Source of the DNA: Magnetospira sp. QH-2
GTDB lineage: Bacteria > Pseudomonadota > Alphaproteobacteria > Rhodospirillales > Magnetospiraceae
Reading direction: 5' to 3'
NCBI RefSeq assembly: GCF_000968135.1
Contig: NZ_FO538765.1
Location: 186,001 to 250,000, forward strand
DNA length: 64,000 nt
Translations under genes and position numbers: made by a program
The notes under the pieces: generated by a model
Databases searched by the model: none
What the model was told of the DNA's origin: nothing
The model's input: the letters and a program-made list of their open reading frames with translations, nothing else
Shown here: positions 1 to 64,000 of the stretch, piece after piece
Position numbering within the stretch: position 1 is the first letter of the stretch
How the letters are laid out: each line of letters opens with the position of its first letter

Positions 1-651
1 CATCGGCTGCCCGATGACATGAGCTTTGTCGAGGGCGCCGCCTTCCCTGTGGCCTACGGGACCTCGCACATGGCTTTGATGGACCGCGCCCGGCTGGCTT
101 CGGGTGACGTGCTTTTGGTCCATGGGGCCGCCGGGGGCGTGGGCCTGACCGCCGTGGAAATCGGCAAGCGGGCCGGCGCCACGGTGATCGCCACTGCCGG
201 AGGACCGGACAAGCTGGCCGTGGCTCAGGCCGCCGGCGCCGACCACCTGATCGACTATCGCGCCGAGGATATCCGAGAAAGGGTCAAAGAACTGACCGAC
301 GGGCGCGGCGCCGATGTGGTCTATGACCCGGTGGGGGGTAAGACCTGGGAGGCCTCCTTGCGGTGCGTCGCCCCGGGCGCGCGCATGCTGATCATCGGTT
401 TTGCCGCCGGAGAGGTGCAACAGATCCCGGCCAATCACCTGTTGGTCAAGAACGTCACCGCCATCGGCTTCGCCTGGACCGGTTGGCGGCGGGTGGATCC
501 CATCGGGGTACGGGACTCATTGGATAGCGTGCTCGGATGGGGCCTGCGCCCACAGGTGGCCCGCACCTTCCCGCTGGCCGAGGGGGTGGCGGCATTGGAA
601 ACCTTGTTGTCGCGCAAGGTCACCGGCAAAGTGGTGTTGGAGATCCCATGA
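1..651 (+). CDS. NADPH:quinone oxidoreductase (MDR family), 5'-truncated
   Basis: The reading frame is open from the first base, so the N-terminus lies outside the window; 216 codons remain. The visible part is the nucleotide-binding and C-terminal region of a medium-chain dehydrogenase/reductase: a Rossmann loop HGAAGGVGLTAVEIGK near its start, then GRGADVVYDPVGG and a C-terminal GKVVLEIP typical of zeta-crystallin/Qor proteins. No structural-zinc cysteine cluster is visible. It probably reduces quinones or enones with NADPH in the cytoplasm, but the substrate cannot be read from sequence. Its stop overlaps the next start in an ATGA arrangement, so the two genes are probably translationally coupled. 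Confidence 0.85.
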   Translation, partial: HRLPDDMSFVEGAAFPVAYGTSHMALMDRARLASGDVLLVHGAAGGVGLTAVEIGKRAGATVIATAGGPDKLAVAQAAGADHLIDYRAEDIRERVKELTDGRGADVVYDPVGGKTWEASLRCVAPGARMLIIGFAAGEVQQIPANHLLVKNVTAIGFAWTGWRRVDPIGVRDSLDSVLGWGLRPQVARTFPLAEGVAALETLLSRKVTGKVVLEIP

Positions 652-2768
652 AAGTCCGGGGCAAGCTGCTGATCTTGTTGCTGAGCGTGGCGGTGATTCC
701 GCTGTTGGTCTCAGTCTGGATTCAGATGCGCGCCCTGGAACAACTCACGGATCAACTGACCGATCGGGCCGAAATAGCGCTGACCCAGCGGCTGTCCGGC
801 GAGGTCAAACAGACCATGTCCCTGGCCGCCCGCAACATGACCCAGGAAAAGGACCTGTTAGAGACCGGTCTGCACCTGCTGGCCATGGAGACGCGGCGAC
901 TGCTGATGGGCCCGGTTCCTGAAAAAACCCATGACCTGATCCGTCCCACGGCGGCATTCGAAGGGCCGGATGCCACCGCACCGGGCCTGCGGCGGGTGGG
1001 AGGCGCCGGATCGTCGTCGCTTCTGCGGGTCAGCACCCGAGTGGCTTCCCTGCAACGTCCGGCCACCTTGGCCACGGCGGAGGATACCCGCGGGCGTCTG
1101 GATGAGTTGGTGCCCAAGATCCAAGACCTGTACCGCCGCCGTCCGGACCTGGTCCAATGGATGCATATCACCACCACCGACGGCGCCCATTTATCCTTTC
1201 CCGGCCATGGCGGCTATCCGGCCCACTACGATGCCCGTGATCGGCCCTGGTACCGCAATGCCATCAGCCAGCGGGGCATTGTTTGGGCGGCACCTTATGT
1301 GGATGCCACCAGCCGCGCCTTGTTGCTGACCGTGACCCAACGCGTGGATGGTCCCGATGGCAAACCCCTTGCCGTTGTCGCCATGGATATCCCGATCCTG
1401 GCCATTCTCGCGGGCGTGCGCGATAGCCTGGAACTGGCCGAAGGGACCGAGACCTATTTGGTGGACCTGCACCCGCGCGCCAACGAGACCAACGGGGTAC
1501 GCATCATCGCCCATCGCGCCTATGAATCCGATGACTGGCGCAAGGTCATCCGGTTGGGCTGGTTGGATGGGCCCGAAGGCGGCCAGTTTACCGCCCTCCG
1601 CGACGACATGGTGTTCGGGCGCGCCGGGGTGCGCAGGCTGGCCTATCAAGGGGTGGATTCCCTTTGGGCCTATGCACCGATCGATGATTTGAATACTTAT
1701 TTGCTGCTGGTCGTGCCTTTCACGGATCTTGTGACCGAGACCCGGAATGCCCGCGAGCTGGTGCATGGGGAAATCGCGATCCTGGCCCTGTGGCTCGCCG
1801 GGCTCTCCTTGGGCCTGATGCTGCTGGTCATCCTCATATCCTTGCTGGGGGCCCGGGTGATTACCGTGCCCGTTCGGCATCTCAGTTCGGTGGCGGCCAG
1901 GTTGGCGGCGGGCGATTTTACCGTTCGCGCCCGGGTCCAGTCGTCCGATGAATTGGGCGATCTGGCCCATTCATTCAATGACATGGTACCCAAGCTGGCC
2001 GACCAACTCCGTCTGCGACGGGATTTGGGACTGGCCGAACAGGTGCAGCGCAATCTGTTGCCTGATCAGGCTCCCAAGCAGCCGGGGTTGGAAATTGCCG
2101 GACGCAGCCTGTATTGCGACGAGACAGGCGGTGACTATTACGACTTCCTCGGGCCGCGCGAACTGGGACCGGGACGATTGGCGGTCAGTGTCGGTGATGT
2201 ATCCGGCCATGGCATCCCGGCGGCTTTGTTGATGACCACCACCCGCGCCTTGCTGAGGGCCCATGCACGCGAAGCCTCGGGACCGGCGAACCTGCTCGAC
2301 CGGGTCAACCGGCAGCTTTGCCGCGATGCCAGCGGTGGCCGCTTCGTCACCTTGTTCCATATCGAGGCCGTGACCGCCAGCGACGGCGCGCCGGTGTTGC
2401 GCTGGACCTCCGCCGGACATGGCGGGGTGTTTCTCTACAATCCGCGTGAAGATATCTTCTTGGATCTGCAAGGCGAGGGCGTGCCCTTGGGTATTGTCCC
2501 TGAATCAACCTGCCAGGACCAGGGACCCCGGGTGCTTGATCCGGGCTGTATCGTCGTCATCGGCACCGATGGCATTTGGGAAAGCCTTGATCCGCAGGGC
2601 CGGGCATTCGGCATGGACCGGCTGCGTGACGAAGTGAAAAAGAACGCCCACCTTTCCGCCGCCCAATTGCTGGACCATATTCAGTCGGCTACCCAGAATC
2701 ACCGCAATGGCACGCCACAAAAGGACGATGCCACTTTGGTGATAATAAAGGGACAGGATATTATTTAA
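648..2768 (+). CDS. Membrane PP2C-type serine phosphatase with sensor and HAMP domains (RsbU/SpoIIE-like)
   Basis: This 706-residue protein starts at the ATG overlapping the previous stop; an earlier in-frame ATG at 537 would run through the upstream gene. It has an N-terminal membrane helix (about residues 5-25), a large extracytoplasmic region resembling a Cache sensor (to about 370), a second helix followed by HAMP (VPVRHLSSVAARLAAGDF), and a C-terminal PP2C/SpoIIE domain with GGDYYDF and GDVSGHGIPAALLM, which carry the metal-binding aspartates. Such proteins dephosphorylate anti-sigma-factor antagonists in partner-switching pathways. No STAS or RsbW partner lies nearby, so the target is unknown. 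The last 8 bases overlap the convergent hydrolase gene. Confidence 0.88.
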   Translation: MKVRGKLLILLLSVAVIPLLVSVWIQMRALEQLTDQLTDRAEIALTQRLSGEVKQTMSLAARNMTQEKDLLETGLHLLAMETRRLLMGPVPEKTHDLIRPTAAFEGPDATAPGLRRVGGAGSSSLLRVSTRVASLQRPATLATAEDTRGRLDELVPKIQDLYRRRPDLVQWMHITTTDGAHLSFPGHGGYPAHYDARDRPWYRNAISQRGIVWAAPYVDATSRALLLTVTQRVDGPDGKPLAVVAMDIPILAILAGVRDSLELAEGTETYLVDLHPRANETNGVRIIAHRAYESDDWRKVIRLGWLDGPEGGQFTALRDDMVFGRAGVRRLAYQGVDSLWAYAPIDDLNTYLLLVVPFTDLVTETRNARELVHGEIAILALWLAGLSLGLMLLVILISLLGARVITVPVRHLSSVAARLAAGDFTVRARVQSSDELGDLAHSFNDMVPKLADQLRLRRDLGLAEQVQRNLLPDQAPKQPGLEIAGRSLYCDETGGDYYDFLGPRELGPGRLAVSVGDVSGHGIPAALLMTTTRALLRAHAREASGPANLLDRVNRQLCRDASGGRFVTLFHIEAVTASDGAPVLRWTSAGHGGVFLYNPREDIFLDLQGEGVPLGIVPESTCQDQGPRVLDPGCIVVIGTDGIWESLDPQGRAFGMDRLRDEVKKNAHLSAAQLLDHIQSATQNHRNGTPQKDDATLVIIKGQDII

Positions 2769-3564
2769 TCAACCGCATGGTGGCGGCAAATAGCGCTGAG
2801 TCGGGATCGGCCAGGGCCTCCACCGCACCGAAATGATTGGCCCCGGGGACGGTCAGGGTTTCCATATCGCCCCAGGCGCTCCTGAGAGCGTCGATCTGCC
2901 AGCGAAATCCATCGCTTTCCGCGCCTCCGACCGCCAGCAGCAAGGGCGCGTCAATGGCCTTTCGCCGATGAACCGGGCTCAGAGCCCAGGCGGCCTTTTG
3001 ATCCAGACCTACCTTGTTGTTGATGCTGGTCGCCACCAGCGGGTCCAGATCGAACAGGCCGGAGATGGCCAGCCCGCCCCGGATGGGCAGTGATTCGGCC
3101 ATCATCATCGCCGTCAGATGCCCGCCCGCCGAATGGCCGGACACATACAGGCGGTCATCATCAGCACCCAGGTCGGCGCCATTGACCCGCAACCAGAGCA
3201 GGGCACGGCGCATCTGATCCACGATACATTCTAGGGACACTATTGGTGTTAGCGCATAGTTGACCACCGCCACATGGACCCCGGCCGAAACCAGCGCCTC
3301 GGCGACGAAAGCGTTATCGGCCTTGTCCAGGGCCTGCCAATAGCCGCCATGGATGAACATCATCACCGGGCCGCCGGGATTGTCGGCAGGAAACCAGTCC
3401 AGCGTCTCGCTGGGGCCCTCGCCATAGGCCAAGTCCAAGCGAGCGGCGGGACTGGCTTGGATGAAATCCCGCGAACGGGCCTTCCACTCGGCGAAGACCC
3501 GGGGATGGTCAGGCACGGCGGCGCGCACGTTGTAGAGCCTTTCTTGGACCGGATCGATGGCCAT
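2761..3564 (-). CDS. Alpha/beta hydrolase, arylformamidase-like
   Basis: The start is placed at MAIDPVQERLYN (267 aa); an upstream in-frame ATG adds 63 low-complexity residues that overlap livF. The protein has an oxyanion-hole motif HGGYWQ near residue 75 and a nucleophile elbow GHSAGG near residue 145, with a late His in GANHFGA completing a Ser-Asp-His triad. HGGYW-type motifs are typical of kynurenine formamidase-like and carboxylesterase family hydrolases. It lies 2 bp after livF on the same strand, so it may be cotranscribed with the transporter, although no functional link is evident. Formamidase activity is an inference; no other kyn gene is present. Confidence 0.8.
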   Translation of the reverse strand: MAIDPVQERLYNVRAAVPDHPRVFAEWKARSRDFIQASPAARLDLAYGEGPSETLDWFPADNPGGPVMMFIHGGYWQALDKADNAFVAEALVSAGVHVAVVNYALTPIVSLECIVDQMRRALLWLRVNGADLGADDDRLYVSGHSAGGHLTAMMMAESLPIRGGLAISGLFDLDPLVATSINNKVGLDQKAAWALSPVHRRKAIDAPLLLAVGGAESDGFRWQIDALRSAWGDMETLTVPGANHFGAVEALADPDSALFAATMRLIK

Positions 3565-3566
3565 GC

Positions 3567-4277
3567 TCAGACTCCCAGATACTTGTGCTGCAGAGCCTCG
3601 TCGGCGAGCAATTGCTCCGACGATCCGGTCCAGACGATTCGGCCTTTTTCCATGACGAAATGCCGGTCGGCGATGCGGGCCATGTCCTTGGGGTGTTTGT
3701 CGATGACCAGGATGGCCTGGCCCGATTCCTTCAGATTGTTTTCCAGCACCCACCAGATTTCGTCGCGGATGATCGGCGCCAGGCCCTCGGTGGCCTCATC
3801 GAGGATCATCAACGATGGATTGGTCATCAAAGCCCGACCAATGGCCAGCATCTGCTGCTCGCCACCGGAAAGGGTGCGGGCATACTGCCCGGTCCGCTCC
3901 GAAAGGCGGGGAAACAGATCCATCACCCGGGCGGCGGTCCAGGGATCTTCCGTTGCCGCATGATTGGCGGCGGTGGCTTCCAGGTTTTCGCGCACGGTCA
4001 GATTTGGAAAGACCTGGCGGCCTTCGGGCACATAGCCGATGCCGCGCTGGGCGATGCGATGGCTGGGCAGGCCGGTGATCTCCTGGTCGTGAAAGCGGAT
4101 GGTGCCGCGCCTGGCCGGGGTCAAGCCCATGATCGAGCGCACGGTGGTGGTCTTACCCATGCCGTTGCGGCCCATCAGGGTCACCACCTCGCCCAGGCCG
4201 ATGGCAAAATCGACCCCGAACAGCACCTGACTGGCGCCGTAAAAGGTTTCCACCTGGCTCAGTTCCAACGCGTTCAT
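3567..4277 (-). CDS. livF: Branched-chain amino acid/amide ABC transporter ATPase (LivF)
   Basis: This is a 236-aa ATP-binding subunit, started at MNALELSQ one base after livG ends. It has Walker A GRNGMGKTT, signature LSGGEQQMLAIGRAL and Walker B followed by DEATEGLAP, the LivF form. With LivG it energises import through the LivH/LivM channel. It is the last transporter gene of the minus-strand set livH-livM-livG-livF and is followed at once by the hydrolase. The transported ligand (branched-chain amino acids, amides or aromatic acids) cannot be decided from the ATPase. Confidence 0.93.
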   Translation of the reverse strand: MNALELSQVETFYGASQVLFGVDFAIGLGEVVTLMGRNGMGKTTTVRSIMGLTPARRGTIRFHDQEITGLPSHRIAQRGIGYVPEGRQVFPNLTVRENLEATAANHAATEDPWTAARVMDLFPRLSERTGQYARTLSGGEQQMLAIGRALMTNPSLMILDEATEGLAPIIRDEIWWVLENNLKESGQAILVIDKHPKDMARIADRHFVMEKGRIVWTGSSEQLLADEALQHKYLGV

Positions 4278-4278
4278 G

Positions 4279-5025
4279 TCACCCATCCCCCAGATAGGCC
4301 CGACGCACTTCCGGATCGGCGCGCACCTCATCGGGTGTGCCGGTCATCAGCACCGCCCCCTTGACCAGCACGGTGACCACGTCGGCCAGGGCGAAAACCA
4401 CGTCCATGTCATGCTCCACCAGCAAGATGGTGATGTCCCCCTTCAGCGGGCGCAGAATTTCCATCATGCGGCGGCTCTCCCCCTGGCCCATCCCGGCCAT
4501 GGGTTCGTCGAGCAAAAGCATGGTCGGCGCGGTGGCCAAGGCCATGGCGACCTCCAACTGACGCTGTTCCCCATGTGCCAGCTCGGTCACCTTCAGGTCC
4601 GCCAGGTCTTCCATGCCCAGGCGCTTCAAGGCCAGCCGGGCCGGGGCCCGCAAACGGTCATCGGTGCGCGCCGGGCGCCAGAACTGAAAGCTGTGGCTTT
4701 GCTGCGCCTGAATCGCCATGGCCACGTTATCCAGGGCGGTGAAGGCGGGAAACAGACTGGTGATTTGATAGGACCGTTGCAGGCCGATGGCGGCGCGCTT
4801 GTGGATGGCATAGCGGGTGATATCCCGGCCATCGAAGCGCACCCGGCCGCTATCGGGTTTGATCTCGCCGGTGAGTTGGCCGATGGTGGTGGACTTGCCC
4901 GCGCCGTTGGGGCCGATCAGGGCATGGATCTCGCCCCGTTTGACATTGAACGTCAGGCCGTCCGACGCGGTCACCGCGCCGAAGCATTTGGTCAGGCCGA
5001 GCACTTCGAGCATGGGATCAGCCAT
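4279..5025 (-). CDS. livG: Branched-chain amino acid/amide ABC transporter ATPase (LivG)
   Basis: This is a 248-aa ATPase with Walker A GPNGAGKST, the LivG-type signature LAHGEQRQLEVAMAL and Walker B TMLLLDEPMAGMG, then the H-loop VEHDMDVV. Start choice: AAGGAGG lies six bases before the ATG at 5025 and only three before the adjacent ATG at 5028, so 5025 is preferred. The start lies inside the end of livM (8-base overlap), consistent with one polycistronic message. Confidence 0.93.
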   Translation of the reverse strand: MADPMLEVLGLTKCFGAVTASDGLTFNVKRGEIHALIGPNGAGKSTTIGQLTGEIKPDSGRVRFDGRDITRYAIHKRAAIGLQRSYQITSLFPAFTALDNVAMAIQAQQSHSFQFWRPARTDDRLRAPARLALKRLGMEDLADLKVTELAHGEQRQLEVAMALATAPTMLLLDEPMAGMGQGESRRMMEILRPLKGDITILLVEHDMDVVFALADVVTVLVKGAVLMTGTPDEVRADPEVRRAYLGDG

Positions 5026-6001
5026 CATCGGCCTCCTTGCCCACCAGCCAGCCATAGAGCCCCTTGCGCGCGAACAGCACCACGATGATCAGGAACGGGC
5101 CCAGAAACACCATCCAATGCTCGGTGAAGCCCGACAGCAACTCTTCCATCAGCAACAAAGTGGCCGAGCCGAGAATGGCGCCATAAAGGGTGCCGATACC
5201 GCCGAGAATGACCATGATCATAATCTCGCCCGAGCGGGTCCAATGCATCAGCCCGGGACCGACGAATTCCGTGTGATTGGCGGCCAGGGCCCCGGCCAGC
5301 CCGGCGCCCATGCCGGCGATGACGAAGGCGGCCAATTTGTAACGTGTCACCGGGAAGCCAAGGGTCTTCATGCGCACTTCGTTCTGCTTGCAACCGCGCA
5401 GCACCATGCCGAAGCGGCTATCCACCAGTCGCCGGGCGATCCAAAGGAATCCAAGCAGCATCAGCAGCACCGCGTAGTAGAATTGACTGTCGTTGGTCAG
5501 ATCCAGCGGTGGAATTTCCGAACGGCTCCAAAGATTGAGTCCATCCTCGCCGCCATAGGTGGGCAGCGAGATCATGAAATAATAGAGCATCTGTGCGAAG
5601 GCCAGGGTGATCATGATGAAGTAGACGCCCGAGGTCCGCAGGCTCAACGCACCGATGACCAGCGCGAACAGCCCGGCCACCAGCATCGCCAGCGGCCATT
5701 GGATCAGTGCGCTATAGGTGCCCATCCATTCGAAGGGCAAAAAGCCGATGACCTCGCTGTTGAAGCTGTGATGGGTGAGGATACCGACCACATAGGCGCC
5801 GATGCCGAAAAAGGCCCCATGGCCGAAACTGACCATGCCGCCGTAGCCAAGAATAAGGTCCAGGGAGGCGGCGGCCAGGGCGTAGATCAACACTCGGCTG
5901 GCCACGGTGGTAAGAAACGGATCGCCTGCCGCCTCGGCCAGCAGGGGCAGGGTGACCAACAAGGCCAACCCAAGCAGATGGACGATGGTTTTGCGGCTCA
6001 T
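5018..6001 (-). CDS. livM: Branched-chain amino acid/amide ABC transporter permease (LivM)
   Basis: This is a 327-aa polytopic membrane protein started at MSRKTIVHLL. It has repeated hydrophobic segments, the LivM motif GYGGMVSFGHGAFFG in the first third, and the permease-type GGIGTLYGAILGS near the C-terminus. It pairs with LivH to form the channel. The gap to livH is 4 bp and its end overlaps livG. Length and motif order match the family, with nothing broken. Confidence 0.93.
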   Translation of the reverse strand: MSRKTIVHLLGLALLVTLPLLAEAAGDPFLTTVASRVLIYALAAASLDLILGYGGMVSFGHGAFFGIGAYVVGILTHHSFNSEVIGFLPFEWMGTYSALIQWPLAMLVAGLFALVIGALSLRTSGVYFIMITLAFAQMLYYFMISLPTYGGEDGLNLWSRSEIPPLDLTNDSQFYYAVLLMLLGFLWIARRLVDSRFGMVLRGCKQNEVRMKTLGFPVTRYKLAAFVIAGMGAGLAGALAANHTEFVGPGLMHWTRSGEIMIMVILGGIGTLYGAILGSATLLLMEELLSGFTEHWMVFLGPFLIIVVLFARKGLYGWLVGKEADDG

Positions 6002-6005
6002 CTCG

Positions 6006-6929
6006 TCAGCCCCCATAGGCTTGGAACAGGCCGCGCGGACGCCAGATCAGCACCGCCGCCATGAGGACGTAGATGGCCACGCTGGAGATCGAGGCCCCCA
6101 CCGTATCCGCTGCCGCCGGGTCCAGGAACGAGCGCATGAACAAAGGCATGAAGGCCCGCCCGTAGGTATCCACCAGCCCCACCAGCAAGGCGCCCACCAG
6201 CGCCCCGCGCACCGAGCCGATGCCGCCGATGATGATCACCACAAAGGTGAGAATCAGGATCTTCTCTCCCATGCCCACCTCGATGGCCAGCATGGGACCG
6301 GCCATGGCTCCGGCCAGCCCGGCCAGCATGGCCCCAATGCCGAAGACGATGGTGAACAGCCGGTCGATATCCACCCCCAGGGCGCCGACCATTTCCCGGT
6401 GGGTGGCCCCGGCGCGGATCAGCATGCCCAGTTTGGTATTGACGATCAGATGGCGCAGCCCCAGCCCGACCAACAGCCCCACCACGATGATGAACAATCG
6501 ATAGGCCGGATAGGGGGTGCCGGGAATGACTTCCAAGGTACCCGACAGGGCATCGGGCACGGACAGGAACAGGGCCTGCGGGCCCCAGAGGATCTTGGTC
6601 AGTTCGTTGAAGGTCAGAATCACCCCGAAAGTGGCCAGCACCTGATCGAGATGATCGCGGTTATACAATCGTCGCAGGGCGACCAGTTCGATCACCATGC
6701 CCACCACGCCCGCCGCCACCAGGGCCGCCAGCACCCCGAACAGGAAATTGCCGGTGGCCATGGTCACCGTGGCCGCCACATAGGCGCCGACCATGTAAAG
6801 GGTGCCATGGGCCAGATTGATCAGGTGCATGATCCCGAACACCAAGGTCAACCCGGCGGCCATCAGGAACAGCATGACCCCCTGCTGTAGGCCGTTCAGC
6901 GTTTGCTCTAGAAACAAGGCGAGGGTCAT
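6006..6929 (-). CDS. livH: Branched-chain amino acid/amide ABC transporter permease (LivH)
   Basis: This is a 307-aa integral membrane permease with LivH hallmarks: NGLQQGVMLFLMAAGLTLVFG at the N-terminus, NLAHGTLYMVGAY, and VVIIIGGIGSVRGALVGALL near the C-terminus. It is the first gene of the minus-strand livHMGF run. In most liv loci the periplasmic binding-protein gene sits directly upstream; here a PIN-domain gene and its partner (6977-8202) lie between them. Confidence 0.94.
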   Translation of the reverse strand: MTLALFLEQTLNGLQQGVMLFLMAAGLTLVFGIMHLINLAHGTLYMVGAYVAATVTMATGNFLFGVLAALVAAGVVGMVIELVALRRLYNRDHLDQVLATFGVILTFNELTKILWGPQALFLSVPDALSGTLEVIPGTPYPAYRLFIIVVGLLVGLGLRHLIVNTKLGMLIRAGATHREMVGALGVDIDRLFTIVFGIGAMLAGLAGAMAGPMLAIEVGMGEKILILTFVVIIIGGIGSVRGALVGALLVGLVDTYGRAFMPLFMRSFLDPAAADTVGASISSVAIYVLMAAVLIWRPRGLFQAYGG

Positions 6930-6976
6930 GAGTGGGTCCGGTCAAAGTACGAGGCAAGCATTTTTACTGGTATTTC

Positions 6977-7462
6977 TTATTCGTTTTTTCCCTCGGAAGG
7001 CCCGCCAAGGTTGAGACGCCCTTGGGCAGGCGCTTCCGGTTCCCTAATCATGAGCAATGGCTTGCCAACAGTTCCACTCAATCCAATCAATTTTGCGTCG
7101 AAAGTTTCGAGAGCATCGGCACCGAGATGGATCGCTGTTGCTACGTGAATAGCGTCCTTGGGCCTGATATTGTTGTCCCAGACGAGAATTTGGGCTGCTT
7201 CTGCGATCTTTCGGGTGACGTTGTAAACGCGGATATGGCTACGGCGGAAAAACTTCTGGACCAATTCAGCTTTATCTTTCGGTAGCCGAGGCCCTCCACG
7301 CAACCATAGAACCTCTGTGATCGTTAGCGCCGAAGTAACAATAAGAACTTCGCCACGCTCTGCCCTCTGCAAGACACCGTCGCATTTTTCGGCTTTGCCT
7401 TGCTCGGCTTGGAAATGGCCAAGGAAGCAATCACTATCCCAGTACATTTTTTCAACAGTCAT
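6977..7462 (-). CDS. PIN-domain protein, putative toxin RNase
   Basis: This 161-aa protein has the spaced acidic residues of PIN nucleases: Asp11 (with Asp9) in YWDSDCF, Glu50 in ITEVLW, Asp103 in RPKDAIHVATA and Asp122 in ETFDAKLIG. PIN proteins of this size are commonly VapC-like toxins that cut tRNA or other RNA. Its ATG overlaps the stop of the upstream gene (ATGA), as in toxin-antitoxin pairs, but the upstream partner (247 aa) is far longer than a normal VapB antitoxin. The last 35 residues are Pro/Gly-rich and probably unstructured. Nuclease activity and toxicity are inferred. Confidence 0.78.
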   Translation of the reverse strand: MTVEKMYWDSDCFLGHFQAEQGKAEKCDGVLQRAERGEVLIVTSALTITEVLWLRGGPRLPKDKAELVQKFFRRSHIRVYNVTRKIAEAAQILVWDNNIRPKDAIHVATAIHLGADALETFDAKLIGLSGTVGKPLLMIREPEAPAQGRLNLGGPSEGKNE

Positions 7463-8202
7463 ACGTTTGCCATGATCCCGCGAACGTCATCCGCAGTTGG
7501 CAATTCATCGTCTTCGGGTAATACCTCAATGATCTGGGCTTCGATGCTGATGGGCGTCCCATCGCGGCGATAATGAATGCGTCCTTCAATTTCAACTCGG
7601 CGCCGAAAACTGGTCAGCACCATTTCGATCAGCTTTTCCGGGACAACACAGTTGATCGCACGGGGATACAAGAAATCTTTGATCCGGATCTTCAAGGATC
7701 CTGCTGAATCCATGATTGCTTCCAGACGCCCCTCAATGGTCCCGAAATCATAATAATCGCTCTGCCAATCCTCTTTGACGACTCTAGCTATTCCGGTGCC
7801 GATACTGATCGGCTTTCTTTCAACCCACAGATTCACCCCCCTACCATTTTCATGTCTGCTTGCGAGTTCAGACAAGTTCTTTAGATGGCCTAAAGCCTTC
7901 TCGGACAAAGCAGCCTCTTTAATGTTGCCTTTCGCGAGGGCAGTTGGGCCGAAGGCAGCTTTTTTGTAGATCATGGCCAATCGTGAATGTGGGGCGGATG
8001 CATTGGGTTCCACGCCCACCAGGGCACTTCCCTCTCGAACTCGAACGGTCCAGTGAATATCTGACCCGTCGCCTCTCTGGGAATCCGTAATTTCCCCTAC
8101 GTAACCTAAGAAATTCCGTACCGCCGCAACGAAATCCTCTGGAGACAAGTCATCCCCAAGGTCAATGGCAAGGTCTGTAGGAATCTGCTCTGGTTTAGCC
8201 AT
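7459..8202 (-). CDS. Hypothetical protein, partner of the PIN gene
   Basis: I do not recognise this 247-aa protein. It has no signal peptide or membrane segment and looks like a soluble alpha/beta protein. The N-terminal half contains SDIHWTVRVREGSALVGVEP, the centre contains FGTIEGRLEAIMD, and the C-terminus is acidic (EVLPEDDELPTADDV). No helix-turn-helix, ribbon-helix-helix or AbrB motif typical of an antitoxin is obvious. Its stop overlaps the PIN gene start by four bases. With that gene it forms a two-gene unit between livH and the binding-protein gene, suggesting insertion as a module. An antitoxin or PIN-regulator role is only a guess from position. Confidence 0.75.
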   Translation of the reverse strand: MAKPEQIPTDLAIDLGDDLSPEDFVAAVRNFLGYVGEITDSQRGDGSDIHWTVRVREGSALVGVEPNASAPHSRLAMIYKKAAFGPTALAKGNIKEAALSEKALGHLKNLSELASRHENGRGVNLWVERKPISIGTGIARVVKEDWQSDYYDFGTIEGRLEAIMDSAGSLKIRIKDFLYPRAINCVVPEKLIEMVLTSFRRRVEIEGRIHYRRDGTPISIEAQIIEVLPEDDELPTADDVRGIMANV

Positions 8203-8286
8203 TTCGTCATCGTCCTCTCTGACGTGATTCTACGCCAGCGGCTGCTCTCTGTACAACAATCTCTATAAGCGTCCAGCCCTGTGATA

Positions 8287-8312
8287 GGCCGGGAAACGGA
8301 TGCTCCCCGGCC
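8287..8312 (-). terminator. Possible hairpin terminator after the binding-protein gene
   Basis: GGCCGGG at 8287-8293 pairs with CCCGGCC at 8306-8312 around a 12-nt loop, just downstream of the stop of the binding-protein gene on the minus strand. No T-run follows, so this is a weak candidate for intrinsic termination. It may only attenuate or stabilise the 3' end. Confidence 0.35.
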
Positions 8313-8333
8313 TCTCAAGACGGGGCGTTCAGG

Positions 8334-9515
8334 TTACATCTTGCACTGCGCGGCATAGGCGTCGGCGTGGCCGGTAAAGACCTTGCCGACGGTCTTGTTG
8401 GTGACGCCTTCACCGGCGGCCACCACTTCGCGTACATAGATGTCCTGGACCGGATGATTGTTGGACCCGAACTTGAAGGATCCGCGGATCGACGTGAACG
8501 GCGCGGCCTTGATGGCGGCGCGGAAGGCTTCGGTGTCAGAGACCTTGCCGCCGACCTTGGCGATGGCGCCATCAAGCAGCAGGGCGGCGTCATAGCCTTG
8601 CGAGGCATAGAGCGACGGAGTGCGGCCATAGGCTTCCTTGAAGGCGGCGACGAAGGCCTTGTTGGCGGCGTTGTCCAGGTCGTGGGTGTACTGGGAGCTG
8701 TTCATGACGCCCACCGCCGCCTTGCCGACGGCCTTGAGGATGCCCTCGTCAAAGGAGAAGGCCGGGCCAAACAGCGGCGTGGTCTTGGTCAGGCCCGCCT
8801 GGGCATATTGCTTGACGAAGTTGATACCCATGCCGCCGGGCAGGAAGAAGAACACCGCGTCGGGCTTGGCGGCGCGCAGATTGGCGATTTCCGCGGCGTA
8901 GTCCACCTGGCCCAGCTTGGTATAGACCTCGGCGGCCACGGTCCCCTTGAAGAAGCGCTTGAAGCCGGTCAGGGCATCCTTGCCCGCCGGATAGTTGGGG
9001 GCCAGCAGATAGACCTTCTTGAAGCCCTTGTCGGCGACGTATTGCCCCATGGCCTCGTGCAGATTGTCGTTCTGCCAGGCGACGTTGAAATAGTTCGGAT
9101 GGCAGCCCTTGCCCGCCAGTGCCGAGGGTCCGGCATTGGGGCTGATATAGATCTTGCCCGCGCGGGTCACGGTGGGCACCACCGCCATGGCCAGGTTGGA
9201 CCAGACAATGCCGGTGACCACGTCCACGTCGTCCTTTTTCAGCATGCGGGTGACGGCCTGTTTGGCGTTTTCCACCTTGCGGGCATCATCGACCACGGTC
9301 AGTTCGGTGGCCACGCCGCCCAACATGCCGCCCTTTTGCTTCAGCGCCAGCTCGAAGCCGTCGCGGATATCCACGCCGAGGCCGGCGCCGCCGCCGGACA
9401 GGGTGGTGATCATGCCGATTTTCACCGGATCGGCGGCTTGCGCGGGACTTTGGGCGGAAGCCAAAGCCAAGGCGGCGAGGGCGGTAGAGGCAGCAAGGGT
9501 GCGTAAAATGTTCAT
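8334..9515 (-). CDS. Periplasmic substrate-binding protein of the liv-type ABC transporter
   Basis: This is a 393-aa protein started at MNILRTLAAST; upstream in-frame codons add no conserved sequence. Residues 1-27 are a signal peptide ending AQA, followed by DPVKIGMITTLSG, the usual opening of a type I periplasmic ligand-binding fold. YLLAPNYPAGKDALTGF and GYDAALLLDGAI are family-typical. It should deliver an amino acid, amide or aromatic acid to LivHMGF. It is on the same strand as the livHMGF run but separated from it by the PIN pair. Confidence 0.88.
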   Translation of the reverse strand: MNILRTLAASTALAALALASAQSPAQAADPVKIGMITTLSGGGAGLGVDIRDGFELALKQKGGMLGGVATELTVVDDARKVENAKQAVTRMLKKDDVDVVTGIVWSNLAMAVVPTVTRAGKIYISPNAGPSALAGKGCHPNYFNVAWQNDNLHEAMGQYVADKGFKKVYLLAPNYPAGKDALTGFKRFFKGTVAAEVYTKLGQVDYAAEIANLRAAKPDAVFFFLPGGMGINFVKQYAQAGLTKTTPLFGPAFSFDEGILKAVGKAAVGVMNSSQYTHDLDNAANKAFVAAFKEAYGRTPSLYASQGYDAALLLDGAIAKVGGKVSDTEAFRAAIKAAPFTSIRGSFKFGSNNHPVQDIYVREVVAAGEGVTNKTVGKVFTGHADAYAAQCKM

Positions 9516-9689
9516 GGACGGTTGGTCTCCCCTAATGACGTGGACGTTTGCCGAGGACGCGAAATGCCGCCCCCGTTTGCTCGGAACCCTAGGCCAAGTG
9601 CCGGGTTGAGGCAACCGGCAACTGGATCTTTGCCCCGCTCACCGGCATGTGATTGGCACGGAGCATGGGACGGCGCTAGGCTGCCCTTG

Positions 9690-10424
9690 ATGAAACACCT
9701 GATCTTCATCTTCTCCGCATGGTTCGTCGCCGCCTTTGCCCCCCTGGCGGTGGCGGACATGTCGGGAGCGCCCGTCAAGGGACCCACGGTGGTCGAGCTA
9801 TTCACCTCCCAAGGCTGTTCCTCCTGTCCCCCGGCAGATGCCTTTATTGGTGAACTGGCCGACCGTCGTGATGTTCTGCCGCTTTCGTTCCATGTGGACT
9901 ACTGGGATTACATCGGCTGGAAAGATCCTTTCGCCGATCCCGATCACACCCGTCGTCAGCGCACCTATGCCCACCGATTCCGCCAACGCTCGGTCTATAC
10001 GCCGCAGGTGGTGGTTCATGGCACCTACGAAGGCGTCGGCTCGGACCGACGCTCGGTCAACCGACTGATCACCAAGGCCCGCAATCAAGGCCGGTCCATC
10101 GCCGTCAATCTCAATCGGGATGGGGACGGGCTGAAGGTTCACCTGCCGGAAACCCATCCGGGTGTGGAGGCCGAGGTTTTATTGGTTCTCTATGACAGCG
10201 AGCATGTGACGAAGGTACGCCGGGGCGAGAATCGGGGTGAGACCTTGATCAATCGCAACGTGGTGCGCTCCATGGTTTCCTTGGGCACCTGGGACGGCAT
10301 GGAAACGGCGTTTCACGTGGACGCCAGCCGCTTGGACGCCGCTGGTGATGCTTGTGCCGTCTTGTTGCAGGAACCCCATGGCGGGGTTATCGTCGGCGCG
10401 GCCTGGACCAAAATGGCGCGCTGA
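9690..10424 (+). CDS. Exported DUF1223 family protein
   Basis: This is a 244-aa protein started at MKHLIFIFSAW, which gives a clean signal peptide (about 22 residues, ending AVA). It has the DUF1223 signature VVELFTSQGCSSCPPADAF, with a thioredoxin-like CSSC pair, then FHVDYWDYIGWKDPF and YTPQVVVHG. The family is common in alphaproteobacteria and has a thioredoxin-like fold; its substrate is not established. Being exported with a CxxC motif, it could act in periplasmic thiol chemistry, but that is inference. It stands alone between convergent minus-strand genes. Confidence 0.88.
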   Translation: MKHLIFIFSAWFVAAFAPLAVADMSGAPVKGPTVVELFTSQGCSSCPPADAFIGELADRRDVLPLSFHVDYWDYIGWKDPFADPDHTRRQRTYAHRFRQRSVYTPQVVVHGTYEGVGSDRRSVNRLITKARNQGRSIAVNLNRDGDGLKVHLPETHPGVEAEVLLVLYDSEHVTKVRRGENRGETLINRNVVRSMVSLGTWDGMETAFHVDASRLDAAGDACAVLLQEPHGGVIVGAAWTKMAR

Positions 10425-10448
10425 TCCTTTTTTTCCGATCAAAGACGA

Positions 10449-11213
10449 TCACCGATAGAGGTTCAGGATCTTCTCGATGGTCCCGTCTGCCTTCATATCC
10501 GATATGGCGATCTCCAACCGTGCCCGCACCTCTTTGGGATCAAAACCCTTGAGCGCCAAGGGCACGCCAATGTGGTTGGTGTCGTGGGAGATGACTTTCT
10601 CCGCCGGAGTGAATTCGGCCGGATCGAGACCCGCCTGGGCCGCATGATACTTGAACGAGGCTCGGTCGCCGGAAAAGATCGCCGCGTCGAGACGGCCCAA
10701 TTTGAGCATCATCAAGCGATTGCTGTGATGGGAGTCTTCGTAGAGATCGAGCTTCGAGCGGATCGTTTCAAAGTCGCCTGAATAGCGGCTGCCGCGGGGA
10801 ATACCGATCACTTTGCCGACCAGGTCGTCGAATGCCTCGAACGCAAAGGGGTGCTCTCGAGGCTGCCATAACAGCACGTGGTCAATATACATAGGCTGCG
10901 TGAACAAGAAGGTTTCGCGGCGCTCATCGGTGACCGAAAAGGCCGTGATCACTCCACCACCTTGCCCCGATTCCGTCTGGGCACGCTTCCAGGGGAGGTT
11001 TATGACAATCGGGGTGTACCCGGCACGCTGAACCGCGTCGACGGCGATGTCGATGGCATAGCCTTTCGGCTGCCCCTCATCGTCCAGATAGTGTTTTGGA
11101 GGACCTTCCGCCTTGGCGTAAATGACCAGCTCGGCGGCCAGGGCGCCTTGCGCTGCCAGCACACTACCCGCCACCAATGCCAGACCCTGCACCATCCATT
11201 TGCGCAAAAACAT
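10449..11213 (-). CDS. Family 3 periplasmic solute-binding protein
   Basis: This is a 254-aa protein with a signal peptide (cleavage near ALA-AELV) and a PBPb/SBP_bac_3 fold: residues about 28-250 contain YAKAEGPPKHYLDDEGQPKG, INLPWKRAQ, TERRETFLFTQPMY-like elements and VGKVIGIPRGSRYSGDFE. Family members bind amino acids or act as orphan sensors. No permease or ATPase gene is adjacent, so it is an orphan here. The start codon at 11213 gives the only sensible signal sequence. Confidence 0.85.
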   Translation of the reverse strand: MFLRKWMVQGLALVAGSVLAAQGALAAELVIYAKAEGPPKHYLDDEGQPKGYAIDIAVDAVQRAGYTPIVINLPWKRAQTESGQGGGVITAFSVTDERRETFLFTQPMYIDHVLLWQPREHPFAFEAFDDLVGKVIGIPRGSRYSGDFETIRSKLDLYEDSHHSNRLMMLKLGRLDAAIFSGDRASFKYHAAQAGLDPAEFTPAEKVISHDTNHIGVPLALKGFDPKEVRARLEIAISDMKADGTIEKILNLYR

Positions 11214-11326
11214 GATGTGCTATGCCTACCCAACCGTATCCCGATGCGTTCTAAAATCGGGTGCCGATCATAGTCAAATTCAGTCCAAAGTTAAACCATG
11301 AACCTGCCCCGGTGCGGACCCGAAAC

Positions 11327-11527
11327 TCAGGTACGTTTGCGGCATCGGGAGCACAAACGATTGCCCCACCCTTCGCTTTCGAATTCCTTGCCACAGGACA
11401 AGCACTGGCGCTTGGTCGGCTGGTCAGCGCGGGATCTCTCCCGGTTGTCGTGACGCGTCGGCTTGGATCGGGGGTTTTCGTCCGACGGGGCCCGATAAGG
11501 CAAGATTTCAATGGTCGATACGGACAT
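11327..11527 (-). CDS. Small zinc-ribbon protein (66 aa)
   Basis: This is a 66-residue basic protein whose C-terminal half has CLSCGKEF then CSRCRKR, two CxxC pairs 15 residues apart, typical of a zinc ribbon. The N-terminal half is polar with many Arg and Pro residues. It lies 3 bp after the stop of the 61-aa gene on the same strand, so both are probably one transcript. Nucleic-acid or protein binding is plausible. Function is unknown. Confidence 0.72.
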   Translation of the reverse strand: MSVSTIEILPYRAPSDENPRSKPTRHDNRERSRADQPTKRQCLSCGKEFESEGWGNRLCSRCRKRT

Positions 11528-11530
11528 GGT

Positions 11531-11716
11531 TTACGCCGTTTCATCTTCCGGAGACCCATCGGCTTCCGGTGCACTGGCCGCTTCGGCCGCTTCGGCCGCT
11601 GGCGCGTCGGGTGTCTCCGACCTTTGCTGTTTTTGGGCCAAGCGTTGGGCCTTCTTTTCCGCCTTTAAGCGGGTGCGCTCCGAGCGCTCAAATCCGTAAT
11701 TTGGCTTCCTGGCCAT
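11531..11716 (-). CDS. Small basic/acidic conserved protein (61 aa)
   Basis: Started at MARKPNYGFERSER because AAAAGGAGT lies just upstream; an earlier in-frame start adds 29 unlike residues. The N-terminal half is strongly basic (RLKAEKKAQRLAQ) and likely helical, and the C-terminal third is Ala/Glu-rich and acidic. As I recall, proteins with this N-terminus are widespread small hypotheticals in alphaproteobacteria. It sits between the seven-repeat gene (32 bp upstream) and the zinc-ribbon gene. Confidence 0.72.
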   Translation of the reverse strand: MARKPNYGFERSERTRLKAEKKAQRLAQKQQRSETPDAPAAEAAEAASAPEADGSPEDETA

Positions 11717-11748
11717 AGGTACTCCTTTTAAGAAAGCGGTAGAGATCG

Positions 11749-12525
11749 TTACGGCAGCTCGCAGCGTTGCCGACGTTTGGTATAGGGGCGGTTGCAATCC
11801 CAATCATTGCCGAAATATCCCAAATGGGCGTTTTCCGGTAGATCGATGGCGCGACATTCTTTGTCCACCTTGCGATATCCGCGATTACACTTCCAACCAT
11901 CCCCGGACTCCGATGAGTCCAGATAGCCGTTTTTCGGAACGTTCACGACAACGCAGGAATCGTCAGCGGACCGGAATCCACGATTGCACTTCCAGCCAGA
12001 GCCATAGCTTGACGCCACGAAATAGCCATTGGCGGGGACCGTGACTTGCGCACAGTCTCGTTCTGTCTTGCGAAATCGGTAATCACAGTTCCAATCATCA
12101 CCCGAGACGCTCAAGAATCCGTTCTTCGGGACAGCGACCGCCACACAGGCCTTGCCTTTGCGGACATATCCCCGACTGCATTTCCAGCCGTCCCCATTTG
12201 AATCCAGATAGGCATTGGCGGGCAGGGCGACGGGGCGACATTTGGCATTGGCTTTGAAATAGCCGTATTGGCATTCCCAGCCCTCACCGTAGGACGCTCC
12301 CGTTCCATAGGCATTGGCGGGAACCTTGACCTCTTGGCAGACTTTCCCAGCCAGTCGATATCCGGCATCGCAGGACCATCCGTCACCATACCGGTTGGCA
12401 TGGGCGTTGGCAGGCAAAGCATCCGCCTTCATGGACAGAGTCACCATGAATATCCCGATCATAAACAACAGGACCGGCATTCGGATCCGCGCGTACTCCG
12501 CAAAGATCTGGTAGGGGGTGGACAT
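11749..12525 (-). CDS. Secreted protein of seven cysteine-containing repeats
   Basis: This is a 258-aa protein. The start at 12525 is supported by AGGAG about 7 bases upstream. A hydrophobic segment (residues 17-31, MPVLLFMIGIFMVTL) acts as signal or anchor. From residue 36 to the end it consists of seven repeats of 28-33 residues built on VPANAYL...GDGWKCNRGYRK...C, each with two cysteines (14 in total), which suggests one disulfide per repeat in the periplasm or outside the cell. I do not know an assigned function. It could be an adhesin, a matrix protein or a binding repeat protein. Divergence between units argues against recent duplication. Confidence 0.8.
   Translation of the reverse strand: MSTPYQIFAEYARIRMPVLLFMIGIFMVTLSMKADALPANAHANRYGDGWSCDAGYRLAGKVCQEVKVPANAYGTGASYGEGWECQYGYFKANAKCRPVALPANAYLDSNGDGWKCSRGYVRKGKACVAVAVPKNGFLSVSGDDWNCDYRFRKTERDCAQVTVPANGYFVASSYGSGWKCNRGFRSADDSCVVVNVPKNGYLDSSESGDGWKCNRGYRKVDKECRAIDLPENAHLGYFGNDWDCNRPYTKRRQRCELP
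11752..12420 (-). repeat. Seven tandem protein-level repeats
   Basis: These are in-frame repeats of roughly 84-99 bp encoding PANA/PKNG...GWxCxxGYxxxxxxC units. Identity at the nucleotide level is low, so they are old protein repeats and not a variable-number DNA tandem repeat. Confidence 0.8.
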
Positions 12526-12571
12526 GACTTTCTCCTAGCTTAATCAGATGAAATGGATGTCTAGCCGAGAG

Positions 12572-12605
12572 AAAAATGGCGCCACCCCGTGTCAGGATGG
12601 CGCCA
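12572..12605 (-). terminator. Rho-independent terminator of the sulfur-globule-like gene
   Basis: On the minus strand TGGCGCCA (12605-12598) pairs with TGGCGCCA (12584-12577) around a 13-nt loop, followed by TTTTT (12576-12572). It lies 11 bases after the stop of the gene ending at 12616. This is a well-formed intrinsic terminator that separates this gene from the seven-repeat gene. Confidence 0.82.
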
Positions 12606-12615
12606 CTCTTAGTGA

Positions 12616-13068
12616 TTAGCGAGCAGGCTGTGGCTGCGGACCCCAGGGATTGCCCGGACCCGGCGTCGCTGCCGCGGGAGGCATGGGCGCTTGGTACATC
12701 TGCGGGCCACCCGGATAGCCGCCCGGGTAGCCACCAGGACCGCCCATGGGATAACCACCCATCATCGGGCCATAGCCGCCGCCATAGCCGGGATAGCCCC
12801 GGTACCCTTGGCCGTAGCCATTGTTGCCGTAGCCATTGCCGAACCCATTGCCGGAACCATTGCCGCGACCACTGCCGCTAAAGCCAAAGTTCATGCTGCC
12901 GGAACCGTCGCCAAAGCCATCGCCAAAGCCGTTACCGTTGCCGAAGCCGTTACCGTTGTTATTGCCGCCGCCAAACGGACCCCAACCCCAGGCCTGAGCC
13001 GATTGGGGGATGGCAATGGCCGACGCCAAGGCAAAGGCGACCGCAGAGGCCATAAGAACTTTTTTCAT
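12616..13068 (-). CDS. Sulfur globule protein-like secreted Gly/Asn/Tyr/Pro-rich protein
   Basis: This is a 150-aa protein with a clear signal peptide (MKKVLMASAVAFALAS..., cleavage near AQA-WGWG). The mature part is low complexity: WGWGPFGGG, GNGFGNGNGFGDGFGD, MNFGFSGSGRGNGSG, then YGNNGYGQGYRGYPGYGGGYGP and a Pro/Met-rich tail. Composition, the aromatic start after the cleavage site and the order of Gly-Asn then Tyr-Gly-Pro blocks resemble the envelope proteins of sulfur globules (CV1-CV3/Sgp) of purple sulfur bacteria. That assignment is by pattern only; it could be another structural glycine-rich exported protein. It is monocistronic, with its own terminator. Confidence 0.62.
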   Translation of the reverse strand: MKKVLMASAVAFALASAIAIPQSAQAWGWGPFGGGNNNGNGFGNGNGFGDGFGDGSGSMNFGFSGSGRGNGSGNGFGNGYGNNGYGQGYRGYPGYGGGYGPMMGGYPMGGPGGYPGGYPGGPQMYQAPMPPAAATPGPGNPWGPQPQPAR

Positions 13069-13110
13069 GATCGTTTCCTAAATGATGATGCCCTTTGATT
13101 TTTGATCGTC

Positions 13111-13148
13111 CGGAAATGCGTGGAGACGGGCAGCTCCGATCATTTCCG
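13111..13148 (-). repeat. Nested inverted repeat downstream of cspA
   Basis: CGGAAATG (13111-13118) is the exact inverse of CATTTCCG (13141-13148), with an inner GGAG...CTCC pair between them. It lies 21 bases past the cspA stop. No T-run follows on either strand, so it may be a 3'-end stabilising hairpin rather than a strong terminator. Confidence 0.45.
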
Positions 13149-13169
13149 ATGCCTTAAGAGGCGCGTAAA

Positions 13170-13379
13170 TCAGTCCAACAAAGACAGATTCTCCGCCGCC
13201 ATCTTGCCGTCTCGGCCCGAGATCAGTTCGAATTCGACCTTCTGGCCTTCACGCAAATCGGAAAGACCCGACCGCTCAACGGCGCTGATATGCACGAAGG
13301 CATCCGCGGAGCCGTCAGACGGTTGAATAAAGCCGAAACCCTTGGTGGCGTTGAACCACTTAACGATACCTGTAGCCAT
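13170..13379 (-). CDS. cspA: Cold-shock domain protein (CspA family)
   Basis: This 69-aa protein fits a single cold-shock domain: [15 protein letters not shown] contains RNP1 (KGFGFI), and DAFVHIS contains RNP2. It binds single-stranded RNA or DNA in the cytoplasm as an RNA chaperone. AAAGGAAC precedes the ATG. The upstream region is AT-rich and holds a perfect 15-bp palindrome, so the 5' leader may be structured. Several paralogues usually exist, so cold induction of this copy is not certain. Confidence 0.93.
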
Positions 13380-13932
13380 GATATGTTCCTTTCACGACAT
13401 TAAAAAAACCGGACATCGATTGAATCGATACCCATGGAATACGCCTGCAATGTCGAAAAGGTAGCTTTATTGGCCAAAAAAAAGCCAATTACGATATCGA
13501 AAACGACTTTGAAACGTCTCGACACATATGCGCTTGAAATGCCCTTTTTTCAATGATGTTTTTCCAGATGGGAAAATTTATTTATATTTGTACATGTAAT
13601 CAACGGCATGGAAATGCCCATAAATGATTCTGCAATTAACGGATGGAAATCCTACAAAGAAAACTTCCATGGCTAGTATGGTTCACGCCTTCCGAATCAG
13701 AAATCACCACTATTGATAATCAAAGAAAAACAATAAGCGCCTTTTAAAAGTATATGATTCAAGAAAACGCTATTCCCGCCCCGATTTCAAATGAAATCCA
13801 ATGTGCCGTCAACACGTGCATGTGATACTATTACTCCAAGGCGTTTCGATTGGCTTTTATTCAACCAACAATCTTCGCGTGCCAATCGGATTGTTCGCTA
13901 AAAGTATTGTAGCAATGCCGGGAATTGGCGGT
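13380..13932. other. AT-rich intergenic region between cspA and the sensor kinase
   Basis: About 550 bp between divergent genes, clearly more AT-rich than its surroundings. It contains the palindrome at 13415-13429 and an inverted repeat ATTGGC/GCCAAT (13469-13474 and 13484-13489) around an A-run. No convincing gene is seen. The open frame extending upstream of the kinase from 13801 has no good ribosome site and reads as non-coding. Promoters for both flanking genes must lie here. Confidence 0.6.
13415..13429. promoter_or_regulatory. Perfect 15-bp palindrome upstream of cspA
   Basis: ATCGATT-G-AATCGAT is a perfect 7-bp inverted repeat around one base, 36 bp before the cspA start codon. It could be an operator or a small leader hairpin. 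There is no known match. Confidence 0.45.
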
Positions 13933-16659
13933 ATGAGCAACCGGGATCCATGGTGGGAATACAATAGGACCGTGCAGACCCTGGGGGTCGCGTTTGCCTA
14001 TGCCCTGACCGGCCATCTCGGTCTCTTGTTTGCGACACCACCCGGTTATGCCACGCCCATTTGGCCCGCCTCGGGCATTGCCTTGGGCGCCTTCTTGCTG
14101 TTCGGCGCGCGGATCTGGCCAGGGGTGTTCCTGGGATCCTTCCTGGTCCATGTTTGGATCGGATTCGACCCATCCTCTTTCGCCAATCTGCTTGTGCCAC
14201 TGGGGATCGGCCTGGGGGCCACCTTGCAAGCCGCGCTCGGTGCCTTTCTGATCCGGCGCTTCGCGGGGTTTCCCAATGCTCTGGCCAGCGAGGGGGAGAT
14301 CCTGCGGTTTTACCTCTGGGCCGCGATGAGTTGTTCCATCAGCACCGCCATCGGCACCACGGCCTTGTTGATCGCGCACGTAATTCCAGCATCCGGGTTC
14401 CTGATCAATGCCGGAACCTGGTGGATTGGTGACGTCATGGGCGTTCTGATCGTCACGCCGTTGGTGCTGACCTGGTTGGCCCGGCCTCGGGAGTATTGGC
14501 GCAACCGACAGGCGATGATCACCGTATCGCTGACGGCGTCGCTGCTGGTTTCCGTTTTGATGGTCGCCTTCGGCGCCAAGTGGGAACGCGAGAGGTTGGT
14601 GCTGAAATTCGATCGCTACGCAACCGACCTCGCCAGTGCGCTGAACAAGAATCTTGCCGGTTATATGGGTGTCTTGCGGTCCTTGCAAAGCTACTACGTC
14701 GCATCGCAAAAGATCGAACGACGCGAGTTTCAAGCTTTTGTCGCCCAATCGCTAATCGATTATCCAGCCATTCGGGCCCTGTCATGGAATCCTCTCATTC
14801 CGGACCCGGAGCGAGAGAGATTCGAGCGGGAAATCAGACAAGAAGGCTTCCCCACCTTCAAGATCACGGAGCAGGACGACGACGGCAATTTCATCCCGGC
14901 AGCTCGACGGCCGCACTATGCGGCGATTCAGTTTATTGAACCGTTGGCCATCAACGAAAACGTTCTGGGTTACGACGCCTCCTCCGATCCCGTCCGCCGC
15001 AAGGCGCTGGAACAAGCCAGGGACCTGGGCCATCCGGCGGTGACCGGGCCGACGACCCTGATCCAGGAAACCGGGGATCAGGTGGGGGTCGTGGTCTTCC
15101 TGCCCGTATACCGTTACGGCCTTCCCAACCATACGGCGGCGGACCGGCGCGACTACTTGGCGGGATACATGGCGGCCGTTTTGCATATCGAAGAAATGAT
15201 GCACGGCTTCATGGCGGACAAAAAAGACGATGGCATCATGCACCGTCTGATCGATCCTTCCGCTTCATCCGGCAACCAGATTCTGTTCCGATGCCAAGAA
15301 TCCATTGATACCCGGTTGCCGATGGCATTGGAATCCGGGTTCTCGCGGTCGCAGCCCCTCTTGCACAAGACCGTGGCCGTTCCGTTCGGTGGTCGCCAAT
15401 GGGATTTGGAGATTACCGCGACGCAGGAATACCTGGCCGGCAACCGTGTCGCGCACACATGGTTGACCCTGACCGTCGGGCTGCTGCTGACCAGCGCCAT
15501 CGGCGCTTTTGCTTTGCTGATTTCGGGTCGAAACCTTCAACTGCGGCGATTGGTGGCGGAACGGACCCGGGAGCGCGACCGGACAAGGAATCATATGGAA
15601 CTGGTGCTGGGTTCGGCGGGCGATGGGATTTGCGGCATGGATCGAGACGGCAACACCACCTTTGCCAACCCCGCGGCCCTGCGGATCATCGGCTTATCGG
15701 AATCGGAACTGGTCGGGCGGCGGCAACATGACATTCTTCATCACAGCCGGGAAGACGGCACCCCTTATCCCGCCGATGAGTGTCCGGTCCATGCCACCTT
15801 GGACGATGGCGAGATCCGCCATGTGGAAGACGATGTGTTCTGGCGGACCGATGGCTCGTCCTTTCCCGTCGAGTATACCTGCACGCCCATCAAGGCAGGC
15901 GACGACGTTACCGGCGCGGTGGTGGTTTTCAGGGATATTGCCGACCGCAAACGGGCCGAAAAAGCGCTGGCGGCCTCCAACAAAGAGCTACAGAGCTTCG
16001 CCTATGCCCTCTCCCACGACTTGAAAGAACCCCTGCGCATGATCAGCAGCTATCTGGGCCTGATCAACAAAAGACTGGGCAGGGAAAAACAGCAGGAGGT
16101 TTCTGAATTCATGGGCTACGCCGTGGATGGGGCCCAGCGCATGTCGCGCATGATCAGCGACCTTGTTCACTATTCCCGCGTGGACTCCGAAGCCGCTGAC
16201 TTAATCGTGGTCTCCATGCCCAAGGTCTTGCAGCAGGCCTTGGGCAACCTATCGGTGGCCATTGACGAGAAAGCCGCCCGCATCGATCTTCCCCCTGATC
16301 TCCCCGATGTCCTCGGGGATCACAGCCAGTTGGTCCGTGTCTTCCAGAACTTGATTGGCAACGGCCTCAAGTACCATCATCCAGAGCGCGCCCCGGTGAT
16401 CGAGATTTCCGTAGCCCGGGACAACGGCCAATGGACCTGGGCGGTTCGGGACAATGGGATCGGCATCGACCCGGAGCACTTTGAGCGGATTTTCGGTGTA
16501 TTCCAACGCCTTCACGGTCAGGGTCAATACGAGGGCATGGGTATTGGCCTGGCGGTGGTGAAGCGGATCATCGAGCGCCACGGAGGACACATCTGGGTGC
16601 AAAGCGAGCCCGATAAAGGCAGCACCTTCTTGTTCACGCTTCCTCCCGTCGATTCTTAA
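13933..16659 (+). CDS. Membrane sensor histidine kinase: MASE1-CHASE-PAS-HisKA-HATPase
   Basis: The chosen start MSNRDPWWEYN gives 908 aa; frames from 13801 or 13915 would add unconserved residues. Order: a MASE1-like multi-helix membrane domain (about 1-215, with TPIWPASGIALGAFLLFG); a CHASE extracytoplasmic domain (about 240-440, with PHYAAIQFIEPL); a membrane helix near 500-525; a PAS domain (about 550-670, ending VVVFRDIADRKRAEKAL); a HisKA domain with the phospho-acceptor His695 in ALSHDLKEPLRM; and an HATPase domain with N-box NLIGNGLKYHH, DNGIGID and GMGIGLAVVKRI. It resembles phytochrome-type HisKA kinases with the HDLKEP box. No response regulator is adjacent. The ligand is unknown. 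Confidence 0.87.
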   Translation: MSNRDPWWEYNRTVQTLGVAFAYALTGHLGLLFATPPGYATPIWPASGIALGAFLLFGARIWPGVFLGSFLVHVWIGFDPSSFANLLVPLGIGLGATLQAALGAFLIRRFAGFPNALASEGEILRFYLWAAMSCSISTAIGTTALLIAHVIPASGFLINAGTWWIGDVMGVLIVTPLVLTWLARPREYWRNRQAMITVSLTASLLVSVLMVAFGAKWERERLVLKFDRYATDLASALNKNLAGYMGVLRSLQSYYVASQKIERREFQAFVAQSLIDYPAIRALSWNPLIPDPERERFEREIRQEGFPTFKITEQDDDGNFIPAARRPHYAAIQFIEPLAINENVLGYDASSDPVRRKALEQARDLGHPAVTGPTTLIQETGDQVGVVVFLPVYRYGLPNHTAADRRDYLAGYMAAVLHIEEMMHGFMADKKDDGIMHRLIDPSASSGNQILFRCQESIDTRLPMALESGFSRSQPLLHKTVAVPFGGRQWDLEITATQEYLAGNRVAHTWLTLTVGLLLTSAIGAFALLISGRNLQLRRLVAERTRERDRTRNHMELVLGSAGDGICGMDRDGNTTFANPAALRIIGLSESELVGRRQHDILHHSREDGTPYPADECPVHATLDDGEIRHVEDDVFWRTDGSSFPVEYTCTPIKAGDDVTGAVVVFRDIADRKRAEKALAASNKELQSFAYALSHDLKEPLRMISSYLGLINKRLGREKQQEVSEFMGYAVDGAQRMSRMISDLVHYSRVDSEAADLIVVSMPKVLQQALGNLSVAIDEKAARIDLPPDLPDVLGDHSQLVRVFQNLIGNGLKYHHPERAPVIEISVARDNGQWTWAVRDNGIGIDPEHFERIFGVFQRLHGQGQYEGMGIGLAVVKRIIERHGGHIWVQSEPDKGSTFLFTLPPVDS

Positions 16660-16727
16660 GTCCCTCTCGACGCCCCCCCTCTCCCATCGTTATCATGGTC
16701 CAACCATGATCTTTGGAAGCACATTCC

Positions 16728-17603
16728 ATGAAACAGCTTGTCCTTATCGCCGCTCTGGTCCTGATAACCGTTTCCTCCATCTCCTGGGCCGAAGAACGGA
16801 TTCGTCTAGCCGACCTCCCTACTCTGGCTACTTTTGTCGAAGAATTGCGCGACCTGGCGGAACAAGAAGACGCCGCGGCCATTCGTGAGCGGATCTGGCC
16901 GATGTTCACCATCGAACGGGACTTCGGCGGCGGATTCATGCCCGGCTTTCCGGCCTGGTGGAATTTTTCCTCGGTCTATCCGATCGCGTCGCGAGTCATT
17001 GATCCCGCGGAACCTTGGTGGAAAAGAATCGAGGCCGCACCGCCGGAGTACTTCGTTGCCGAGAACCCTGAAAAGTATATGGATCAATGGAAAATGGAAG
17101 TCGGGGTCGGGGTCTCGCGCTTCGATACCACGTCCCGGGAACGAGGCCGCAAGGAATTCCTCAATGACTTGCCCCGTCGTACGGTCCTGAAAAGTTACGT
17201 GGATGATGAAGACCGGAACCTGCAGTACAACCAATATTGCGGCGAGGCCTTGCCGTTACCCAAGGACTGGACCGCCAAGGACGGCCCATCCATGAAAGGC
17301 CTTTGGGCCTATGTGGAAGCCACGCAGCTGAACCGCCGCAAGGCTCCCTCGACCCAGTCTCCGGTGATCGGCCTGCATGAAATCGAGGACATGGTCAAGC
17401 TGGTCTCGGACCTGCCGGTGGTCGATCCCAAGGGGAGCTATCGCTGGGTAAAGGTGGAATCCCCCTGGCCAAAAAACTTCTTCGAGCCCGGCTATGTGGC
17501 CGCGCGCCATCTGACGTTTTTGCAAAACCCGCAGATCTGCTTTGGCCGTGTCGGGCCGGAGAACGCCTGGCGCATCGTCGCGGTGGTCAAGGCCGGGGAC
17601 TGA
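16728..17603 (+). CDS. Exported protein with C-terminal SH3-like domain
   Basis: This is a 291-aa protein started at MKQLVLIAALV, giving a signal peptide that ends near SWA-EE. The middle (about 20-180) is not recognised and is rich in Trp, Pro and charged residues. Residues about 190-270 (LWAYVEATQLNRRKAPS..., YRWVKVESPW...PGYVAARHL) look like a bacterial SH3 domain as found in periplasmic cell-wall or stress proteins. It follows the sensor kinase by 68 bp, so cotranscription is possible. Function is unknown. Confidence 0.75.
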   Translation: MKQLVLIAALVLITVSSISWAEERIRLADLPTLATFVEELRDLAEQEDAAAIRERIWPMFTIERDFGGGFMPGFPAWWNFSSVYPIASRVIDPAEPWWKRIEAAPPEYFVAENPEKYMDQWKMEVGVGVSRFDTTSRERGRKEFLNDLPRRTVLKSYVDDEDRNLQYNQYCGEALPLPKDWTAKDGPSMKGLWAYVEATQLNRRKAPSTQSPVIGLHEIEDMVKLVSDLPVVDPKGSYRWVKVESPWPKNFFEPGYVAARHLTFLQNPQICFGRVGPENAWRIVAVVKAGD

Positions 17604-17672
17604 GGCGAGCCTCGACGGTCGCCCCTTGGCGACGCTATGATCGATCCACCATCCGCATCCGGAGCCAGATCC

Positions 17673-18272
17673 ATGAAATTCGCCACTCTTCTTGCCGCAT
17701 TCGTCGCCTTTGCCATTCCGGCCCAGGCATTCGACTTGAACCCCTTGTCGGCCATCAAGGGCATGGTGGAGGCGGCGGTGGAAGATCGCAGCACCGCCGA
17801 CATTGCCACCGACGCAACCATCAAGGCGGAAATCGTCGCCGAGGTAATCGACAAGATGGGCACCGATGTCATTTCCATCACCGCCGATGTCTATGAACAA
17901 ACGGTGATGCTCACCGGCATCGTCGAGACCATGGCCCAAAAGACCGAAGCCGGGCGCCTGACCCGCACTGTGGGCGGGGTGAAAAAACTCTACAACGAGA
18001 TCCTGGTCAAATCGGACCTGGAGCGCGACAAGGGCACCGTCGAGGGTTTCGTCGACGACACGGTGATCGAGACCAAGATCAATGCCCAGTTCCTCGATGC
18101 CTCGGGGGTCAATGTCACCAATTTCCGATGGCACTCTTTGGAAGGTCATGTGTTCCTGTTCGGTCGCGCCTTGTCGCGGGGGGAATTGGACAAGGCCACG
18201 GGCATCGCACGCGGGATCGACGGCGTGCGAAAAGTGACCAGCCGGGTCGCCGTGCGCCCTCGCGACAACTGA
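17673..18272 (+). CDS. Exported BON-domain protein
   Basis: This is a 199-aa protein started at MKFATLLAAFVAF, a clear signal peptide ending AQA. Two BON-like segments follow: TDATIKAEIVAEVIDKMG...VMLTGIVETMAQKTEAGRL and DDTVIETKINAQFLDASGV...VFLFGRALSRGELDKA. Paired BON domains occur in OsmY/DolP-type envelope stress proteins that associate with outer-membrane phospholipids. No lipobox cysteine is visible, so it is probably soluble and periplasmic. It ends 10 bp before fmt, so the two are likely cotranscribed. Confidence 0.82.
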   Translation: MKFATLLAAFVAFAIPAQAFDLNPLSAIKGMVEAAVEDRSTADIATDATIKAEIVAEVIDKMGTDVISITADVYEQTVMLTGIVETMAQKTEAGRLTRTVGGVKKLYNEILVKSDLERDKGTVEGFVDDTVIETKINAQFLDASGVNVTNFRWHSLEGHVFLFGRALSRGELDKATGIARGIDGVRKVTSRVAVRPRDN

Positions 18273-18282
18273 GGGTTTTTCC

Positions 18283-19203
18283 ATGAGCCTGCGCGTCGTC
18301 TTCATGGGCAGTCCGGAGTTCGCCGTGCCCTCTTTGCATGCCATCCGCAATGCGGGTCACGAGGTGATCGCCGTCTATGCCCAGCCGCCCCGGCCCGCCG
18401 GGCGGGGGCACAAGGAACGGCCCTGTCCGGTGCATGCCTATGCCAATAAGCACCTCATTCCGGTGTTCACCCCGGTCAACCTGCGCGATGAGGCAGACCG
18501 TCAGGCCTTTGCCCATCTGAAACCCGACATCGGCGTGGTGGCCGCCTATGGCTTGATCCTGCCACAGGCTATCCTTGATGCGCCGAAATTCGGCTGCATC
18601 AACGTGCATGCCTCGCTGCTGCCCCGCTGGCGCGGCGCGGCGCCCATCCACCGGGCCCTGCTAGCCGGGGACCGCATCACCGGGGTGACGATCATGCGGG
18701 TGGTCAAAGCCTTGGACGCCGGGCCGATGGTCCTTACCGGCACCACACCGATCCATGACACGGACACCGCCGAGAGCCTGCACGATCGGCTGAGTCCCCT
18801 GGGGGCGCAATTGGTCGTCGAGGCCCTGGCCGGAATCCAGGCAGGCATCCTGCCCGAGACCCCGCAGCCCGCCCGCGGCATCACCTACGCGGACAAACTG
18901 CAAAAAGACGAGGGCCAAATGGATTGGTCTCTGCCCGCCGAAGATCTGGCCCGGCGGGTGCGCGGCTATACCCCCTGGCCCAGCGCCTGGTTCACCCATG
19001 GGGACAAGCGCATCAAGGTGCTGGCCGCCGCAGCACTTGAGGGCTCCGGTAGGCCGGGGACGGTCCTGGACGATCAGCTTACCATCGCCACCGGCCATGG
19101 CGCCCTGCGTCTGCTTAAAGTACAACGGGCGGGCAAGGGACCCATGGAGGCCGAGGCCTTTTTGCGCGGCTATGCCCTGCCCGCCGGGACTCAGCTTTCG
19201 TGA
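18283..19203 (+). CDS. fmt: Methionyl-tRNA formyltransferase
   Basis: This is a 306-aa cytoplasmic enzyme that formylates initiator Met-tRNA with 10-formyl-tetrahydrofolate. It has [14 protein letters not shown] at the N-terminus, the catalytic region [19 protein letters not shown] and DAGPM..., and the C-terminal tRNA-binding domain with YTPWPSAWF. Length is normal. In many alphaproteobacteria fmt sits beside def; here def is nearly 40 kb away (58021). Its TGA overlaps the next ATG (TGATG). Confidence 0.95.
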
Positions 19204-19595
19204 TGCCACGCCTGGCCGCCATGGCCGGAGTTTTGCTCCTGATCGCCATCACTGCCTGGTGGATCGGCGACAATGCCCCAAGGCCCACGGTATTGGTGCG
19301 CCTTCCCGACCTGTCCCCCGAAGCGACCAAAGGCCAGGCGTTGTTCCAGCAACATTGCAGCCCTTGCCATGGTCCCAAGGCGGGCGGCACCGATCAGGGC
19401 CCGCCGCTGGTGCATCCGGTCTATCATCCCAATCACCATGCGGACGGCGCTTTTGCATTGGCCATCACCCAGGGTGTCACCGCCCATCATTGGCCCTTTG
19501 GCGACATGCCGCCGGTGGCGGGAGTCACCCTGGCGCAGGTGCCGATGCTGGCGGCCTTCGTGCGGGAACTGCAAAAGGCGAACGGCATCTATTGA
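19203..19595 (+). CDS. Monohaem c-type cytochrome with N-terminal anchor
   Basis: This is a 130-aa protein; the ATG at 19203 overlaps the fmt stop, and a GTG one codon earlier is less likely. An N-terminal hydrophobic helix ([17 protein letters not shown]) is probably an uncleaved anchor or signal. One haem site, CSPCH, lies near residue 55 in [19 protein letters not shown], with a candidate axial Met in FGDMPPVAG. This is a class I cytochrome c facing the periplasm. The electron partners are unknown. Its place between fmt and mutL has no evident functional meaning. Confidence 0.88.
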
Positions 19596-19639
19596 CGAGT
19601 CCCTTGCCGCCTCCCCCTCGGTGGGTCTATCAAGGGGCC

Positions 19640-21430
19640 ATGACCCTACGCCTCTTGCCCGATACCCTGGTCAACCGGATCGCCGCTGGCGAGGTGGTGG
19701 AACGGCCCGCCTCGGCCATCAAGGAATTGGTGGAGAACAGCCTGGATGCCGGGGCGCGGCGCATCGACGTGGTGATGCGCGACGGCGGGCGGACGTTCCT
19801 GTCAGTCACCGATGACGGTCGGGGCATGGCGCCCGAAGACCTGGTGCTGGCCGTGCAACGCCATGCCACGTCGAAACTGCCCGATGACGATCTGGTGCAT
19901 ATCCGTTCCCTGGGCTTTCGCGGCGAGGCTCTGCCCAGTATCGGCGCGGTGTCGCGGCTGACCCTGACCTCGCGGACCGCCGACGGGGATAGCGCCTGGG
20001 AACTGAGCGTCGAGGGCGGTCAGGGGTCCGATCCAAAACCCGCCGCCCATCCGCCGGGCACACGGATCGAGATGCGCGACCTGTTCTACGCCACCCCGGC
20101 ACGGCTGAAATTTCTCAAGGCGGCCCATACGGAACGCGGCCACGCGGCGGACGTGATCAAGCGTCTGGCCATGGCCCATCCGGAAGTGGCCTTTTCGCTC
20201 AATGACGGGCAACGGGACGTGCTGCGCTATGCCGCCGCCCAGGGCCATCTGTTCGACGCCCGGGCCGAACGCCTGGCCGCCGTCATGGGCCGGGAGTTCG
20301 CCGACAACGCGGTGCCGGTGGAGGCCGAACGGGACGGGCTGATGCTCACCGGCCTGGCCGGGCTGCCGACCCTGAACCGGGGCAACGCGCAGATGCAGTT
20401 CCTGTTCGTCAACGGGCGTCCAGTGCGCGACCGGCTGCTCATGGGCGCGGTGCGCGGCGCCTATCGCGACGTGCTGGCCGGAGACCGCCATCCGTTGCTG
20501 GCGCTGTTTTTGGAGATCCCGCCGGAAGGGGTGGATGTCAACGTGCATCCGGCCAAGACCGAGGTGCGATTCCGGGACGCGGGCCTGGTGCGCGGGCTGA
20601 TCGTCGGGGCGCTGAAAATGGCTTTGGCCAGCGCCGGGCACCGGGCCACCAGTACCGTCGGCATGGCTGCTCTGGGCGCGGCGCGACCGGACAATGCACC
20701 GAGCCTGCCCATGGGCGGGCCGTCCCATCAGGCGCCGCGCATCCCCCAGGGGCTGCACGACAAAGCGGCGGCCTTTCATGCACCCTTGCCGGACCTACCC
20801 GCCAGGCCCCAGGCCCCGGCCCCGGCGGAAACGGTTGATGAGACAACCAGTTACCCCCTCGGCGTTGCCCGGGCCCAACTGCACGAGACCTATATCGTTG
20901 CCCAGACCGCCGACGGCATCGTGTTGGTGGATCAACATGCGGCGCACGAACGGCTGACCCACGAACGCATCAAACGGGCCATGCTCGAAGGCGGCGTGGC
21001 CCGCCAAGGGCTGTTGCTGCCCGAGGTGGTGGAACTGGATGAAAGAGCCGCCGCCCGGCTGGCCGAGAGGGCCGAAGAACTGGCACAATTGGGCCTGATT
21101 TTGGAGCCCTTCGGCGAGGGTGCCGTGGTGGTGCGCGAAGTTCCCGCCCCCCTAGGCGACACCGACGTCAAGGGCCTGGTACGCGATCTGGCCGACGACT
21201 TAATGGAACTGGACGAAGCCATCGCGCTGAAAGACCGATTGGGCGAGGTCTGTGCCACCATGGCCTGCCACGGCAGCGTCCGCGCCGGTCGCCGTCTCAC
21301 GCCAGAAGAAATGAACGCCCTGCTGCGCAGCATGGAAGCCACGCCCCTGTCGGGACAATGCAGCCACGGCCGGCCAACCTATGTGGAACTCAAGCTGGCC
21401 GACGTGGAGAAACTGTTCGGGCGGCGGTGA
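19640..21430 (+). CDS. mutL: DNA mismatch repair protein MutL
   Basis: This is a 596-aa protein, normal for MutL, started at [19 protein letters not shown]. The N-terminal GHKL ATPase has [24 protein letters not shown] and HATSKL...[10 protein letters not shown], followed by NGRPVRDR and [15 protein letters not shown] variable Pro/Ala-rich linker (about 345-400) leads to the C-terminal dimerisation domain with QHAAHERL. The C-terminus has [12 protein letters not shown] and [12 protein letters not shown]. The DQHAAHERL form suggests that the endonuclease motif DQHA(X)2E(X)4E is at least partly retained. No mutS gene is present here. Confidence 0.95.
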
Positions 21431-21432
21431 AT

Positions 21433-22482
21433 TCAAGGTACGGTCAATACAATCTTGCCCACATGCCGCTTTGCCACGAACCGGGTCTGCGCCTCGGCGA
21501 TCTTTTCCAAGGGAAAGATCTCCGCCACCAAGGGGTGGATTTTTTCCGTTTCAATGAGCCTGACCAGATTGGGAAAGACCTCGGGTTCGAGCACCGTGCA
21601 GCCGAAAAAGCTCAGATCCTTCAGATACAAGGTTCGCACATCCAGCGCCACCATTGGACCCGCGATGGCCCCGGCGACGGCGTACCGTCCCCGGGGGCGC
21701 AGAGCATCAAGCAACGAAGGAAAGGCCGGTCCGGCCACCAGATCAATGACCACATCCAGGCTGTCGCCGCCCAGGACGGTCACAGGGTTGTCCGTTCGGT
21801 CAAGAATGCGGCTGGCGCCCAGATCCTCAAGAGCCTGGGCCTTGTCTTGGCTGGTTACCGCAACAACTTCCGCCCCCCGCGCTCGGGCCAACTGTACCGC
21901 CGCCGAACCGACACCGCCCGACGCCCCGGTGACCAGCACCCGGTCGCCCTCGCCAACCTTGGCCCGGGTCAGCATGTTTTCCGCCGTGGAATAGGAACAG
22001 GGGAAGGAGGCCAGTTCCGCATCGCTCAACGGGCTTTGGATGGCATGGGCATGGCGGGCGGCCACGACGACATATTGGGCAAACCCGCCATCGCATTCGG
22101 AACCCAGGAACCAAGGGCTCTCCAGCAATTCCCCCCCTGCTTCCCATAAACAAGGCTCCACCAGGACCCGCTCGCCCAGGCGCCTATCGACGACCCCTTT
22201 GCCCAGCCCGACGATCCGTCCGCAAACATCAATGCCTTGGATGCGCGGAAAGGTGAGAGGCGCGCCGCCCCAGGTGGCGTCCTCGGCCGCCCCGTCGCTT
22301 TTCGAGTACCAGCCCAACCGGGTATTGAGGTCGGTATTGTTGACTGCCGCCGCGCCAACGGCGATCAGGACCTCTCCGGATCCGGGGGTGGGAATTGGGA
22401 TATCATCACGGACGACTAACCTGTTCAGGTCGCCATGGCCGGTTAACCAGACGCCGCGCATGGTTTTTGATTGATTGGTCAT
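21433..22482 (-). CDS. Zinc-type alcohol dehydrogenase-like oxidoreductase (MDR family)
   Basis: This is a 349-aa protein started at MTNQSKTMRGVW. The N-terminal GroES-like domain has VGAAAVNNTDLNTRLGWY and PRIQGIDVCGRIV, and the Rossmann domain has VLVTGASGGVGSAAVQLARARGAEVVAVTS. The Cys/His ligands of a structural zinc are not evident, so it is nearer to quinone oxidoreductase-like or crotonyl-CoA reductase-like MDR proteins than to classical zinc alcohol dehydrogenases. It lies 14 bp downstream of the ankyrin gene on the same strand. Substrate is unknown. Confidence 0.82.
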   Translation of the reverse strand: MTNQSKTMRGVWLTGHGDLNRLVVRDDIPIPTPGSGEVLIAVGAAAVNNTDLNTRLGWYSKSDGAAEDATWGGAPLTFPRIQGIDVCGRIVGLGKGVVDRRLGERVLVEPCLWEAGGELLESPWFLGSECDGGFAQYVVVAARHAHAIQSPLSDAELASFPCSYSTAENMLTRAKVGEGDRVLVTGASGGVGSAAVQLARARGAEVVAVTSQDKAQALEDLGASRILDRTDNPVTVLGGDSLDVVIDLVAGPAFPSLLDALRPRGRYAVAGAIAGPMVALDVRTLYLKDLSFFGCTVLEPEVFPNLVRLIETEKIHPLVAEIFPLEKIAEAQTRFVAKRHVGKIVLTVP

Positions 22483-22496
22483 TTTGTGAGATTCCG

Positions 22497-24074
22497 TTAT
22501 TGGGAAGCCAGTGGTTGATAGCCCGCGCCGTCTTTCCAGCGTAGCCAGAAGGGCTCGCCCTCTTCCCCCGGCGTGCCGACGCATTCCAGGTCCTTGGGGC
22601 CGGACCCGGCTCCTGGCCTTGTATCGCCGACGGCATAGCAGCCCTCGATTTTATCCATCAGCACCCAGGTTCGATCGCGACGAGTGAAGATGTGCAAGGG
22701 CGGCAGGCAGTCTTCGCGCACCACCTGTCCACAGGCGGCCATGGGGCTGGTGACCGCAAAGGCTTCCTGCCTGCCGTCCCCGGTGACGTCCAGGCCGCCG
22801 AAATACAGGGCCTTGGGATCTTCGAAGTGGATGCTCAGGAGTCGCCACAGGGCCCAGGACAGGTCCACCGTATCGTCCGGCAGAATATCGGGCTCATCGG
22901 CGGGCGGGAGACGGGCGCCATGGGCCTTCAGATAGGCCGCGATTTCGGTCTGCTCCAGATCCTCGGCCATGCTCAGCGGCACATCGCCGCCCACGACTTC
23001 GGCATTTACGTCGGCCCCCCGGTCCACCAGTAGCTTGACCATGTCCATCAGGCTCTGTTCCACCGCGAAATGCAGCGGCGTCCAGGATTCATGGGCGGGG
23101 ATATCCACGTCGGCACCCTGGGACAGCAGATAGAGGGTGAGCTCGCGCCGGTTATCCATCACCGCCACGTGCAGAGGGCCACCGCCCGCGAAATGCCCTT
23201 TGTTCACATCGGCCCCCAGGGCGACCAAAGCCTTGACGGCATCCATGTGTCCGCCCCCCACCGCCTGGATCAAGGCGGTGGAGATCGCCATGCCGAAGGC
23301 ATTGATCGGCGCGCCTTGAGCGACCAACGCCTTGATCTTGGCCACATCCCCCAGGGATGCCGCCACAAGCAACTGTTCGGTCAGGTCATATTCGCTGGCG
23401 GGCTTTTCCTTCATGGCCGCTTCCAGGTAGGCGATCATCGCGGGTCGCTCGGCCTCCCGGGCGATATCCAAGGGAAGTTTGCCTTCATTGTCCGTCACAT
23501 GGAGGTTGGCGTCATGGGCCACAAGCAGCTTGGCCGCTTCCACGGTCCCATCATAGGCCAGGGCATGTAGAACGGTCTGCCCCGTTTCACCCATCGCTTC
23601 CACATCGGCGCCGTGGGCCAGCAGCAACTTCATCATATCCAGATCGCTCCCGGCGTAGAGAAGCGGCGTACCATCGACCACGTCTTCGGCATCCACATCG
23701 GCGCCATGGGCGATCAGGGCCTTGGCGATGGCCAGGCCATTGTCCGCGCCGACGGCCTTGAGCAGAGGGGTTTCGCCGTTGAACTCTCGCTTGTTCACCT
23801 CGGCGCCGTGGCTCAGGAGCATCTCGACCATGGCCAGATCCCTCTTGTCCACGGCCAGGTGCAATGGGGTCTCATAGATGGCGTTGGTGGCATTGATGTC
23901 GGCGCCGGTGGTGATCAGCAACTCCGCCTTTTTAAGATCTCCCGCCTGCACGGCCAGATGCAACGGCGAAGGCGGCACATCTTGGGGCTCGGGAGAGGCC
24001 AGCGCCACGGCGGAGGATAAGAACACCGCCAATGCCAAAATGCGAATCCCGCTTGCGCGCAAAACATACTTCAT
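22497..24074 (-). CDS. Exported ankyrin-repeat protein
   Basis: This is a 525-aa protein with a strong ribosome site (GGGGAAGG) and a signal peptide (RILALAVFLSSAVALA). About ten ankyrin repeats span residues 35-390 in two blocks separated by a spacer near 215-230 (typical units: PLHLAVQAGDLKKAELLITTGADINA, PLHVAVMDNRRELTLYLLSQGADVD). The C-terminal 120 residues form a different domain with GGLDVTGDGRQEAFAV and four cysteines. Periplasmic ankyrin proteins in bacteria are thought to mediate protein contacts or protect against stress; no partner is known here. Confidence 0.85.
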   Translation of the reverse strand: MKYVLRASGIRILALAVFLSSAVALASPEPQDVPPSPLHLAVQAGDLKKAELLITTGADINATNAIYETPLHLAVDKRDLAMVEMLLSHGAEVNKREFNGETPLLKAVGADNGLAIAKALIAHGADVDAEDVVDGTPLLYAGSDLDMMKLLLAHGADVEAMGETGQTVLHALAYDGTVEAAKLLVAHDANLHVTDNEGKLPLDIAREAERPAMIAYLEAAMKEKPASEYDLTEQLLVAASLGDVAKIKALVAQGAPINAFGMAISTALIQAVGGGHMDAVKALVALGADVNKGHFAGGGPLHVAVMDNRRELTLYLLSQGADVDIPAHESWTPLHFAVEQSLMDMVKLLVDRGADVNAEVVGGDVPLSMAEDLEQTEIAAYLKAHGARLPPADEPDILPDDTVDLSWALWRLLSIHFEDPKALYFGGLDVTGDGRQEAFAVTSPMAACGQVVREDCLPPLHIFTRRDRTWVLMDKIEGCYAVGDTRPGAGSGPKDLECVGTPGEEGEPFWLRWKDGAGYQPLASQ

Positions 24075-24210
24075 GGCCTTCCCCTTGTTTTTTTATCGTC
24101 AGCATCCTTCTCAGTATAACGCTGTTTTTCGATCCATATCGCGGAGTTTTTGACTTCTCCTCCAGAGCCTTCACAATGGTTTGGCAACCGGCGCAATGAT
24201 CGGGAGAAGA

Positions 24211-24726
24211 ATGGAATTGGAAGACCGCCGCGTCCCCTTTTTTATCAGATTGAAGAGCTTCTTGATCATCTATGGGGCCGTGTTCGTTGTTCGGCCCCTG
24301 CTTCTTGTCGCCGGACGAGGAGCGGGAATCTTGGCGGTTTGTCTTGTGGGACTCTTGGCGGGTGCTCTCGCAGGAACCTTACTCGGGGCCATCATCGCCA
24401 CGGTGGCGCAAGATAGCCACCCCGTTCACAGGGAGTCCCTGCTCACTTTTTCCGGCACCCTGGGCTCGGTGATCGGGGTATCGGGCGGGCTTTACGCGGG
24501 CTTGTTGGCGCTGCTTGTGCAATGCCGACGGCAGACAATCGTTGTCTGCGCCCTGTCCGGCCTGATGCTCGGCGCCTTGCTCCCACCTTTGACGGGGTTT
24601 GCTGCCTTTCAACATGCGGGCATGGGGTTGTCCAGCCTGATCGTCGGCCTCTTCGGATGGATGGGCGGCATGGGAATTGGGTTCCTGGCCGCCGTCGCCC
24701 AGGTCAGGCTCGATCAAACCCGGTAG
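24211..24726 (+). CDS. Small integral membrane protein
   Basis: This is a 171-aa protein; the start at 24211 is chosen for the GGGAG just upstream, and an ATG at 24196 is the alternative. Four to five hydrophobic helices: SFLIIYGAVFVVRPLLLVAG, a Gly/Ala-rich pair (AVCLVGLLAGALAGTLLGAIIA), GSVIGVSGGLYAGLLALLV and a C-terminal Gly/Met-rich helix. GAxAG-type spacing suggests tight helix packing. I do not recognise a family. It is divergent from the ankyrin gene across an AT-rich gap (24075-24210). Confidence 0.65.
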   Translation: MELEDRRVPFFIRLKSFLIIYGAVFVVRPLLLVAGRGAGILAVCLVGLLAGALAGTLLGAIIATVAQDSHPVHRESLLTFSGTLGSVIGVSGGLYAGLLALLVQCRRQTIVVCALSGLMLGALLPPLTGFAAFQHAGMGLSSLIVGLFGWMGGMGIGFLAAVAQVRLDQTR

Positions 24727-24758
24727 ACCTGCACGGGCCTATTGATACCGACCCCGCG

Positions 24759-25685
24759 TTACCTCTCAGCACTGTCCCGGCGCGAGAGAAACAGCGTCTG
24801 GCAGGTTAACTTGACCAAATCCGCAATGGCTTGGTAGTGCGGCTCCAGCCCCGACCGAGACCGCCAAGCCATGCAGATTTCCCGCGACAGGGCCGCGTCT
24901 TCCAGGGGCAGAACCTTGACCTCGCTCTCGGTCGGCATTTCCGATCGAATATAAAGCTCCGGGAAAAAGGACAGGCCGACATTCATGCCAACCATATGGC
25001 GCAGGGTATCAAGGCTCGTGCCTTCGAATTCATAGAGCAGTTCCGCGTCATAGGCCGCACAGAGTTCGCGGACCTGGGTATGCAGATGGTGCCCCGATTC
25101 CAAGGTCAGCACCTTGTGGCCCTTCAGGTCCGCCAGGGTGATTCCGTCCGCCAGGGCCAGTTCGTGATCCGGCGCGCCAACCACGAAGATCGCCTCTTCG
25201 AACAACACGCGGATATCGAGCCCCTGATGCGCGACGGGCGCCGGGGTCAAAACCAGATCCAGGTCCCCCGCCGCCAGATCCTCTTGAATATGACGGGGGG
25301 TCCCTTCGCGCACATAGAGCTTCAAGGCGGGAAAACGCCGGTGCATTTCCGGAATCACATGGGGCAACAGGTAGGGGCCAAGGGTCGGTGGCACCCCCAG
25401 CCTCAAATTCCCCGCGAATTCGTTGGCCGAGGCCGTTGTTAGATCAACGATGTCCTGGACGTCCGCGAGCACCGCTCGGGCTTTCTCGGTTACCTGCCGC
25501 CCCAGCGGTGTGAGGTAGACCCCGGCCCGGCTGCGTTCGATCAGCCGCACCCCCAGCTTGCTCTCCAAAGCGGCGAACTGAATGCTCAAGGTGGGCTGAG
25601 TCACATGAACTCGTTGGGCGGCCCGGCCAAAATGACACTCGTCTGCCACGGCAACCAGGTAGGAAAGCTGTCTGAGCGTCGGCAT
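24759..25685 (-). CDS. LysR-type regulator, OxyR-like but lacking the peroxidatic cysteine
   Basis: This is a 308-aa protein with an N-terminal winged helix-turn-helix (LVAVADECHFGRAAQRVHVTQPTLS) and an effector domain whose core closely follows OxyR: LESGHHLHTQVRELC and TSLDTLRHMVGMNVGLSFFPEL. In E. coli OxyR the equivalent segment is GHCLRDQAMGFC, with Cys199 and Cys208 forming the redox switch. Here the first position is His200 and only the second cysteine (Cys209) remains, so a C199-C208-type disulfide cannot form. It is transcribed divergently from nhaA and the usp gene and may regulate them and itself through the gap 25686-25860. Confidence 0.87.
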   Translation of the reverse strand: MPTLRQLSYLVAVADECHFGRAAQRVHVTQPTLSIQFAALESKLGVRLIERSRAGVYLTPLGRQVTEKARAVLADVQDIVDLTTASANEFAGNLRLGVPPTLGPYLLPHVIPEMHRRFPALKLYVREGTPRHIQEDLAAGDLDLVLTPAPVAHQGLDIRVLFEEAIFVVGAPDHELALADGITLADLKGHKVLTLESGHHLHTQVRELCAAYDAELLYEFEGTSLDTLRHMVGMNVGLSFFPELYIRSEMPTESEVKVLPLEDAALSREICMAWRSRSGLEPHYQAIADLVKLTCQTLFLSRRDSAER

Positions 25686-25702
25686 GGGCCCTCCGTCTCA
25701 AG

Positions 25703-25740
25703 ATTGATAATATCTATTAAAATATACTATCTATTTCAAT
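25703..25740. promoter_or_regulatory. AT-rich divergent promoter/operator region
   Basis: This 38-bp AT-rich block starts 17 bp before the LysR-type regulator gene. It is bounded by ATTGA (25703-25707) and TCAAT (25736-25740) and carries repeated ATCTATT/CTATCTATT elements, a layout expected of a LysR-type binding site. A matching OxyR ATAG-N7-CTAT array is not clearly present. Confidence 0.45.
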
Positions 25741-25860
25741 TTGATCAATCAATCCTTAGCTGTCACCTTTAGACATGGATTGAAGCGATGGTCGCGATCC
25801 CTTGAGACAAGCTCATGCCCGGAGCCAACCGATGGCTCACAGAAAGGGGATTTTTTAGAA

Positions 25861-27063
25861 ATGACACAGGCATCCATTGATGGACGCACCACGTTCCTGA
25901 GCAAGGAATCCGCCGGGGGTCTAGCCCTCATGGCCGCCGCCGTGGCTGCGTTGCTGGTCAGCAATTCCCCCCTGGCTGGAGCCTATGGCTCCCTGTTGGA
26001 GCTTCCGGTCACCGTTTCCATTGGTGCCTTGGGGATCGACAAGCCGTTGCTGCTTTGGGTCAATGATGGGTTGATGGCGATTTTCTTTTTCCTCGTCGGC
26101 CTGGAACTGAAACGCGAGGTGCTCGAAGGGCGGTTATCCTCATTCGACCGGGCGTCGTTGCCCTTCATCGCCGCCGTCGGCGGGATGCTGGTGCCGGCCC
26201 TGATCTATCTGGCGATCAATTCCGGTACCCCTGAAAACGCCGTCGGTTGGGCCATTCCCGCCGCCACGGACATTGCCTTCGCGCTTGGTATCCTGGCCTT
26301 GATGGGACCCTCGGTTCCGGTGGCCTTGAAAGTCTTTTTGCTGGGGATCGCCATCATCGACGACCTGGGCGCCATCATCGCCATTGCCTTGTTCTATACC
26401 GACAATCTCTCTTGGCAGTCATTGGTTTTGGGAGGTGTCGGCTTGGCCACCCTGGCGGCCATGAACCGGTTCGGCGTCAAGCGGATCGCGCCCTATGCCT
26501 TGATCGGTCTGCTGGTCTGGGTCGGCGTTTTGAAGTCCGGCGTGCATGCCACCTTGGCCGGGGTCCTGGTGGCCCTGACCATTCCCATGCGGGACAACGC
26601 CGGAAAGGCCATATTGGAGAAGGTCGAGCACGGACTCCATCCCTGGGTCGGTTTCTTCATCATGCCGGTGTTCGCCTTTGCCAACGCGGGCGTCTCACTG
26701 GCCGGTCTGTCGCTGACCCAGCTCATGGCACCGTTGCCCCTGGGCATCGCCTTGGGCCTGTTCGTTGGCAAGCAGGTGGGCGTCATGGGCTTTACCTGGC
26801 TCGGTGTCAAATCGGGTCTCTGCCGATTGCCGGACGGCATGGGCTGGAAAGAAGTTTACGGCGTCGCCTGCCTGACCGGCATCGGCTTCACCATGAGCCT
26901 GTTTATCGGAACCCTGGCCTTTGAATCCCCCGAGCAACTGAATGCTGTCCGCATGGGCGTTGTCATCGCCTCGGTGCTCTCCGGTTGCCTGGGAACCATT
27001 GTTCTGCGCCGCGTTCTCGCTCAGACCACCCGCCTCCCCCGAGGCGCCGTCACCAGTCTTTAG
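25861..27063 (+). CDS. nhaA: Na+/H+ antiporter NhaA
   Basis: This is a 400-aa inner-membrane antiporter started at MTQASIDGRTTFL; an in-frame extension from 25741 lies in the regulatory gap. NhaA hallmarks are NDGLMAIFFFLVGLELKRE, PAATDIAFALGILAL, and IIDDLGAIIAIALFYT with the paired aspartates that carry Na+/H+, then MPVFAFANAGVSL and CLTGIGFTMSLFIG. It exports Na+ in exchange for protons. It is followed 34 bp later by a universal stress protein gene, an apparent two-gene stress operon. Confidence 0.95.
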   Translation: MTQASIDGRTTFLSKESAGGLALMAAAVAALLVSNSPLAGAYGSLLELPVTVSIGALGIDKPLLLWVNDGLMAIFFFLVGLELKREVLEGRLSSFDRASLPFIAAVGGMLVPALIYLAINSGTPENAVGWAIPAATDIAFALGILALMGPSVPVALKVFLLGIAIIDDLGAIIAIALFYTDNLSWQSLVLGGVGLATLAAMNRFGVKRIAPYALIGLLVWVGVLKSGVHATLAGVLVALTIPMRDNAGKAILEKVEHGLHPWVGFFIMPVFAFANAGVSLAGLSLTQLMAPLPLGIALGLFVGKQVGVMGFTWLGVKSGLCRLPDGMGWKEVYGVACLTGIGFTMSLFIGTLAFESPEQLNAVRMGVVIASVLSGCLGTIVLRRVLAQTTRLPRGAVTSL

Positions 27064-27097
27064 CCCCACAACCGACGTCAACGGAAAGGACACTCAG

Positions 27098-28009
27098 ATG
27101 AAACGGTTTAAGAACATACTTGTGGTCTACGACCTGTCTCCTGGCAGCGATGAAACCCTGCAACGGGCCATCGATCTTGCCGGTCGCAATGCCGCCAAGC
27201 TGAGGCTCCTATGTGTCATCGATCCCGCCGCTCAAGGATGGGAGATGTTTGGCGAGCGGGAGCGGATGATCCAGCGGATCGCCGACAGTATTCCATTACC
27301 GGAGCACTCCAAGTCGATGAGTGTCCGTCTTGGGCCCCCAGCCGAACAGATCCTTGATGAAGCCAAAACCATCCGGGCGGAGCTGATCATTACTTCCGAC
27401 ACGTCCTCGGGCTACTACACCCAGGTGCTGGGGCTTGATGCGACCACCGAGGTCATGCGCCATGCGCTCTGTCCGGTGTGGGTGGTGCGTCCCGCCTCCG
27501 ACAGCGGATACCACCGTATCGTCGCGGCCGTGAACGCGGGCCGGGTGGATGCCTTGACCTGCCCGGCCAATCGGCGGATTTTGGAATTGTCCCGTTCCCT
27601 GGCCGAACTGGAAAATGCCGAACTGCATGTGGTCTACGCCTGGGACTACAACGGGTCGGAAAAGGATATGATGGGATCCGAACAGCCGCCCGGTCAGTTC
27701 GAGGAATACTCGGAAATGGCGCGCCTGCGGAATCTCGACAAGCTGATCATCCTGGTCCGCAACGTGCTGGGCGATCCGCTGAACTGCACCCCGGTGGCGG
27801 TGCAAGGGGAGCCCGGCACGGTGGTCATCGACTATGCCAAGACCTCGGGTGCCGACCTGCTGGTCACCGACGGCAAACTGGGCGGGCCGATTATTTCCGC
27901 CCTGGTCGAAACCCATGCGACTCAGTTGCTGAGAAAGTCATCTTGTTCAGTGCTGTTTGCCCGCCCGCATGTTTATGAGGTGGTCCAAGGCACCAGCGCG
28001 GCGGCCTGA
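27098..28009 (+). CDS. Universal stress protein with two Usp domains (UspE-like)
   Basis: This is a 303-aa protein with GGAAAGGA upstream of the ATG. Domain 1 (about 1-140) opens with FKNILVVYDLSPGSDETLQRAIDLA and ends TEVMRHALCPVWVVRP. Domain 2 (about 145-295) ends ALVETHATQLLRKSSCSVLFARP. The double-domain architecture is that of UspE-type proteins. A cytoplasmic stress-survival role is expected. The classical ATP-binding Gly pattern is not obvious in either half. Confidence 0.88.
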   Translation: MKRFKNILVVYDLSPGSDETLQRAIDLAGRNAAKLRLLCVIDPAAQGWEMFGERERMIQRIADSIPLPEHSKSMSVRLGPPAEQILDEAKTIRAELIITSDTSSGYYTQVLGLDATTEVMRHALCPVWVVRPASDSGYHRIVAAVNAGRVDALTCPANRRILELSRSLAELENAELHVVYAWDYNGSEKDMMGSEQPPGQFEEYSEMARLRNLDKLIILVRNVLGDPLNCTPVAVQGEPGTVVIDYAKTSGADLLVTDGKLGGPIISALVETHATQLLRKSSCSVLFARPHVYEVVQGTSAAA

Positions 28010-28066
28010 CCTCGCACCGCGCAAGGCACGGCCGGAGTCTGTCATCGGCCGGATGAGTGGCGGAGA

Positions 28067-29173
28067 TCACCCCAGTTCGATGGTGTCTCCGTCCTCCTCC
28101 TCGGGCTCGGGCTCCGGCTCTGTTTGGCGCAGCAAGGTATCCATTTTCGGCGCTGAATCTTCGATCTTCTGAATGTTTTCGATACCCTGGCGGATCTCGC
28201 TCATGATGAACTCCGAGCGCCGGATCGGCCCTCCCAGGTTGGGATCGGGAAACAGGAAGTTCCAGATACTCATTTTCACGCTGAGACCACAGAGAATCCC
28301 GCCGATGGTGGTGTGGTAGGTCTCAACCAGATGCTTCACCCCGTCGAAGCGTTCCGCCGACATGTCGTCCCACATGTGCTGGCTGGCGTTCTCGAACTCC
28401 TTGAACCGTCCCTTCACCGCCCGGGTCACCCGCTTGATGGTGGTGGAGATGACCTTCGAAGCCTGCATGAAGGTATGGTCGCTCTTGAGCTGATAGTTGT
28501 TGCGCAGGTCGATGAGCGAATCCAGGAAGTCCTCAATGATCGGCTCGATACGGTCCAGACATTGGTGATAATAGGACAGGGACAAAAAGATATCGCCGTA
28601 GTCCTCCAGGAAGGTCGGCACCTCCATGATGCCAATGCCCAGGGTATCGGCCATCATCTGTAGATTCTTGCGCGCCTTGGACACATCCGGGTCGCGGAAA
28701 AGGGCGACCAGACCTTCCATGGACTCGATATTCTGGGCCTCCGATCCATAGATCTCCTTGATCAATGGTCGGGTGAACTTGGTCATGTACTCGGTCAGTT
28801 CGCGGTTTTTTTCCGGTGTCAGCTGCAAGTGCTTGTTGTTGGTCACCGAGATGCCCTGCTCGCGCAGCAAGACCCGCAGGCTGTACACGTCGTAGGAAGG
28901 CATCAAGGCCAGGCGCCGCAGCATGGCCAGGTCCGAGGTCTCGCCTTCCCAGCCGAATTCAGTGGACAGATCTTCCACATCCAACTGCCCGCTGCCTGCC
29001 TGGCGGTCGTGGAACACCTCGATGACGCTTTGCAGGCGCACATTCTTGATCAACCGGGCCTGCACCAGGGCCGGGGTCTGCAAGGGCAGGATTTTCAGGG
29101 GCAGGACGAACAGGGAATCCTGGTCGCTGTCACCGAATAGGTCGGATACGGTAAGGGCGGATTGATCGGCCAT
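28067..29173 (-). CDS. Conserved hypothetical soluble protein
   Basis: This is a 368-aa protein started at MADQSALTVSDLFG (an ATG 12 codons earlier is possible). No signal peptide or membrane segment. The body is mainly helical with segments such as LPLKILPLQTPALVQARLIKNVRLQSVIEVF near the N-terminus and FLEDYGDIFLSLSYYHQCLDRIEPIIEDFLDSLIDLRNNYQ in the centre. The C-terminus is acidic and Glu/Pro-rich. No catalytic motif is recognised. It is divergent from truA and convergent with the usp gene. Confidence 0.75.
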   Translation of the reverse strand: MADQSALTVSDLFGDSDQDSLFVLPLKILPLQTPALVQARLIKNVRLQSVIEVFHDRQAGSGQLDVEDLSTEFGWEGETSDLAMLRRLALMPSYDVYSLRVLLREQGISVTNNKHLQLTPEKNRELTEYMTKFTRPLIKEIYGSEAQNIESMEGLVALFRDPDVSKARKNLQMMADTLGIGIMEVPTFLEDYGDIFLSLSYYHQCLDRIEPIIEDFLDSLIDLRNNYQLKSDHTFMQASKVISTTIKRVTRAVKGRFKEFENASQHMWDDMSAERFDGVKHLVETYHTTIGGILCGLSVKMSIWNFLFPDPNLGGPIRRSEFIMSEIRQGIENIQKIEDSAPKMDTLLRQTEPEPEPEEEDGDTIELG

Positions 29174-29314
29174 GATATCGGGCGGAGTCTCCCTCGGATT
29201 TCGTGGCAACGTACCACGGTCGACCGGTCAACCGAAAAACGTCTTTTCTTTCCCGACCGGTTGCGGTCATTTTACCCTTCCCGCCGCAGAATTCGAGAGA
29301 AGAAGTTCCAAGTT

Positions 29315-30055
29315 ATGCCCAGATACCGATTGCTATTGGAATATGACGGCTCGGCCTTCGTGGGTTGGCAGCGCCAGGTCAACGGCCTGGGTGTGCAACA
29401 GGCCCTAGAAGAAGCCGCGGAAATCCTCGACGGTCAGCCCGTTGCGGTCTTTGCCGCCGGGCGCACCGACGCCGGTGTACATGCCACTGGTCAAGTCAGC
29501 CACATGGATTTGAACAGGGACATGCCCGCGAACAGGCTCATGGCGGCGTTGAATTTCCATCTACGAGGCAGACCCGTGGCCGTTCTCGAGGCGGCGCGGG
29601 TAACGGACGACAGATTCCATGCCCGATTCTCGGCGGTGGGTCGGGCTTATCTCTATCGTATTCTCAATCGTCGCGCGCCGGCCGTTCTGGAGCGTCGGCG
29701 AGTCTGGTGGGTACCGGCACGTCTGGACGTGGAAGCCATGCATGAAGCCGCCCAGTTGCTGGTCGGGCACCATGATTTCTCCAGTTTCCGCGCCACCCAT
29801 TGTCAGGCCAATTCACCGGTCAAGACCCTGGACCGGCTCGACGTTTTCCGCAGCGGAGAGGAAATCCATGTCATCGCCGAGGCCCGCTCGTTCCTGCATC
29901 ATCAGGTGCGCAACATGGTCGGCAGCCTGCGATGGATCGGCGACGGCAAATGGTCGGCGGATGACCTCAAGGCGGCGCTGGCGGCAGCGAACCGCGCCGC
30001 TGGCGGCCCGACGGCACCGGCGGACGGGCTTTATCTCACCCGGGTGGACTACTGA
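29315..30055 (+). CDS. truA: tRNA pseudouridine(38-40) synthase
   Basis: This is a 246-aa enzyme that makes pseudouridine in the tRNA anticodon stem-loop. It has YRLLLEYDGSAFVGWQRQ at the start, the catalytic Asp in AGRTDAGVHATGQV, RAYLYRI, and FLHHQVRNMVGSL near the C-terminus. The start at 29315 gives the conserved MPRYRLLLEYDG opening; an upstream in-frame extension from 29162 is not conserved. It overlaps the convergent membrane-protein gene by 7 bp. Confidence 0.95.
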   Translation: MPRYRLLLEYDGSAFVGWQRQVNGLGVQQALEEAAEILDGQPVAVFAAGRTDAGVHATGQVSHMDLNRDMPANRLMAALNFHLRGRPVAVLEAARVTDDRFHARFSAVGRAYLYRILNRRAPAVLERRRVWWVPARLDVEAMHEAAQLLVGHHDFSSFRATHCQANSPVKTLDRLDVFRSGEEIHVIAEARSFLHHQVRNMVGSLRWIGDGKWSADDLKAALAAANRAAGGPTAPADGLYLTRVDY

Positions 30056-30630
30056 ATGGGAACAGGGGATCGCGCGGTAATGTCGATTATCGTATTGATC
30101 ACCACCGACAGCACCAGATCCAGGATCACCACCCCTACCGCCGTGGTCAGCGGCACTTCCAAGGCCGCATAGGCAATGAACCCCGAATAAAACAGCACGA
30201 TGCCCAAAGCGATCAGACTCAGCATGGCCGCCAGATCAGCAGGCAGAATGCCGAATCCGGCCAGAATGACAATGGGCAGATACAAGGCGTTCTGTAAGAC
30301 CTGGGCCCAGTTGTAAGCGACAATATGGCGCAGATAGTGGTGACGGCAGCCCAGGATTCCGGTCATGTGATACATGACCAGCGGAAACAGCACCCAGGAA
30401 ATCACATAGGCTTCGGCTTCCAGGACGAGAAAGCCCAGGAACGGCGCCTCGGTTTCCTGAGCCAGCAGCAAAACGTAAACGATATAGAGCGGCGCCACCA
30501 AAATGGCCGCGCGGAATGAATGCCAGAAGCCATGCAGGCTGTCATCGAGCCAGTTCAGGCCGTCCCGGTCCCCATGGGCCAGACGCCAGGCGCCATAGAG
30601 GCCATAGGAAATGTTGGCCGGGGCACTCAC
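30049..30630 (-). CDS. Integral membrane protein, Yip1-like
   Basis: This is a 193-aa protein with a GTG start overlapping the dapE stop (GTGA). There are four or five membrane helices ([92 protein letters not shown]). The overall pattern recalls Yip1-domain proteins, a weak match. Translational coupling to dapE is clear, but a functional link is not. Confidence 0.68.
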
Positions 30631-31796
30631 GCCTTTTGATCCGGGAAATAGCCGTCGAGGATGGCCTCGTAGATGTCGGTGAGCTGAGTGATGGTTTCCA
30701 CCGGCACCCGTTCGTCCACCTTATGCATGGTCTGACCCACCAGCCCGAACTCGGCCACCGGGCAGAAATTCTTGATGAAGCGGGCATCCGACGTGCCGCC
30801 GCTGGTGGACAGTTCCGGGCGTCTTCCCGTTACCCGCTCCACCGCATCGGCCATCAAGGTGGAGAGTTCCCCCGGCGGGGTCAGGAAGGCGTCGCCGCTG
30901 CGCTGCACGGCGAGGTCGAAGCGGTCCGGGGCTTCTTCTTGCAGAATCTCCCGCGCCCAGGCTTCCAGGCTGTCCAGGGTATGTAGATCATTGAAGCGGA
31001 TGTTGAAGGTCGCCTTGGCGGTGGCCGGGATGACGTTGGTCGCCGGGTTGCCCACATCGACGGTCGTCACCTGCAAGCTACTGGGCTGAAAGTGATCGGT
31101 ACCTTCGTCCAGCGGCTCCACCAGTCGGGCCAGCACCTTCAACAGACGATGCACCGGGTTGTCGGCCAGATGAGGATAGGCCGCATGGCCCTGGGTACCG
31201 TTGATGGTGATGAATCCGGACAGGGATCCGCGGCGGCCAATTTTTATCATGTCCCCCAAATCACGGGGGTTGGTCGGCTCGCCCACCAGACTGGCATCGA
31301 GGGTTTCGCCCTGGTCGGCCAGCCAGTCGAGCATCTTCACCGTGCCATTGACCGAGGGTCCTTCCTCGTCGCCGGTAATCAGGAACGAAATGGAGCCGCC
31401 GAAGTCCTTCCCCCGGCGCGCGATGAAGCGCGAGACGGCGGCGGTAAAGGCGGCCACCGCGCCCTTCATGTCGGCGGCGCCGCGTCCGTGCAGCATGCCG
31501 GATTCATCGATGGTGCCAGAGAAGGGATTGTGGGTCCAAGCCCCCGTGTCGCCCTCGGGCACCACGTCCGTATGTCCGGCGAAACAGAAGTTGCGCCCCG
31601 TCGTGCCCAGTCGGGCGTAGAGGTTGTCCACGTCCGGCGTGTCCAGATCGCTGAACGGGAGCCGGGTGCAGACAAACCCCAGGCCTTCCAGGGTCCGCTG
31701 CAACAGGTCCAGCGCCCCGCCTTCGGCGGGGGTGACGCTGGGGCAGCGGATCAGCCCCTGGGCCAAGACGATGGGATCGACGCTCCCGGCGGTCAT
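30627..31796 (-). CDS. dapE: Succinyl-diaminopimelate desuccinylase
   Basis: This is a 389-aa M20-family metalloenzyme in lysine/meso-diaminopimelate synthesis, cleaving N-succinyl-LL-DAP. Metal ligands are visible in [12 protein letters not shown] (His/Asp), [23 protein letters not shown] (catalytic Glu pair), GEPTNP and, near the C-terminus, GQTMHKVDE. Length is normal. It lies 4 bp after dapD in the same direction, so it is part of a dapD-dapE operon that supplies cell-wall DAP. Confidence 0.96.
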
Positions 31797-31800
31797 GGCG

Positions 31801-32649
31801 TCAGTCGCGCAATAGGTCGTTGATGGAGGTCTTCGACCGGGTGCGTTCGTCGACGCGTTTGACGATCACGGCACAATAGAGGTTCGGGCCGGGCTGACCA
31901 TCGGGCAGCGGCTTGCCGGGCATGGTGCCGGACACCACCACCGAATAGGCGGGCACGCGACCATAGAAGACCTCGCCGGTGGTGCGGTCGACGATCTTGG
32001 TGGAAGCGCCGATATAGACGCCCATGGAAAGCACCGAGCCCTCTTCGACGATGACGCCCTCGGCCACCTCGGCACGGGCACCGATGAAGCAGTCGTCCTC
32101 GATGATCACCGGGCCAGCCTGCAAGGGTTCAAGCACCCCGCCGATGCCGGCGCCGCCGGAGATATGCACGTTCTTGCCGATCTGAGCGCAGGAGCCGACG
32201 GTGGCCCAGGTATCGATCATCGAGCCTTCGTCCACATAGGCGCCCAGGTTCAAGAAGCAGGGCAAAAGGACAGCGGTCGGGGCGATATAGGCCGACTTGC
32301 GGACCACGCAGCCCGGCACGGCGCGGAAACCGGCATCGCGGAAGCGGGCCTCGTTCCAGCCGACGAACTTGGACGGCACCTTGTCCCACCAGACGGCGCC
32401 GCCGGGGGCACCGTCGATGATTTCCATGTCGTTGAGCCGGAACGACAACAGCACGGCTTTTTTGAGCCACTGATTGACCGTCCATTGGCCCACGTCCTGG
32501 CGCTCGGCGACCCGCGCCTCGCCGGAATCCATCATCTCCAGGGCCTTGTTCACCGCGTCGCGCACGTCGCCGGTGGTGTCAAAGGAGATGGCGTCCCGGT
32601 CTTCCCAGGCCGCATCGATGACTTTCTGTAATTCCAAGGTATTCATCAT
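31801..32649 (-). CDS. dapD: Tetrahydrodipicolinate N-succinyltransferase
   Basis: This is a 282-aa left-handed beta-helix acyltransferase that succinylates tetrahydrodipicolinate. It has the helical N-terminal domain, then hexapeptide-type stretches: [42 protein letters not shown] and [23 protein letters not shown] at 32649 or the adjacent one at 32646 may serve as start. It is the first gene of the dap operon. Succinylase-branch DAP synthesis follows from dapD and dapE together. Confidence 0.96.
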
Positions 32650-32737
32650 TTCCGTCCCACGTTCTTCGGAATCATTCGAATTTGGCGCGCACCATGCGTC
32701 ACAGGGGGGCGGAAGTCAATGGGGGCGGGAGCCGAGA

Positions 32738-33433
32738 TTACACGACAGCCACCCCCGCCAACCAGGCCGACAGGTCATCGGTGGCGTGGTGGATATGGTC
32801 TTCGTGATGGCCGTCTCGGCCGAAGTCGGAACCGGTGTCGATCCAAAGGGTGGTCATGCCCAGGGCATGGGCCGGGATCAGGTTGCGGGCCATGTCCTCG
32901 ACCATCACCGTGTCTGTTGGCGCGATGCCGTGGCGGCGGATCAAGGCGTCATAGACTTCCGGGGCGGGCTTGGGCACGAAGTCGGCGGCGAAAATGTCGA
33001 ACACCGCCTCGAATTGGTCGCGGATGCCCAATCGCGCCATCACCCGGTCGGCATGGGGCTCGTCGGCATTGGTGAAGATGATCTTGCGCCCCGGCAGGGC
33101 GGCCAGGGCCTTTTCCAGGCGCGTGTCGCGATCAATGACCGACAAATCAATATCATGGACGAAATCCAGAAAATCATGGGGATCGATATGATGGCGGTTC
33201 ATCAGTCCGCGCAGGGTGGTGCCGTAGTCGCGGAAGTATTGCTTTTGGACTTTGAAAGCCTGGTCCTCGGGCAGATCGAGCAGTCGGGCAATATAGGCCT
33301 TCATCAACACGTCGATCTGATCGAACAATTTGGCCGAGTGGTGATACAGCGTGTTATCCAAGTCAAACACCCAGCATCCCGCTTCACGCAGGCCATGGGG
33401 ATAGGGCAAGGGACTGTGGACGATTTGGCTCAT
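32738..33433 (-). CDS. HAD-family pyrimidine 5'-nucleotidase-like phosphatase
   Basis: This is a 231-aa protein started at MSQIVHSP (ATG two codons earlier also possible). HAD motif I is WVFDLDNTLYHH, motif II IIFTNADEPHA, the motif III Lys in FVPKPAPEVY and motif IV VEDMARNL. The DLDNTLY motif and length match the Sdt1/pyrimidine 5'-nucleotidase subgroup, which dephosphorylates nucleotides in the cytoplasm. It is 88 bp upstream of dapD on the same strand. Confidence 0.85.
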   Translation of the reverse strand: MSQIVHSPLPYPHGLREAGCWVFDLDNTLYHHSAKLFDQIDVLMKAYIARLLDLPEDQAFKVQKQYFRDYGTTLRGLMNRHHIDPHDFLDFVHDIDLSVIDRDTRLEKALAALPGRKIIFTNADEPHADRVMARLGIRDQFEAVFDIFAADFVPKPAPEVYDALIRRHGIAPTDTVMVEDMARNLIPAHALGMTTLWIDTGSDFGRDGHHEDHIHHATDDLSAWLAGVAVV

Positions 33434-33539
33434 GGGCATTGATATAGGCCCATGCGCGAGCGGTGGGAAGCCTCAACCCTTGCCGCCGATGCTTCGGGCT
33501 TCTAAAATCGTTGGCAATTGGGACTTTTCAGAATCGCGA

Positions 33540-35243
33540 ATGCCGGGCATGCCCACCGACCCCCTTGCTTCCCCTATTGAGACCAAACCGTTACTCAGGA
33601 GTGCGGATCTGCGCGCGATGTTGGACGGACAAAGCGATCCGGCGCTGTTGCTCGACACGAAGGGCGCGGTGCTGGCCACCAACCCTCCCGGACAACGGAT
33701 CGTCAATGCCTTGGAGAGCGGCCACCCGACCGACTTCAAACCGCAAATCGTCGCCGCCATGCAGGGCAATGGCCCCTTGACCGGAAGCTACACATTCGAC
33801 GGCGATGACGAAGCGGCGCTGATACTGGAAGTGCAGATCCTGCCTTTGGCCCCACCGCACTTTTTGTTGCTGGGCCGCGATGTCACCTTGGAACGCAATC
33901 TGCGCGCCGCCTTGGTGGATTCCCGCGAGCGTTTCAAGGATCTGGTGGAAGCGTCGTCGGACTTCGCCTGGGAAGTGGGGCCGGAAGGACGCTTCGTCTA
34001 TGTATCGCCGCGCGGCGCCCTGGGCTTCGAGGCGGCCCGGTTGGTCGGCCATGCGCCGTCCGAATTGCTTAAAAAGGGTGGTGATTCGCGCAACCCTTTT
34101 GTCACCCGGGCGGAGGTGGAGGAAGCCGAGGTCTGGGTGCGACGGGCCGATGGCACCCGCGCCTGTCTGATCGTTACCGCCGTGCCGTTGCAGGCCGGAG
34201 ACGGGGCCTGGCGCGGCGCCCGGGGGGTTTGCCGCGATGTGACCTCCGAGCGGGAAAAGGATGCGGCCTTGGCCCGCGCCCATCAGCGGGAAAAGATCCT
34301 CAACAGTGTGGTTGGCGCCATCCGGGACGAAGTGGATCCCCAAGACATGTTGGACGTGGCCGCCCTGGCCACGGCGCAGGCCATATCTGCCGACGGAGTA
34401 CGCATCTACCGTGGCGATGAGCGCGACGGCTTTTATTTGGTCGCCGAACAGGGTACGCCTTCGAGCAACGAGGCGCTGGATGAGTTGGTGCGGAATGTGC
34501 ACGCCGATCACCGGGTGTTGGACAATAACGCCCATGGCCTGTCCATGCTCGCCGCCGCCACGCCTTATCGGCATCAGGTCAATGGCGCGATCTGTGTCTG
34601 GCGTGACGAGAAAGGGAACGCCTGGTCCGATGACGACCGCATTATCGCAGGCGATGTGGCCAATCGTCTGGGTATCGCCTTGGAGCAATTCTCCAACCAC
34701 GAGCGCATCCTCAAGCTATCACGCACCGACGGACTGACCGGACTGCTCAACCGCCGGGCCTTTTTTGAAGACGAACTGCCCCATCGTCTGCGCAAGTCGG
34801 GCAAACCGGGCGGCGGCGGTGCCCTGGTCTATGTGGACCTGGACAACTTCAAGCTGGTCAACGACGTACATGGCCATCAAGCGGGCGACGACGCGCTGCT
34901 CAAGGTCTGTGAAATACTCGATACCCACACCCGCGCCTCGGACCTGCTGGCCCGGCTGGGGGGTGATGAGTTCGTTCTATGGCTCGACCGCATGCCGCCC
35001 GATGTGGTGCGGCAACGGGTCGATGAACTGCATCATTCCGCGTTGGACCTGAAACCCCTGTCTGGAGACATGGCACGACCCTTGGGATTTTCCGTCGGCG
35101 TGGCCATATACGATCCGGCGGTCGAGGAAGGCATGGAAAGCCTGGTGGCGCGGGCCGACGCGGCCATGTACACGGTGAAGAATCGCGGCAAGGGCGGCAT
35201 CGAGATCTCCCTGCCCGGTGGTGGAGAAGGGGAAGCCTCATGA
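33540..35243 (+). CDS. PAS-GAF-GGDEF diguanylate cyclase
   Basis: This is a 567-aa protein; the ATG at 33540 is my choice, with 33489 and 33549 as alternatives. It is soluble. An N-terminal PAS-like segment (about 20-120) is followed by a second PAS (about 125-270: RFKDLVEASSDFAWEVGPEGRFVYVSP), a GAF-like domain (about 285-415) and a GGDEF domain (about 420-560) with SRTDGLTGLLNRRAFF, VDLDNFKLVNDVHGHQAGD and the active-site loop RLGGDEFVLW. The catalytic residues are intact, so it should make cyclic-di-GMP. Its stop overlaps the DUF2336 start (ATGA). Confidence 0.9.
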   Translation: MPGMPTDPLASPIETKPLLRSADLRAMLDGQSDPALLLDTKGAVLATNPPGQRIVNALESGHPTDFKPQIVAAMQGNGPLTGSYTFDGDDEAALILEVQILPLAPPHFLLLGRDVTLERNLRAALVDSRERFKDLVEASSDFAWEVGPEGRFVYVSPRGALGFEAARLVGHAPSELLKKGGDSRNPFVTRAEVEEAEVWVRRADGTRACLIVTAVPLQAGDGAWRGARGVCRDVTSEREKDAALARAHQREKILNSVVGAIRDEVDPQDMLDVAALATAQAISADGVRIYRGDERDGFYLVAEQGTPSSNEALDELVRNVHADHRVLDNNAHGLSMLAAATPYRHQVNGAICVWRDEKGNAWSDDDRIIAGDVANRLGIALEQFSNHERILKLSRTDGLTGLLNRRAFFEDELPHRLRKSGKPGGGGALVYVDLDNFKLVNDVHGHQAGDDALLKVCEILDTHTRASDLLARLGGDEFVLWLDRMPPDVVRQRVDELHHSALDLKPLSGDMARPLGFSVGVAIYDPAVEEGMESLVARADAAMYTVKNRGKGGIEISLPGGGEGEAS

Positions 35244-36511
35244 GCGACGGCCTGGACAAATTGCTCGGCGAGGGAAACGCGGCGGAACTCACCTACGAGG
35301 AAGCCCGGACCCTGGCCCGTCATGACGACCCGGCGGTGCGCCAAGCCTTGGCCGAACGCGACGATATCCGGCCGGAGATTCTTTATTTTCTGGCCGAGGA
35401 CGCCTCCGCCGAAGTGCGTCGGATCATTGCCGGCAACAGCGCCACACCGCATCAGGCCGATCACCTTTTGGCCCGCGATGGCGACGAAGGGGTGCGCTCG
35501 GATCTAGCGGGAAAGATTGCTCGATTGGCCCCGGAACTCAGCGCCTTCGAGGCCGGCAAGGTGGAATTCAAGGCCTATGAACTGCTGGTCACCCTGACCC
35601 GGGACCAAGCGGTCCGGGTGCGCCGGGTGATCGCCGAGACCTTGAAAGACGTGGCCGATGCTCCGGCGGAAGTCATCGGCAGGCTGGCCCGCGATGACGT
35701 ACTCGATGTTTGCGGTCCGGTCCTGCAATTCTCGCCGGTACTCAGCGACGAAGACCTGTTGGAAATCATTCAGGGCGCGCCGGTACAGGGCGCCTTGGGG
35801 GCCATCGCCCGGCGCTCGGAAGTGGCCGAGGTGATTTCCGATGCCATCGCCGAGACCGACGATGTTCCGGCCATCGCCGACCTGCTGGGCAATGCCTCGG
35901 CTCAGATCCGCGAAGAAACCCTGGATGCCATCATCGACCGGGCCAAGGACGTCAAGGCCTGGCACAAACCGCTCACCGAGCGCCCAAAGCTGCACTCCAA
36001 TGCCGCCCGGCGGCTGGCCGGCATCGTCGCCCGGCGCTACCTGAAAACCCTGAGCGACCGCAGCGACCTGGATGAAACCACCGCTGATCGGGTGCGGGCC
36101 GAGGTGGAGCGCCGTCTGGCCGAGGAGCCGGAAGACAACGACGAGGACGACGCCCTATGGGACGATCCCGACGCGGCCCGGGTTGAAGAGGCGGAATCCC
36201 TCCATAATCAGGGTCTGCTGACCGAAGACAAGATGATGGAGCTATTCCGAACAGATCGTCCCATGGGCGAGGTCGCCCTGGCCACCAAGGCCAGCCTGCG
36301 CCCCCGTGAGGTACGCAAAATTCTCTCTGACACCATGGCCAAACCGCTGATTGCCCTGGCCTGGAAAGCGACGCTGAGCCCCGGCTTCGGTGATTTCCTG
36401 CAAATCGAGGTGGTCGAGGTGGATGAACCCAAACGGCTTTTGGTTACGCAAACCGGAGATTTCCCCTTGTCCGAGACCGATCTGGAATGGGAAGCCGGGT
36501 TATTTGGCTGA
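35240..36511 (+). CDS. DUF2336 protein, coupled to the GGDEF gene
   Basis: This is a 423-aa soluble protein made largely of HEAT-like helical repeats (LTYEEARTLARHDDPAVRQALAERDDIRP, AEVRRIIAGNSATPHQADHLLARDGDEGVRSDLA, RVRRVIAETLKDVADAP). This matches DUF2336, a family I associate with alphaproteobacteria. An acidic linker (EEPEDNDEDDALWDD, about 295-310) precedes a C-terminal region. The four-base overlap with the diguanylate cyclase suggests stoichiometric expression and perhaps a physical partnership, which is inference. Confidence 0.82.
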   Translation: MSDGLDKLLGEGNAAELTYEEARTLARHDDPAVRQALAERDDIRPEILYFLAEDASAEVRRIIAGNSATPHQADHLLARDGDEGVRSDLAGKIARLAPELSAFEAGKVEFKAYELLVTLTRDQAVRVRRVIAETLKDVADAPAEVIGRLARDDVLDVCGPVLQFSPVLSDEDLLEIIQGAPVQGALGAIARRSEVAEVISDAIAETDDVPAIADLLGNASAQIREETLDAIIDRAKDVKAWHKPLTERPKLHSNAARRLAGIVARRYLKTLSDRSDLDETTADRVRAEVERRLAEEPEDNDEDDALWDDPDAARVEEAESLHNQGLLTEDKMMELFRTDRPMGEVALATKASLRPREVRKILSDTMAKPLIALAWKATLSPGFGDFLQIEVVEVDEPKRLLVTQTGDFPLSETDLEWEAGLFG

Positions 36512-36524
36512 ACAGGGCGTCTGG

Positions 36525-37343
36525 CTACCTCTTCATCTCGGTCGCCCAGGCTTCCAGAAATTCCCCCAGATGCGGCCTCTCTTGTCCCTCTGCCTGTAGG
36601 TAGGACAACACATCGGCGACCGCCCTTTCGTGAGCGTCCTGGGTCAGCCATCCCCGGTGCAGCATGTGGCGCAGATAGACCAGATAGGTGTTGAGCACAT
36701 CGGTCTCGCAGTAGTCGCGGATGCCCTGGATGTCCCCGGAGTCAAAGGTTTCGGCAACTTTCGAGCCGTCCATGCCCAGCTTGCCGGGGAATCCCAGCAC
36801 GGCGCAGACTTCGTTCAGCTTGACCCGCGCCGAGGCGCCGTAATCGGACATCACCTCCATCAGGTCGCAATGCCAGTCGTCGGAATAGCGGCTGGTGTAG
36901 CTGTTCCACTTGTCACCGGACTGATAGAGAAACGGCGCCGACACATTATGCACCATGGCCCGGTATTTGAGCACTGGCAGATCGAATCCGCGCCCGTTGA
37001 AGGACACCAACCGGGGCTTTTGCCGCTCCAGGAACTGGAAAAACCCGGCCACCAGTTCTGCTTCGGAGGAGCCCGGATCGCCGCCGGAGCGGATTTCCTG
37101 CAAATAGAAATTCTCGTGCGCGCCGTCGCGCTCGATCTCGGCGCGCAGGAAGGAAATGGCCACCACGCGATGGAACGGCTGGCGCGGGAAGGCGTTACGC
37201 CCGTCGGTGATTTCAAGGTGATAGCGGGTCAATTCCTCGCGTCGGGCGGCAAGGTCCGGGTCATCGAATCCGGTCAGCCCGGGCACCGCGTCGGTATCGG
37301 GCACGGTCTCGATATCGAATACCAAAAGACGACGATGGCTCAT
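36525..37343 (-). CDS. DEDDy 3'-5' exonuclease (PolB-like exonuclease domain)
   Basis: This is a 272-aa stand-alone exonuclease with motif ExoI VFDIETVPD, ExoII VSFNGRGFDLPVL and ExoIII YCETDVLNTY, the DEDDy signature of a predicted PolB-like 3'-5' exonuclease family. No polymerase domain is present. A DNA or RNA proofreading or repair role is expected. It is convergent with DUF2336 (13-bp gap) and divergent from ybaB-recR across 72 bp. Confidence 0.87.
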   Translation of the reverse strand: MSHRRLLVFDIETVPDTDAVPGLTGFDDPDLAARREELTRYHLEITDGRNAFPRQPFHRVVAISFLRAEIERDGAHENFYLQEIRSGGDPGSSEAELVAGFFQFLERQKPRLVSFNGRGFDLPVLKYRAMVHNVSAPFLYQSGDKWNSYTSRYSDDWHCDLMEVMSDYGASARVKLNEVCAVLGFPGKLGMDGSKVAETFDSGDIQGIRDYCETDVLNTYLVYLRHMLHRGWLTQDAHERAVADVLSYLQAEGQERPHLGEFLEAWATEMKR

Positions 37344-37415
37344 GATGTCTTCTCCCCAGCGGTTGCCCCTGTTATACCACTGCTCAGGATATGTTCACCA
37401 CGAAGGAAGCCGGCC

Positions 37416-37739
37416 ATGAAGAACCTCGGCCAAATGATGAAGCAGGCCCAGAAGATCCAGGAACGCATGCAGGATTTGCAGACGGAACTGGCCGATGCCG
37501 AAGTGGAGGGCGTCTCCGGTGCCGGCATGGTCACCGTGATCCTGAACGGCAAGGGCGAAATGCGGCGCGTAAAGATCGATCCGTCGCTGGTGGACCCCAA
37601 TGACGTGGAAGTGCTCGAAGATCTGATCGTTGCCGCCCATGGGGATGCCAAGGGCAAAGCCGAACAGATGATGAAGGACAAGATGTCCGAACTCACCGGC
37701 GGCCTGCCGCTGCCTCCGGGCATGCAACTGCCCTTCTGA
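37416..37739 (+). CDS. ybaB: YbaB/EbfC nucleoid-associated protein
   Basis: This is a 107-aa DNA-binding protein started at [19 protein letters not shown] with GAAGGAAG upstream; longer in-frame extensions run antisense to the exonuclease. It has a helical N-terminus, then [29 protein letters not shown] and a C-terminal Met/Gly/Leu-rich tail. It is encoded 13 bp before recR, the usual ybaB-recR pair. Confidence 0.95.
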
Positions 37740-37752
37740 CGGTAACGCACCC

Positions 37753-38343
37753 GTGACCACCGGCTTAGATCCACTGATCCGATTGCTGTCCAAGCTACCC
37801 GGTCTGGGGCCAAGGTCGGCCCGGCGATTGGCGCTGCACCTGGTCAGCCATAAAGAGACGGTGCTCGAACCCCTGGCCCGGACCCTGGCCGAGACAGCGG
37901 AGACCGTTCGCCCCTGTTCCATTTGCGGCAACCTGGACCTGCACGATCCCTGTACCATTTGCTCCGATTCCCGGCGCGACAAATCAACCCTTTGCCTGGT
38001 GGAAGACGTGGCCGACCTTTGGGCGCTGGAACGGGCCATGGCCCATCGCGGCACTTATCATGTGCTCGGGGGAGTGCTCTCGGCGTTGGATGGAATCGGA
38101 CCTGACGATCTCGCCATTGGTGGTCTGCTGCAAAGGGTCGAGGTCGATGGCGTGAGCGAAGTCATTCTCGCCCTTTCGGCGACCATGGACGGCCAGACCA
38201 CGGCCCACTACCTGGCCGAGCGGCTGGCGCCTACCGGCGTGACCCTGTCCGGTCTCGCGCAAGGGGTGCCGGTGGGCGGTGAACTGGACTATCTGGATGA
38301 CGGCACCCTCGCGGCGGCTCTGAAGGCCAGGCGTCCCGTTTAA
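37753..38343 (+). CDS. recR: Recombination mediator RecR
   Basis: This is a 196-aa protein with a GTG start. It has a helix-hairpin-helix ([20 protein letters not shown]), a C4 zinc finger ([16 protein letters not shown]) and a Toprim domain ([34 protein letters not shown]). It acts with RecF/RecO in loading RecA at gaps. Length and motifs are normal; dnaX, often found upstream of ybaB, is not adjacent. Confidence 0.95.
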
Positions 38344-38394
38344 GTCTTTGCGAATCATGCTATAGTCTCGACCAACACAATGGGAGGGGATGCC

Positions 38395-39294
38395 ATGACC
38401 AGCCAGGAAACCGGACCCGCCGAAACGCCTGACGGCGCGGAAGAGGGGAATGATAGCCGCGACCTGTTCTATACCACCTTCCTGTCGGCCCTGCTGGACC
38501 ATCAGGAATGGATCGGACGGGTCAATCGGGCCATCCATCTGGGCGAAGGCGCCGATCCCGATATCGTCGGCGATACCTCGTTTCGCCAAACCCGCTTCGC
38601 GCAGTTTCTGGAAACCGTACAGCCTCACCTGATGCCTCATGTGGAAGCGGTACGCGCGGCCCTGTTCGAGATGCACCAAGACGCTCAGAAGCTCGTGGAG
38701 CATGCCTCCGAGGGGAAATTCTCGGCCGCCGACTACGACACCTGGCTCGAAGCCATGAAAAAGTTCCGCACCGTCGCCGCCCGGCTGGCCGACCATGCGG
38801 ACGATCTTTCCCCATCGGTGGACGAACATACCCGGCTTTATACCCGCGAATACATGGATCAACGCCTGCGCGAACAATGCGACCTGGCGCGCCGGGCCAG
38901 CCAGCCCTTTTGCATTGGCTTATCCGAGCTGGATCAATACGAGGAGATCGAGCGCACCCACGGCTTCCCGGTGATCAAGGCCGTGCTGCGCGAGGTGGCG
39001 CGGCGGTTCATTTCGGCCGTGCGTTTGTATGACAACGTATTCCGTTTCGATGACCAGAAGTTCATGTTCATTTTTCCCACCACTCGCCTGCGCGACGCCA
39101 TTATGGTTTCTGAACGGATCCGCGCCGACGTGGCCAGCCAGCCGGTGGAAACCCCGGCGGGCGAGATATCGGTGACCATTTCGGTCGGCGTGCTGGAGTA
39201 CGGTTTTGGGGAGGTGCCAGAAGACCTGCTCAAGGTCGTCGATGTCAATCTGGCCCATGCCCGCAACGAGGGACGCAACCGGGTGGTGAGCTGA
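38395..39294 (+). CDS. Degenerate CZB-GGDEF protein (DgcZ-like architecture, both sites altered)
   Basis: This is a 299-aa soluble protein; the ATG at 38395 is preceded by GGGAGGGG. The N-terminal helical bundle (about 20-115) resembles the CZB zinc-binding domain of E. coli DgcZ: DHQEWIGRV keeps the first His and FEMHQDAQKL the last, but the Cys of the CxFGxW motif and the other His are missing. The C-terminal domain (about 140-295) has the GGDEF fold, but the active-site loop reads FRFDDQKFMFIF instead of RYGGEEF, and the metal/substrate motif reads ELDQYEEIER instead of DIDRFKLVND. It is probably an inactive c-di-GMP-fold regulator. Confidence 0.75.
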   Translation: MTSQETGPAETPDGAEEGNDSRDLFYTTFLSALLDHQEWIGRVNRAIHLGEGADPDIVGDTSFRQTRFAQFLETVQPHLMPHVEAVRAALFEMHQDAQKLVEHASEGKFSAADYDTWLEAMKKFRTVAARLADHADDLSPSVDEHTRLYTREYMDQRLREQCDLARRASQPFCIGLSELDQYEEIERTHGFPVIKAVLREVARRFISAVRLYDNVFRFDDQKFMFIFPTTRLRDAIMVSERIRADVASQPVETPAGEISVTISVGVLEYGFGEVPEDLLKVVDVNLAHARNEGRNRVVS

Positions 39295-39494
39295 GGGGCC
39301 GGATCCTTTTCCGCTGATCGTTTCGCACCCTGTCCCCGCTCAACACGGGCCTTCTCAAAAATCAGTCTTGAATCGTTTGTTGGCTCTTTTGGGGATTGCG
39401 CTTAAATCACGCGCGTTCAATCGGAATCGGTCGTGGCGGCAAATCCGGCCAGGTGGCGGATGAGCATTTCGTTCCTTCCCGATACCCTGGAAAA

Positions 39495-39570
39495 TGGTGC
39501 CGCCTGCGTGACTCGAACACGCGACCCTCGCATTACGAATGCGATGCTCTACCAACTGAGCTAAGGCGGC
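39495..39570 (-). tRNA. tRNA-Thr (anticodon CGU)
   Basis: Read on the minus strand, a 7-bp acceptor stem (GCCGCCT with AGGCGGC), a D-arm with AGCTCAGTTGGTAGAGC, an anticodon stem TCGCA/TGCGA around loop TTCGTAA (anticodon CGT), a T-arm GCGTG-TTCGAGT-CACGC and an encoded CCA end form a complete 76-nt tRNA. The anticodon reads ACG codons, so it is threonine-specific. Confidence 0.95.
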
Positions 39571-39626
39571 ACTGTGGGGTGGAAAATACGTTGGCGGCGG
39601 ACGATTTGCAAGTTACAGATTGTCCC

Positions 39627-40727
39627 ATGCTGACTGCTGCTCCGCTTCCCCGCTGGTCCGACCTGGCCACCCTGCCTGGCAAAGCCGCCAGTGACGAGAC
39701 TCTGGCCGCCCCCTGGCGTCGATCCGGGGATGAGGCCTTGTGGTTTTCGCGCGGTGCCTGGGCCCTGCGCGCGCTGGCCGATGGCTGGCGCCTGGCCAAC
39801 GATACCAAGCCCGCCATCTGGCTGCCCGACTATTTCTGTAACCAATCGGCCCGGCCCTTGCGGGATGCCGGATACGAACCGGTGTTCTATCCCGTGCAGC
39901 GGGATCTGACGCCCCGGTGGAAAGACTGTCAGGCTCTGGCCGGTATTCAGCCGCCGGATATTTTCGTCTTGGTGCATTATTTCGGGCGGACCAATCCGGC
40001 CACTATCGAGACCGCGGGTTTTTGTCGCCAGTTCAATGCACTGTTGGTCGAGGACGCCGCCCATGTGCTGCGCCCGGTGACCGGTATCGGCGAACATGGG
40101 GCCGCCGTTCTCTATAGTCCGCACAAATTGCTGGCCCTCCCCGACGGCGCGATCCTGACCCTGCGCGAGGCTTTGGCCCCTGTGGTCGCCCGTGCCGCCG
40201 CCAACTTAGCCGAGGCCCGGCCCAGCCCGCGTGGCTGGCTGTTGCGACGCACCCTGCAAAAGACGCCGTTGGGCGGTCCTCTGGCCAGCGCCACCCGCAA
40301 GCTGCCCGCTTTCACCGCCGACCCCTTGGACCTGTCGCTGCCCGAGACTCCGGTATTGAGCGATGCCGCCCGAAAACTGCTGCCGGGAGAGATTGCCCGC
40401 CTGGACGCCATCGCCGAGACCCGTCGCCACCATGCCAAGACATTGTCCAAGGCGGTGGGCAACCGGGCCGAGGTGCTGACTCACCCCAATGAATACGCGC
40501 CCTACCGCCTGGTCATGCAGATGGAAGACGAGCGTCGCGCCGCCAAGATCTTCGATCAACTGCAAAAACGAGGCACATTGGTGGAAACATGGCCCGACGT
40601 GGCGCCGGAGGTTAAACGGGATCCGGACCGCCATCGCGACGCCCTGCTGCTGCGCCGGACGTTGTTGTTCCTCCCTGTTCATCAGAGCCTGGATCTCAAA
40701 AACCTGCTGAACCGGCTCAGGCGGTAA
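39627..40727 (+). CDS. DegT/DnrJ/EryC1-like PLP-dependent enzyme
   Basis: This is a 366-aa protein started at MLTAAPLPRW; the open frame upstream crosses the tRNA. Fold-type I features include LPDYFCNQSARPLRDAGYEPVFYPV at the N-terminus, DIFVLVHYFGR, VEDAAHVL with the PLP-ring Asp, and SPHKLLALPDGA with the likely PLP-binding Lys. DegT family members are sugar aminotransferases, but no sugar-nucleotide genes are adjacent and the sequence is divergent, so the substrate is open. It is convergent with ampG. Confidence 0.72.
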   Translation: MLTAAPLPRWSDLATLPGKAASDETLAAPWRRSGDEALWFSRGAWALRALADGWRLANDTKPAIWLPDYFCNQSARPLRDAGYEPVFYPVQRDLTPRWKDCQALAGIQPPDIFVLVHYFGRTNPATIETAGFCRQFNALLVEDAAHVLRPVTGIGEHGAAVLYSPHKLLALPDGAILTLREALAPVVARAAANLAEARPSPRGWLLRRTLQKTPLGGPLASATRKLPAFTADPLDLSLPETPVLSDAARKLLPGEIARLDAIAETRRHHAKTLSKAVGNRAEVLTHPNEYAPYRLVMQMEDERRAAKIFDQLQKRGTLVETWPDVAPEVKRDPDRHRDALLLRRTLLFLPVHQSLDLKNLLNRLRR

Positions 40728-40780
40728 ACGGATAAAAAGCGACCGGGACTTCCATGTCACCCCATTGAAGGCGCGCCGCT

Positions 40781-42295
40781 TTAATTCCGCTCTCGCACCC
40801 ATAGTCCCACGGCACCAATCAGCACCAACACAGGCAATCCCAGCGCCGCCGTGCCGAGGAAGAACCACACATAGCCCACCGCATCGACCATCATGCCTGA
40901 ATATCCGGCGATGACCTTGGGGAGAAGCAGCATAATGGAGCTGAACAACGCGTACTGGGTCGCCGTATGACCGGAACTGGTCAGTCCCGACAGATAGGCG
41001 ACAAAGGCCGCCGAGGCGATGCCGCCGGAAAGGTTGTCGGCGGCAATCACCGCCATCAACAAGGTCAGTTGCGCTCCCGACACCGCCAACAGGGCGAACA
41101 GGGCATTGGTCGCCGCCACCAGCAGACCGCCGATGAACAAGGCCTTGAGCACGCCGAAGCGATAGGCCAGCAAGCCGCCCGCGAAGCCGCCCAGAATGGT
41201 CATTATCAGCCCGAAGCCCTTGGTCACCCGTCCGATGGTCTGTTTGTCGAAGCCGATATCCACATAGAACACATTGGCCATCACCCCCATGACCACATCG
41301 GAAATGCGGTAGAAGGCAATCAAGGTCAGCACCAACAAAGCCAGCTTGCCGAAGCGGGTGAAGAAATCGGCGAAGGGATCCACATAGGCCTCGCGCACCA
41401 TGTCCTTGGGGGTCAATCCGGCGGCCACCAGTCCGCGTCCCGTGATCAGGGCGACAATCAGGGCCAGGACCAGACGGCCGGTTTCCACCAGGAACCCGCT
41501 CAAGGTACCGCCACCCAGGGCTTGCTTGGCCTGTGCCGCTGTATCGGCGGTCAGTAGGAACATCACAACGAACCCAGCCACCGACAGAGCGAACAGCGCG
41601 ATAAAACGCAGGTAGTGGGCAAAGGGCCGGTCCAGTTCCCGTCGCCCCGCCACCGGATCCGGCTCGGGCACCGTCAAGGTGGTGATCAAGCCGATGCCCA
41701 TGGCCGCCGCCATGCATAGATAGGTCCAAAACCAGGGAGAGTGTTGGTAGCTGTCCGGGTCAGGATCGAGGCCGCCGGCGATTTCCAAGGCCACCGCTCC
41801 GGCCAGGATCATGCCGATACGGTAGCCCGCGATGTAGGCCGCCGAGAGACTGGCCTGAAGATCCACGTCGGCGGCTTCAATACGATAGGCGTCAATGACG
41901 ATGTCCTGGGTCGCCGAAGAAAATCCGAGCATCACGGCAAAGACCGCCGCCAGGGTCAGGTTGGTGACCGGATCATTGAACGCTTGCAACACCAGGGCGG
42001 CAATGATCATCACCTGCGAGACCAGCAGCCAGGAGCGCCGTCGACCTAGTTGTCGCGTCAACAAGGGCAGGGGCAGATGATCCACCAGCGGTGCCCAGAT
42101 GAACTTGAAGCCATAGCCCAAGGCGGCCCAACTGAAAAAGCCCACGGCGGCCCGCTCCACACCGGCCTCGCGCAGCCAGACGGATAGGGTGGAAAATACC
42201 AACAGAATGGGAATACCGGCTGAAAAGCCCAGAAATAATAGCCGCAGGACCCGCTTGTCCCGATAGACGGCAAGGGAGTCGATCCAGCCGTGCAC
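40781..42295 (-). CDS. ampG: AmpG-like MFS permease
   Basis: This is a 504-aa major facilitator with a GTG start overlapping the methyltransferase stop by one base. It has about 12-14 helices, the N-terminal LLFLGFSAGIPILLVFSTLSVWLREAG typical of AmpG, TRQLGRRRSWLLVSQ, and GFSSATQDIVIDAYRIE. AmpG imports anhydro-muropeptides for cell-wall recycling. An extended central cytoplasmic region (about 215-330) accounts for the length. It is the last gene of the typA-glycosyltransferase-methyltransferase-ampG run. Confidence 0.88.
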   Translation of the reverse strand: MHGWIDSLAVYRDKRVLRLLFLGFSAGIPILLVFSTLSVWLREAGVERAAVGFFSWAALGYGFKFIWAPLVDHLPLPLLTRQLGRRRSWLLVSQVMIIAALVLQAFNDPVTNLTLAAVFAVMLGFSSATQDIVIDAYRIEAADVDLQASLSAAYIAGYRIGMILAGAVALEIAGGLDPDPDSYQHSPWFWTYLCMAAAMGIGLITTLTVPEPDPVAGRRELDRPFAHYLRFIALFALSVAGFVVMFLLTADTAAQAKQALGGGTLSGFLVETGRLVLALIVALITGRGLVAAGLTPKDMVREAYVDPFADFFTRFGKLALLVLTLIAFYRISDVVMGVMANVFYVDIGFDKQTIGRVTKGFGLIMTILGGFAGGLLAYRFGVLKALFIGGLLVAATNALFALLAVSGAQLTLLMAVIAADNLSGGIASAAFVAYLSGLTSSGHTATQYALFSSIMLLLPKVIAGYSGMMVDAVGYVWFFLGTAALGLPVLVLIGAVGLWVRERN

Positions 42296-42975
42296 TACTT
42301 CACTCCGGCGGCGAATACCGCTAGCACATTGGCTGTCCAGATTTCCGGGGGCCGGGTCAGCAGTTTATTCAACAACCCATGGAGCAGGGCCTCGGTCAGG
42401 CGCCGCGCGCGGCTGCCCTGGACCTGTGCCATGCAGGTCACATGAGGCAGTCCCGCCGCCTGCCCCACCTGTTTCAAAGACGAAGGTGTGTAAGCCGTGC
42501 AATGAGTCAGGTCGCCATATTGATACTGCAACCCCCAAGGAGACGAGGCGTTGGGCACGCGCACGACGATGCATCCGCCGGGATTGAGCCGCGCCTTGAG
42601 CCCCGCCAATAGCTTCGCGCCGTCATCGGCAGAGAAATGCTCCAGCACATCAAACAAGGCGATGCGGTCGAAGGTCCGCTCCGTGGTCTGCAAAAATGCC
42701 CAGACGTCGTGGACCTCAAACTGCCCGGCCACCGTCGGGTCGATCACCGGCGCCAGGGCCGGATCATGGTCGATGCCGAGAAAGTCGCTGATCCCCTTGG
42801 CTTTCAGATACAGCAGGAATTGGCCCGCGCCGCAGCCCACCTCCAATACCGAATGGTTGACGGAACAACTGGCAGGCGTCCAGAACTCCCGGTCGAACTG
42901 CCGGATATGCTTGGGTTTCAGGCCCGGGGTCCGGTAGTCCTTGAAATCCTCGTATGTCTGATAGAAGTCGGCCAT
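42295..42975 (-). CDS. SAM-dependent methyltransferase (class I)
   Basis: This is a 226-aa protein started at MADFYQTYEDFKDYR, 4 bp after the glycosyltransferase stop. SAM-binding motif I is VLEVGCGAGQFLLYLKAKG, followed by GIDHDP, the post-I acidic turn, and FDVLEHF. It resembles small methyltransferases found with sugar or lipopolysaccharide genes; its position after a family 9 glycosyltransferase supports a surface-glycan substrate, but that is inference. Confidence 0.8.
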   Translation of the reverse strand: MADFYQTYEDFKDYRTPGLKPKHIRQFDREFWTPASCSVNHSVLEVGCGAGQFLLYLKAKGISDFLGIDHDPALAPVIDPTVAGQFEVHDVWAFLQTTERTFDRIALFDVLEHFSADDGAKLLAGLKARLNPGGCIVVRVPNASSPWGLQYQYGDLTHCTAYTPSSLKQVGQAAGLPHVTCMAQVQGSRARRLTEALLHGLLNKLLTRPPEIWTANVLAVFAAGVK

Positions 42976-42979
42976 AGCG

Positions 42980-44218
42980 TCAGTCTGCCGCTGAAGTCTT
43001 AAGAAGCGGTTCAAGCTTGGCCCAGACCGCGTCGGTCTCCACCGCCGCCACGCAGGGGAAGGAATCCTTGTCCGTCTCCCGTTTCGGGCAGGCCCAGAAG
43101 CAATGATAGCAATCCATCTCCTGCCAGAGGAAATGCACGTTGGGGGGCCGGACATCGTCGGGATAGGGAATGAAGCAATGAAAATGACCGCCGCCGATCA
43201 CCGCCACCGTCGGCGTACCCAAGGCAATGGCCAGATGCATGGGCCCGGTGTCGTTGCTGACCACCGCCGAGGCATGCTTCATCAGATCCAGTAATCCGGG
43301 CAGGCTGGTCTGGCCGATGAGGTTATGCACCCCATAGATCATTTGTAGTGCCAACAACCCCTCTTCCGTCGGCGCCTCTTTCGGGCTGCCAACCACCGCC
43401 ACCCGGTATCCGGCCTTCACGCAGCGCCGGGCGATGTCCAGGTACTTGTCGAAGGGCCAGCGGCGGCCATATTCATTGCTGCCCGGATTGAGCACCACAT
43501 AGGGTCCTTCATCGGCAAACTCGGGCGGTTCCGACTTCCAATCAAAGGCCGGGGCCTCGGGCGTGATCTCCCGACCGGCCAGCACGGAAAGGAAATTGAA
43601 ATGCCGCAGGGTCTCGTGGGTCGGATAGGGGCCGGTATCGATGATGCGGGTCGCCTGTGACAGATACCAGTGATAGACCGAGCGGGTCTTGTCGCTGATG
43701 TGAGGCAAGGACGCGATGTTGGTCGACGCGCCACAGATCCAGGCCAGGCTGTCGGCCATCAAGGGACGACGGAAATAGGAGTCATTGATCACCGTTTCCG
43801 GGTTCACCCGCCGTACCCGCACCGCCGTGCGCAGCCGGTACCAGAGGTTCTTGGCGAAGCGATGCTCGTCGAGCACCTCGACCCGATATCCGGCGAACAC
43901 CCCATGGGCCACCCGCTCCCAACTGGTGCAGCCCAGAACGGTGATGTCTTGTTGCTCGACGCCAAGTGCCTCGGCGTAGTGGTCCAGCGCCCGACGGAAC
44001 AGCACCATGTCACCGATGCCGTCCATGCGCACCACCAGCACCCCGCGTTTCTTGCCCCACACCGGGACATGCCGCGCCAGCCAGTCGAAGGGCCGGAACA
44101 GCCACCAGCGCCGGGGCATGCGCCCGGGCATCAGCCGCCAGAAGGCATCGGTGGTGATGCGGCGGGCGGGAAGGCCCTCGACCTGCCCCGGATCCGTTGA
44201 GGAATCGACCGCCGTCAA
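42980..44218 (-). CDS. Family 9 glycosyltransferase (heptosyltransferase-like)
   Basis: The start is set at a TTG at 44218, seven bases after GAGGGG and five bases past the typA stop (412 aa); internal ATGs at 44131 or 44119 are alternatives. GT9 motifs are GVLVVRMDGIGDMVLFRRAL at the N-terminal nucleotide-sugar domain, VVLNPGSNEYGRRWPFDKYLDIAR, and VVSNDTGPMHLAIALGTPTVAVIGG. A cysteine-rich stretch (DCYHCFWACPK) lies near the C-terminus. Family members add heptose or related sugars to lipopolysaccharide core; the actual sugar here is not known. Confidence 0.84.
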   Translation of the reverse strand: MTAVDSSTDPGQVEGLPARRITTDAFWRLMPGRMPRRWWLFRPFDWLARHVPVWGKKRGVLVVRMDGIGDMVLFRRALDHYAEALGVEQQDITVLGCTSWERVAHGVFAGYRVEVLDEHRFAKNLWYRLRTAVRVRRVNPETVINDSYFRRPLMADSLAWICGASTNIASLPHISDKTRSVYHWYLSQATRIIDTGPYPTHETLRHFNFLSVLAGREITPEAPAFDWKSEPPEFADEGPYVVLNPGSNEYGRRWPFDKYLDIARRCVKAGYRVAVVGSPKEAPTEEGLLALQMIYGVHNLIGQTSLPGLLDLMKHASAVVSNDTGPMHLAIALGTPTVAVIGGGHFHCFIPYPDDVRPPNVHFLWQEMDCYHCFWACPKRETDKDSFPCVAAVETDAVWAKLEPLLKTSAAD

Positions 44219-44222
44219 AGAT

Positions 44223-46046
44223 TCACCCCTCGCCCGCTTCCGCCGCCCGTTGCGCTCGCTTGCGCACATGCGGGTCCAAATGGCGCTTGCGCAGGCGGAT
44301 GCTGTCGGGGGTGACCTCCACCAATTCGTCGTCCTGCACATAGGCGATGGCCTGTTCCAGGCTCATGCGGCGGGGCGGCGACAGGCGGATGGCCTCGTCG
44401 GTGCCCGAGGCGCGAACGTTGGTCAGCTGCTTGGTCTTCATGGGATTGACCTCAAGATCGCCGGAGCGGGAATGCTCGCCGATGATCATGCCCTCGTAGA
44501 TCTTGATGCCCGAGCCGATGAACAACGGCCCGCGCCCTTCCAGGTTGGCCAGGGCATAGGCCACCGACTGGCCAGTGGCGTTGGAGATCAAAACCCCGTT
44601 GCGGCGCCCCGGAATGGCGCCGGTGAACGGGATATAGCCATGGAACGCCCGGGCCATGATACCGGTCCCCCGGGTCTCGGTGAGGAATTCGCCGTAATAG
44701 CCGATCATGCCGCGCGCCGGGACATGGAACACCAGCCGCACCTTGCCTCCGCCGGACGGGCGCATTTCCTTCATCTGGCCCTTGCGCAGGGAGATGGCCT
44801 CGACGACGATGCCGGAGAATTCCTCGTCCACGTCGATGGTGACTTCCTCTTCCGGCTCCATGTTCTGGCCATCGATGGTCTGGAACAAAACCTGCGGACG
44901 GGCGATGGATAGTTCGAAGCCCTCGCGGCGCATGGTCTCGATGAGCACGCCCAGCTGCAATTCGCCGCGACCGGCCACCTCGAAGGCATCCTTTTCATCG
45001 GTCTCGGTGACCCGCAGGGCCACATTGCCTTCGGCCTCGGCCATCAGCCGCTCGCCGATGACCCGGGACTGCACCTTCTTGCCTTCCTGTCCGGCGAAGG
45101 GGGAGTCGTTGACCGAGAACATCATCGCCAAGGTCGGCGGATCGATGGGGTCCGCAGGCAGGGCTTTTTCCACCGACGGGTCGCACAGGGTATGGGACAC
45201 CGTGCCCTTGGCCAGCCCGGCGATGGCAACGATATCGCCGGAGCGAGCTTCATCGGCCGGTATCCGCTCAAGACCCCGGAAGGCCAGCAGCTTGCTCACC
45301 CGGCCGGTTTCCACCACGCTGCCATCGCGATCCATGACCTTGATCGGCGTATTGGGGCGGACGATACCGGTTTCCACCCGCCCGGTCAGGATACGGCCCA
45401 GATAGGGATCGGATTCCAAGGTGGTGGCGAGCATGGTAAAGGGCTTTTCCTCGACCACATGGGGCGGCGCCACATGGTTGATGATGGCGTCGAAGATCAC
45501 ATGCATGTCATCCTGCGGGCCATCGGGCTCCAGGGCTGCCCAGCCGTTTTTGGCCGAGGCGAAGACAGTGGGAAAGTCCAGTTGTTCCTCGTTGGCATCC
45601 AGGGCCGAGAACAAATCGAACACTTCGTCTTGTACCTCGAAGGCCCGGGATTCGGGCTTGTCCACCTTGTTGATCACGACGATGGGCTTAAGGCCGAGTT
45701 TCAGCGCCTTGCCGGTGACGAATTTGGTCTGCGGCATGGCGCCTTCGGCGGCATCCACCAGCAACAGCACGCCATCGACCATGGACAAAATACGCTCCAC
45801 TTCGCCGCCGAAGTCGGCGTGGCCCGGGGTGTCGATGATGTTGATGCGGGTGCCTTGCCACTCCACCGAGGTGCACTTGGCCAGGATGGTGATCCCCCGC
45901 TCGCGTTCCAGGTCGTTGGAGTCCATGGCCCGCTCGGCCACCTGCTGGTTGTCGCGAAAGGTGCCGGACTGCTTCAGCAGCACATCGACGAGAGTGGTCT
46001 TGCCATGGTCAACGTGAGCGATGATGGCGATGTTGCGGAGGTTCAT
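44223..46046 (-). CDS. typA: Ribosome-associated GTPase TypA/BipA
   Basis: This is a 607-aa translational GTPase with G1 AHVDHGKTTL, switch I RGITI, G3 DTPGHADFGGEVER, G4 VINKVDKP and the C-terminal TypA domain with PARGMIGYYGEFLTETRGTG and TNVRASGTDEAIRL. It assists 50S assembly and stress responses. It is full length, and lies 4 bp after the PfkB kinase gene on the same strand. Confidence 0.96.
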   Translation of the reverse strand: MNLRNIAIIAHVDHGKTTLVDVLLKQSGTFRDNQQVAERAMDSNDLERERGITILAKCTSVEWQGTRINIIDTPGHADFGGEVERILSMVDGVLLLVDAAEGAMPQTKFVTGKALKLGLKPIVVINKVDKPESRAFEVQDEVFDLFSALDANEEQLDFPTVFASAKNGWAALEPDGPQDDMHVIFDAIINHVAPPHVVEEKPFTMLATTLESDPYLGRILTGRVETGIVRPNTPIKVMDRDGSVVETGRVSKLLAFRGLERIPADEARSGDIVAIAGLAKGTVSHTLCDPSVEKALPADPIDPPTLAMMFSVNDSPFAGQEGKKVQSRVIGERLMAEAEGNVALRVTETDEKDAFEVAGRGELQLGVLIETMRREGFELSIARPQVLFQTIDGQNMEPEEEVTIDVDEEFSGIVVEAISLRKGQMKEMRPSGGGKVRLVFHVPARGMIGYYGEFLTETRGTGIMARAFHGYIPFTGAIPGRRNGVLISNATGQSVAYALANLEGRGPLFIGSGIKIYEGMIIGEHSRSGDLEVNPMKTKQLTNVRASGTDEAIRLSPPRRMSLEQAIAYVQDDELVEVTPDSIRLRKRHLDPHVRKRAQRAAEAGEG

Positions 46047-46050
46047 CTGA

Positions 46051-47064
46051 TTATCCTAGTTTTTCGGCGGCCAGCGCCTTGAGAGCGGATTCAGGCCGCG
46101 CCCCATAATGGGAAATGACTTCGGCGGAACAAATACCGCCGAGGCGGGCGCAACGGGCCAGGTCGTCGCCCTGGGTAAAGCCGTGCAGGAAACCGGCGGC
46201 ATAAGCATCGCCCGCGCCGGTGGTGTCGATCACATGATCCACCGGCTCGGCCTCCATGATATGCAATTCGCCCTGACCTTCTCCGGGGCCCCAAACCACT
46301 GACCCACGCTCCCCCCGGGTGATGGCGGCGATCTCCACATGGTCGGGGACCAGATGCATGGCCTCGTCGAAGGTTGCCACCTGGAACAGGCTCTTGATTT
46401 CATCCTCGTTGGCGAACAGCAGATCCACATGGTGCTTGACCAGATCGATGAAAGAATCGCGATGGCGGTCGACACAAAAAGCATCGGACAGGCTCAAGGC
46501 CACCTTGCGATGGGCCTGATGCGCGGACAGGGCCGCCTTGACGAATGCTTCCTTGGCCCGGGGCGGATCCCACAGGTAGCCCTCCAGATAGGTGACCGCC
46601 GACCGACCGACCAGCTCCGGATCAATATCTTCCGGCCCCAGATCGACACAGGCGCCAAGAAATGTCTGCATGGTGCGTTGTGCGTCCGGCGTAACGAAGA
46701 TCAGGCAACGGGCCGTTGGAGCGCCTTTTTCATCCGATTTGGTATCGTAATGAACGCCCAGGGCCTTCACGTCGTGTCGGAAGACCTGTCCCAGTTGATC
46801 GCTCGCAACCTTGCCCACATAGGCGGCTTTGGAACCCAATGATGCCAGCCCCGCAATGGTATTGGCGGCGGAGCCTCCAGAACATTCCACACCCGGTCCC
46901 ATCCTTGCGTACAAAGCGTCTGCGCGGGTTGCGTCGATCAGAGTCATGGCCCCCTTGGTCAGGTCCAGTTCGGTCAACAGGCTGTCCTCGGACTGGGACA
47001 GGACATCGACGATGGCATTGCCGATTCCCAGAACCTGGAAGTCCGGGGCGGGTGAGTCGGTCAT
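46051..47064 (-). CDS. PfkB-family kinase (adenosine kinase-like)
   Basis: This is a 337-aa cytoplasmic sugar/nucleoside kinase. PfkB motif 1 appears as CSGGSAANTIAGLASLGSKAAYVGKVASDQLG near residue 61, and motif 2 as DTTGAGDAYAAGFLHG near residue 278 with the catalytic Asp. The overall pattern (VLGIGNAIVDVL at the N-terminus) is that of the adenosine kinase-like group common in alphaproteobacteria. Substrate is inferred. Confidence 0.9.
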   Translation of the reverse strand: MTDSPAPDFQVLGIGNAIVDVLSQSEDSLLTELDLTKGAMTLIDATRADALYARMGPGVECSGGSAANTIAGLASLGSKAAYVGKVASDQLGQVFRHDVKALGVHYDTKSDEKGAPTARCLIFVTPDAQRTMQTFLGACVDLGPEDIDPELVGRSAVTYLEGYLWDPPRAKEAFVKAALSAHQAHRKVALSLSDAFCVDRHRDSFIDLVKHHVDLLFANEDEIKSLFQVATFDEAMHLVPDHVEIAAITRGERGSVVWGPGEGQGELHIMEAEPVDHVIDTTGAGDAYAAGFLHGFTQGDDLARCARLGGICSAEVISHYGARPESALKALAAEKLG

Positions 47065-47381
47065 TTAATGAAATCTCCAATGGCGGAAGGCGGGCGCAGT
47101 ATAGCGACCGGGGGCCGTGGGGCAAGGGGCACCATTCAAGCGCTCTTGGAAACGAATCTTTCGATCCTCGGAGCCGCTCGGGCTTCGGGATTCATCGCCA
47201 CCTACATTCGCAGTCAAGGGCTTTCGGGGCAGGTCGGCAATTTTTACCTAATTCACTGAAATCACAGTGATATTCCGAATCATCGAGAAATTACCCATAT
47301 CTGGTGTTTCCCGAACTGATTCTGCGTATCGATCCCCCTTCGCTGTTCACTCTTTCTTATGATTTTTCTGCTGCAATGGGA
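47065..47381. other. Intergenic region, no gene seen
   Basis: No frame here looks coding; a 63-codon plus-strand frame at 47068-47259 has no conserved features. A 6-bp inverted repeat with 6-base spacer lies at 47253-47270 and an A/T-rich stretch with TATGAT (47358-47363) precedes the RNA candidate. Confidence 0.5.
47253..47270. promoter_or_regulatory. Inverted repeat TCACTG-N6-CAGTGA
   Basis: A perfect 6-bp inverted repeat (TCACTG / CAGTGA) with a 6-base spacer. The dimensions fit a dimeric regulator site about 110-130 bp upstream of the RNA candidate, but it could be a simple hairpin. No T-run follows. Confidence 0.35.
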
Positions 47382-47595
47382 TCCCTGAGACGATCCGTGG
47401 GGCCGGTGGGCCTTGACGGCGCCTTCATATGCAGTTTTTCGCGTGATAAGCCATTGATGTTAATGCGTTCCTGAAACAGGACTCCCGAACATACCAGATA
47501 TGGTGGCTCAAGCGAGACCCAAGCGGATAGAGACCTTGCGGCCCGGCCGCCCGACCGGTAAACAGTAGCCATTAATCCTGGGACCCTTCTCGGGA
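47382..47595 (+). ncRNA. Structured RNA candidate, 6S RNA-like
   Basis: A 214-nt non-coding stretch closed by TCCCTGAGA (47382-47390) and TCTCGGGA (47588-47595), which pair as an 8-bp stem with one bulge. The 5' arm (GTGGGGCCGGTGGGCCTTGACGG, split by mismatches) is like the corresponding E. coli 6S segment GCGGGCCAGTCCCCTGAGCC, and the 3' arm has CAGTAGCC before the closing stem. An ACCA-GATA-TGGT hairpin lies in the middle. A TATGAT element lies at 47358-47363. Length is somewhat more than usual for 6S. Assignment is from structure and eye alignment, so it is tentative. Confidence 0.45.
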
Positions 47596-47626
47596 CAGAT
47601 CAGAACAGGCAGCGAGCGACATATCC

Positions 47627-48292
47627 ATGATCAAGGCCTTCTCCCTGGCCATCGGCCAGCTTTCCGACCCCAGCTTCCGCAAGGTTTTGTGGAAGAGCAT
47701 CGGCATGGCCCTGGTGGTGTTCGTATTGCTTTGGGTCACGCTGGGCTATCTCATCGGCAGTACCGCCTTGTTCGCCCTGGGGTGGCTGGAATCGATCATC
47801 GATTTTCTCGGCGTCGCCGCTGTCGGTATATTGACCTGGTTTTTGTTTCCGGCGGTCATCAGTGTCATCGTCAGCTTCTTTCTCGAAGAAGCCGCCGAAG
47901 CGGTGGACAAGCGCCACTATCCGCATCTGCCCCCTGCACGTTCCCAGCCCATGAGCGAATTGATCATCACCACCGCCAAGTTTTTGGTCATAGCCGTGGT
48001 GCTGAATATTTTTTTGCTGTTTTTCCTGTTTTTCCCGCCGCTCTACCCGGTCGCCTTTTATGTGGTGAACGGTTATCTGTTCGGTCGTGAATATTACGAG
48101 CTGGTGGCCCTGCGCCGCTTGGACAATGTCACCGCCCAGGGCCTGCGAAAGGCTCACGGCAGCAAGCTCATGCTCATCGGAATGCTGATCGCCTTTACCT
48201 TCACCATTCCGTTCGTCAACCTCGTGGCACCGCTGATCGCCACGGCCGCCATGGTGCACCTGGTCGAGACCTGGCGCCATCGGACAGCTTAG
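47627..48292 (+). CDS. EI24-domain membrane protein (CysZ-like)
   Basis: This is a 221-aa polytopic protein with the EI24/CysZ pattern: an N-terminal amphipathic start (MIKAFSLAIGQLSDPSFRKVL), helices at about 25-50, 65-95, 120-150 and 185-215, the motif AFYVVNGYLFGREYYELVALRR and a C-terminal helix in IPFVNLVAPLIATAAMVHL. CysZ proteins act in sulfate uptake, but this subgroup in alphaproteobacteria is not proven to. It is followed 20 bp later by bactofilin. Confidence 0.83.
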   Translation: MIKAFSLAIGQLSDPSFRKVLWKSIGMALVVFVLLWVTLGYLIGSTALFALGWLESIIDFLGVAAVGILTWFLFPAVISVIVSFFLEEAAEAVDKRHYPHLPPARSQPMSELIITTAKFLVIAVVLNIFLLFFLFFPPLYPVAFYVVNGYLFGREYYELVALRRLDNVTAQGLRKAHGSKLMLIGMLIAFTFTIPFVNLVAPLIATAAMVHLVETWRHRTA

Positions 48293-48312
48293 GGATAATG
48301 GAGGAGATGCCG

Positions 48313-48879
48313 ATGTTCGGGAAAAAGAAAGAGGAAGAGGAAGCCGCCGTGGAAACTCCGCAGGACGAAACCACCGAAGCGGCTCAGGACAATACCGATG
48401 AAGGGCCGCTGAAGCCTTTCTCGCGCAAGGGACCCGCTCCGGCCATGCCCGCCGCCCCCTATCGTGCCGAGATTGCCCGTCGTCAGACCGAGATTCCCGG
48501 TCGTGGTGCCGAAAAGCCCAAGTCGGTGGTCGACACGGAAGACCCGAAGCGTTTGGTGGTCGGTCGCGATATCCGGTTGAAGGGCGAGATCACCGCCTGT
48601 GAACGCCTGGTCATAGAAGGCGAAGTGGAAGTCACCGTCAGCGGGGCCAAGCTCATCGAGGTTCTGCCGTCCGGCCTGTTCAAGGGCGACGTGGATGTGG
48701 AACGGGCGGAAATCTCCGGCCGCTTCGAGGGCAATCTGACCGCCCGCGAGGAACTGACCATTCACGAAGGCGGCAAGGTCATCGGGTCGGTGCAGTATGG
48801 CAAGATCGTCATCGAATCCGGCGGCGAGGTCTCCGGCGACATGATGTCCTTGGGTTCCGACAAAAAATCGTACCCGTGA
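48313..48879 (+). CDS. Bactofilin
   Basis: This is a 188-aa protein; the start at MFGKKKEEEE is chosen because GGAGGAG lies just upstream (ATGs at 48298 and 48307 are weaker). A charged, disordered N-terminus of about 75 residues is followed by a bactofilin beta-helix: VVGRDIRLKGEITACERLVIEGEVE and GDVDVERAEISGRFEGNLTAREELTIHEGGKVIGSVQYGKIVIESGG, split here by family-typical turns. Bactofilins polymerise into cytoskeletal filaments at membrane sites. The overlap with the next lipoprotein gene (GTGA) suggests a joint envelope role. Confidence 0.92.
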   Translation: MFGKKKEEEEAAVETPQDETTEAAQDNTDEGPLKPFSRKGPAPAMPAAPYRAEIARRQTEIPGRGAEKPKSVVDTEDPKRLVVGRDIRLKGEITACERLVIEGEVEVTVSGAKLIEVLPSGLFKGDVDVERAEISGRFEGNLTAREELTIHEGGKVIGSVQYGKIVIESGGEVSGDMMSLGSDKKSYP

Positions 48880-49349
48880 TCCCGCTTCGCGGTTGGTTTG
48901 CCGCCGCCTTGCTGCTTGTGGCGGCGGGCTGCGGCGGCACGCCCAGTCCGAATCCCATTGCCGGGAATGTGGGGACGAGCCAGTCTGCCCCTCCGGCACC
49001 CTCGGCCACGGCCAAACCCTCATCGCCACCGACGCAAGCCGCCTCCCTGCCCGCGAAACCACGTCCGGCGCCGAAACCCAAGCCACGCCCTGTGGTGCCG
49101 CCGAGCGAACTGCTCAAGGCCACCGCCGCCCAAGCCCGCAGCAGACTCGGCCCGCCGGACTTCGTACGCCATGACCCCCCGGCGGAGCTCTGGCAGTACC
49201 GGGGCGAGTCCTGTGTGCTGGATCTATTTTTGTATAAAGAAGGGAAGACGGCCGTGGTCCGCCATGTGGAAACCCGGCCTCGCGATGGCATTGTTCTGAC
49301 CCCGGCGGGCTGCTACGGCACCCTGCTCAGCCGGGCGTCTTCTCCTTGA
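48876..49349 (+). CDS. Lipoprotein
   Basis: This is a 157-aa protein with a GTG start that overlaps the bactofilin stop. Signal peptide with lipobox LVAAGC (Cys19), then a Pro/Ala/Lys-rich disordered linker (about 22-75) and a small C-terminal domain with LLKATAAQARSRLGPPDFVRHD and CVLDLFLYKEGKTAVVRHVE, which looks like a SmpA/OmlA-type fold. It is probably anchored in the outer membrane. The last 23 bases overlap the convergent nth gene. Confidence 0.83.
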   Translation: MIPLRGWFAAALLLVAAGCGGTPSPNPIAGNVGTSQSAPPAPSATAKPSSPPTQAASLPAKPRPAPKPKPRPVVPPSELLKATAAQARSRLGPPDFVRHDPPAELWQYRGESCVLDLFLYKEGKTAVVRHVETRPRDGIVLTPAGCYGTLLSRASSP

Positions 49350-49962
49350 ACGGGCACAGGTCCGCCACGCCACAGGCCGGACAATCGGGCTTGCGAGCCT
49401 TGCAGATATAGCGCCCGTGCAGGATCAGCCAATGGTGCGCATGGCGCTTCCAATGATCCGGCGTGACTTTTTCCAGCGTCTTTTCCACCGCCAAGGGGGT
49501 CTTGCCCGGGGCCAGTCCGGTGCGATTGGAAACCCGGAAGATATGGGTATCCACGGCGATGGTCGGTTCCCCAAAGGCAATATTGACCACCACGCTGGCG
49601 GTCTTGCGTCCGACGCCGGGCAGGCTTTCCAGGATCGCCCGATCATTGGGCACCTGGCCGTCGTGTTCCTCCAACAGCCGTTGCGACAGACCGATGACAT
49701 TCTTGGCCTTGGTATTGAACAGACCGATGGTCTTGATGTAGTCGCGCACCGTTTCCTCGCCCAGGGCGACCATCTTGGCCGGGGTATCGGCAATGGCGAA
49801 CAACGGTCCGGTGGCCTTGTTGACTCCCTTGTCCGTGGCCTGGGCCGATAACACCACGGCGACCAGCAAGGTATAGGGATTCACATAGTCCAGTTCGCCC
49901 TTTGGCTCCGGTCGCTCAGCGGCCAGGCGGCGGTAGAACTCTTCGACGTCGGCCGCTTTCAT
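49327..49962 (-). CDS. nth: Endonuclease III (DNA glycosylase/AP lyase)
   Basis: This is a 211-aa base-excision repair enzyme for oxidised pyrimidines. It has the helix-hairpin-helix LPGVGRKTASVVVNIAFGEPTIAVDTHIFRVSNR, containing the catalytic Lys and Asp, and a C-terminal [4Fe-4S] cluster with Cys spacing 6-2-5 (CKARKPDCPACGVADLC). It is the last gene of hslV-hslU-nth; its ATG overlaps the hslU TGA by one base. Confidence 0.96.
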   Translation of the reverse strand: MKAADVEEFYRRLAAERPEPKGELDYVNPYTLLVAVVLSAQATDKGVNKATGPLFAIADTPAKMVALGEETVRDYIKTIGLFNTKAKNVIGLSQRLLEEHDGQVPNDRAILESLPGVGRKTASVVVNIAFGEPTIAVDTHIFRVSNRTGLAPGKTPLAVEKTLEKVTPDHWKRHAHHWLILHGRYICKARKPDCPACGVADLCPFKEKTPG

Positions 49963-51284
49963 CAGAGAATAAACTTCGATAGATCCGTGTCCGCCGCCAG
50001 ATCACCCACCCGTTCGCGGACCATCGCCGCATCCACGGTGATGGCATCCCCGCTGCGTTCGCTGGCGTTAAACGAGATTTCCTCCAACAGCTTTTCCATC
50101 ACCGTATGCAGCCGCCGGGCGCCGATGTTTTCCACGTTGCGGTTGATCTCGGCGGCCAGGGAGGCGATCTCGGAGACCGCGTCCTCGGCGAACTCCAGGG
50201 TCACGTCCTCGGTGCCGATCAACGCCACATACTGTTTGATCAGGCTGGCCTCGGGCTCGGTGAGAATGCGTTCGAAATCTTCCTTGGTCAGGGCCTGCAG
50301 TTCAACCCGGATAGGCAGGCGGCCCTGCAACTCGGGCAGCAGATCCGATGGCTTGGCGATATGGAAGGCCCCCGAGGCGATGAACAGGATATGGTCGGTC
50401 TTGACCGATCCATGCTTGGTGGAAACGGTGGTGCCCTCGATCAGCGGCAAAAGGTCGCGCTGTACCCCCTCGCGGGAGACGTCGGCCCCGCCCCGGTCGG
50501 CCCGGGCGGTGATCTTGTCGATCTCGTCCAGGAACACGATGCCATTGTTCTGTACCGATTCCAGGGCCTCGCGCACCACACGGTCCTCGTCGAGCAGCTT
50601 GTCCGCCTCGTCGGCCACCAGAACCTCGTGGGATTCCAGCACGGTCATCTTCTTTTTTACCGTGCGACCGCCGCCGAAGGCCTTGCCGAACATGTCGTTC
50701 AGATTGAGCATGCCCATCTGAGCCCCCGGCATGCCGGGAATGTCAAAGGTCGGCAGCCCCGCGTTGCCCGTATCGGACAGATCCACCTCCACTTCTTTTT
50801 CGTCGAGTTTGCCATCGCGCAGCATGGTGCGGAACTTCTCGCGGGTTTCCTTGCTGGCACCCTCGCCCACCAGGGCGTCGAGCACCCGTTCCTCGGCCTG
50901 AACCTCGGCCTTGGCGGTGACCTTTCTGCGGTGCCGATCGCGGGTCATATGGATGGCGATTTCGACCATGTCGCGGATAATGGATTCCACATCGCGGCCC
51001 ACATAGCCCACCTCGGTGAACTTGGTGGCTTCCACTTTCAAAAACGGCGCATCGGCCAACCGGGCCAGACGGCGGGCGATCTCGGTTTTGCCCACGCCGG
51101 TGGGGCCGATCATCAAGATATTCTTCGGCAGAACCTCTTCCTTCAGGGCATCAGGCAGCTGTTGGCGACGCCAGCGGTTGCGCAGGGCGATGGCCACGGC
51201 GCGCTTGGCGTCGTCCTGGCCGACGATGAAGCGTTCGAGCTCGGAGACGATTTCGCGCGGGGTGAAGGACGTGGTCTCGGTCAT
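49962..51284 (-). CDS. hslU: ATP-dependent protease ATPase subunit HslU
   Basis: This is a 440-aa AAA+ unfoldase with [28 protein letters not shown] at the start, Walker [16 protein letters not shown], the long HslU I-domain (about 105-245), Walker [13 protein letters not shown] and sensor residues in the C-terminal domain. The C-terminus ends DLSKFIL, the tail that inserts into HslV. Its start overlaps hslV by four bases. Confidence 0.97.
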
Positions 51285-51829
51285 AGGGATTCCACCAAAA
51301 TGTTGCCGTTGGTATAGACGCAGATATCGGCGGCGATGCCCAGCGCCTTGCGAGCAATGGCCTCGGCCTCCATGCCGTCCTGGTCGATGAGGGCGCGGGC
51401 GGCGGCCAGGGCGTAGTTGCCACCCGAGCCGATGCCGATCAATCCGTCTTCCGGTTCCAGGACGTCGCCGTTGCCGGTCAGCACCAGGGAGACATCGCGG
51501 TCGGCCACGGCCATCATGGCTTCCAGCCGCCGCAGGTAGCGATCAGTGCGCCAGTCCTTGGCCATTTCCACGCAAGCCCGGGTCAATTGCCCCGGATGCT
51601 GTTCCAGTTTGCCCTCCAGCCGCTCGAACAGGGTAAAGGCATCGGCGGTGGCGCCCGCGAACCCGGCGATGACGTCACCGTCGGACAGGCGACGCACCTT
51701 GCGGGCATTGGCCTTGATGACCGTATCGCCGAGGGTCACCTGGCCGTCTCCGGCAATGACCACATGGCCGTTCTTACGCACGGCGAGGATGGTGGTGCCG
51801 TGCCAGGAGGCGGGACCGGATTCGGACAT
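51281..51829 (-). CDS. hslV: ATP-dependent protease peptidase subunit HslV
   Basis: This is a 182-aa threonine peptidase. Unlike the usual short propeptide, the conserved catalytic segment [12 protein letters not shown] starts near residue 10, so residues 1-11 would be removed to expose the N-terminal Thr. GDGQVTLGD and [17 protein letters not shown] are family marks. It is first in hslV-hslU-nth, forming the HslUV protease with HslU. Confidence 0.97.
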
Positions 51830-51996
51830 GAAGGTGCTCCAGGGCTGAGAAAAATCAATGAGACCAGGATGTAGTCCGGGGAGGGCGGGGGGTCAAGGTT
51901 AGGCAACCGAACAGCCCAAGGATTATTCCGGTTTGATCAAATCGAGATGCGCGCCCAAATACGTCCCACCCAAGATTCAATATAGGAGTGCGGTCC

Positions 51997-52332
51997 ATGG
52001 CCGGTGAAAATGACAAGTGGGAATTCTATCAAGATAAGAAAGAAGAGTGGCGCTGGCGCCGCACGGCGAGCAACGGCAACATCGTGGGCGCGGCCTGCGA
52101 GGGCTACGTGAAAAAGTCCGACTGCCAAGCCAACGCGGAACGCCATGGCCTGGACGGCAATCCCAAAGGCTACGGCGCCAGGGACAAGTGGGAATTCTAC
52201 GAAGACAAGGGCGGTGAACATCGCTGGCGCCGCACCGCCTCCAATGGCGAGATCGTCGGCGCGGTCACCGAGGGCTACAAAGCCAAGGCCGACTGTGTCG
52301 CCAATGCCGAACGCAACGGCTACGTGGCCTGA
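51997..52332 (+). CDS. Tandem DUF1508 (YegP-like) protein
   Basis: This is a 111-aa protein started at MAGENDKWEFYQDK with AGGAG 8 bp upstream. It is two near-identical copies of a short repeat: KWEFYQDKKEEWRWRRTASN...IVGAACEGYVKKSDCQANAERHG and the same again in the second half. This is the DUF1508 fold of YegP. No enzymatic role is known. It is followed by a good terminator, so it is monocistronic. Confidence 0.9.
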   Translation: MAGENDKWEFYQDKKEEWRWRRTASNGNIVGAACEGYVKKSDCQANAERHGLDGNPKGYGARDKWEFYEDKGGEHRWRRTASNGEIVGAVTEGYKAKADCVANAERNGYVA

Positions 52333-52341
52333 TCCCAAAGT

Positions 52342-52369
52342 CGATTAGGGAGCAAAATCTCCCTAATCG
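52342..52369. repeat. 11-bp perfect inverted repeat after the DUF1508 gene
   Basis: CGATTAGGGAG (52342-52352) and CTCCCTAATCG (52359-52369) pair perfectly around the loop CAAAAT, just ahead of the terminator hairpin. It probably folds in the mRNA 3' end. It could also act as a second, bidirectional terminator-like stem. Confidence 0.7.
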
Positions 52370-52375
52370 TCTAGC

Positions 52376-52396
52376 CCGGCCGCAGCCGGTTTTTTT
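52376..52396 (+). terminator. Rho-independent terminator of the DUF1508 gene
   Basis: CCGGC-CGCA-GCCGG (52376-52389) followed by seven T (52390-52396), about 45 bp after the stop. It is a standard intrinsic terminator. Confidence 0.85.
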
Positions 52397-52612
52397 GATC
52401 CCCACCGAAGCCGATTGTTCTGTTTTGGCAGCCCGCCAACCCGCAATCGAAGGGCCCCTGTGACCCGATTCAAAATCATTCTGGTCCGATGTCGTTGGAT
52501 GTTTTATTTTCAAGAATCTACAAGCAAATGGCCGATTTCAAATGATCCCGGTCACGGACAGAAGGTTTCGCTACCGCTACCAAGGTTCATCGGATTCTGA
52601 CAGGAGCCGTCA

Positions 52613-53506
52613 ATGTTCATTGACCCGCAAAAGATCCCACGGACAGGGAGCCCGATGATCGATGCGGCGCATGCCCGCTTGGCGGAGATCGCGAACGAGG
52701 CCTACGATCTTTGGCAGACCGGGGCGCAAGACAGGTCCGTCAACGATACATTGCGCCTGTTTATCGAGATGGCGAGACGTCACTTTCACACCGAGGAAAG
52801 AGAGATTCGCAACGCGGGATTCGAGGCTTGGCGGGAGCACGCGAAAATGCATCAAATGCTTCTTGCGGAACTATCGAGCCTGTGTTTGGAGGTCAGGGAT
52901 ACCGCAAACAGTGATCGCGTAAAATACAGCGTGTTTCAGACTCTCGATGGCATTCTCTATCAACATGAATTCCTGGATGACCAAGATTTTTGGCATCTGT
53001 TCGTCAAAGAAGAAATCAGCTCGTCTGTGTTGGCGGAATTGATCCCTTGGGAAGACCGTTTCTCCGTGGGCGATGATTCCATTGACCGCCAGCACAAAAC
53101 TTTGATCAAAATGCTCAACCGCCTTCACGTTAGTCTCAACGAGGAAGGTGAATGCCCTGATGTTTCCGACCAGTTGGCCAATATTGAAGCCCATACCCGT
53201 TGGCACTTTTCCTACGAAGAAAGCTTCATGGAAAAAATTGGCATGACCCAGGGCCTTGATGGGCACAAGGCCTTGCACCGTAATCTTCTATTGCAGATCG
53301 AAAGCCTCATCCATGGGTTCAATGCGGTGACATCCCCCATTCCCAAGGATATCGTGCGAACAAGTCTGAAAAGCTGGCTGTTGGATCACCTGCTCAATGT
53401 GGACCGCGGGATTATGGGCCAGTTGGAAAAAATCGATCGATCCCAGGTGGTCAATCCTCAGGACCGGCCTCGGTCACATTCAACAGCACCCCGTCGGCGG
53501 CGATGA
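52613..53506 (+). CDS. Protein with two haemerythrin domains
   Basis: This is a 297-aa cytoplasmic protein made of two bacteriohaemerythrin domains. Domain 1: His20, His57 and Glu61 in HFHTEE, His76, His80, and HEFLDD (His118/Asp123). Domain 2: His161 in IDRQHK, His198 and Glu202 in HFSYEE, His218, His222, and His259/Asp264. Both therefore keep the complete set for a di-iron site that binds O2. Single-domain proteins are the norm, so a tandem is less common. O2 storage, delivery or sensing is inferred. The C-terminus ends in an Arg-rich tail overlapping the convergent gene by 56 bp. The upstream 52397-52612 shows no gene. Confidence 0.9.
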   Translation: MFIDPQKIPRTGSPMIDAAHARLAEIANEAYDLWQTGAQDRSVNDTLRLFIEMARRHFHTEEREIRNAGFEAWREHAKMHQMLLAELSSLCLEVRDTANSDRVKYSVFQTLDGILYQHEFLDDQDFWHLFVKEEISSSVLAELIPWEDRFSVGDDSIDRQHKTLIKMLNRLHVSLNEEGECPDVSDQLANIEAHTRWHFSYEESFMEKIGMTQGLDGHKALHRNLLLQIESLIHGFNAVTSPIPKDIVRTSLKSWLLDHLLNVDRGIMGQLEKIDRSQVVNPQDRPRSHSTAPRRRR

Positions 53507-53909
53507 CCTTGACCCGGGTGCCTTCGGGCAGGTTGGGGCCGGTAACTTTCCACATGGTATCATCCACATGGATGCGGCCCAGGCCGTTGACGATGGGTTC
53601 GTTCAGGGTGAACACCCGGCCCACATATTGATGACCGCGCCGGTTCAGGGTCGGGTGGTCGGATTCCACCGGGTGAACATTGACCACCTTGCGCCCGATG
53701 ATGACGATCAGCAAAGACAAGCCGGAGAAGATCAGGATCTGCTGTTCCCAGACCAGGTGGGGCATCATGAACAGCATGCCGCCCATGACCAATCCGGCCA
53801 GCCCCATCCAGAGAAACACCAGTCCCGGGGCGAAAATCTCCAGCACGATCAGCGCAACGCCGATGATCAGCCAGTGCCAAAAAGTCAATTGGGAAAGCAG
53901 CGCGTCCAT
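53451..53909 (-). CDS. NfeD-like membrane protein
   Basis: This is a 152-aa protein with three N-terminal membrane helices (FWHWLIIGVALIVLEIF, LVFLWMGLAGLVMGGMLFM, ILIFSGLSLLIVIIG) and a C-terminal OB-fold-like domain (YVGRVFTLNEPIVNGLGRIHVDDTMWKVTG). This is the short NfeD1b type that accompanies SPFH proteins. It lies 3 bp after the SPFH gene and would act with it in membrane organisation. Confidence 0.88.
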   Translation of the reverse strand: MDALLSQLTFWHWLIIGVALIVLEIFAPGLVFLWMGLAGLVMGGMLFMMPHLVWEQQILIFSGLSLLIVIIGRKVVNVHPVESDHPTLNRRGHQYVGRVFTLNEPIVNGLGRIHVDDTMWKVTGPNLPEGTRVKVIAADGVLLNVTEAGPED

Positions 53910-53912
53910 CGA

Positions 53913-54941
53913 TCAACCTCCCCAGGGGCCGTCTTTTTCCGCCCGTTCGGCGCGCGGTTTGGGCACCGGTCGGGCGGTGGCCTTGACCGGCGGTTTCGGT
54001 GGCGTGGGAGATTTTCCGGTATCGCGCAGCAACTCGGCCACGCCACCCACGGCGCCCAGCAGGCCGCTGGCCTCCAGGGGCATCATGACCACCTTTGAAT
54101 TATTAGCCCCGGCGATGCCTTGCAGGGCCTCGGTATAACGCAGGGCGACGAAGTAATTGACGGCGTTAATGTCTCCTTCGGCAATGGCCTTGGAGACCAT
54201 TTCGGTGGCTCGGGCCTCTGCTTCCGCGGCGCGCTCGCGGGCCTCGGCGTCGCGGAAAGCGGCTTCCTTCCGGCCCTCGGATTCCAAGATGGCCCCTTGC
54301 TTGGCCCCTTCCGCGCGCAGAATGGCCGCCTGCTTTTCGCCTTCGGCGGTCAGGACTTCGGCCCGCTTGTCGCGCTCGGCCTTCATTTGCCGCCCCATGG
54401 ATTCCACCAGATCGCGCGGCGGCGAGATATCCTTGATCTCGATACGGGTGACCTTGACACCCCAGGGGGTGGTGGCCTCGTCGACCACATGCAACAGTTC
54501 GGCATTGATCTTATCGCGCTGGCTGAGCAGTTCGTCCAGGTCCATGGAGCCCATCACCGTGCGGATGTTGGTCATGGTCAGGTTGAGGGTGGCGCGGGTC
54601 AACTGACTGACTTCGTAGGATGCCTTGGCCGCGTCCAGCACCTGATAGAAAACCACCCCGTCGACCGTCACCATGGCGTTGTCGCGGGTGATGATCTCCT
54701 GCTCCGGCACATCCAAAACCTGTTCCATCATGTTCATCTTGGCGCCGATGCGATCGATCACCGGCATGATGAAATGCAGCCCCGGGGCCAGGGTGCGGGT
54801 ATAGCGCCCAAAACGCTCGACGGTGTATTCGAGGCCCTGCGGCACCACCTTGACGCTGAGCACCACGATCACCACGGCCAGAATCAATATGAAAACGGCA
54901 AAGGTGGAAAAGGATCCGAGCATGATATCCATCGCTTCCAT
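53913..54941 (-). CDS. SPFH/stomatin-family protein (QmcA-like)
   Basis: This is a 342-aa protein with one N-terminal membrane anchor ([16 protein letters not shown]), an SPFH domain (about 30-210: [58 protein letters not shown]) and a long helical coiled coil (about 200-260) rich in Ala and Glu. The C-terminus is Pro/Lys-rich. With NfeD it forms an oligomeric membrane scaffold. It is the first gene of the pair. Confidence 0.92.
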
Positions 54942-55003
54942 GGTCTAAAGGTCTCCCATCTTGGCTTGAATGCCCAACAGTCTGCCATGGCCCCGTGACA
55001 GGG

Positions 55004-56485
55004 TCATGAAGAGTCTTCCTCGTCGGTAAGCGGCAGCACCGGGTCCTGCGCGTCGCCTTCGATCAGGTCGTCTTCGATGGTCACCAATTCGAAGGGCGGG
55101 AAATGGCCGGGCATTTCCTGGGTCCGGGTGGGACGCACGCCCAGACGGTTGAGCCGCCGGACCCGGGGCAACAGGGTGCCGTTCAGCGACTTGGCCAGCT
55201 TGACATAGGCGTTGGTCGAAGTGCGCAGGCCGTTGCCCATGGTCTTGGCATGGACCAGGAAGGTGCCGATGGCATCCATCAAGGCCTGGGTGCCCTCGAC
55301 GATCTTGATCTGGTTTTCCGCCTGTCGCTCCAATTCGATTTCCACCCGGGCGAAAGCAATCAGGCTGGCCAGGGCGGTGGGCCCGGCAACGGTAATCTCG
55401 TTGCGCGCCGCCTTGCGGATGAATTCCGGATCGGCCTGGCCGACCTTTTCCACCGCCCCTTCGTTGGGCAAATACATGATATTCATGATCCGCTTGACCG
55501 TTTCACCCCGTCCGGCATCGTGGAAGCTCTTGACCACGGCGGAAGCGTAATTCTTGCCGGCCAATTGTTTCAGGTGCTCGTTCATGGTTCGCACCAAACC
55601 CTGACGCACCGTTTCTTCTTCTTCGGTGCCTTCGGCTTCGGCCAGGTCGAGCAGGAACTTGGACGCCTTGGCATCAATCACCAACAAGGTATCACCGGGC
55701 AGGAATACCACCGCGTCAGGCCGCACCCCGGCCTCGCTGACCGCATACTGCATGATGAAATCGCGGCCCTTTTCCAAGCCGAAGGACTTCAAGGTGTTTT
55801 CCAGGCCGATCTCGGCGAAGTACCCGGCACCGCCGGGACTGGTCAGAGCCCGCCAGACCGTATCGAGAGTCTGTTCCTGCTCGCCGGTCTTGGATTGCAA
55901 GGTGGCCAGATTTTCGGTCACTGTCTTGATCTGGCCGACCAACTCCTCGGTGGTCTTGGTGATGCGCTCGGCGGTGTCCTTGCGGGCCGCTTGGGATTCC
56001 CTTTGATGGTCCTCGATCAGCTTGCTGGAAACCTGCTGCGCGGTTTTCAGCACCGCCGACTTGGCGGCATCCAGGCTTTCCGCCCGGGCGCGATCCCAAT
56101 CGGCCATGCGTTGGCGCATCTCGGCGGCTTCCTGGGCCTTCAGGGCGCCCTGCTTTTCCGCCTCGACGGCCTTGGCGCGCGCGGATTCGGCGCGCGATTC
56201 AGCGGACTGCTTCTCGGCGAGGGCCTGATCCAACCGGGCTTCGGTACTTTCCAGATGGGCCTCGGCGGCGGCCCGTTGGGCGGCATGGGTCTCCAGCCGT
56301 GCCCGGGCATCTTCCAATTCCGAGCGCGCCTGATCCAGGGCCTGTTCGCCCTCGTCCAACGCCGTGGCCAGACGGGCATCCAGGTCCCGCCCGCGCATCC
56401 AGGCAGCAACCAACAACCCCAAGGCCAGAGCCAATCCCACCGCCAGGGCCACGGCAACGGAATTCATGTCCAAATTCGACCACAT
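55004..56485 (-). CDS. rmuC: DNA recombination protein RmuC
   Basis: This is a 493-aa protein with an N-terminal membrane helix (VALAVGLALALGLLVAAW), a long coiled coil (about 35-205, Ala/Glu/Arg-rich) and the RmuC nuclease-like core: GYFAEIGLENTLKSFGLEKGRDF, VRPDAVVFLPGDTLLVIDAKASKFLLDLAEA and FIRKAARNEITVAGPTAL. It limits DNA inversions through recombination; the exact chemistry is not settled. ATG at 56485 is used (56467 is possible). Confidence 0.93.
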   Translation of the reverse strand: MWSNLDMNSVAVALAVGLALALGLLVAAWMRGRDLDARLATALDEGEQALDQARSELEDARARLETHAAQRAAAEAHLESTEARLDQALAEKQSAESRAESARAKAVEAEKQGALKAQEAAEMRQRMADWDRARAESLDAAKSAVLKTAQQVSSKLIEDHQRESQAARKDTAERITKTTEELVGQIKTVTENLATLQSKTGEQEQTLDTVWRALTSPGGAGYFAEIGLENTLKSFGLEKGRDFIMQYAVSEAGVRPDAVVFLPGDTLLVIDAKASKFLLDLAEAEGTEEEETVRQGLVRTMNEHLKQLAGKNYASAVVKSFHDAGRGETVKRIMNIMYLPNEGAVEKVGQADPEFIRKAARNEITVAGPTALASLIAFARVEIELERQAENQIKIVEGTQALMDAIGTFLVHAKTMGNGLRTSTNAYVKLAKSLNGTLLPRVRRLNRLGVRPTRTQEMPGHFPPFELVTIEDDLIEGDAQDPVLPLTDEEDSS

Positions 56486-56555
56486 TGCGGGCGGAAGCTT
56501 GCCTTAGTTGTCGTCTAAACGCAAACTTGCCGTAACCAATCCGAAGGAGAATTTC

Positions 56556-57959
56556 ATGGGCCGTGTTCTGGGACTCGTTTTTGTCTTTGTCCTCTTTACC
56601 TCGCCACTGAAAGCGCAGGAGCAAACCGCGGGCGCCACCGATCGCACGGCTTTGGGAGTCACCGTCTATACCAATGGCCTGGCCATGGTCAGAGACACCC
56701 GCCGGGTAACCTTGAGCGAAGGCGAAAGCCGTCTGGCCTTGGAAGACGTGGCGGCGCGACTCGTGGCCGCCAGCGCGCGCCTCCATGGCGCCGGTGTGCG
56801 GGTGCTGGAACGGGATTTCGAATTCGACGTGATTTCTCCGCAAAGCCTGTTGGCCCGAGCCGAGGGTCACGACGTGGACGTGGTCTTGCTGGATGACGAC
56901 AACGGCAAGCCGCTCACCCAACGGGGCAAAGTGCTCAGTGCCGAAGGCCAACCGGTGGTGATGATCGACGGCAAGATCTGGTCGGAACCGCCGGGCATCC
57001 TGGTCTATGACCAGCTCCCCGAGGGCCTGCGCACCCGTCCGACCCTTCTGGCCAGCGTCGATGCGGCCACCGCCGGGGAAAGACTGCTGGATCTGGGCTA
57101 CCTGACCGAAGGCCTGGACTGGCAGGCCGACTACACCATCGAACTGAACAAGGAGATGACCCGCCTGGACCTGGAAGGCTGGGCCACCATTACCAATCTC
57201 AGCGGCGCCGACTATCCCCTGGCCGACCTGCAACTGGTCGCCGGATCGGTCCAGCGAACTCAGCGGCCTCGGCCCATGCTCAAAGCGCGCGGCACCACCA
57301 TGGCCATGTCCGCCATGGCTGAAGCGGACATGCCCCGGAGAGAAAGCCTCGCCACCTTCCATCTCTATGACGTCGGTCGCCGGGTAACCCTGAAACGCAA
57401 TCAGGCCAAACAGGTGGCACTGCTGGGTGGGGCGGACATCGAATCCAAACGCATCCTGGTATTGAATGGCGGGCCGAATCTTTATGGCCGCAATCGGGGC
57501 GTTCAGGGACCTTTGCATCCGCAGGCCCGGGTGACCTTCCGTAACTGGAAAGATAATCCCGGGGTGCCCCTGCCCGCCGGGACGGCGCGGCTGTATCAAA
57601 AAGACTCCAAGGGTCGCCTCCAGTTCATCGGCGAGGACCGGGTAAACGATACGCCGGTCAATGGCACGGTAACCCTGACCATCGGGCGTGCCTTCGACGT
57701 CACTGCCCACCGGGAACAGACCGACTTCCGCTGGATCGATCGCAAGAACCGCCAGGCCGAGAGTGCCCACAAGCTTGTCCTTGCCAATGGCGGCGACAAA
57801 CCGGCAGAGCTGCGGGTGGAAGAAAACCTTGGTGGTGAATGGCGGATTTTGGAAGAAAGCCTGCCCCATGACCGGGTCGCCAACCGGGCGGTCTGGACGG
57901 TCTCGGTACCGCCGCGCGAAGAGGTGGTTTTGACCTACCGAATCCGCACGACGCCTTGA
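56556..57959 (+). CDS. Exported DUF4139 protein
   Basis: This is a 467-aa protein with GAAGGAG before the ATG and a signal peptide (VLGLVFVFVLFTSPLKA). The remainder is beta-rich: GVTVYTNGLAMVRDTRRVTLSEGESRLALEDVAARL at the N-terminus, and GLDWQADYTIELN typical of DUF4139, continuing to VSVPPREEVVLTYRIRT at the end. Family function is unknown; it is periplasmic. It precedes def by 61 bp on the same strand. Confidence 0.86.
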   Translation: MGRVLGLVFVFVLFTSPLKAQEQTAGATDRTALGVTVYTNGLAMVRDTRRVTLSEGESRLALEDVAARLVAASARLHGAGVRVLERDFEFDVISPQSLLARAEGHDVDVVLLDDDNGKPLTQRGKVLSAEGQPVVMIDGKIWSEPPGILVYDQLPEGLRTRPTLLASVDAATAGERLLDLGYLTEGLDWQADYTIELNKEMTRLDLEGWATITNLSGADYPLADLQLVAGSVQRTQRPRPMLKARGTTMAMSAMAEADMPRRESLATFHLYDVGRRVTLKRNQAKQVALLGGADIESKRILVLNGGPNLYGRNRGVQGPLHPQARVTFRNWKDNPGVPLPAGTARLYQKDSKGRLQFIGEDRVNDTPVNGTVTLTIGRAFDVTAHREQTDFRWIDRKNRQAESAHKLVLANGGDKPAELRVEENLGGEWRILEESLPHDRVANRAVWTVSVPPREEVVLTYRIRTTP

Positions 57960-58020
57960 CCAACAGGCGGTTCGGGCTTATGTGACCTAGGAGCGACCAC
58001 ACTATTCTCCGAGAATACCG

Positions 58021-58533
58021 ATGCCTGAGTTAGAGATCCTCACCGCCCCCGATCCGCGCCTGAAGACCAAGTGCCTGCCGGTGGCCGAAGTGGACGACGA
58101 GATTCGCCTATTGATGAACGATATGTTGACCGCCATGTACGGCGCCAACGGGATCGGCCTGGCGGCGCCGCAGGTCAACGTGCATAAACGAATCATCGTT
58201 ATCGACGTATCACCCAAGGAGCAAGAGCGGGACCCGATCCGCATGGTCAACCCGGAGATCGTCGAGGAATCCGGGGAACAGGTCACCAAGGAAGAAGGCT
58301 GCCTGTCGCTGCCCGACCAATGGGCGGATGTCACCCGCCCGGCCGCGGTCACGGTCCGCTATATGGATGAAACCGGCAAAGCCCAGCGGTTAAGGGCCGA
58401 TGGGGTGCTGGCCACCTGCGTCCAACACGAGATGGACCATCTCGATGGCGTGTTGTTCGTCGATCACGTCTCGGCGCTGAAGCGCAACATGATTCTGCGC
58501 AAACTTCAAAAGGCTAAGAAAACCGGCGGTTAA
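58021..58533 (+). CDS. def: Peptide deformylase
   Basis: This is a 170-aa metalloenzyme that removes the N-formyl group from nascent proteins. It has all three motifs: GIGLAAPQ, EGCLSLP and QHEMDHLDG, with Cys and the two His as metal ligands. It is full length. It is not next to fmt (18283) but lies near rmuC. Confidence 0.97.
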   Translation: MPELEILTAPDPRLKTKCLPVAEVDDEIRLLMNDMLTAMYGANGIGLAAPQVNVHKRIIVIDVSPKEQERDPIRMVNPEIVEESGEQVTKEEGCLSLPDQWADVTRPAAVTVRYMDETGKAQRLRADGVLATCVQHEMDHLDGVLFVDHVSALKRNMILRKLQKAKKTGG

Positions 58534-58624
58534 CGTTTTACCGGCGGAATTCCAGACCTTATTTCCGATTGCTAATATATTGAAATATAAGAGAATAAAA
58601 ATCTCTTCATATTTGTTCTAATTT

Positions 58625-58640
58625 TGTGACGAACGTCACA
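58625..58640. promoter_or_regulatory. Perfect CRP-type operator (TGTGA-N6-TCACA)
   Basis: TGTGA (58625-58629), six bases CGAACG, TCACA (58636-58640), with the symmetry extending one base inward on each side of AA. This exactly matches the CRP consensus half-sites. It lies 58 bp upstream of the next start codon. A weak minus-10-like CATAAA at about 58663-58668 would put the site centre near -43, a class II position. Confidence 0.65.
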
Positions 58641-58698
58641 GCGGGGGAAGTGCCGAAACCGCCATAAAGGTGTCAACAACACCAAGGGACGAAGCACA

Positions 58699-59028
58699 AT
58701 GACCACCGGGACACCAGACGACCCCATCGACCGCCTTGAGTTTTCCGTCGCCAATATGCTGGACGACCTGGAAACCATGCTGGAACGCTCCAAAGCCTGC
58801 CACTATGTGTGTCGGGAACAGGTGGAGGTCATGGAAAAGATCACCGCTGCCATCGACAACGCCAACGCGGACAAGGCCTTTGCCTACGCCTCATTGCTCT
58901 GTGGCGGGATGATGGAATGCGCCGATGATTGCCCCAATCGGGATCTGGGCCAGGAGCTGTTGGACCTTACCTTGTTGTGGAAAATGGCGCGCGGTACGAA
59001 CTCCAGCCCCTATGAAGATATCAAGTAG
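58699..59028 (+). CDS. Hypothetical small cysteine-containing protein
   Basis: This is a 109-aa soluble helical protein; start ATG preceded by AAGGGACG. It has five cysteines (CHYVC near residue 34, LLCGG near 67, MECADDC near 73-77), which could bind a metal, but the spacing fits no cluster I know. It is the first gene after the CRP-type site and lies upstream of the hydrogenase genes on the same strand. Function is unknown; a link to the hydrogenase is only positional. Confidence 0.65.
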   Translation: MTTGTPDDPIDRLEFSVANMLDDLETMLERSKACHYVCREQVEVMEKITAAIDNANADKAFAYASLLCGGMMECADDCPNRDLGQELLDLTLLWKMARGTNSSPYEDIK

Positions 59029-59041
59029 ATAATATATTATC
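59028..59041. promoter_or_regulatory. 14-bp perfect palindrome overlapping the stop codon
   Basis: GATAATATATTATC is a perfect palindrome that begins at the last base of the previous stop codon. It is followed by CTCATATGAG (59048-59057), itself palindromic, and two tandem CATATGAGA copies (59050-59067). The whole block is AT-rich and looks regulatory. Confidence 0.45.
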
Positions 59042-59086
59042 GTGAAGCTCATATGAGACATATGAGATCACAATATACAGATCTGC

Positions 59087-59115
59087 TTTGCATTTAAAAA
59101 ATTATATGATATACT
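59087..59115 (+). promoter_or_regulatory. Candidate sigma-70 promoter
   Basis: TTTGCA (59087-59092) and TATACT (59110-59115) are separated by 17 bp. Minus-35 matches 4/6 and minus-10 5/6 of the consensus. Transcription would start near 59122, about 30 bases before the GGAGG and ATG of the next gene. Confidence 0.5.
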
Positions 59116-59154
59116 CACTCTAGTTGAAGTGAGCCATTCGTATTGGAGGTTGCC

Positions 59155-59562
59155 ATGATTAGTTTTGCAATGGGGAATCTCAATAAGCCGAACGCTAGTG
59201 GAAGCCATGGTCACCCAAGGGATAAGCTAATGAGATCCCTGGGATACCAAAAAGAGGCTTATGAGGCGATCGAGGTGAATGGAGAGAAAGATTTCAGCAC
59301 CATGGTTGGCTGTACCTCTAAAAAGATACGCCCCTGGTGGTTCAAGGAAGCGGGTGGTCCTTATGGGATCCGTGTCTACTATGGAAATAGGGTCTTGGAC
59401 ATCAACGGTAAATCCGATGTGATCGTCGGCGACGAAAAGGCGATGATCCCGAAGGCCATCGACTGGCTGTTGGAGCAAGTGGAAGCGGGGGCCTTTGATC
59501 AATCATTGAACAAGGTGGTGGAGGAAATGTCCGCCCGCCGCAAACAGGCCGAAACAGGCTAG
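59155..59562 (+). CDS. Hypothetical protein upstream of the hydrogenase genes
   Basis: This is a 135-aa soluble protein with GGAGG five bases before the ATG. Not recognised. The centre has DFSTMVGCTSKKIRPWWFKEAGGPYGIRVYYGNRVLDINGKSD, split here by no obvious motif; the C-terminus is a charged helix (DWLLEQVEAGAFDQSLNKVVEEMSARRKQ). Codon use is less GC-rich than the neighbours. It lies 64 bp from the convergent hypC-like gene. Confidence 0.62.
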   Translation: MISFAMGNLNKPNASGSHGHPRDKLMRSLGYQKEAYEAIEVNGEKDFSTMVGCTSKKIRPWWFKEAGGPYGIRVYYGNRVLDINGKSDVIVGDEKAMIPKAIDWLLEQVEAGAFDQSLNKVVEEMSARRKQAETG

Positions 59563-59626
59563 CCCGTGGAAACCCGCTCGCGGGCTTGGGAACCGGACTA
59601 GGTGCCGAACGCCGACGTCTTGATCC

Positions 59627-59872
59627 TCAATCCCCGTTGGCGGCGATTTCCTCCGGAGTGAGGATTTCCCGGAATAGATCCTGGGATTCCTTGGCTTCGT
59701 CGGGGGGGACGGTGCGGAAAATCACCCCCCGCGAGATCAAGACATAGTCACCCAGTTTGGGAGGCTCGTGCAACATGCGGTCGACCTTGGCGGTCCGCCT
59801 GTGGCCGAATACCTCGCAAAGGGCCTCGCTTTCGTTGACCTCTATCACAATCATGGGGACAGCTAGGCACAT
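59627..59872 (-). CDS. hypC: Hydrogenase maturation chaperone HypC
   Basis: This is an 81-aa protein started at MCLAVPMIVIEV, the HypC signature with the essential N-terminal Cys2. The core VFGHRRTAKVDRMLHEPPKLGDYVLISRGV is a small beta-barrel. HypC carries the Fe(CN)2CO unit with HypD to the large subunit. It is divergent from the maturation protease (98-bp gap), with HypA, B, D, E and F outside the window. Confidence 0.88.
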   Translation of the reverse strand: MCLAVPMIVIEVNESEALCEVFGHRRTAKVDRMLHEPPKLGDYVLISRGVIFRTVPPDEAKESQDLFREILTPEEIAANGD

Positions 59873-59970
59873 GGCTGGGGTCTCCGATCCGGAATGGATT
59901 TGACCAGACGAGCGGTCTGGTCCGTGATATATCGTCACGCCTTTCAATCCGCAAGCATAAGGGGACTCCC

Positions 59971-60444
59971 ATGGAAAACAAAGCAAGGGGCATTTTGGTC
60001 CTGGGCCTGGGCAATCTGATTCTCTCAGACGAGGGAATCGGGTCCGTTGTGGCGCGTGTCTTGTCCGAGGGTGCCGCGTTGGACGCGGAGATCATGGACG
60101 GCGGGACCACCGGTCTGCGACTGCTGCCGGAAATCGAAAACCGGGCGGGGGTCATTTTCGTCGACGCGGCGAATTTGAAGGCAGAGCCAGGAACCCTGAA
60201 AGTTTTTGAAGACCATGAGTTCGATGGCTTCCTCAATCGCATCACGCCAAGCGCCCATGATGTGGGCCTGCATGATTTGGTCACGACCCTGCGTCTGACC
60301 GGCACGATCCCCGCCCGACGCGCCTTGGTCGCCGTCCAACCGGGCAGCCTTGAAATGGGCGACTCGTTGAGTTCAGCAGTGTCCGAGTCGGTGGAAAAAA
60401 CCTGTGACGCGGTGCGTGCTTTGGTGTCGGCATGGACCACCTAA
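59971..60444 (+). CDS. Hydrogenase maturation protease (HupD/HyaD family)
   Basis: This is a 157-aa endopeptidase that cuts the C-terminal tail of the large subunit after nickel insertion. It has VLGLGNLILSDEGIGSVVARVL, with the Ni-binding Glu/Asp, DGGTTGLRLLPEI, FVDAANLKAEPGT and SAHDVGLHDLV (third metal ligand). It is full length. In Isp-type clusters this protease (hynD) accompanies hynSL, but a name is not certain. Confidence 0.92.
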   Translation: MENKARGILVLGLGNLILSDEGIGSVVARVLSEGAALDAEIMDGGTTGLRLLPEIENRAGVIFVDAANLKAEPGTLKVFEDHEFDGFLNRITPSAHDVGLHDLVTTLRLTGTIPARRALVAVQPGSLEMGDSLSSAVSESVEKTCDAVRALVSAWTT

Positions 60445-60535
60445 ATCACAGCGAAATAGAGTTATACCAAAGGGGTGTCATGCGCAGGAATGTTGCGTCG
60501 CACCCCAAATTTCTTTAATAACCTTTTTATAATAT

Positions 60536-60553
60536 GTAATAGTATACCATTAC
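60536..60553. promoter_or_regulatory. Near-perfect 18-bp palindrome upstream of the hydrogenase operon
   Basis: GTAATAGTATACCATTAC has 8 of 9 base pairs in symmetry; an extra ATTAC follows 6 bases later (near 60559-60563). It sits in the AT-rich gap 60445-60668, next to a TATAAT (60528-60533), as an operator would. No FNR or NtrC consensus fits. Confidence 0.45.
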
Positions 60554-60668
60554 AGATATTACACTTTCCATATATTCGCAAAGTGTTATATCATATTGGT
60601 CTAAGCGTTCGGCATCTTGGATCAAGGCTGCACCCCGCATTATCATGCTGCGGCGCAGAACAAATAAA

Positions 60669-61040
60669 ATGTCCGGTAGGGTATCAGGTGCGGTTGAGGC
60701 CATCCTCAACCAGTTGAGTGGAGACTTGGAGCGTCTGGTTAAAGACGGAATCCAAACCGCCATTGACCTCCGCACCCTGCCTCTGACAGATCCCGAAATC
60801 ATCCAGCTCATCGCGTTTCTTGGCGAAGGCGAAGTCTCTGCCACAGTCAATGCCCAAGGGCGTAGCGACGTGCGGGAAACCGTCTACCCCGGTCTCTGGC
60901 TGGTCACTCATTTCGATGGTTCCGAGCGCCAGCAAGGTCAGCTGATCGAAGTCACCGACATACCCGAAATTTTGAAGACCCAGAGGGCCGATGCCCTTGC
61001 GGGCCAACAGGCGTTGAGCAAACGCCTGGCAACTGACTAG
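60669..61040 (+). CDS. HupH/HyaF-like hydrogenase formation protein (C-terminal domain only)
   Basis: This is a 123-aa protein started at MSGRVSGAVEAIL (60645 is an alternative). LRTLPLTDPEIIQLIAFLGEGEVSATV and VRETVYPGLWLVTHFD...GQLIEVTDIPEIL closely match the C-terminal domain of HupH/HyaF; the family N-terminal half is missing. HupH proteins help assemble the small subunit or its clusters. The gene is 15 bp before hynS, so it belongs to the structural operon. Confidence 0.72.
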   Translation: MSGRVSGAVEAILNQLSGDLERLVKDGIQTAIDLRTLPLTDPEIIQLIAFLGEGEVSATVNAQGRSDVRETVYPGLWLVTHFDGSERQQGQLIEVTDIPEILKTQRADALAGQQALSKRLATD

Positions 61041-61055
61041 TCGTGGAGGACTGGC

Positions 61056-62147
61056 ATGGGGAACAATAAGACTTTAACCGAGGTGCTGCAGAGCCGGGGC
61101 GTGAGCCGGCGCGGTTTCCTCAAATACTGTGCGGGGTTGGCGTCCATCATGGCGCTTCCGCCCGCCATGGCCCCCAGAATCGCCGCGGCGCTGGAATCCC
61201 AGCGGCGTCCGTCGGTCATCTGGCTGTCCTTCCAGGAATGCACCGGCTGCACCGAGGCCCTGACCCGGTCGCACTCGCCGACCCTGGAGGAACTGATCCT
61301 CAACGTCATTTCGTTGGACTATCACCATACATTGCAAGCCGCTTCCGGCCATGCGGCGGAAGCCGCCCGCGAACAGGCCATGCATGAGAACAAGGGCAAG
61401 TACCTGGTGTTGGTGGATGGCTCCATCCCCGTCGGCAACCCCGGCTTCTCGACCATCGCCGGCATTTCCAACAAGGATATGCTGTTGGATACGGTCAAGG
61501 ATGCGGCAGCGGTGGTTTCCATCGGTACCTGCGCCGCATACGGCGGTCTGCCCAAGGCCAATCCCAACCCGACGGGTGCCGTGGCGGTGACCGATCTGGT
61601 TAAGGACAAGCCGGTGATCAACGTGCCCGGCTGCCCGCCGATCCCGGTGGTGATGACAGCTGTCTTGGCCCACTACCTGACCTTCGGGACCATCCCCGAA
61701 TTGGATGCCCAGGGTCGGCCCAAGGCTTTCTATGGCGAAACCATCCATGACCGCTGCTATCGCCGGACCTTCTATGACCAAGGCAAATTCGCCAAGGGTT
61801 TCGATGATGAAGGCGCGCGCAAGGGCTGGTGCCTGTTCGAACTGGGTTGCAAAGGCCCCGTAACCTATAACGCCTGCGCCACGGTCAAGTGGAATGACGG
61901 GACCAGTTTCCCGATCCAAGCCGGTCACGGCTGTATCGGCTGTTCGCAGCCGGACTTCTGGGACGCGGGTGGGTTCTATGATGCCCTGTCCATCCCCAAT
62001 GGCAGTTCCTATGCCACTGCCGGAGCCGCCGCCGCGGGCGGTGTCGCCGCGGGTGCCGTGATGGCGGTTGCCAACACAGCCAAACGCAAAAAGGCCGCCG
62101 CAAACCGCGAGCCGGTCACCATTGAAGATCTGAAGGGGGAGGGTTGA
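61056..62147 (+). CDS. hynS: [NiFe]-hydrogenase small subunit (Isp-type HynS)
   Basis: This is a 363-aa protein with GGAGG before the ATG and a twin-arginine signal (SRRGFLKYC at residues 17-25). Iron-sulfur ligands: proximal CTGC near residue 62, GTCAAYGG and GCPP; distal HDRCYRRTFYDQ and GWCLFELGCKGP; medial NACATVKWN, HGCIGC (3Fe-4S type, with no fourth Cys at the second position). It passes electrons from the Ni-Fe site to the cytochrome. The C-terminal Ala/Gly-rich helix (residues 310-345) is weakly hydrophobic, unlike a usual anchor. Confidence 0.93.
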   Translation: MGNNKTLTEVLQSRGVSRRGFLKYCAGLASIMALPPAMAPRIAAALESQRRPSVIWLSFQECTGCTEALTRSHSPTLEELILNVISLDYHHTLQAASGHAAEAAREQAMHENKGKYLVLVDGSIPVGNPGFSTIAGISNKDMLLDTVKDAAAVVSIGTCAAYGGLPKANPNPTGAVAVTDLVKDKPVINVPGCPPIPVVMTAVLAHYLTFGTIPELDAQGRPKAFYGETIHDRCYRRTFYDQGKFAKGFDDEGARKGWCLFELGCKGPVTYNACATVKWNDGTSFPIQAGHGCIGCSQPDFWDAGGFYDALSIPNGSSYATAGAAAAGGVAAGAVMAVANTAKRKKAAANREPVTIEDLKGEG

Positions 62148-62150
62148 GCC

Positions 62151-62810
62151 ATGACTGGAACTGAACTCCTGCTCTGGGCCAAGGGACCGGGCTTCAACAT
62201 CGCCCTGATTATCCTTTTGTTCGGCCTATTGCTGAGACTATTCGAAATCCTCTCGTTGGGTCGGCGCCCCGATCGCTCGGTGCCCCGAGGCGACGCCCGC
62301 TCGCAGGGCATGAAGACCATGTGGAGCCGCTTCTTCCCCGGCCACGGCATGCTGATGCTGTCGCCGGTGGTGCATATCGCGGGATACGTTTTCCATGCCG
62401 GTCTGTTCATCGCCATCTTCCTGTTTGTCCCGCATATCCAACTGTTGGAACAAGTCGTCCAGTTCGCCTGGCCCGGTCTGCCCAGCAATGTGGTTGACGG
62501 CGTGACCCTGGTCACCTTGCTGTCCATGATCGCTTTGCTCGTGGCCCGCATGAAGGACCCGGTGAAAAAGATGCTGTCGGGGTTCGAGGACTATCTGACT
62601 TGGGTCCTGACCTTCCTGCCGTTGCTGACCGGCTATCTGGCGGTCAACCGGCTGTTCTATGATTATGAAACCATCCTGGCCCTGCACATCCTCAGTGTTG
62701 AGCTGCTCATGGTGCTGTTCCCCTTCACCAAGCTCATGCACGCCATCACCTGGGCCTTCGCACGTTACTACTCCGGCACCATCGCCGGCCGGAAGGGAGC
62801 CCACTCATGA
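62151..62810 (+). CDS. isp1: Isp1: b-type cytochrome of the hydrogenase
   Basis: This is a 219-aa inner-membrane protein, 3 bp after hynS. It resembles NarI-like cytochromes: about five helices (FNIALIILLFGLLLRLFEIL, VVHIAGYVFHAGLFIAIFLFVPHI, VTLVTLLSMIALLVA, WVLTFLPLLTGYLAV, ILSVELLMVLFPFTKLMHAITW) with several helix His residues for haem. It connects the periplasmic hydrogenase with Isp2 and the quinone pool or a cytoplasmic acceptor. Confidence 0.87.
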   Translation: MTGTELLLWAKGPGFNIALIILLFGLLLRLFEILSLGRRPDRSVPRGDARSQGMKTMWSRFFPGHGMLMLSPVVHIAGYVFHAGLFIAIFLFVPHIQLLEQVVQFAWPGLPSNVVDGVTLVTLLSMIALLVARMKDPVKKMLSGFEDYLTWVLTFLPLLTGYLAVNRLFYDYETILALHILSVELLMVLFPFTKLMHAITWAFARYYSGTIAGRKGAHS

Positions 62811-64000
62811 CGCAATCCTTCGAAAACGGACTCAAGTCCATGATGGAACAGATGGATGCGCCCATTGCGTCCTTCCTGTCCTCCTGCGTGCACTGCGGCC
62901 TATGCGCCGAGGCTTGCCTGTTCTACACCGAGACCGGCGACCCCAAGTACACGCCGATCCATAAACTCGAACCGCTGAAAAAGATGTGGCGGCGGGAATA
63001 TACCCTTTGGGGAAAGCTGGGCGGCATGGTCGGCCTGTTCCCCAAAGTCACCGAAAAGGACTTCGAGGACTGGGAAGAACTGGTCTACGACTCTTGCACC
63101 ATGTGCGGTCGTTGTTCCATGGCTTGCCCGGTTGGCAATGACATCACCTATATGATCCGCAAGATGCGCGAAGGCTTCTCGGCCGCCGGGTATGTGCCCG
63201 AGGGCATGGCCAAGGCGGGCGTGCGGGCGATCAACGAGATCAGCCCCATCGGCATCAAACCGGCCATGGTTGCCAAGCAGTGCGAGAAGCAATCCAAGGA
63301 AACCGGCCTGCCCATCGAGATGGACAAGGCGGGCGTGGACTACATGGTGTTGCTGTCGTCCATGGAAGTCATGGGCTTCCCCGAGATCATCGGCGCCATG
63401 GCCAAGATCTTCAAGAAGGCAGGGATCACCTGGACCATTTCGTCCAAGGCCTATGAAGCCACCAACATCGGCATTCAGATCGGCAACAAGGAAGTGGCCA
63501 AGTTCCTGGTGCAACGGGTTTATGACGAAGCCGTGGCCCTGGGCGTCAAGGGCGTCATCAGCCCCGAATGCGGCCATGCCTATCAGGCCATCCGCTGGGA
63601 CGGCCCCAACCTGTTGGGCAAGGAATATCCCTTCGAGGTCATCCATCTGGTGGACCTTCTGGGCAAGTTGCAGGCCGAGGGCAAACTGCCCCTGACCGGC
63701 AAGTACCCCAAGAAGCTCACCTACCACGATCCGTGCCAGCTCAATCGGCGCGGCGGTCTCGATATCCCGGCCAACAAGCTCATCGACGCGGTAGCCGAGG
63801 ATTGCACCCCCATGGAAGACGAAGGCGCATGGGGCTGGTGCTGCGGTGGCGGTGGCGGCGTTTCAGCCAATCACCGGGCCGAAGAGTTGCGCTACAAGGT
63901 TTTCGGAATGAAGAAACGCCAGATCGAAAAGATCCGGCCGGAAGAGCTTCTGACCACCTGCGCCAACTGCCGCAACGTCATCGAGGAAGCCCTCGACGAA
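62807..64000 (+). CDS. isp2: Isp2: HdrD-like iron-sulfur protein, 3'-truncated
   Basis: The ATG overlaps the isp1 stop (ATGA), and the frame stays open to the last base (398 codons). Two [4Fe-4S] ferredoxin-type clusters near the N-terminus: Cys27, 30, 33, 37 (CVHCGLCAEAC) and Cys97, 100, 103, 107 (CTMCGRCSMAC). The C-terminal half has CCG-type segments: SPECGHAY, HDPCQLNRRGG, WCCGGGGG and TCANC, as in HdrD subunits of heterodisulfide reductase. It is cytoplasmic and should take electrons from Isp1. The large-subunit gene is expected downstream of the window. Confidence 0.92.
   Translation, partial: MTQSFENGLKSMMEQMDAPIASFLSSCVHCGLCAEACLFYTETGDPKYTPIHKLEPLKKMWRREYTLWGKLGGMVGLFPKVTEKDFEDWEELVYDSCTMCGRCSMACPVGNDITYMIRKMREGFSAAGYVPEGMAKAGVRAINEISPIGIKPAMVAKQCEKQSKETGLPIEMDKAGVDYMVLLSSMEVMGFPEIIGAMAKIFKKAGITWTISSKAYEATNIGIQIGNKEVAKFLVQRVYDEAVALGVKGVISPECGHAYQAIRWDGPNLLGKEYPFEVIHLVDLLGKLQAEGKLPLTGKYPKKLTYHDPCQLNRRGGLDIPANKLIDAVAEDCTPMEDEGAWGWCCGGGGGVSANHRAEELRYKVFGMKKRQIEKIRPEELLTTCANCRNVIEEALDE

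Follow-up and report, generated by a model that had tools for sequence, protein, structure and literature searches.

A DgcZ-like protein with a dismantled cyclase site, a broken zinc site and a retained c-di-GMP inhibitory site in Magnetospira sp. QH-2

What becomes of a CZB-GGDEF protein once both its zinc site and its cyclase site have been altered? The gene at positions 38395–39294 (plus strand) of the window, the 64,000-nucleotide stretch of Magnetospira sp. QH-2 DNA analysed here, raises this question. The open reading frame is a real gene, with an ATG at 38395 preceded by a Shine-Dalgarno-like GGGAGGGG at 38382–38389 and a stop codon at 39292–39294; a promoter scan found no promoter-like site. 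Its 299-residue product has the layout of E. coli DgcZ (YdeH; PDB 4H54, 3T9O; NCBIfam PRK09894), an N-terminal CZB region followed by a GGDEF domain within about 300 residues, as the initial annotation had claimed. PRK09894 covers residues 28–298 of 299 (E 3.7e-46), at a score of 157.8 bits against a curated cut-off of 256 bits. Domain order, length and overall fold are thus common to the two proteins; the window protein differs from DgcZ in lacking two of the four zinc ligands, in carrying DDQKF in place of the GG(D/E)EF signature (GGEEF in DgcZ) and in falling below the NCBIfam cut-off. Judged from the sequences, it is a degenerate DgcZ-like protein whose GTP/metal site is dismantled and whose canonical zinc site is broken, with the folds kept and purifying selection acting in three species.

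The GGDEF domain (residues 142–296; 38818–39282) is the only domain that Pfam detects in the window protein (PF00990, 89.6 bits against a cut-off of 23.8, E 2.4e-25). Its best sequence match in the PDB is the GGDEF domain of PleD (1W25, 2V0N, 9G86; 34–35% identity), which is also among the closest folds to the AF2 model (1.3–1.6 Å, Z 26.8–27.3). The model reaches a pLDDT of 95–98 over this domain, where the fold was to be expected, since the input alignment held canonical GGDEF relatives only; the helical N-terminal part (pLDDT 62–82) was in effect folded alone. In a Foldseek search, DgcZ 4H54 ranked second (E 4e-16), with nearly the whole length covered.

Within this fold, the active site has been replaced almost entirely. 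The upstream DxDxFKxxND motif reads ELDQYEEIER, and DDQKF (residues 219–223; 39049–39063) stands for GGEEF, so that the motif changes first noted by eye hold in the alignments. In PleD numbering, for which the correspondence of positions rests on sequence alignments, the changes are D327E, K332E, N335E, D336R, H340F, G343I, D344K, GGEE to DDQK, and K442R. The metal-binding aspartate D327 and the guanine-contacting asparagine N335 have both become glutamate (E178 to E186; 38926–38952); these roles, like those of the phosphate contacts, we take to be established from the PleD structures. Among 49 canonical GGDEF domains from the window genome and its order, columns D327, K332, N335, D336, H340, G343, D344, G368, G369, E371 and K442 are 98–100% fixed. 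D344 is replaced in two of the three orthologues described below, and the remaining near-fixed columns are replaced too; the E370 column, Glu in 76% of the canonical domains, carries Q, A or S. The GGEEF equivalents read DDQKF in the window protein, and TSARF and SQSRF in the other two. As the motif differs in each orthologue, the cyclase motif was lost with no new motif fixed at the loop; nearby positions, GLSELDQ above all, have become invariant in the clade. That cyclase activity has been lost is as certain as sequence allows.

The inhibitory site (I-site) has been kept. The window protein carries an intact RxxD, RLYD at R210–D213 (39022–39033), which the initial annotation overlooked, followed by D234 and R241 (39094–39117). 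These four residues align with R359, D362, D383 and R390 of PleD and are invariant in all three orthologues. In PleD, R359, D362 and R390 make c-di-GMP contacts within one protomer (PMC7288161). Not every PleD contact is shared: R386 is Met in the window protein and Ala or Val in its orthologues, and Leu164 occupies the place of R313, through which the neighbouring protomer makes contact; the window protein also differs from PleD in lacking the active-site residues and the receiver domains. Invariance across the clade extends to all four I-site positions, against three of 12 in the active site (Fisher p 0.019, for sites chosen after inspection and three orthologues). RxxD occurs in 44 of the 49 canonical domains, so that its presence is the default by descent; what is informative is only that it has outlasted the active site. 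The full R359-D362-D383-R390 set is kept in only four of the 49. The survival of the I-site in these three sequences is no more than suggestive.

Just two other genomes, members of the same family, were found to carry orthologues, each with the frame open: L010 in G002 (64% identity) and L011 in G001 (62%). The clade is sharply delimited, with scores of 604–618 bits against 125 bits for the next match among 317 genomes of the order, and a class-wide sample of 385 genomes yielded no further orthologue at E 1e-38. A plasmid search gave no match, a scan of viral contigs for CZB relatives likewise none, and the sole match to its exact peptides among genome contigs was an unrelated GGDEF protein. 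In the tree, a long stem (3.43) leads to the three orthologues, which group with full support and have short inner branches (0.18–0.32), as would fit a shift in function and subsequent constraint. The dN/dS (NG86, bootstrap) is 0.34 (0.24–0.47) for the close pair L010/L011, whose recR gives 0.27 and whose exonuclease gene gives 0.29; comparisons with the window gene give 0.27–0.29, with synonymous sites near saturation. Purifying selection on the gene is thus equal to that on its two neighbours. All three genomes share the upstream order exonuclease, ybaB, recR (ybaB-recR at 37416–38343, plus strand). Alignment, GGDEF-fold model and orthologues together back the earlier claim that fold and length have outlasted catalysis and the canonical zinc site, and the selection and synteny support its suggestion that the protein was kept for binding or regulation. 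A look for the same changes in related genomes, as the initial annotation had advised, found them in part: loss of GGEEF and the Cys-to-Thr change in the zinc site are common to the orthologues, whereas the exact residues of the loop differ and one zinc-ligand change is confined to the window species.

What might such a protein bind? The likeliest function, one absent from the initial annotation, would be binding of c-di-GMP at the retained I-site. We give about an even chance to the reading that the protein is a DgcZ-type pseudo-cyclase retained for its I-site, as a receptor of c-di-GMP, similar to PopA of Caulobacter. Lacking cyclase activity, it would use R210, D213 and R241, with D234, to bind c-di-GMP that other cyclases in the cell produce; binding would shift the orientation of a dimer held together by the CZB-like helical bundle, and the reoriented dimer would control a partner protein, as in PopA-type receptors. 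Precedents for a receptor exist in PopA, PelD and SgmT (PMC10333796, PMC5052742, PMC4877007). Degenerate GGDEF proteins are common, at about 24% of GGDEFs (PMC3974145); counting against a receptor, some degenerate domains work without c-di-GMP, such as those of CdpA and YybT (PMC3974145). Like the window protein, PopA is an alphaproteobacterial protein that has lost the GGDEF motif and kept the RxxD I-site. PopA is a REC-REC-GGDEF protein, whereas the input domain of the window protein is CZB-like and its c-di-GMP binding is predicted only; Pfam finds no receiver domain in it, so that its architecture is not that of a PopA orthologue. Our literature search found no DgcZ-layout pseudo-cyclase that keeps the I-site while lacking both the enzymatic and the zinc site.

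The ligand itself is to be expected in the cell, given that about 29 other GGDEF domains of the window genome (about 30 GGDEF domains in all) have intact motifs. No PilZ domain (PF07238) was found there by a search that was positive in control genomes, and c-di-GMP is presumably read by other receptors, which lends weak circumstantial support to a receptor role. Three further proteins of this genome (L111, L112 and L113; G000:C1:2559643, 3114878 and 1504658) have degenerate GGDEF motifs (DGYDF, DVNTF and NDHRF, respectively), all with RxxD kept. A broader version of the receptor reading, in which a CZB-GGDEF protein turned at the level of the family into a zinc-independent receptor coupling c-di-GMP to the recombination-repair locus ybaB-recR, strikes us as very doubtful.

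The main rival holds that the pseudo-cyclase acts purely by protein contact, as a scaffold or in a heterodimer with an active cyclase, and binds no c-di-GMP; we consider it possible, on the unlikely side. The longest invariant runs of the clade, among them RQTRFAQFLE in CZB alpha-3, the linker LADHADDL, and RLREQCDL, look like interaction surfaces, and the fold that permits GGDEF dimers is kept. A candidate partner is the canonical CZB-GGDEF paralogue of the window genome (G000:C1:2197937–2198830), which has the same layout, keeps H-C-H-H and GGEEF and shares only about 29% identity with the window protein. This paralogue was not found in the two relatives, whose drafts are 93% and 81% complete, and protein contact leaves unexplained why the I-site was kept as a set.

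The other altered site lies in the N-terminal bundle. The CZB-like four-helix region (residues 23–138; 38461–38808) is collinear with the DgcZ CZB structure 3T9O, a match that is weak alone (E 0.03), and hhalign against canonical CZB halves establishes the homology (probability 95%, E 3.8e-8); the model likewise has helices here. In the phmmer alignment to 3T9O and 4H54, the DgcZ ligands H22, C52, H79 and H83 of the PF13682 zinc site (three His, one Cys) correspond to H36, T66, L90 and H94. Hence, His36 (38500–38502) and His94 (38674–38676) are kept, while Thr66 (38590–38592) and Leu90 (38662–38664) mark lost ligands, confirming for the window species the reduction to two histidines read from the letters. 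No intact ligands lie elsewhere: the collinear alignment leaves no candidate cysteine, and the sole cysteines, C162 and C173, sit in the GGDEF domain. L010 and L011 read H-T-H-H, with all three histidines retained, so that the loss of the cysteine (Thr in all three orthologues) is common to the clade and the change to Leu90 is specific to the window species.

In a second rival reading, the bundle might still be a metal-binding sensor, using His36, His94 and other ligands, or in the relatives three histidines plus Thr or water. Apart from the H-T-H-H of the relatives, this improbable alternative gains from several members of the order in which GGEEF is intact and Asp, Thr or Ser replaces the Cys, and from the DgcZ C52D mutant, which binds zinc more tightly than the wild type (PMC8262984). 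Against it stand the two of four ligands left in the window species and the Pfam CZB family (PF13682), which matches the canonical paralogue and finds no match in the window protein. Under the receptor reading, the CZB part would be a dimerisation or partner-binding module and not a zinc or hypochlorous-acid sensor; the protein would offer a natural case of a CZB module without its zinc chemistry, suited to testing whether CZB works as such a unit.

Loss of the zinc site by itself appears ordinary in related, apparently active proteins. Among 28 other CZB-GGDEF proteins of the order, a biased sample drawn by similarity to the zinc-less clade and in which L042 may lack a CZB domain, nine keep H-C-H-H, 19 lack at least one ligand and all 28 keep GGEEF. 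In two of these 19, Asp replaces the Cys and the three histidines remain; both proteins might still bind zinc. We accordingly rejected the idea that the cyclase motif and the zinc site were lost in one linked event, since zinc-site loss recurs with GGEEF intact. Three other genomes of the order carry tandem CZB-GGDEF gene pairs (L019/L031, L022/L032 and L020/L029) in which GGEEF is intact and zinc ligands have been lost from one copy or from both.

Persisting cyclase or other nucleotide activity is highly improbable. A motif degenerate at one residue, AGDEF for example, can still be active (PMC3974145), whereas the window protein has replacements at the two glycines and the two acidic residues as well as at the metal Asp and the guanine-contacting Asn, the loop differs per orthologue, and E208Q alone leaves DgcZ unable to make c-di-GMP (PMC8262984), so that we rejected an active cyclase on residue loss. 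A decaying pseudogene, to which the lost active site and long branch might point, has next to no chance given a frame open in three species, conserved synteny and a whole-gene dN/dS of 0.27–0.34 (95% bootstrap upper bound at most 0.47).

Elsewhere in the window, at 33432–36511, a PAS-GAF-GGDEF gene overlaps a DUF2336 gene by 4 bases; neither was found beside the orthologues in G001 or G002. Directly downstream of the pseudo-cyclase gene lies a tRNA-Thr (CGT) gene at 39495–39570 on the minus strand.
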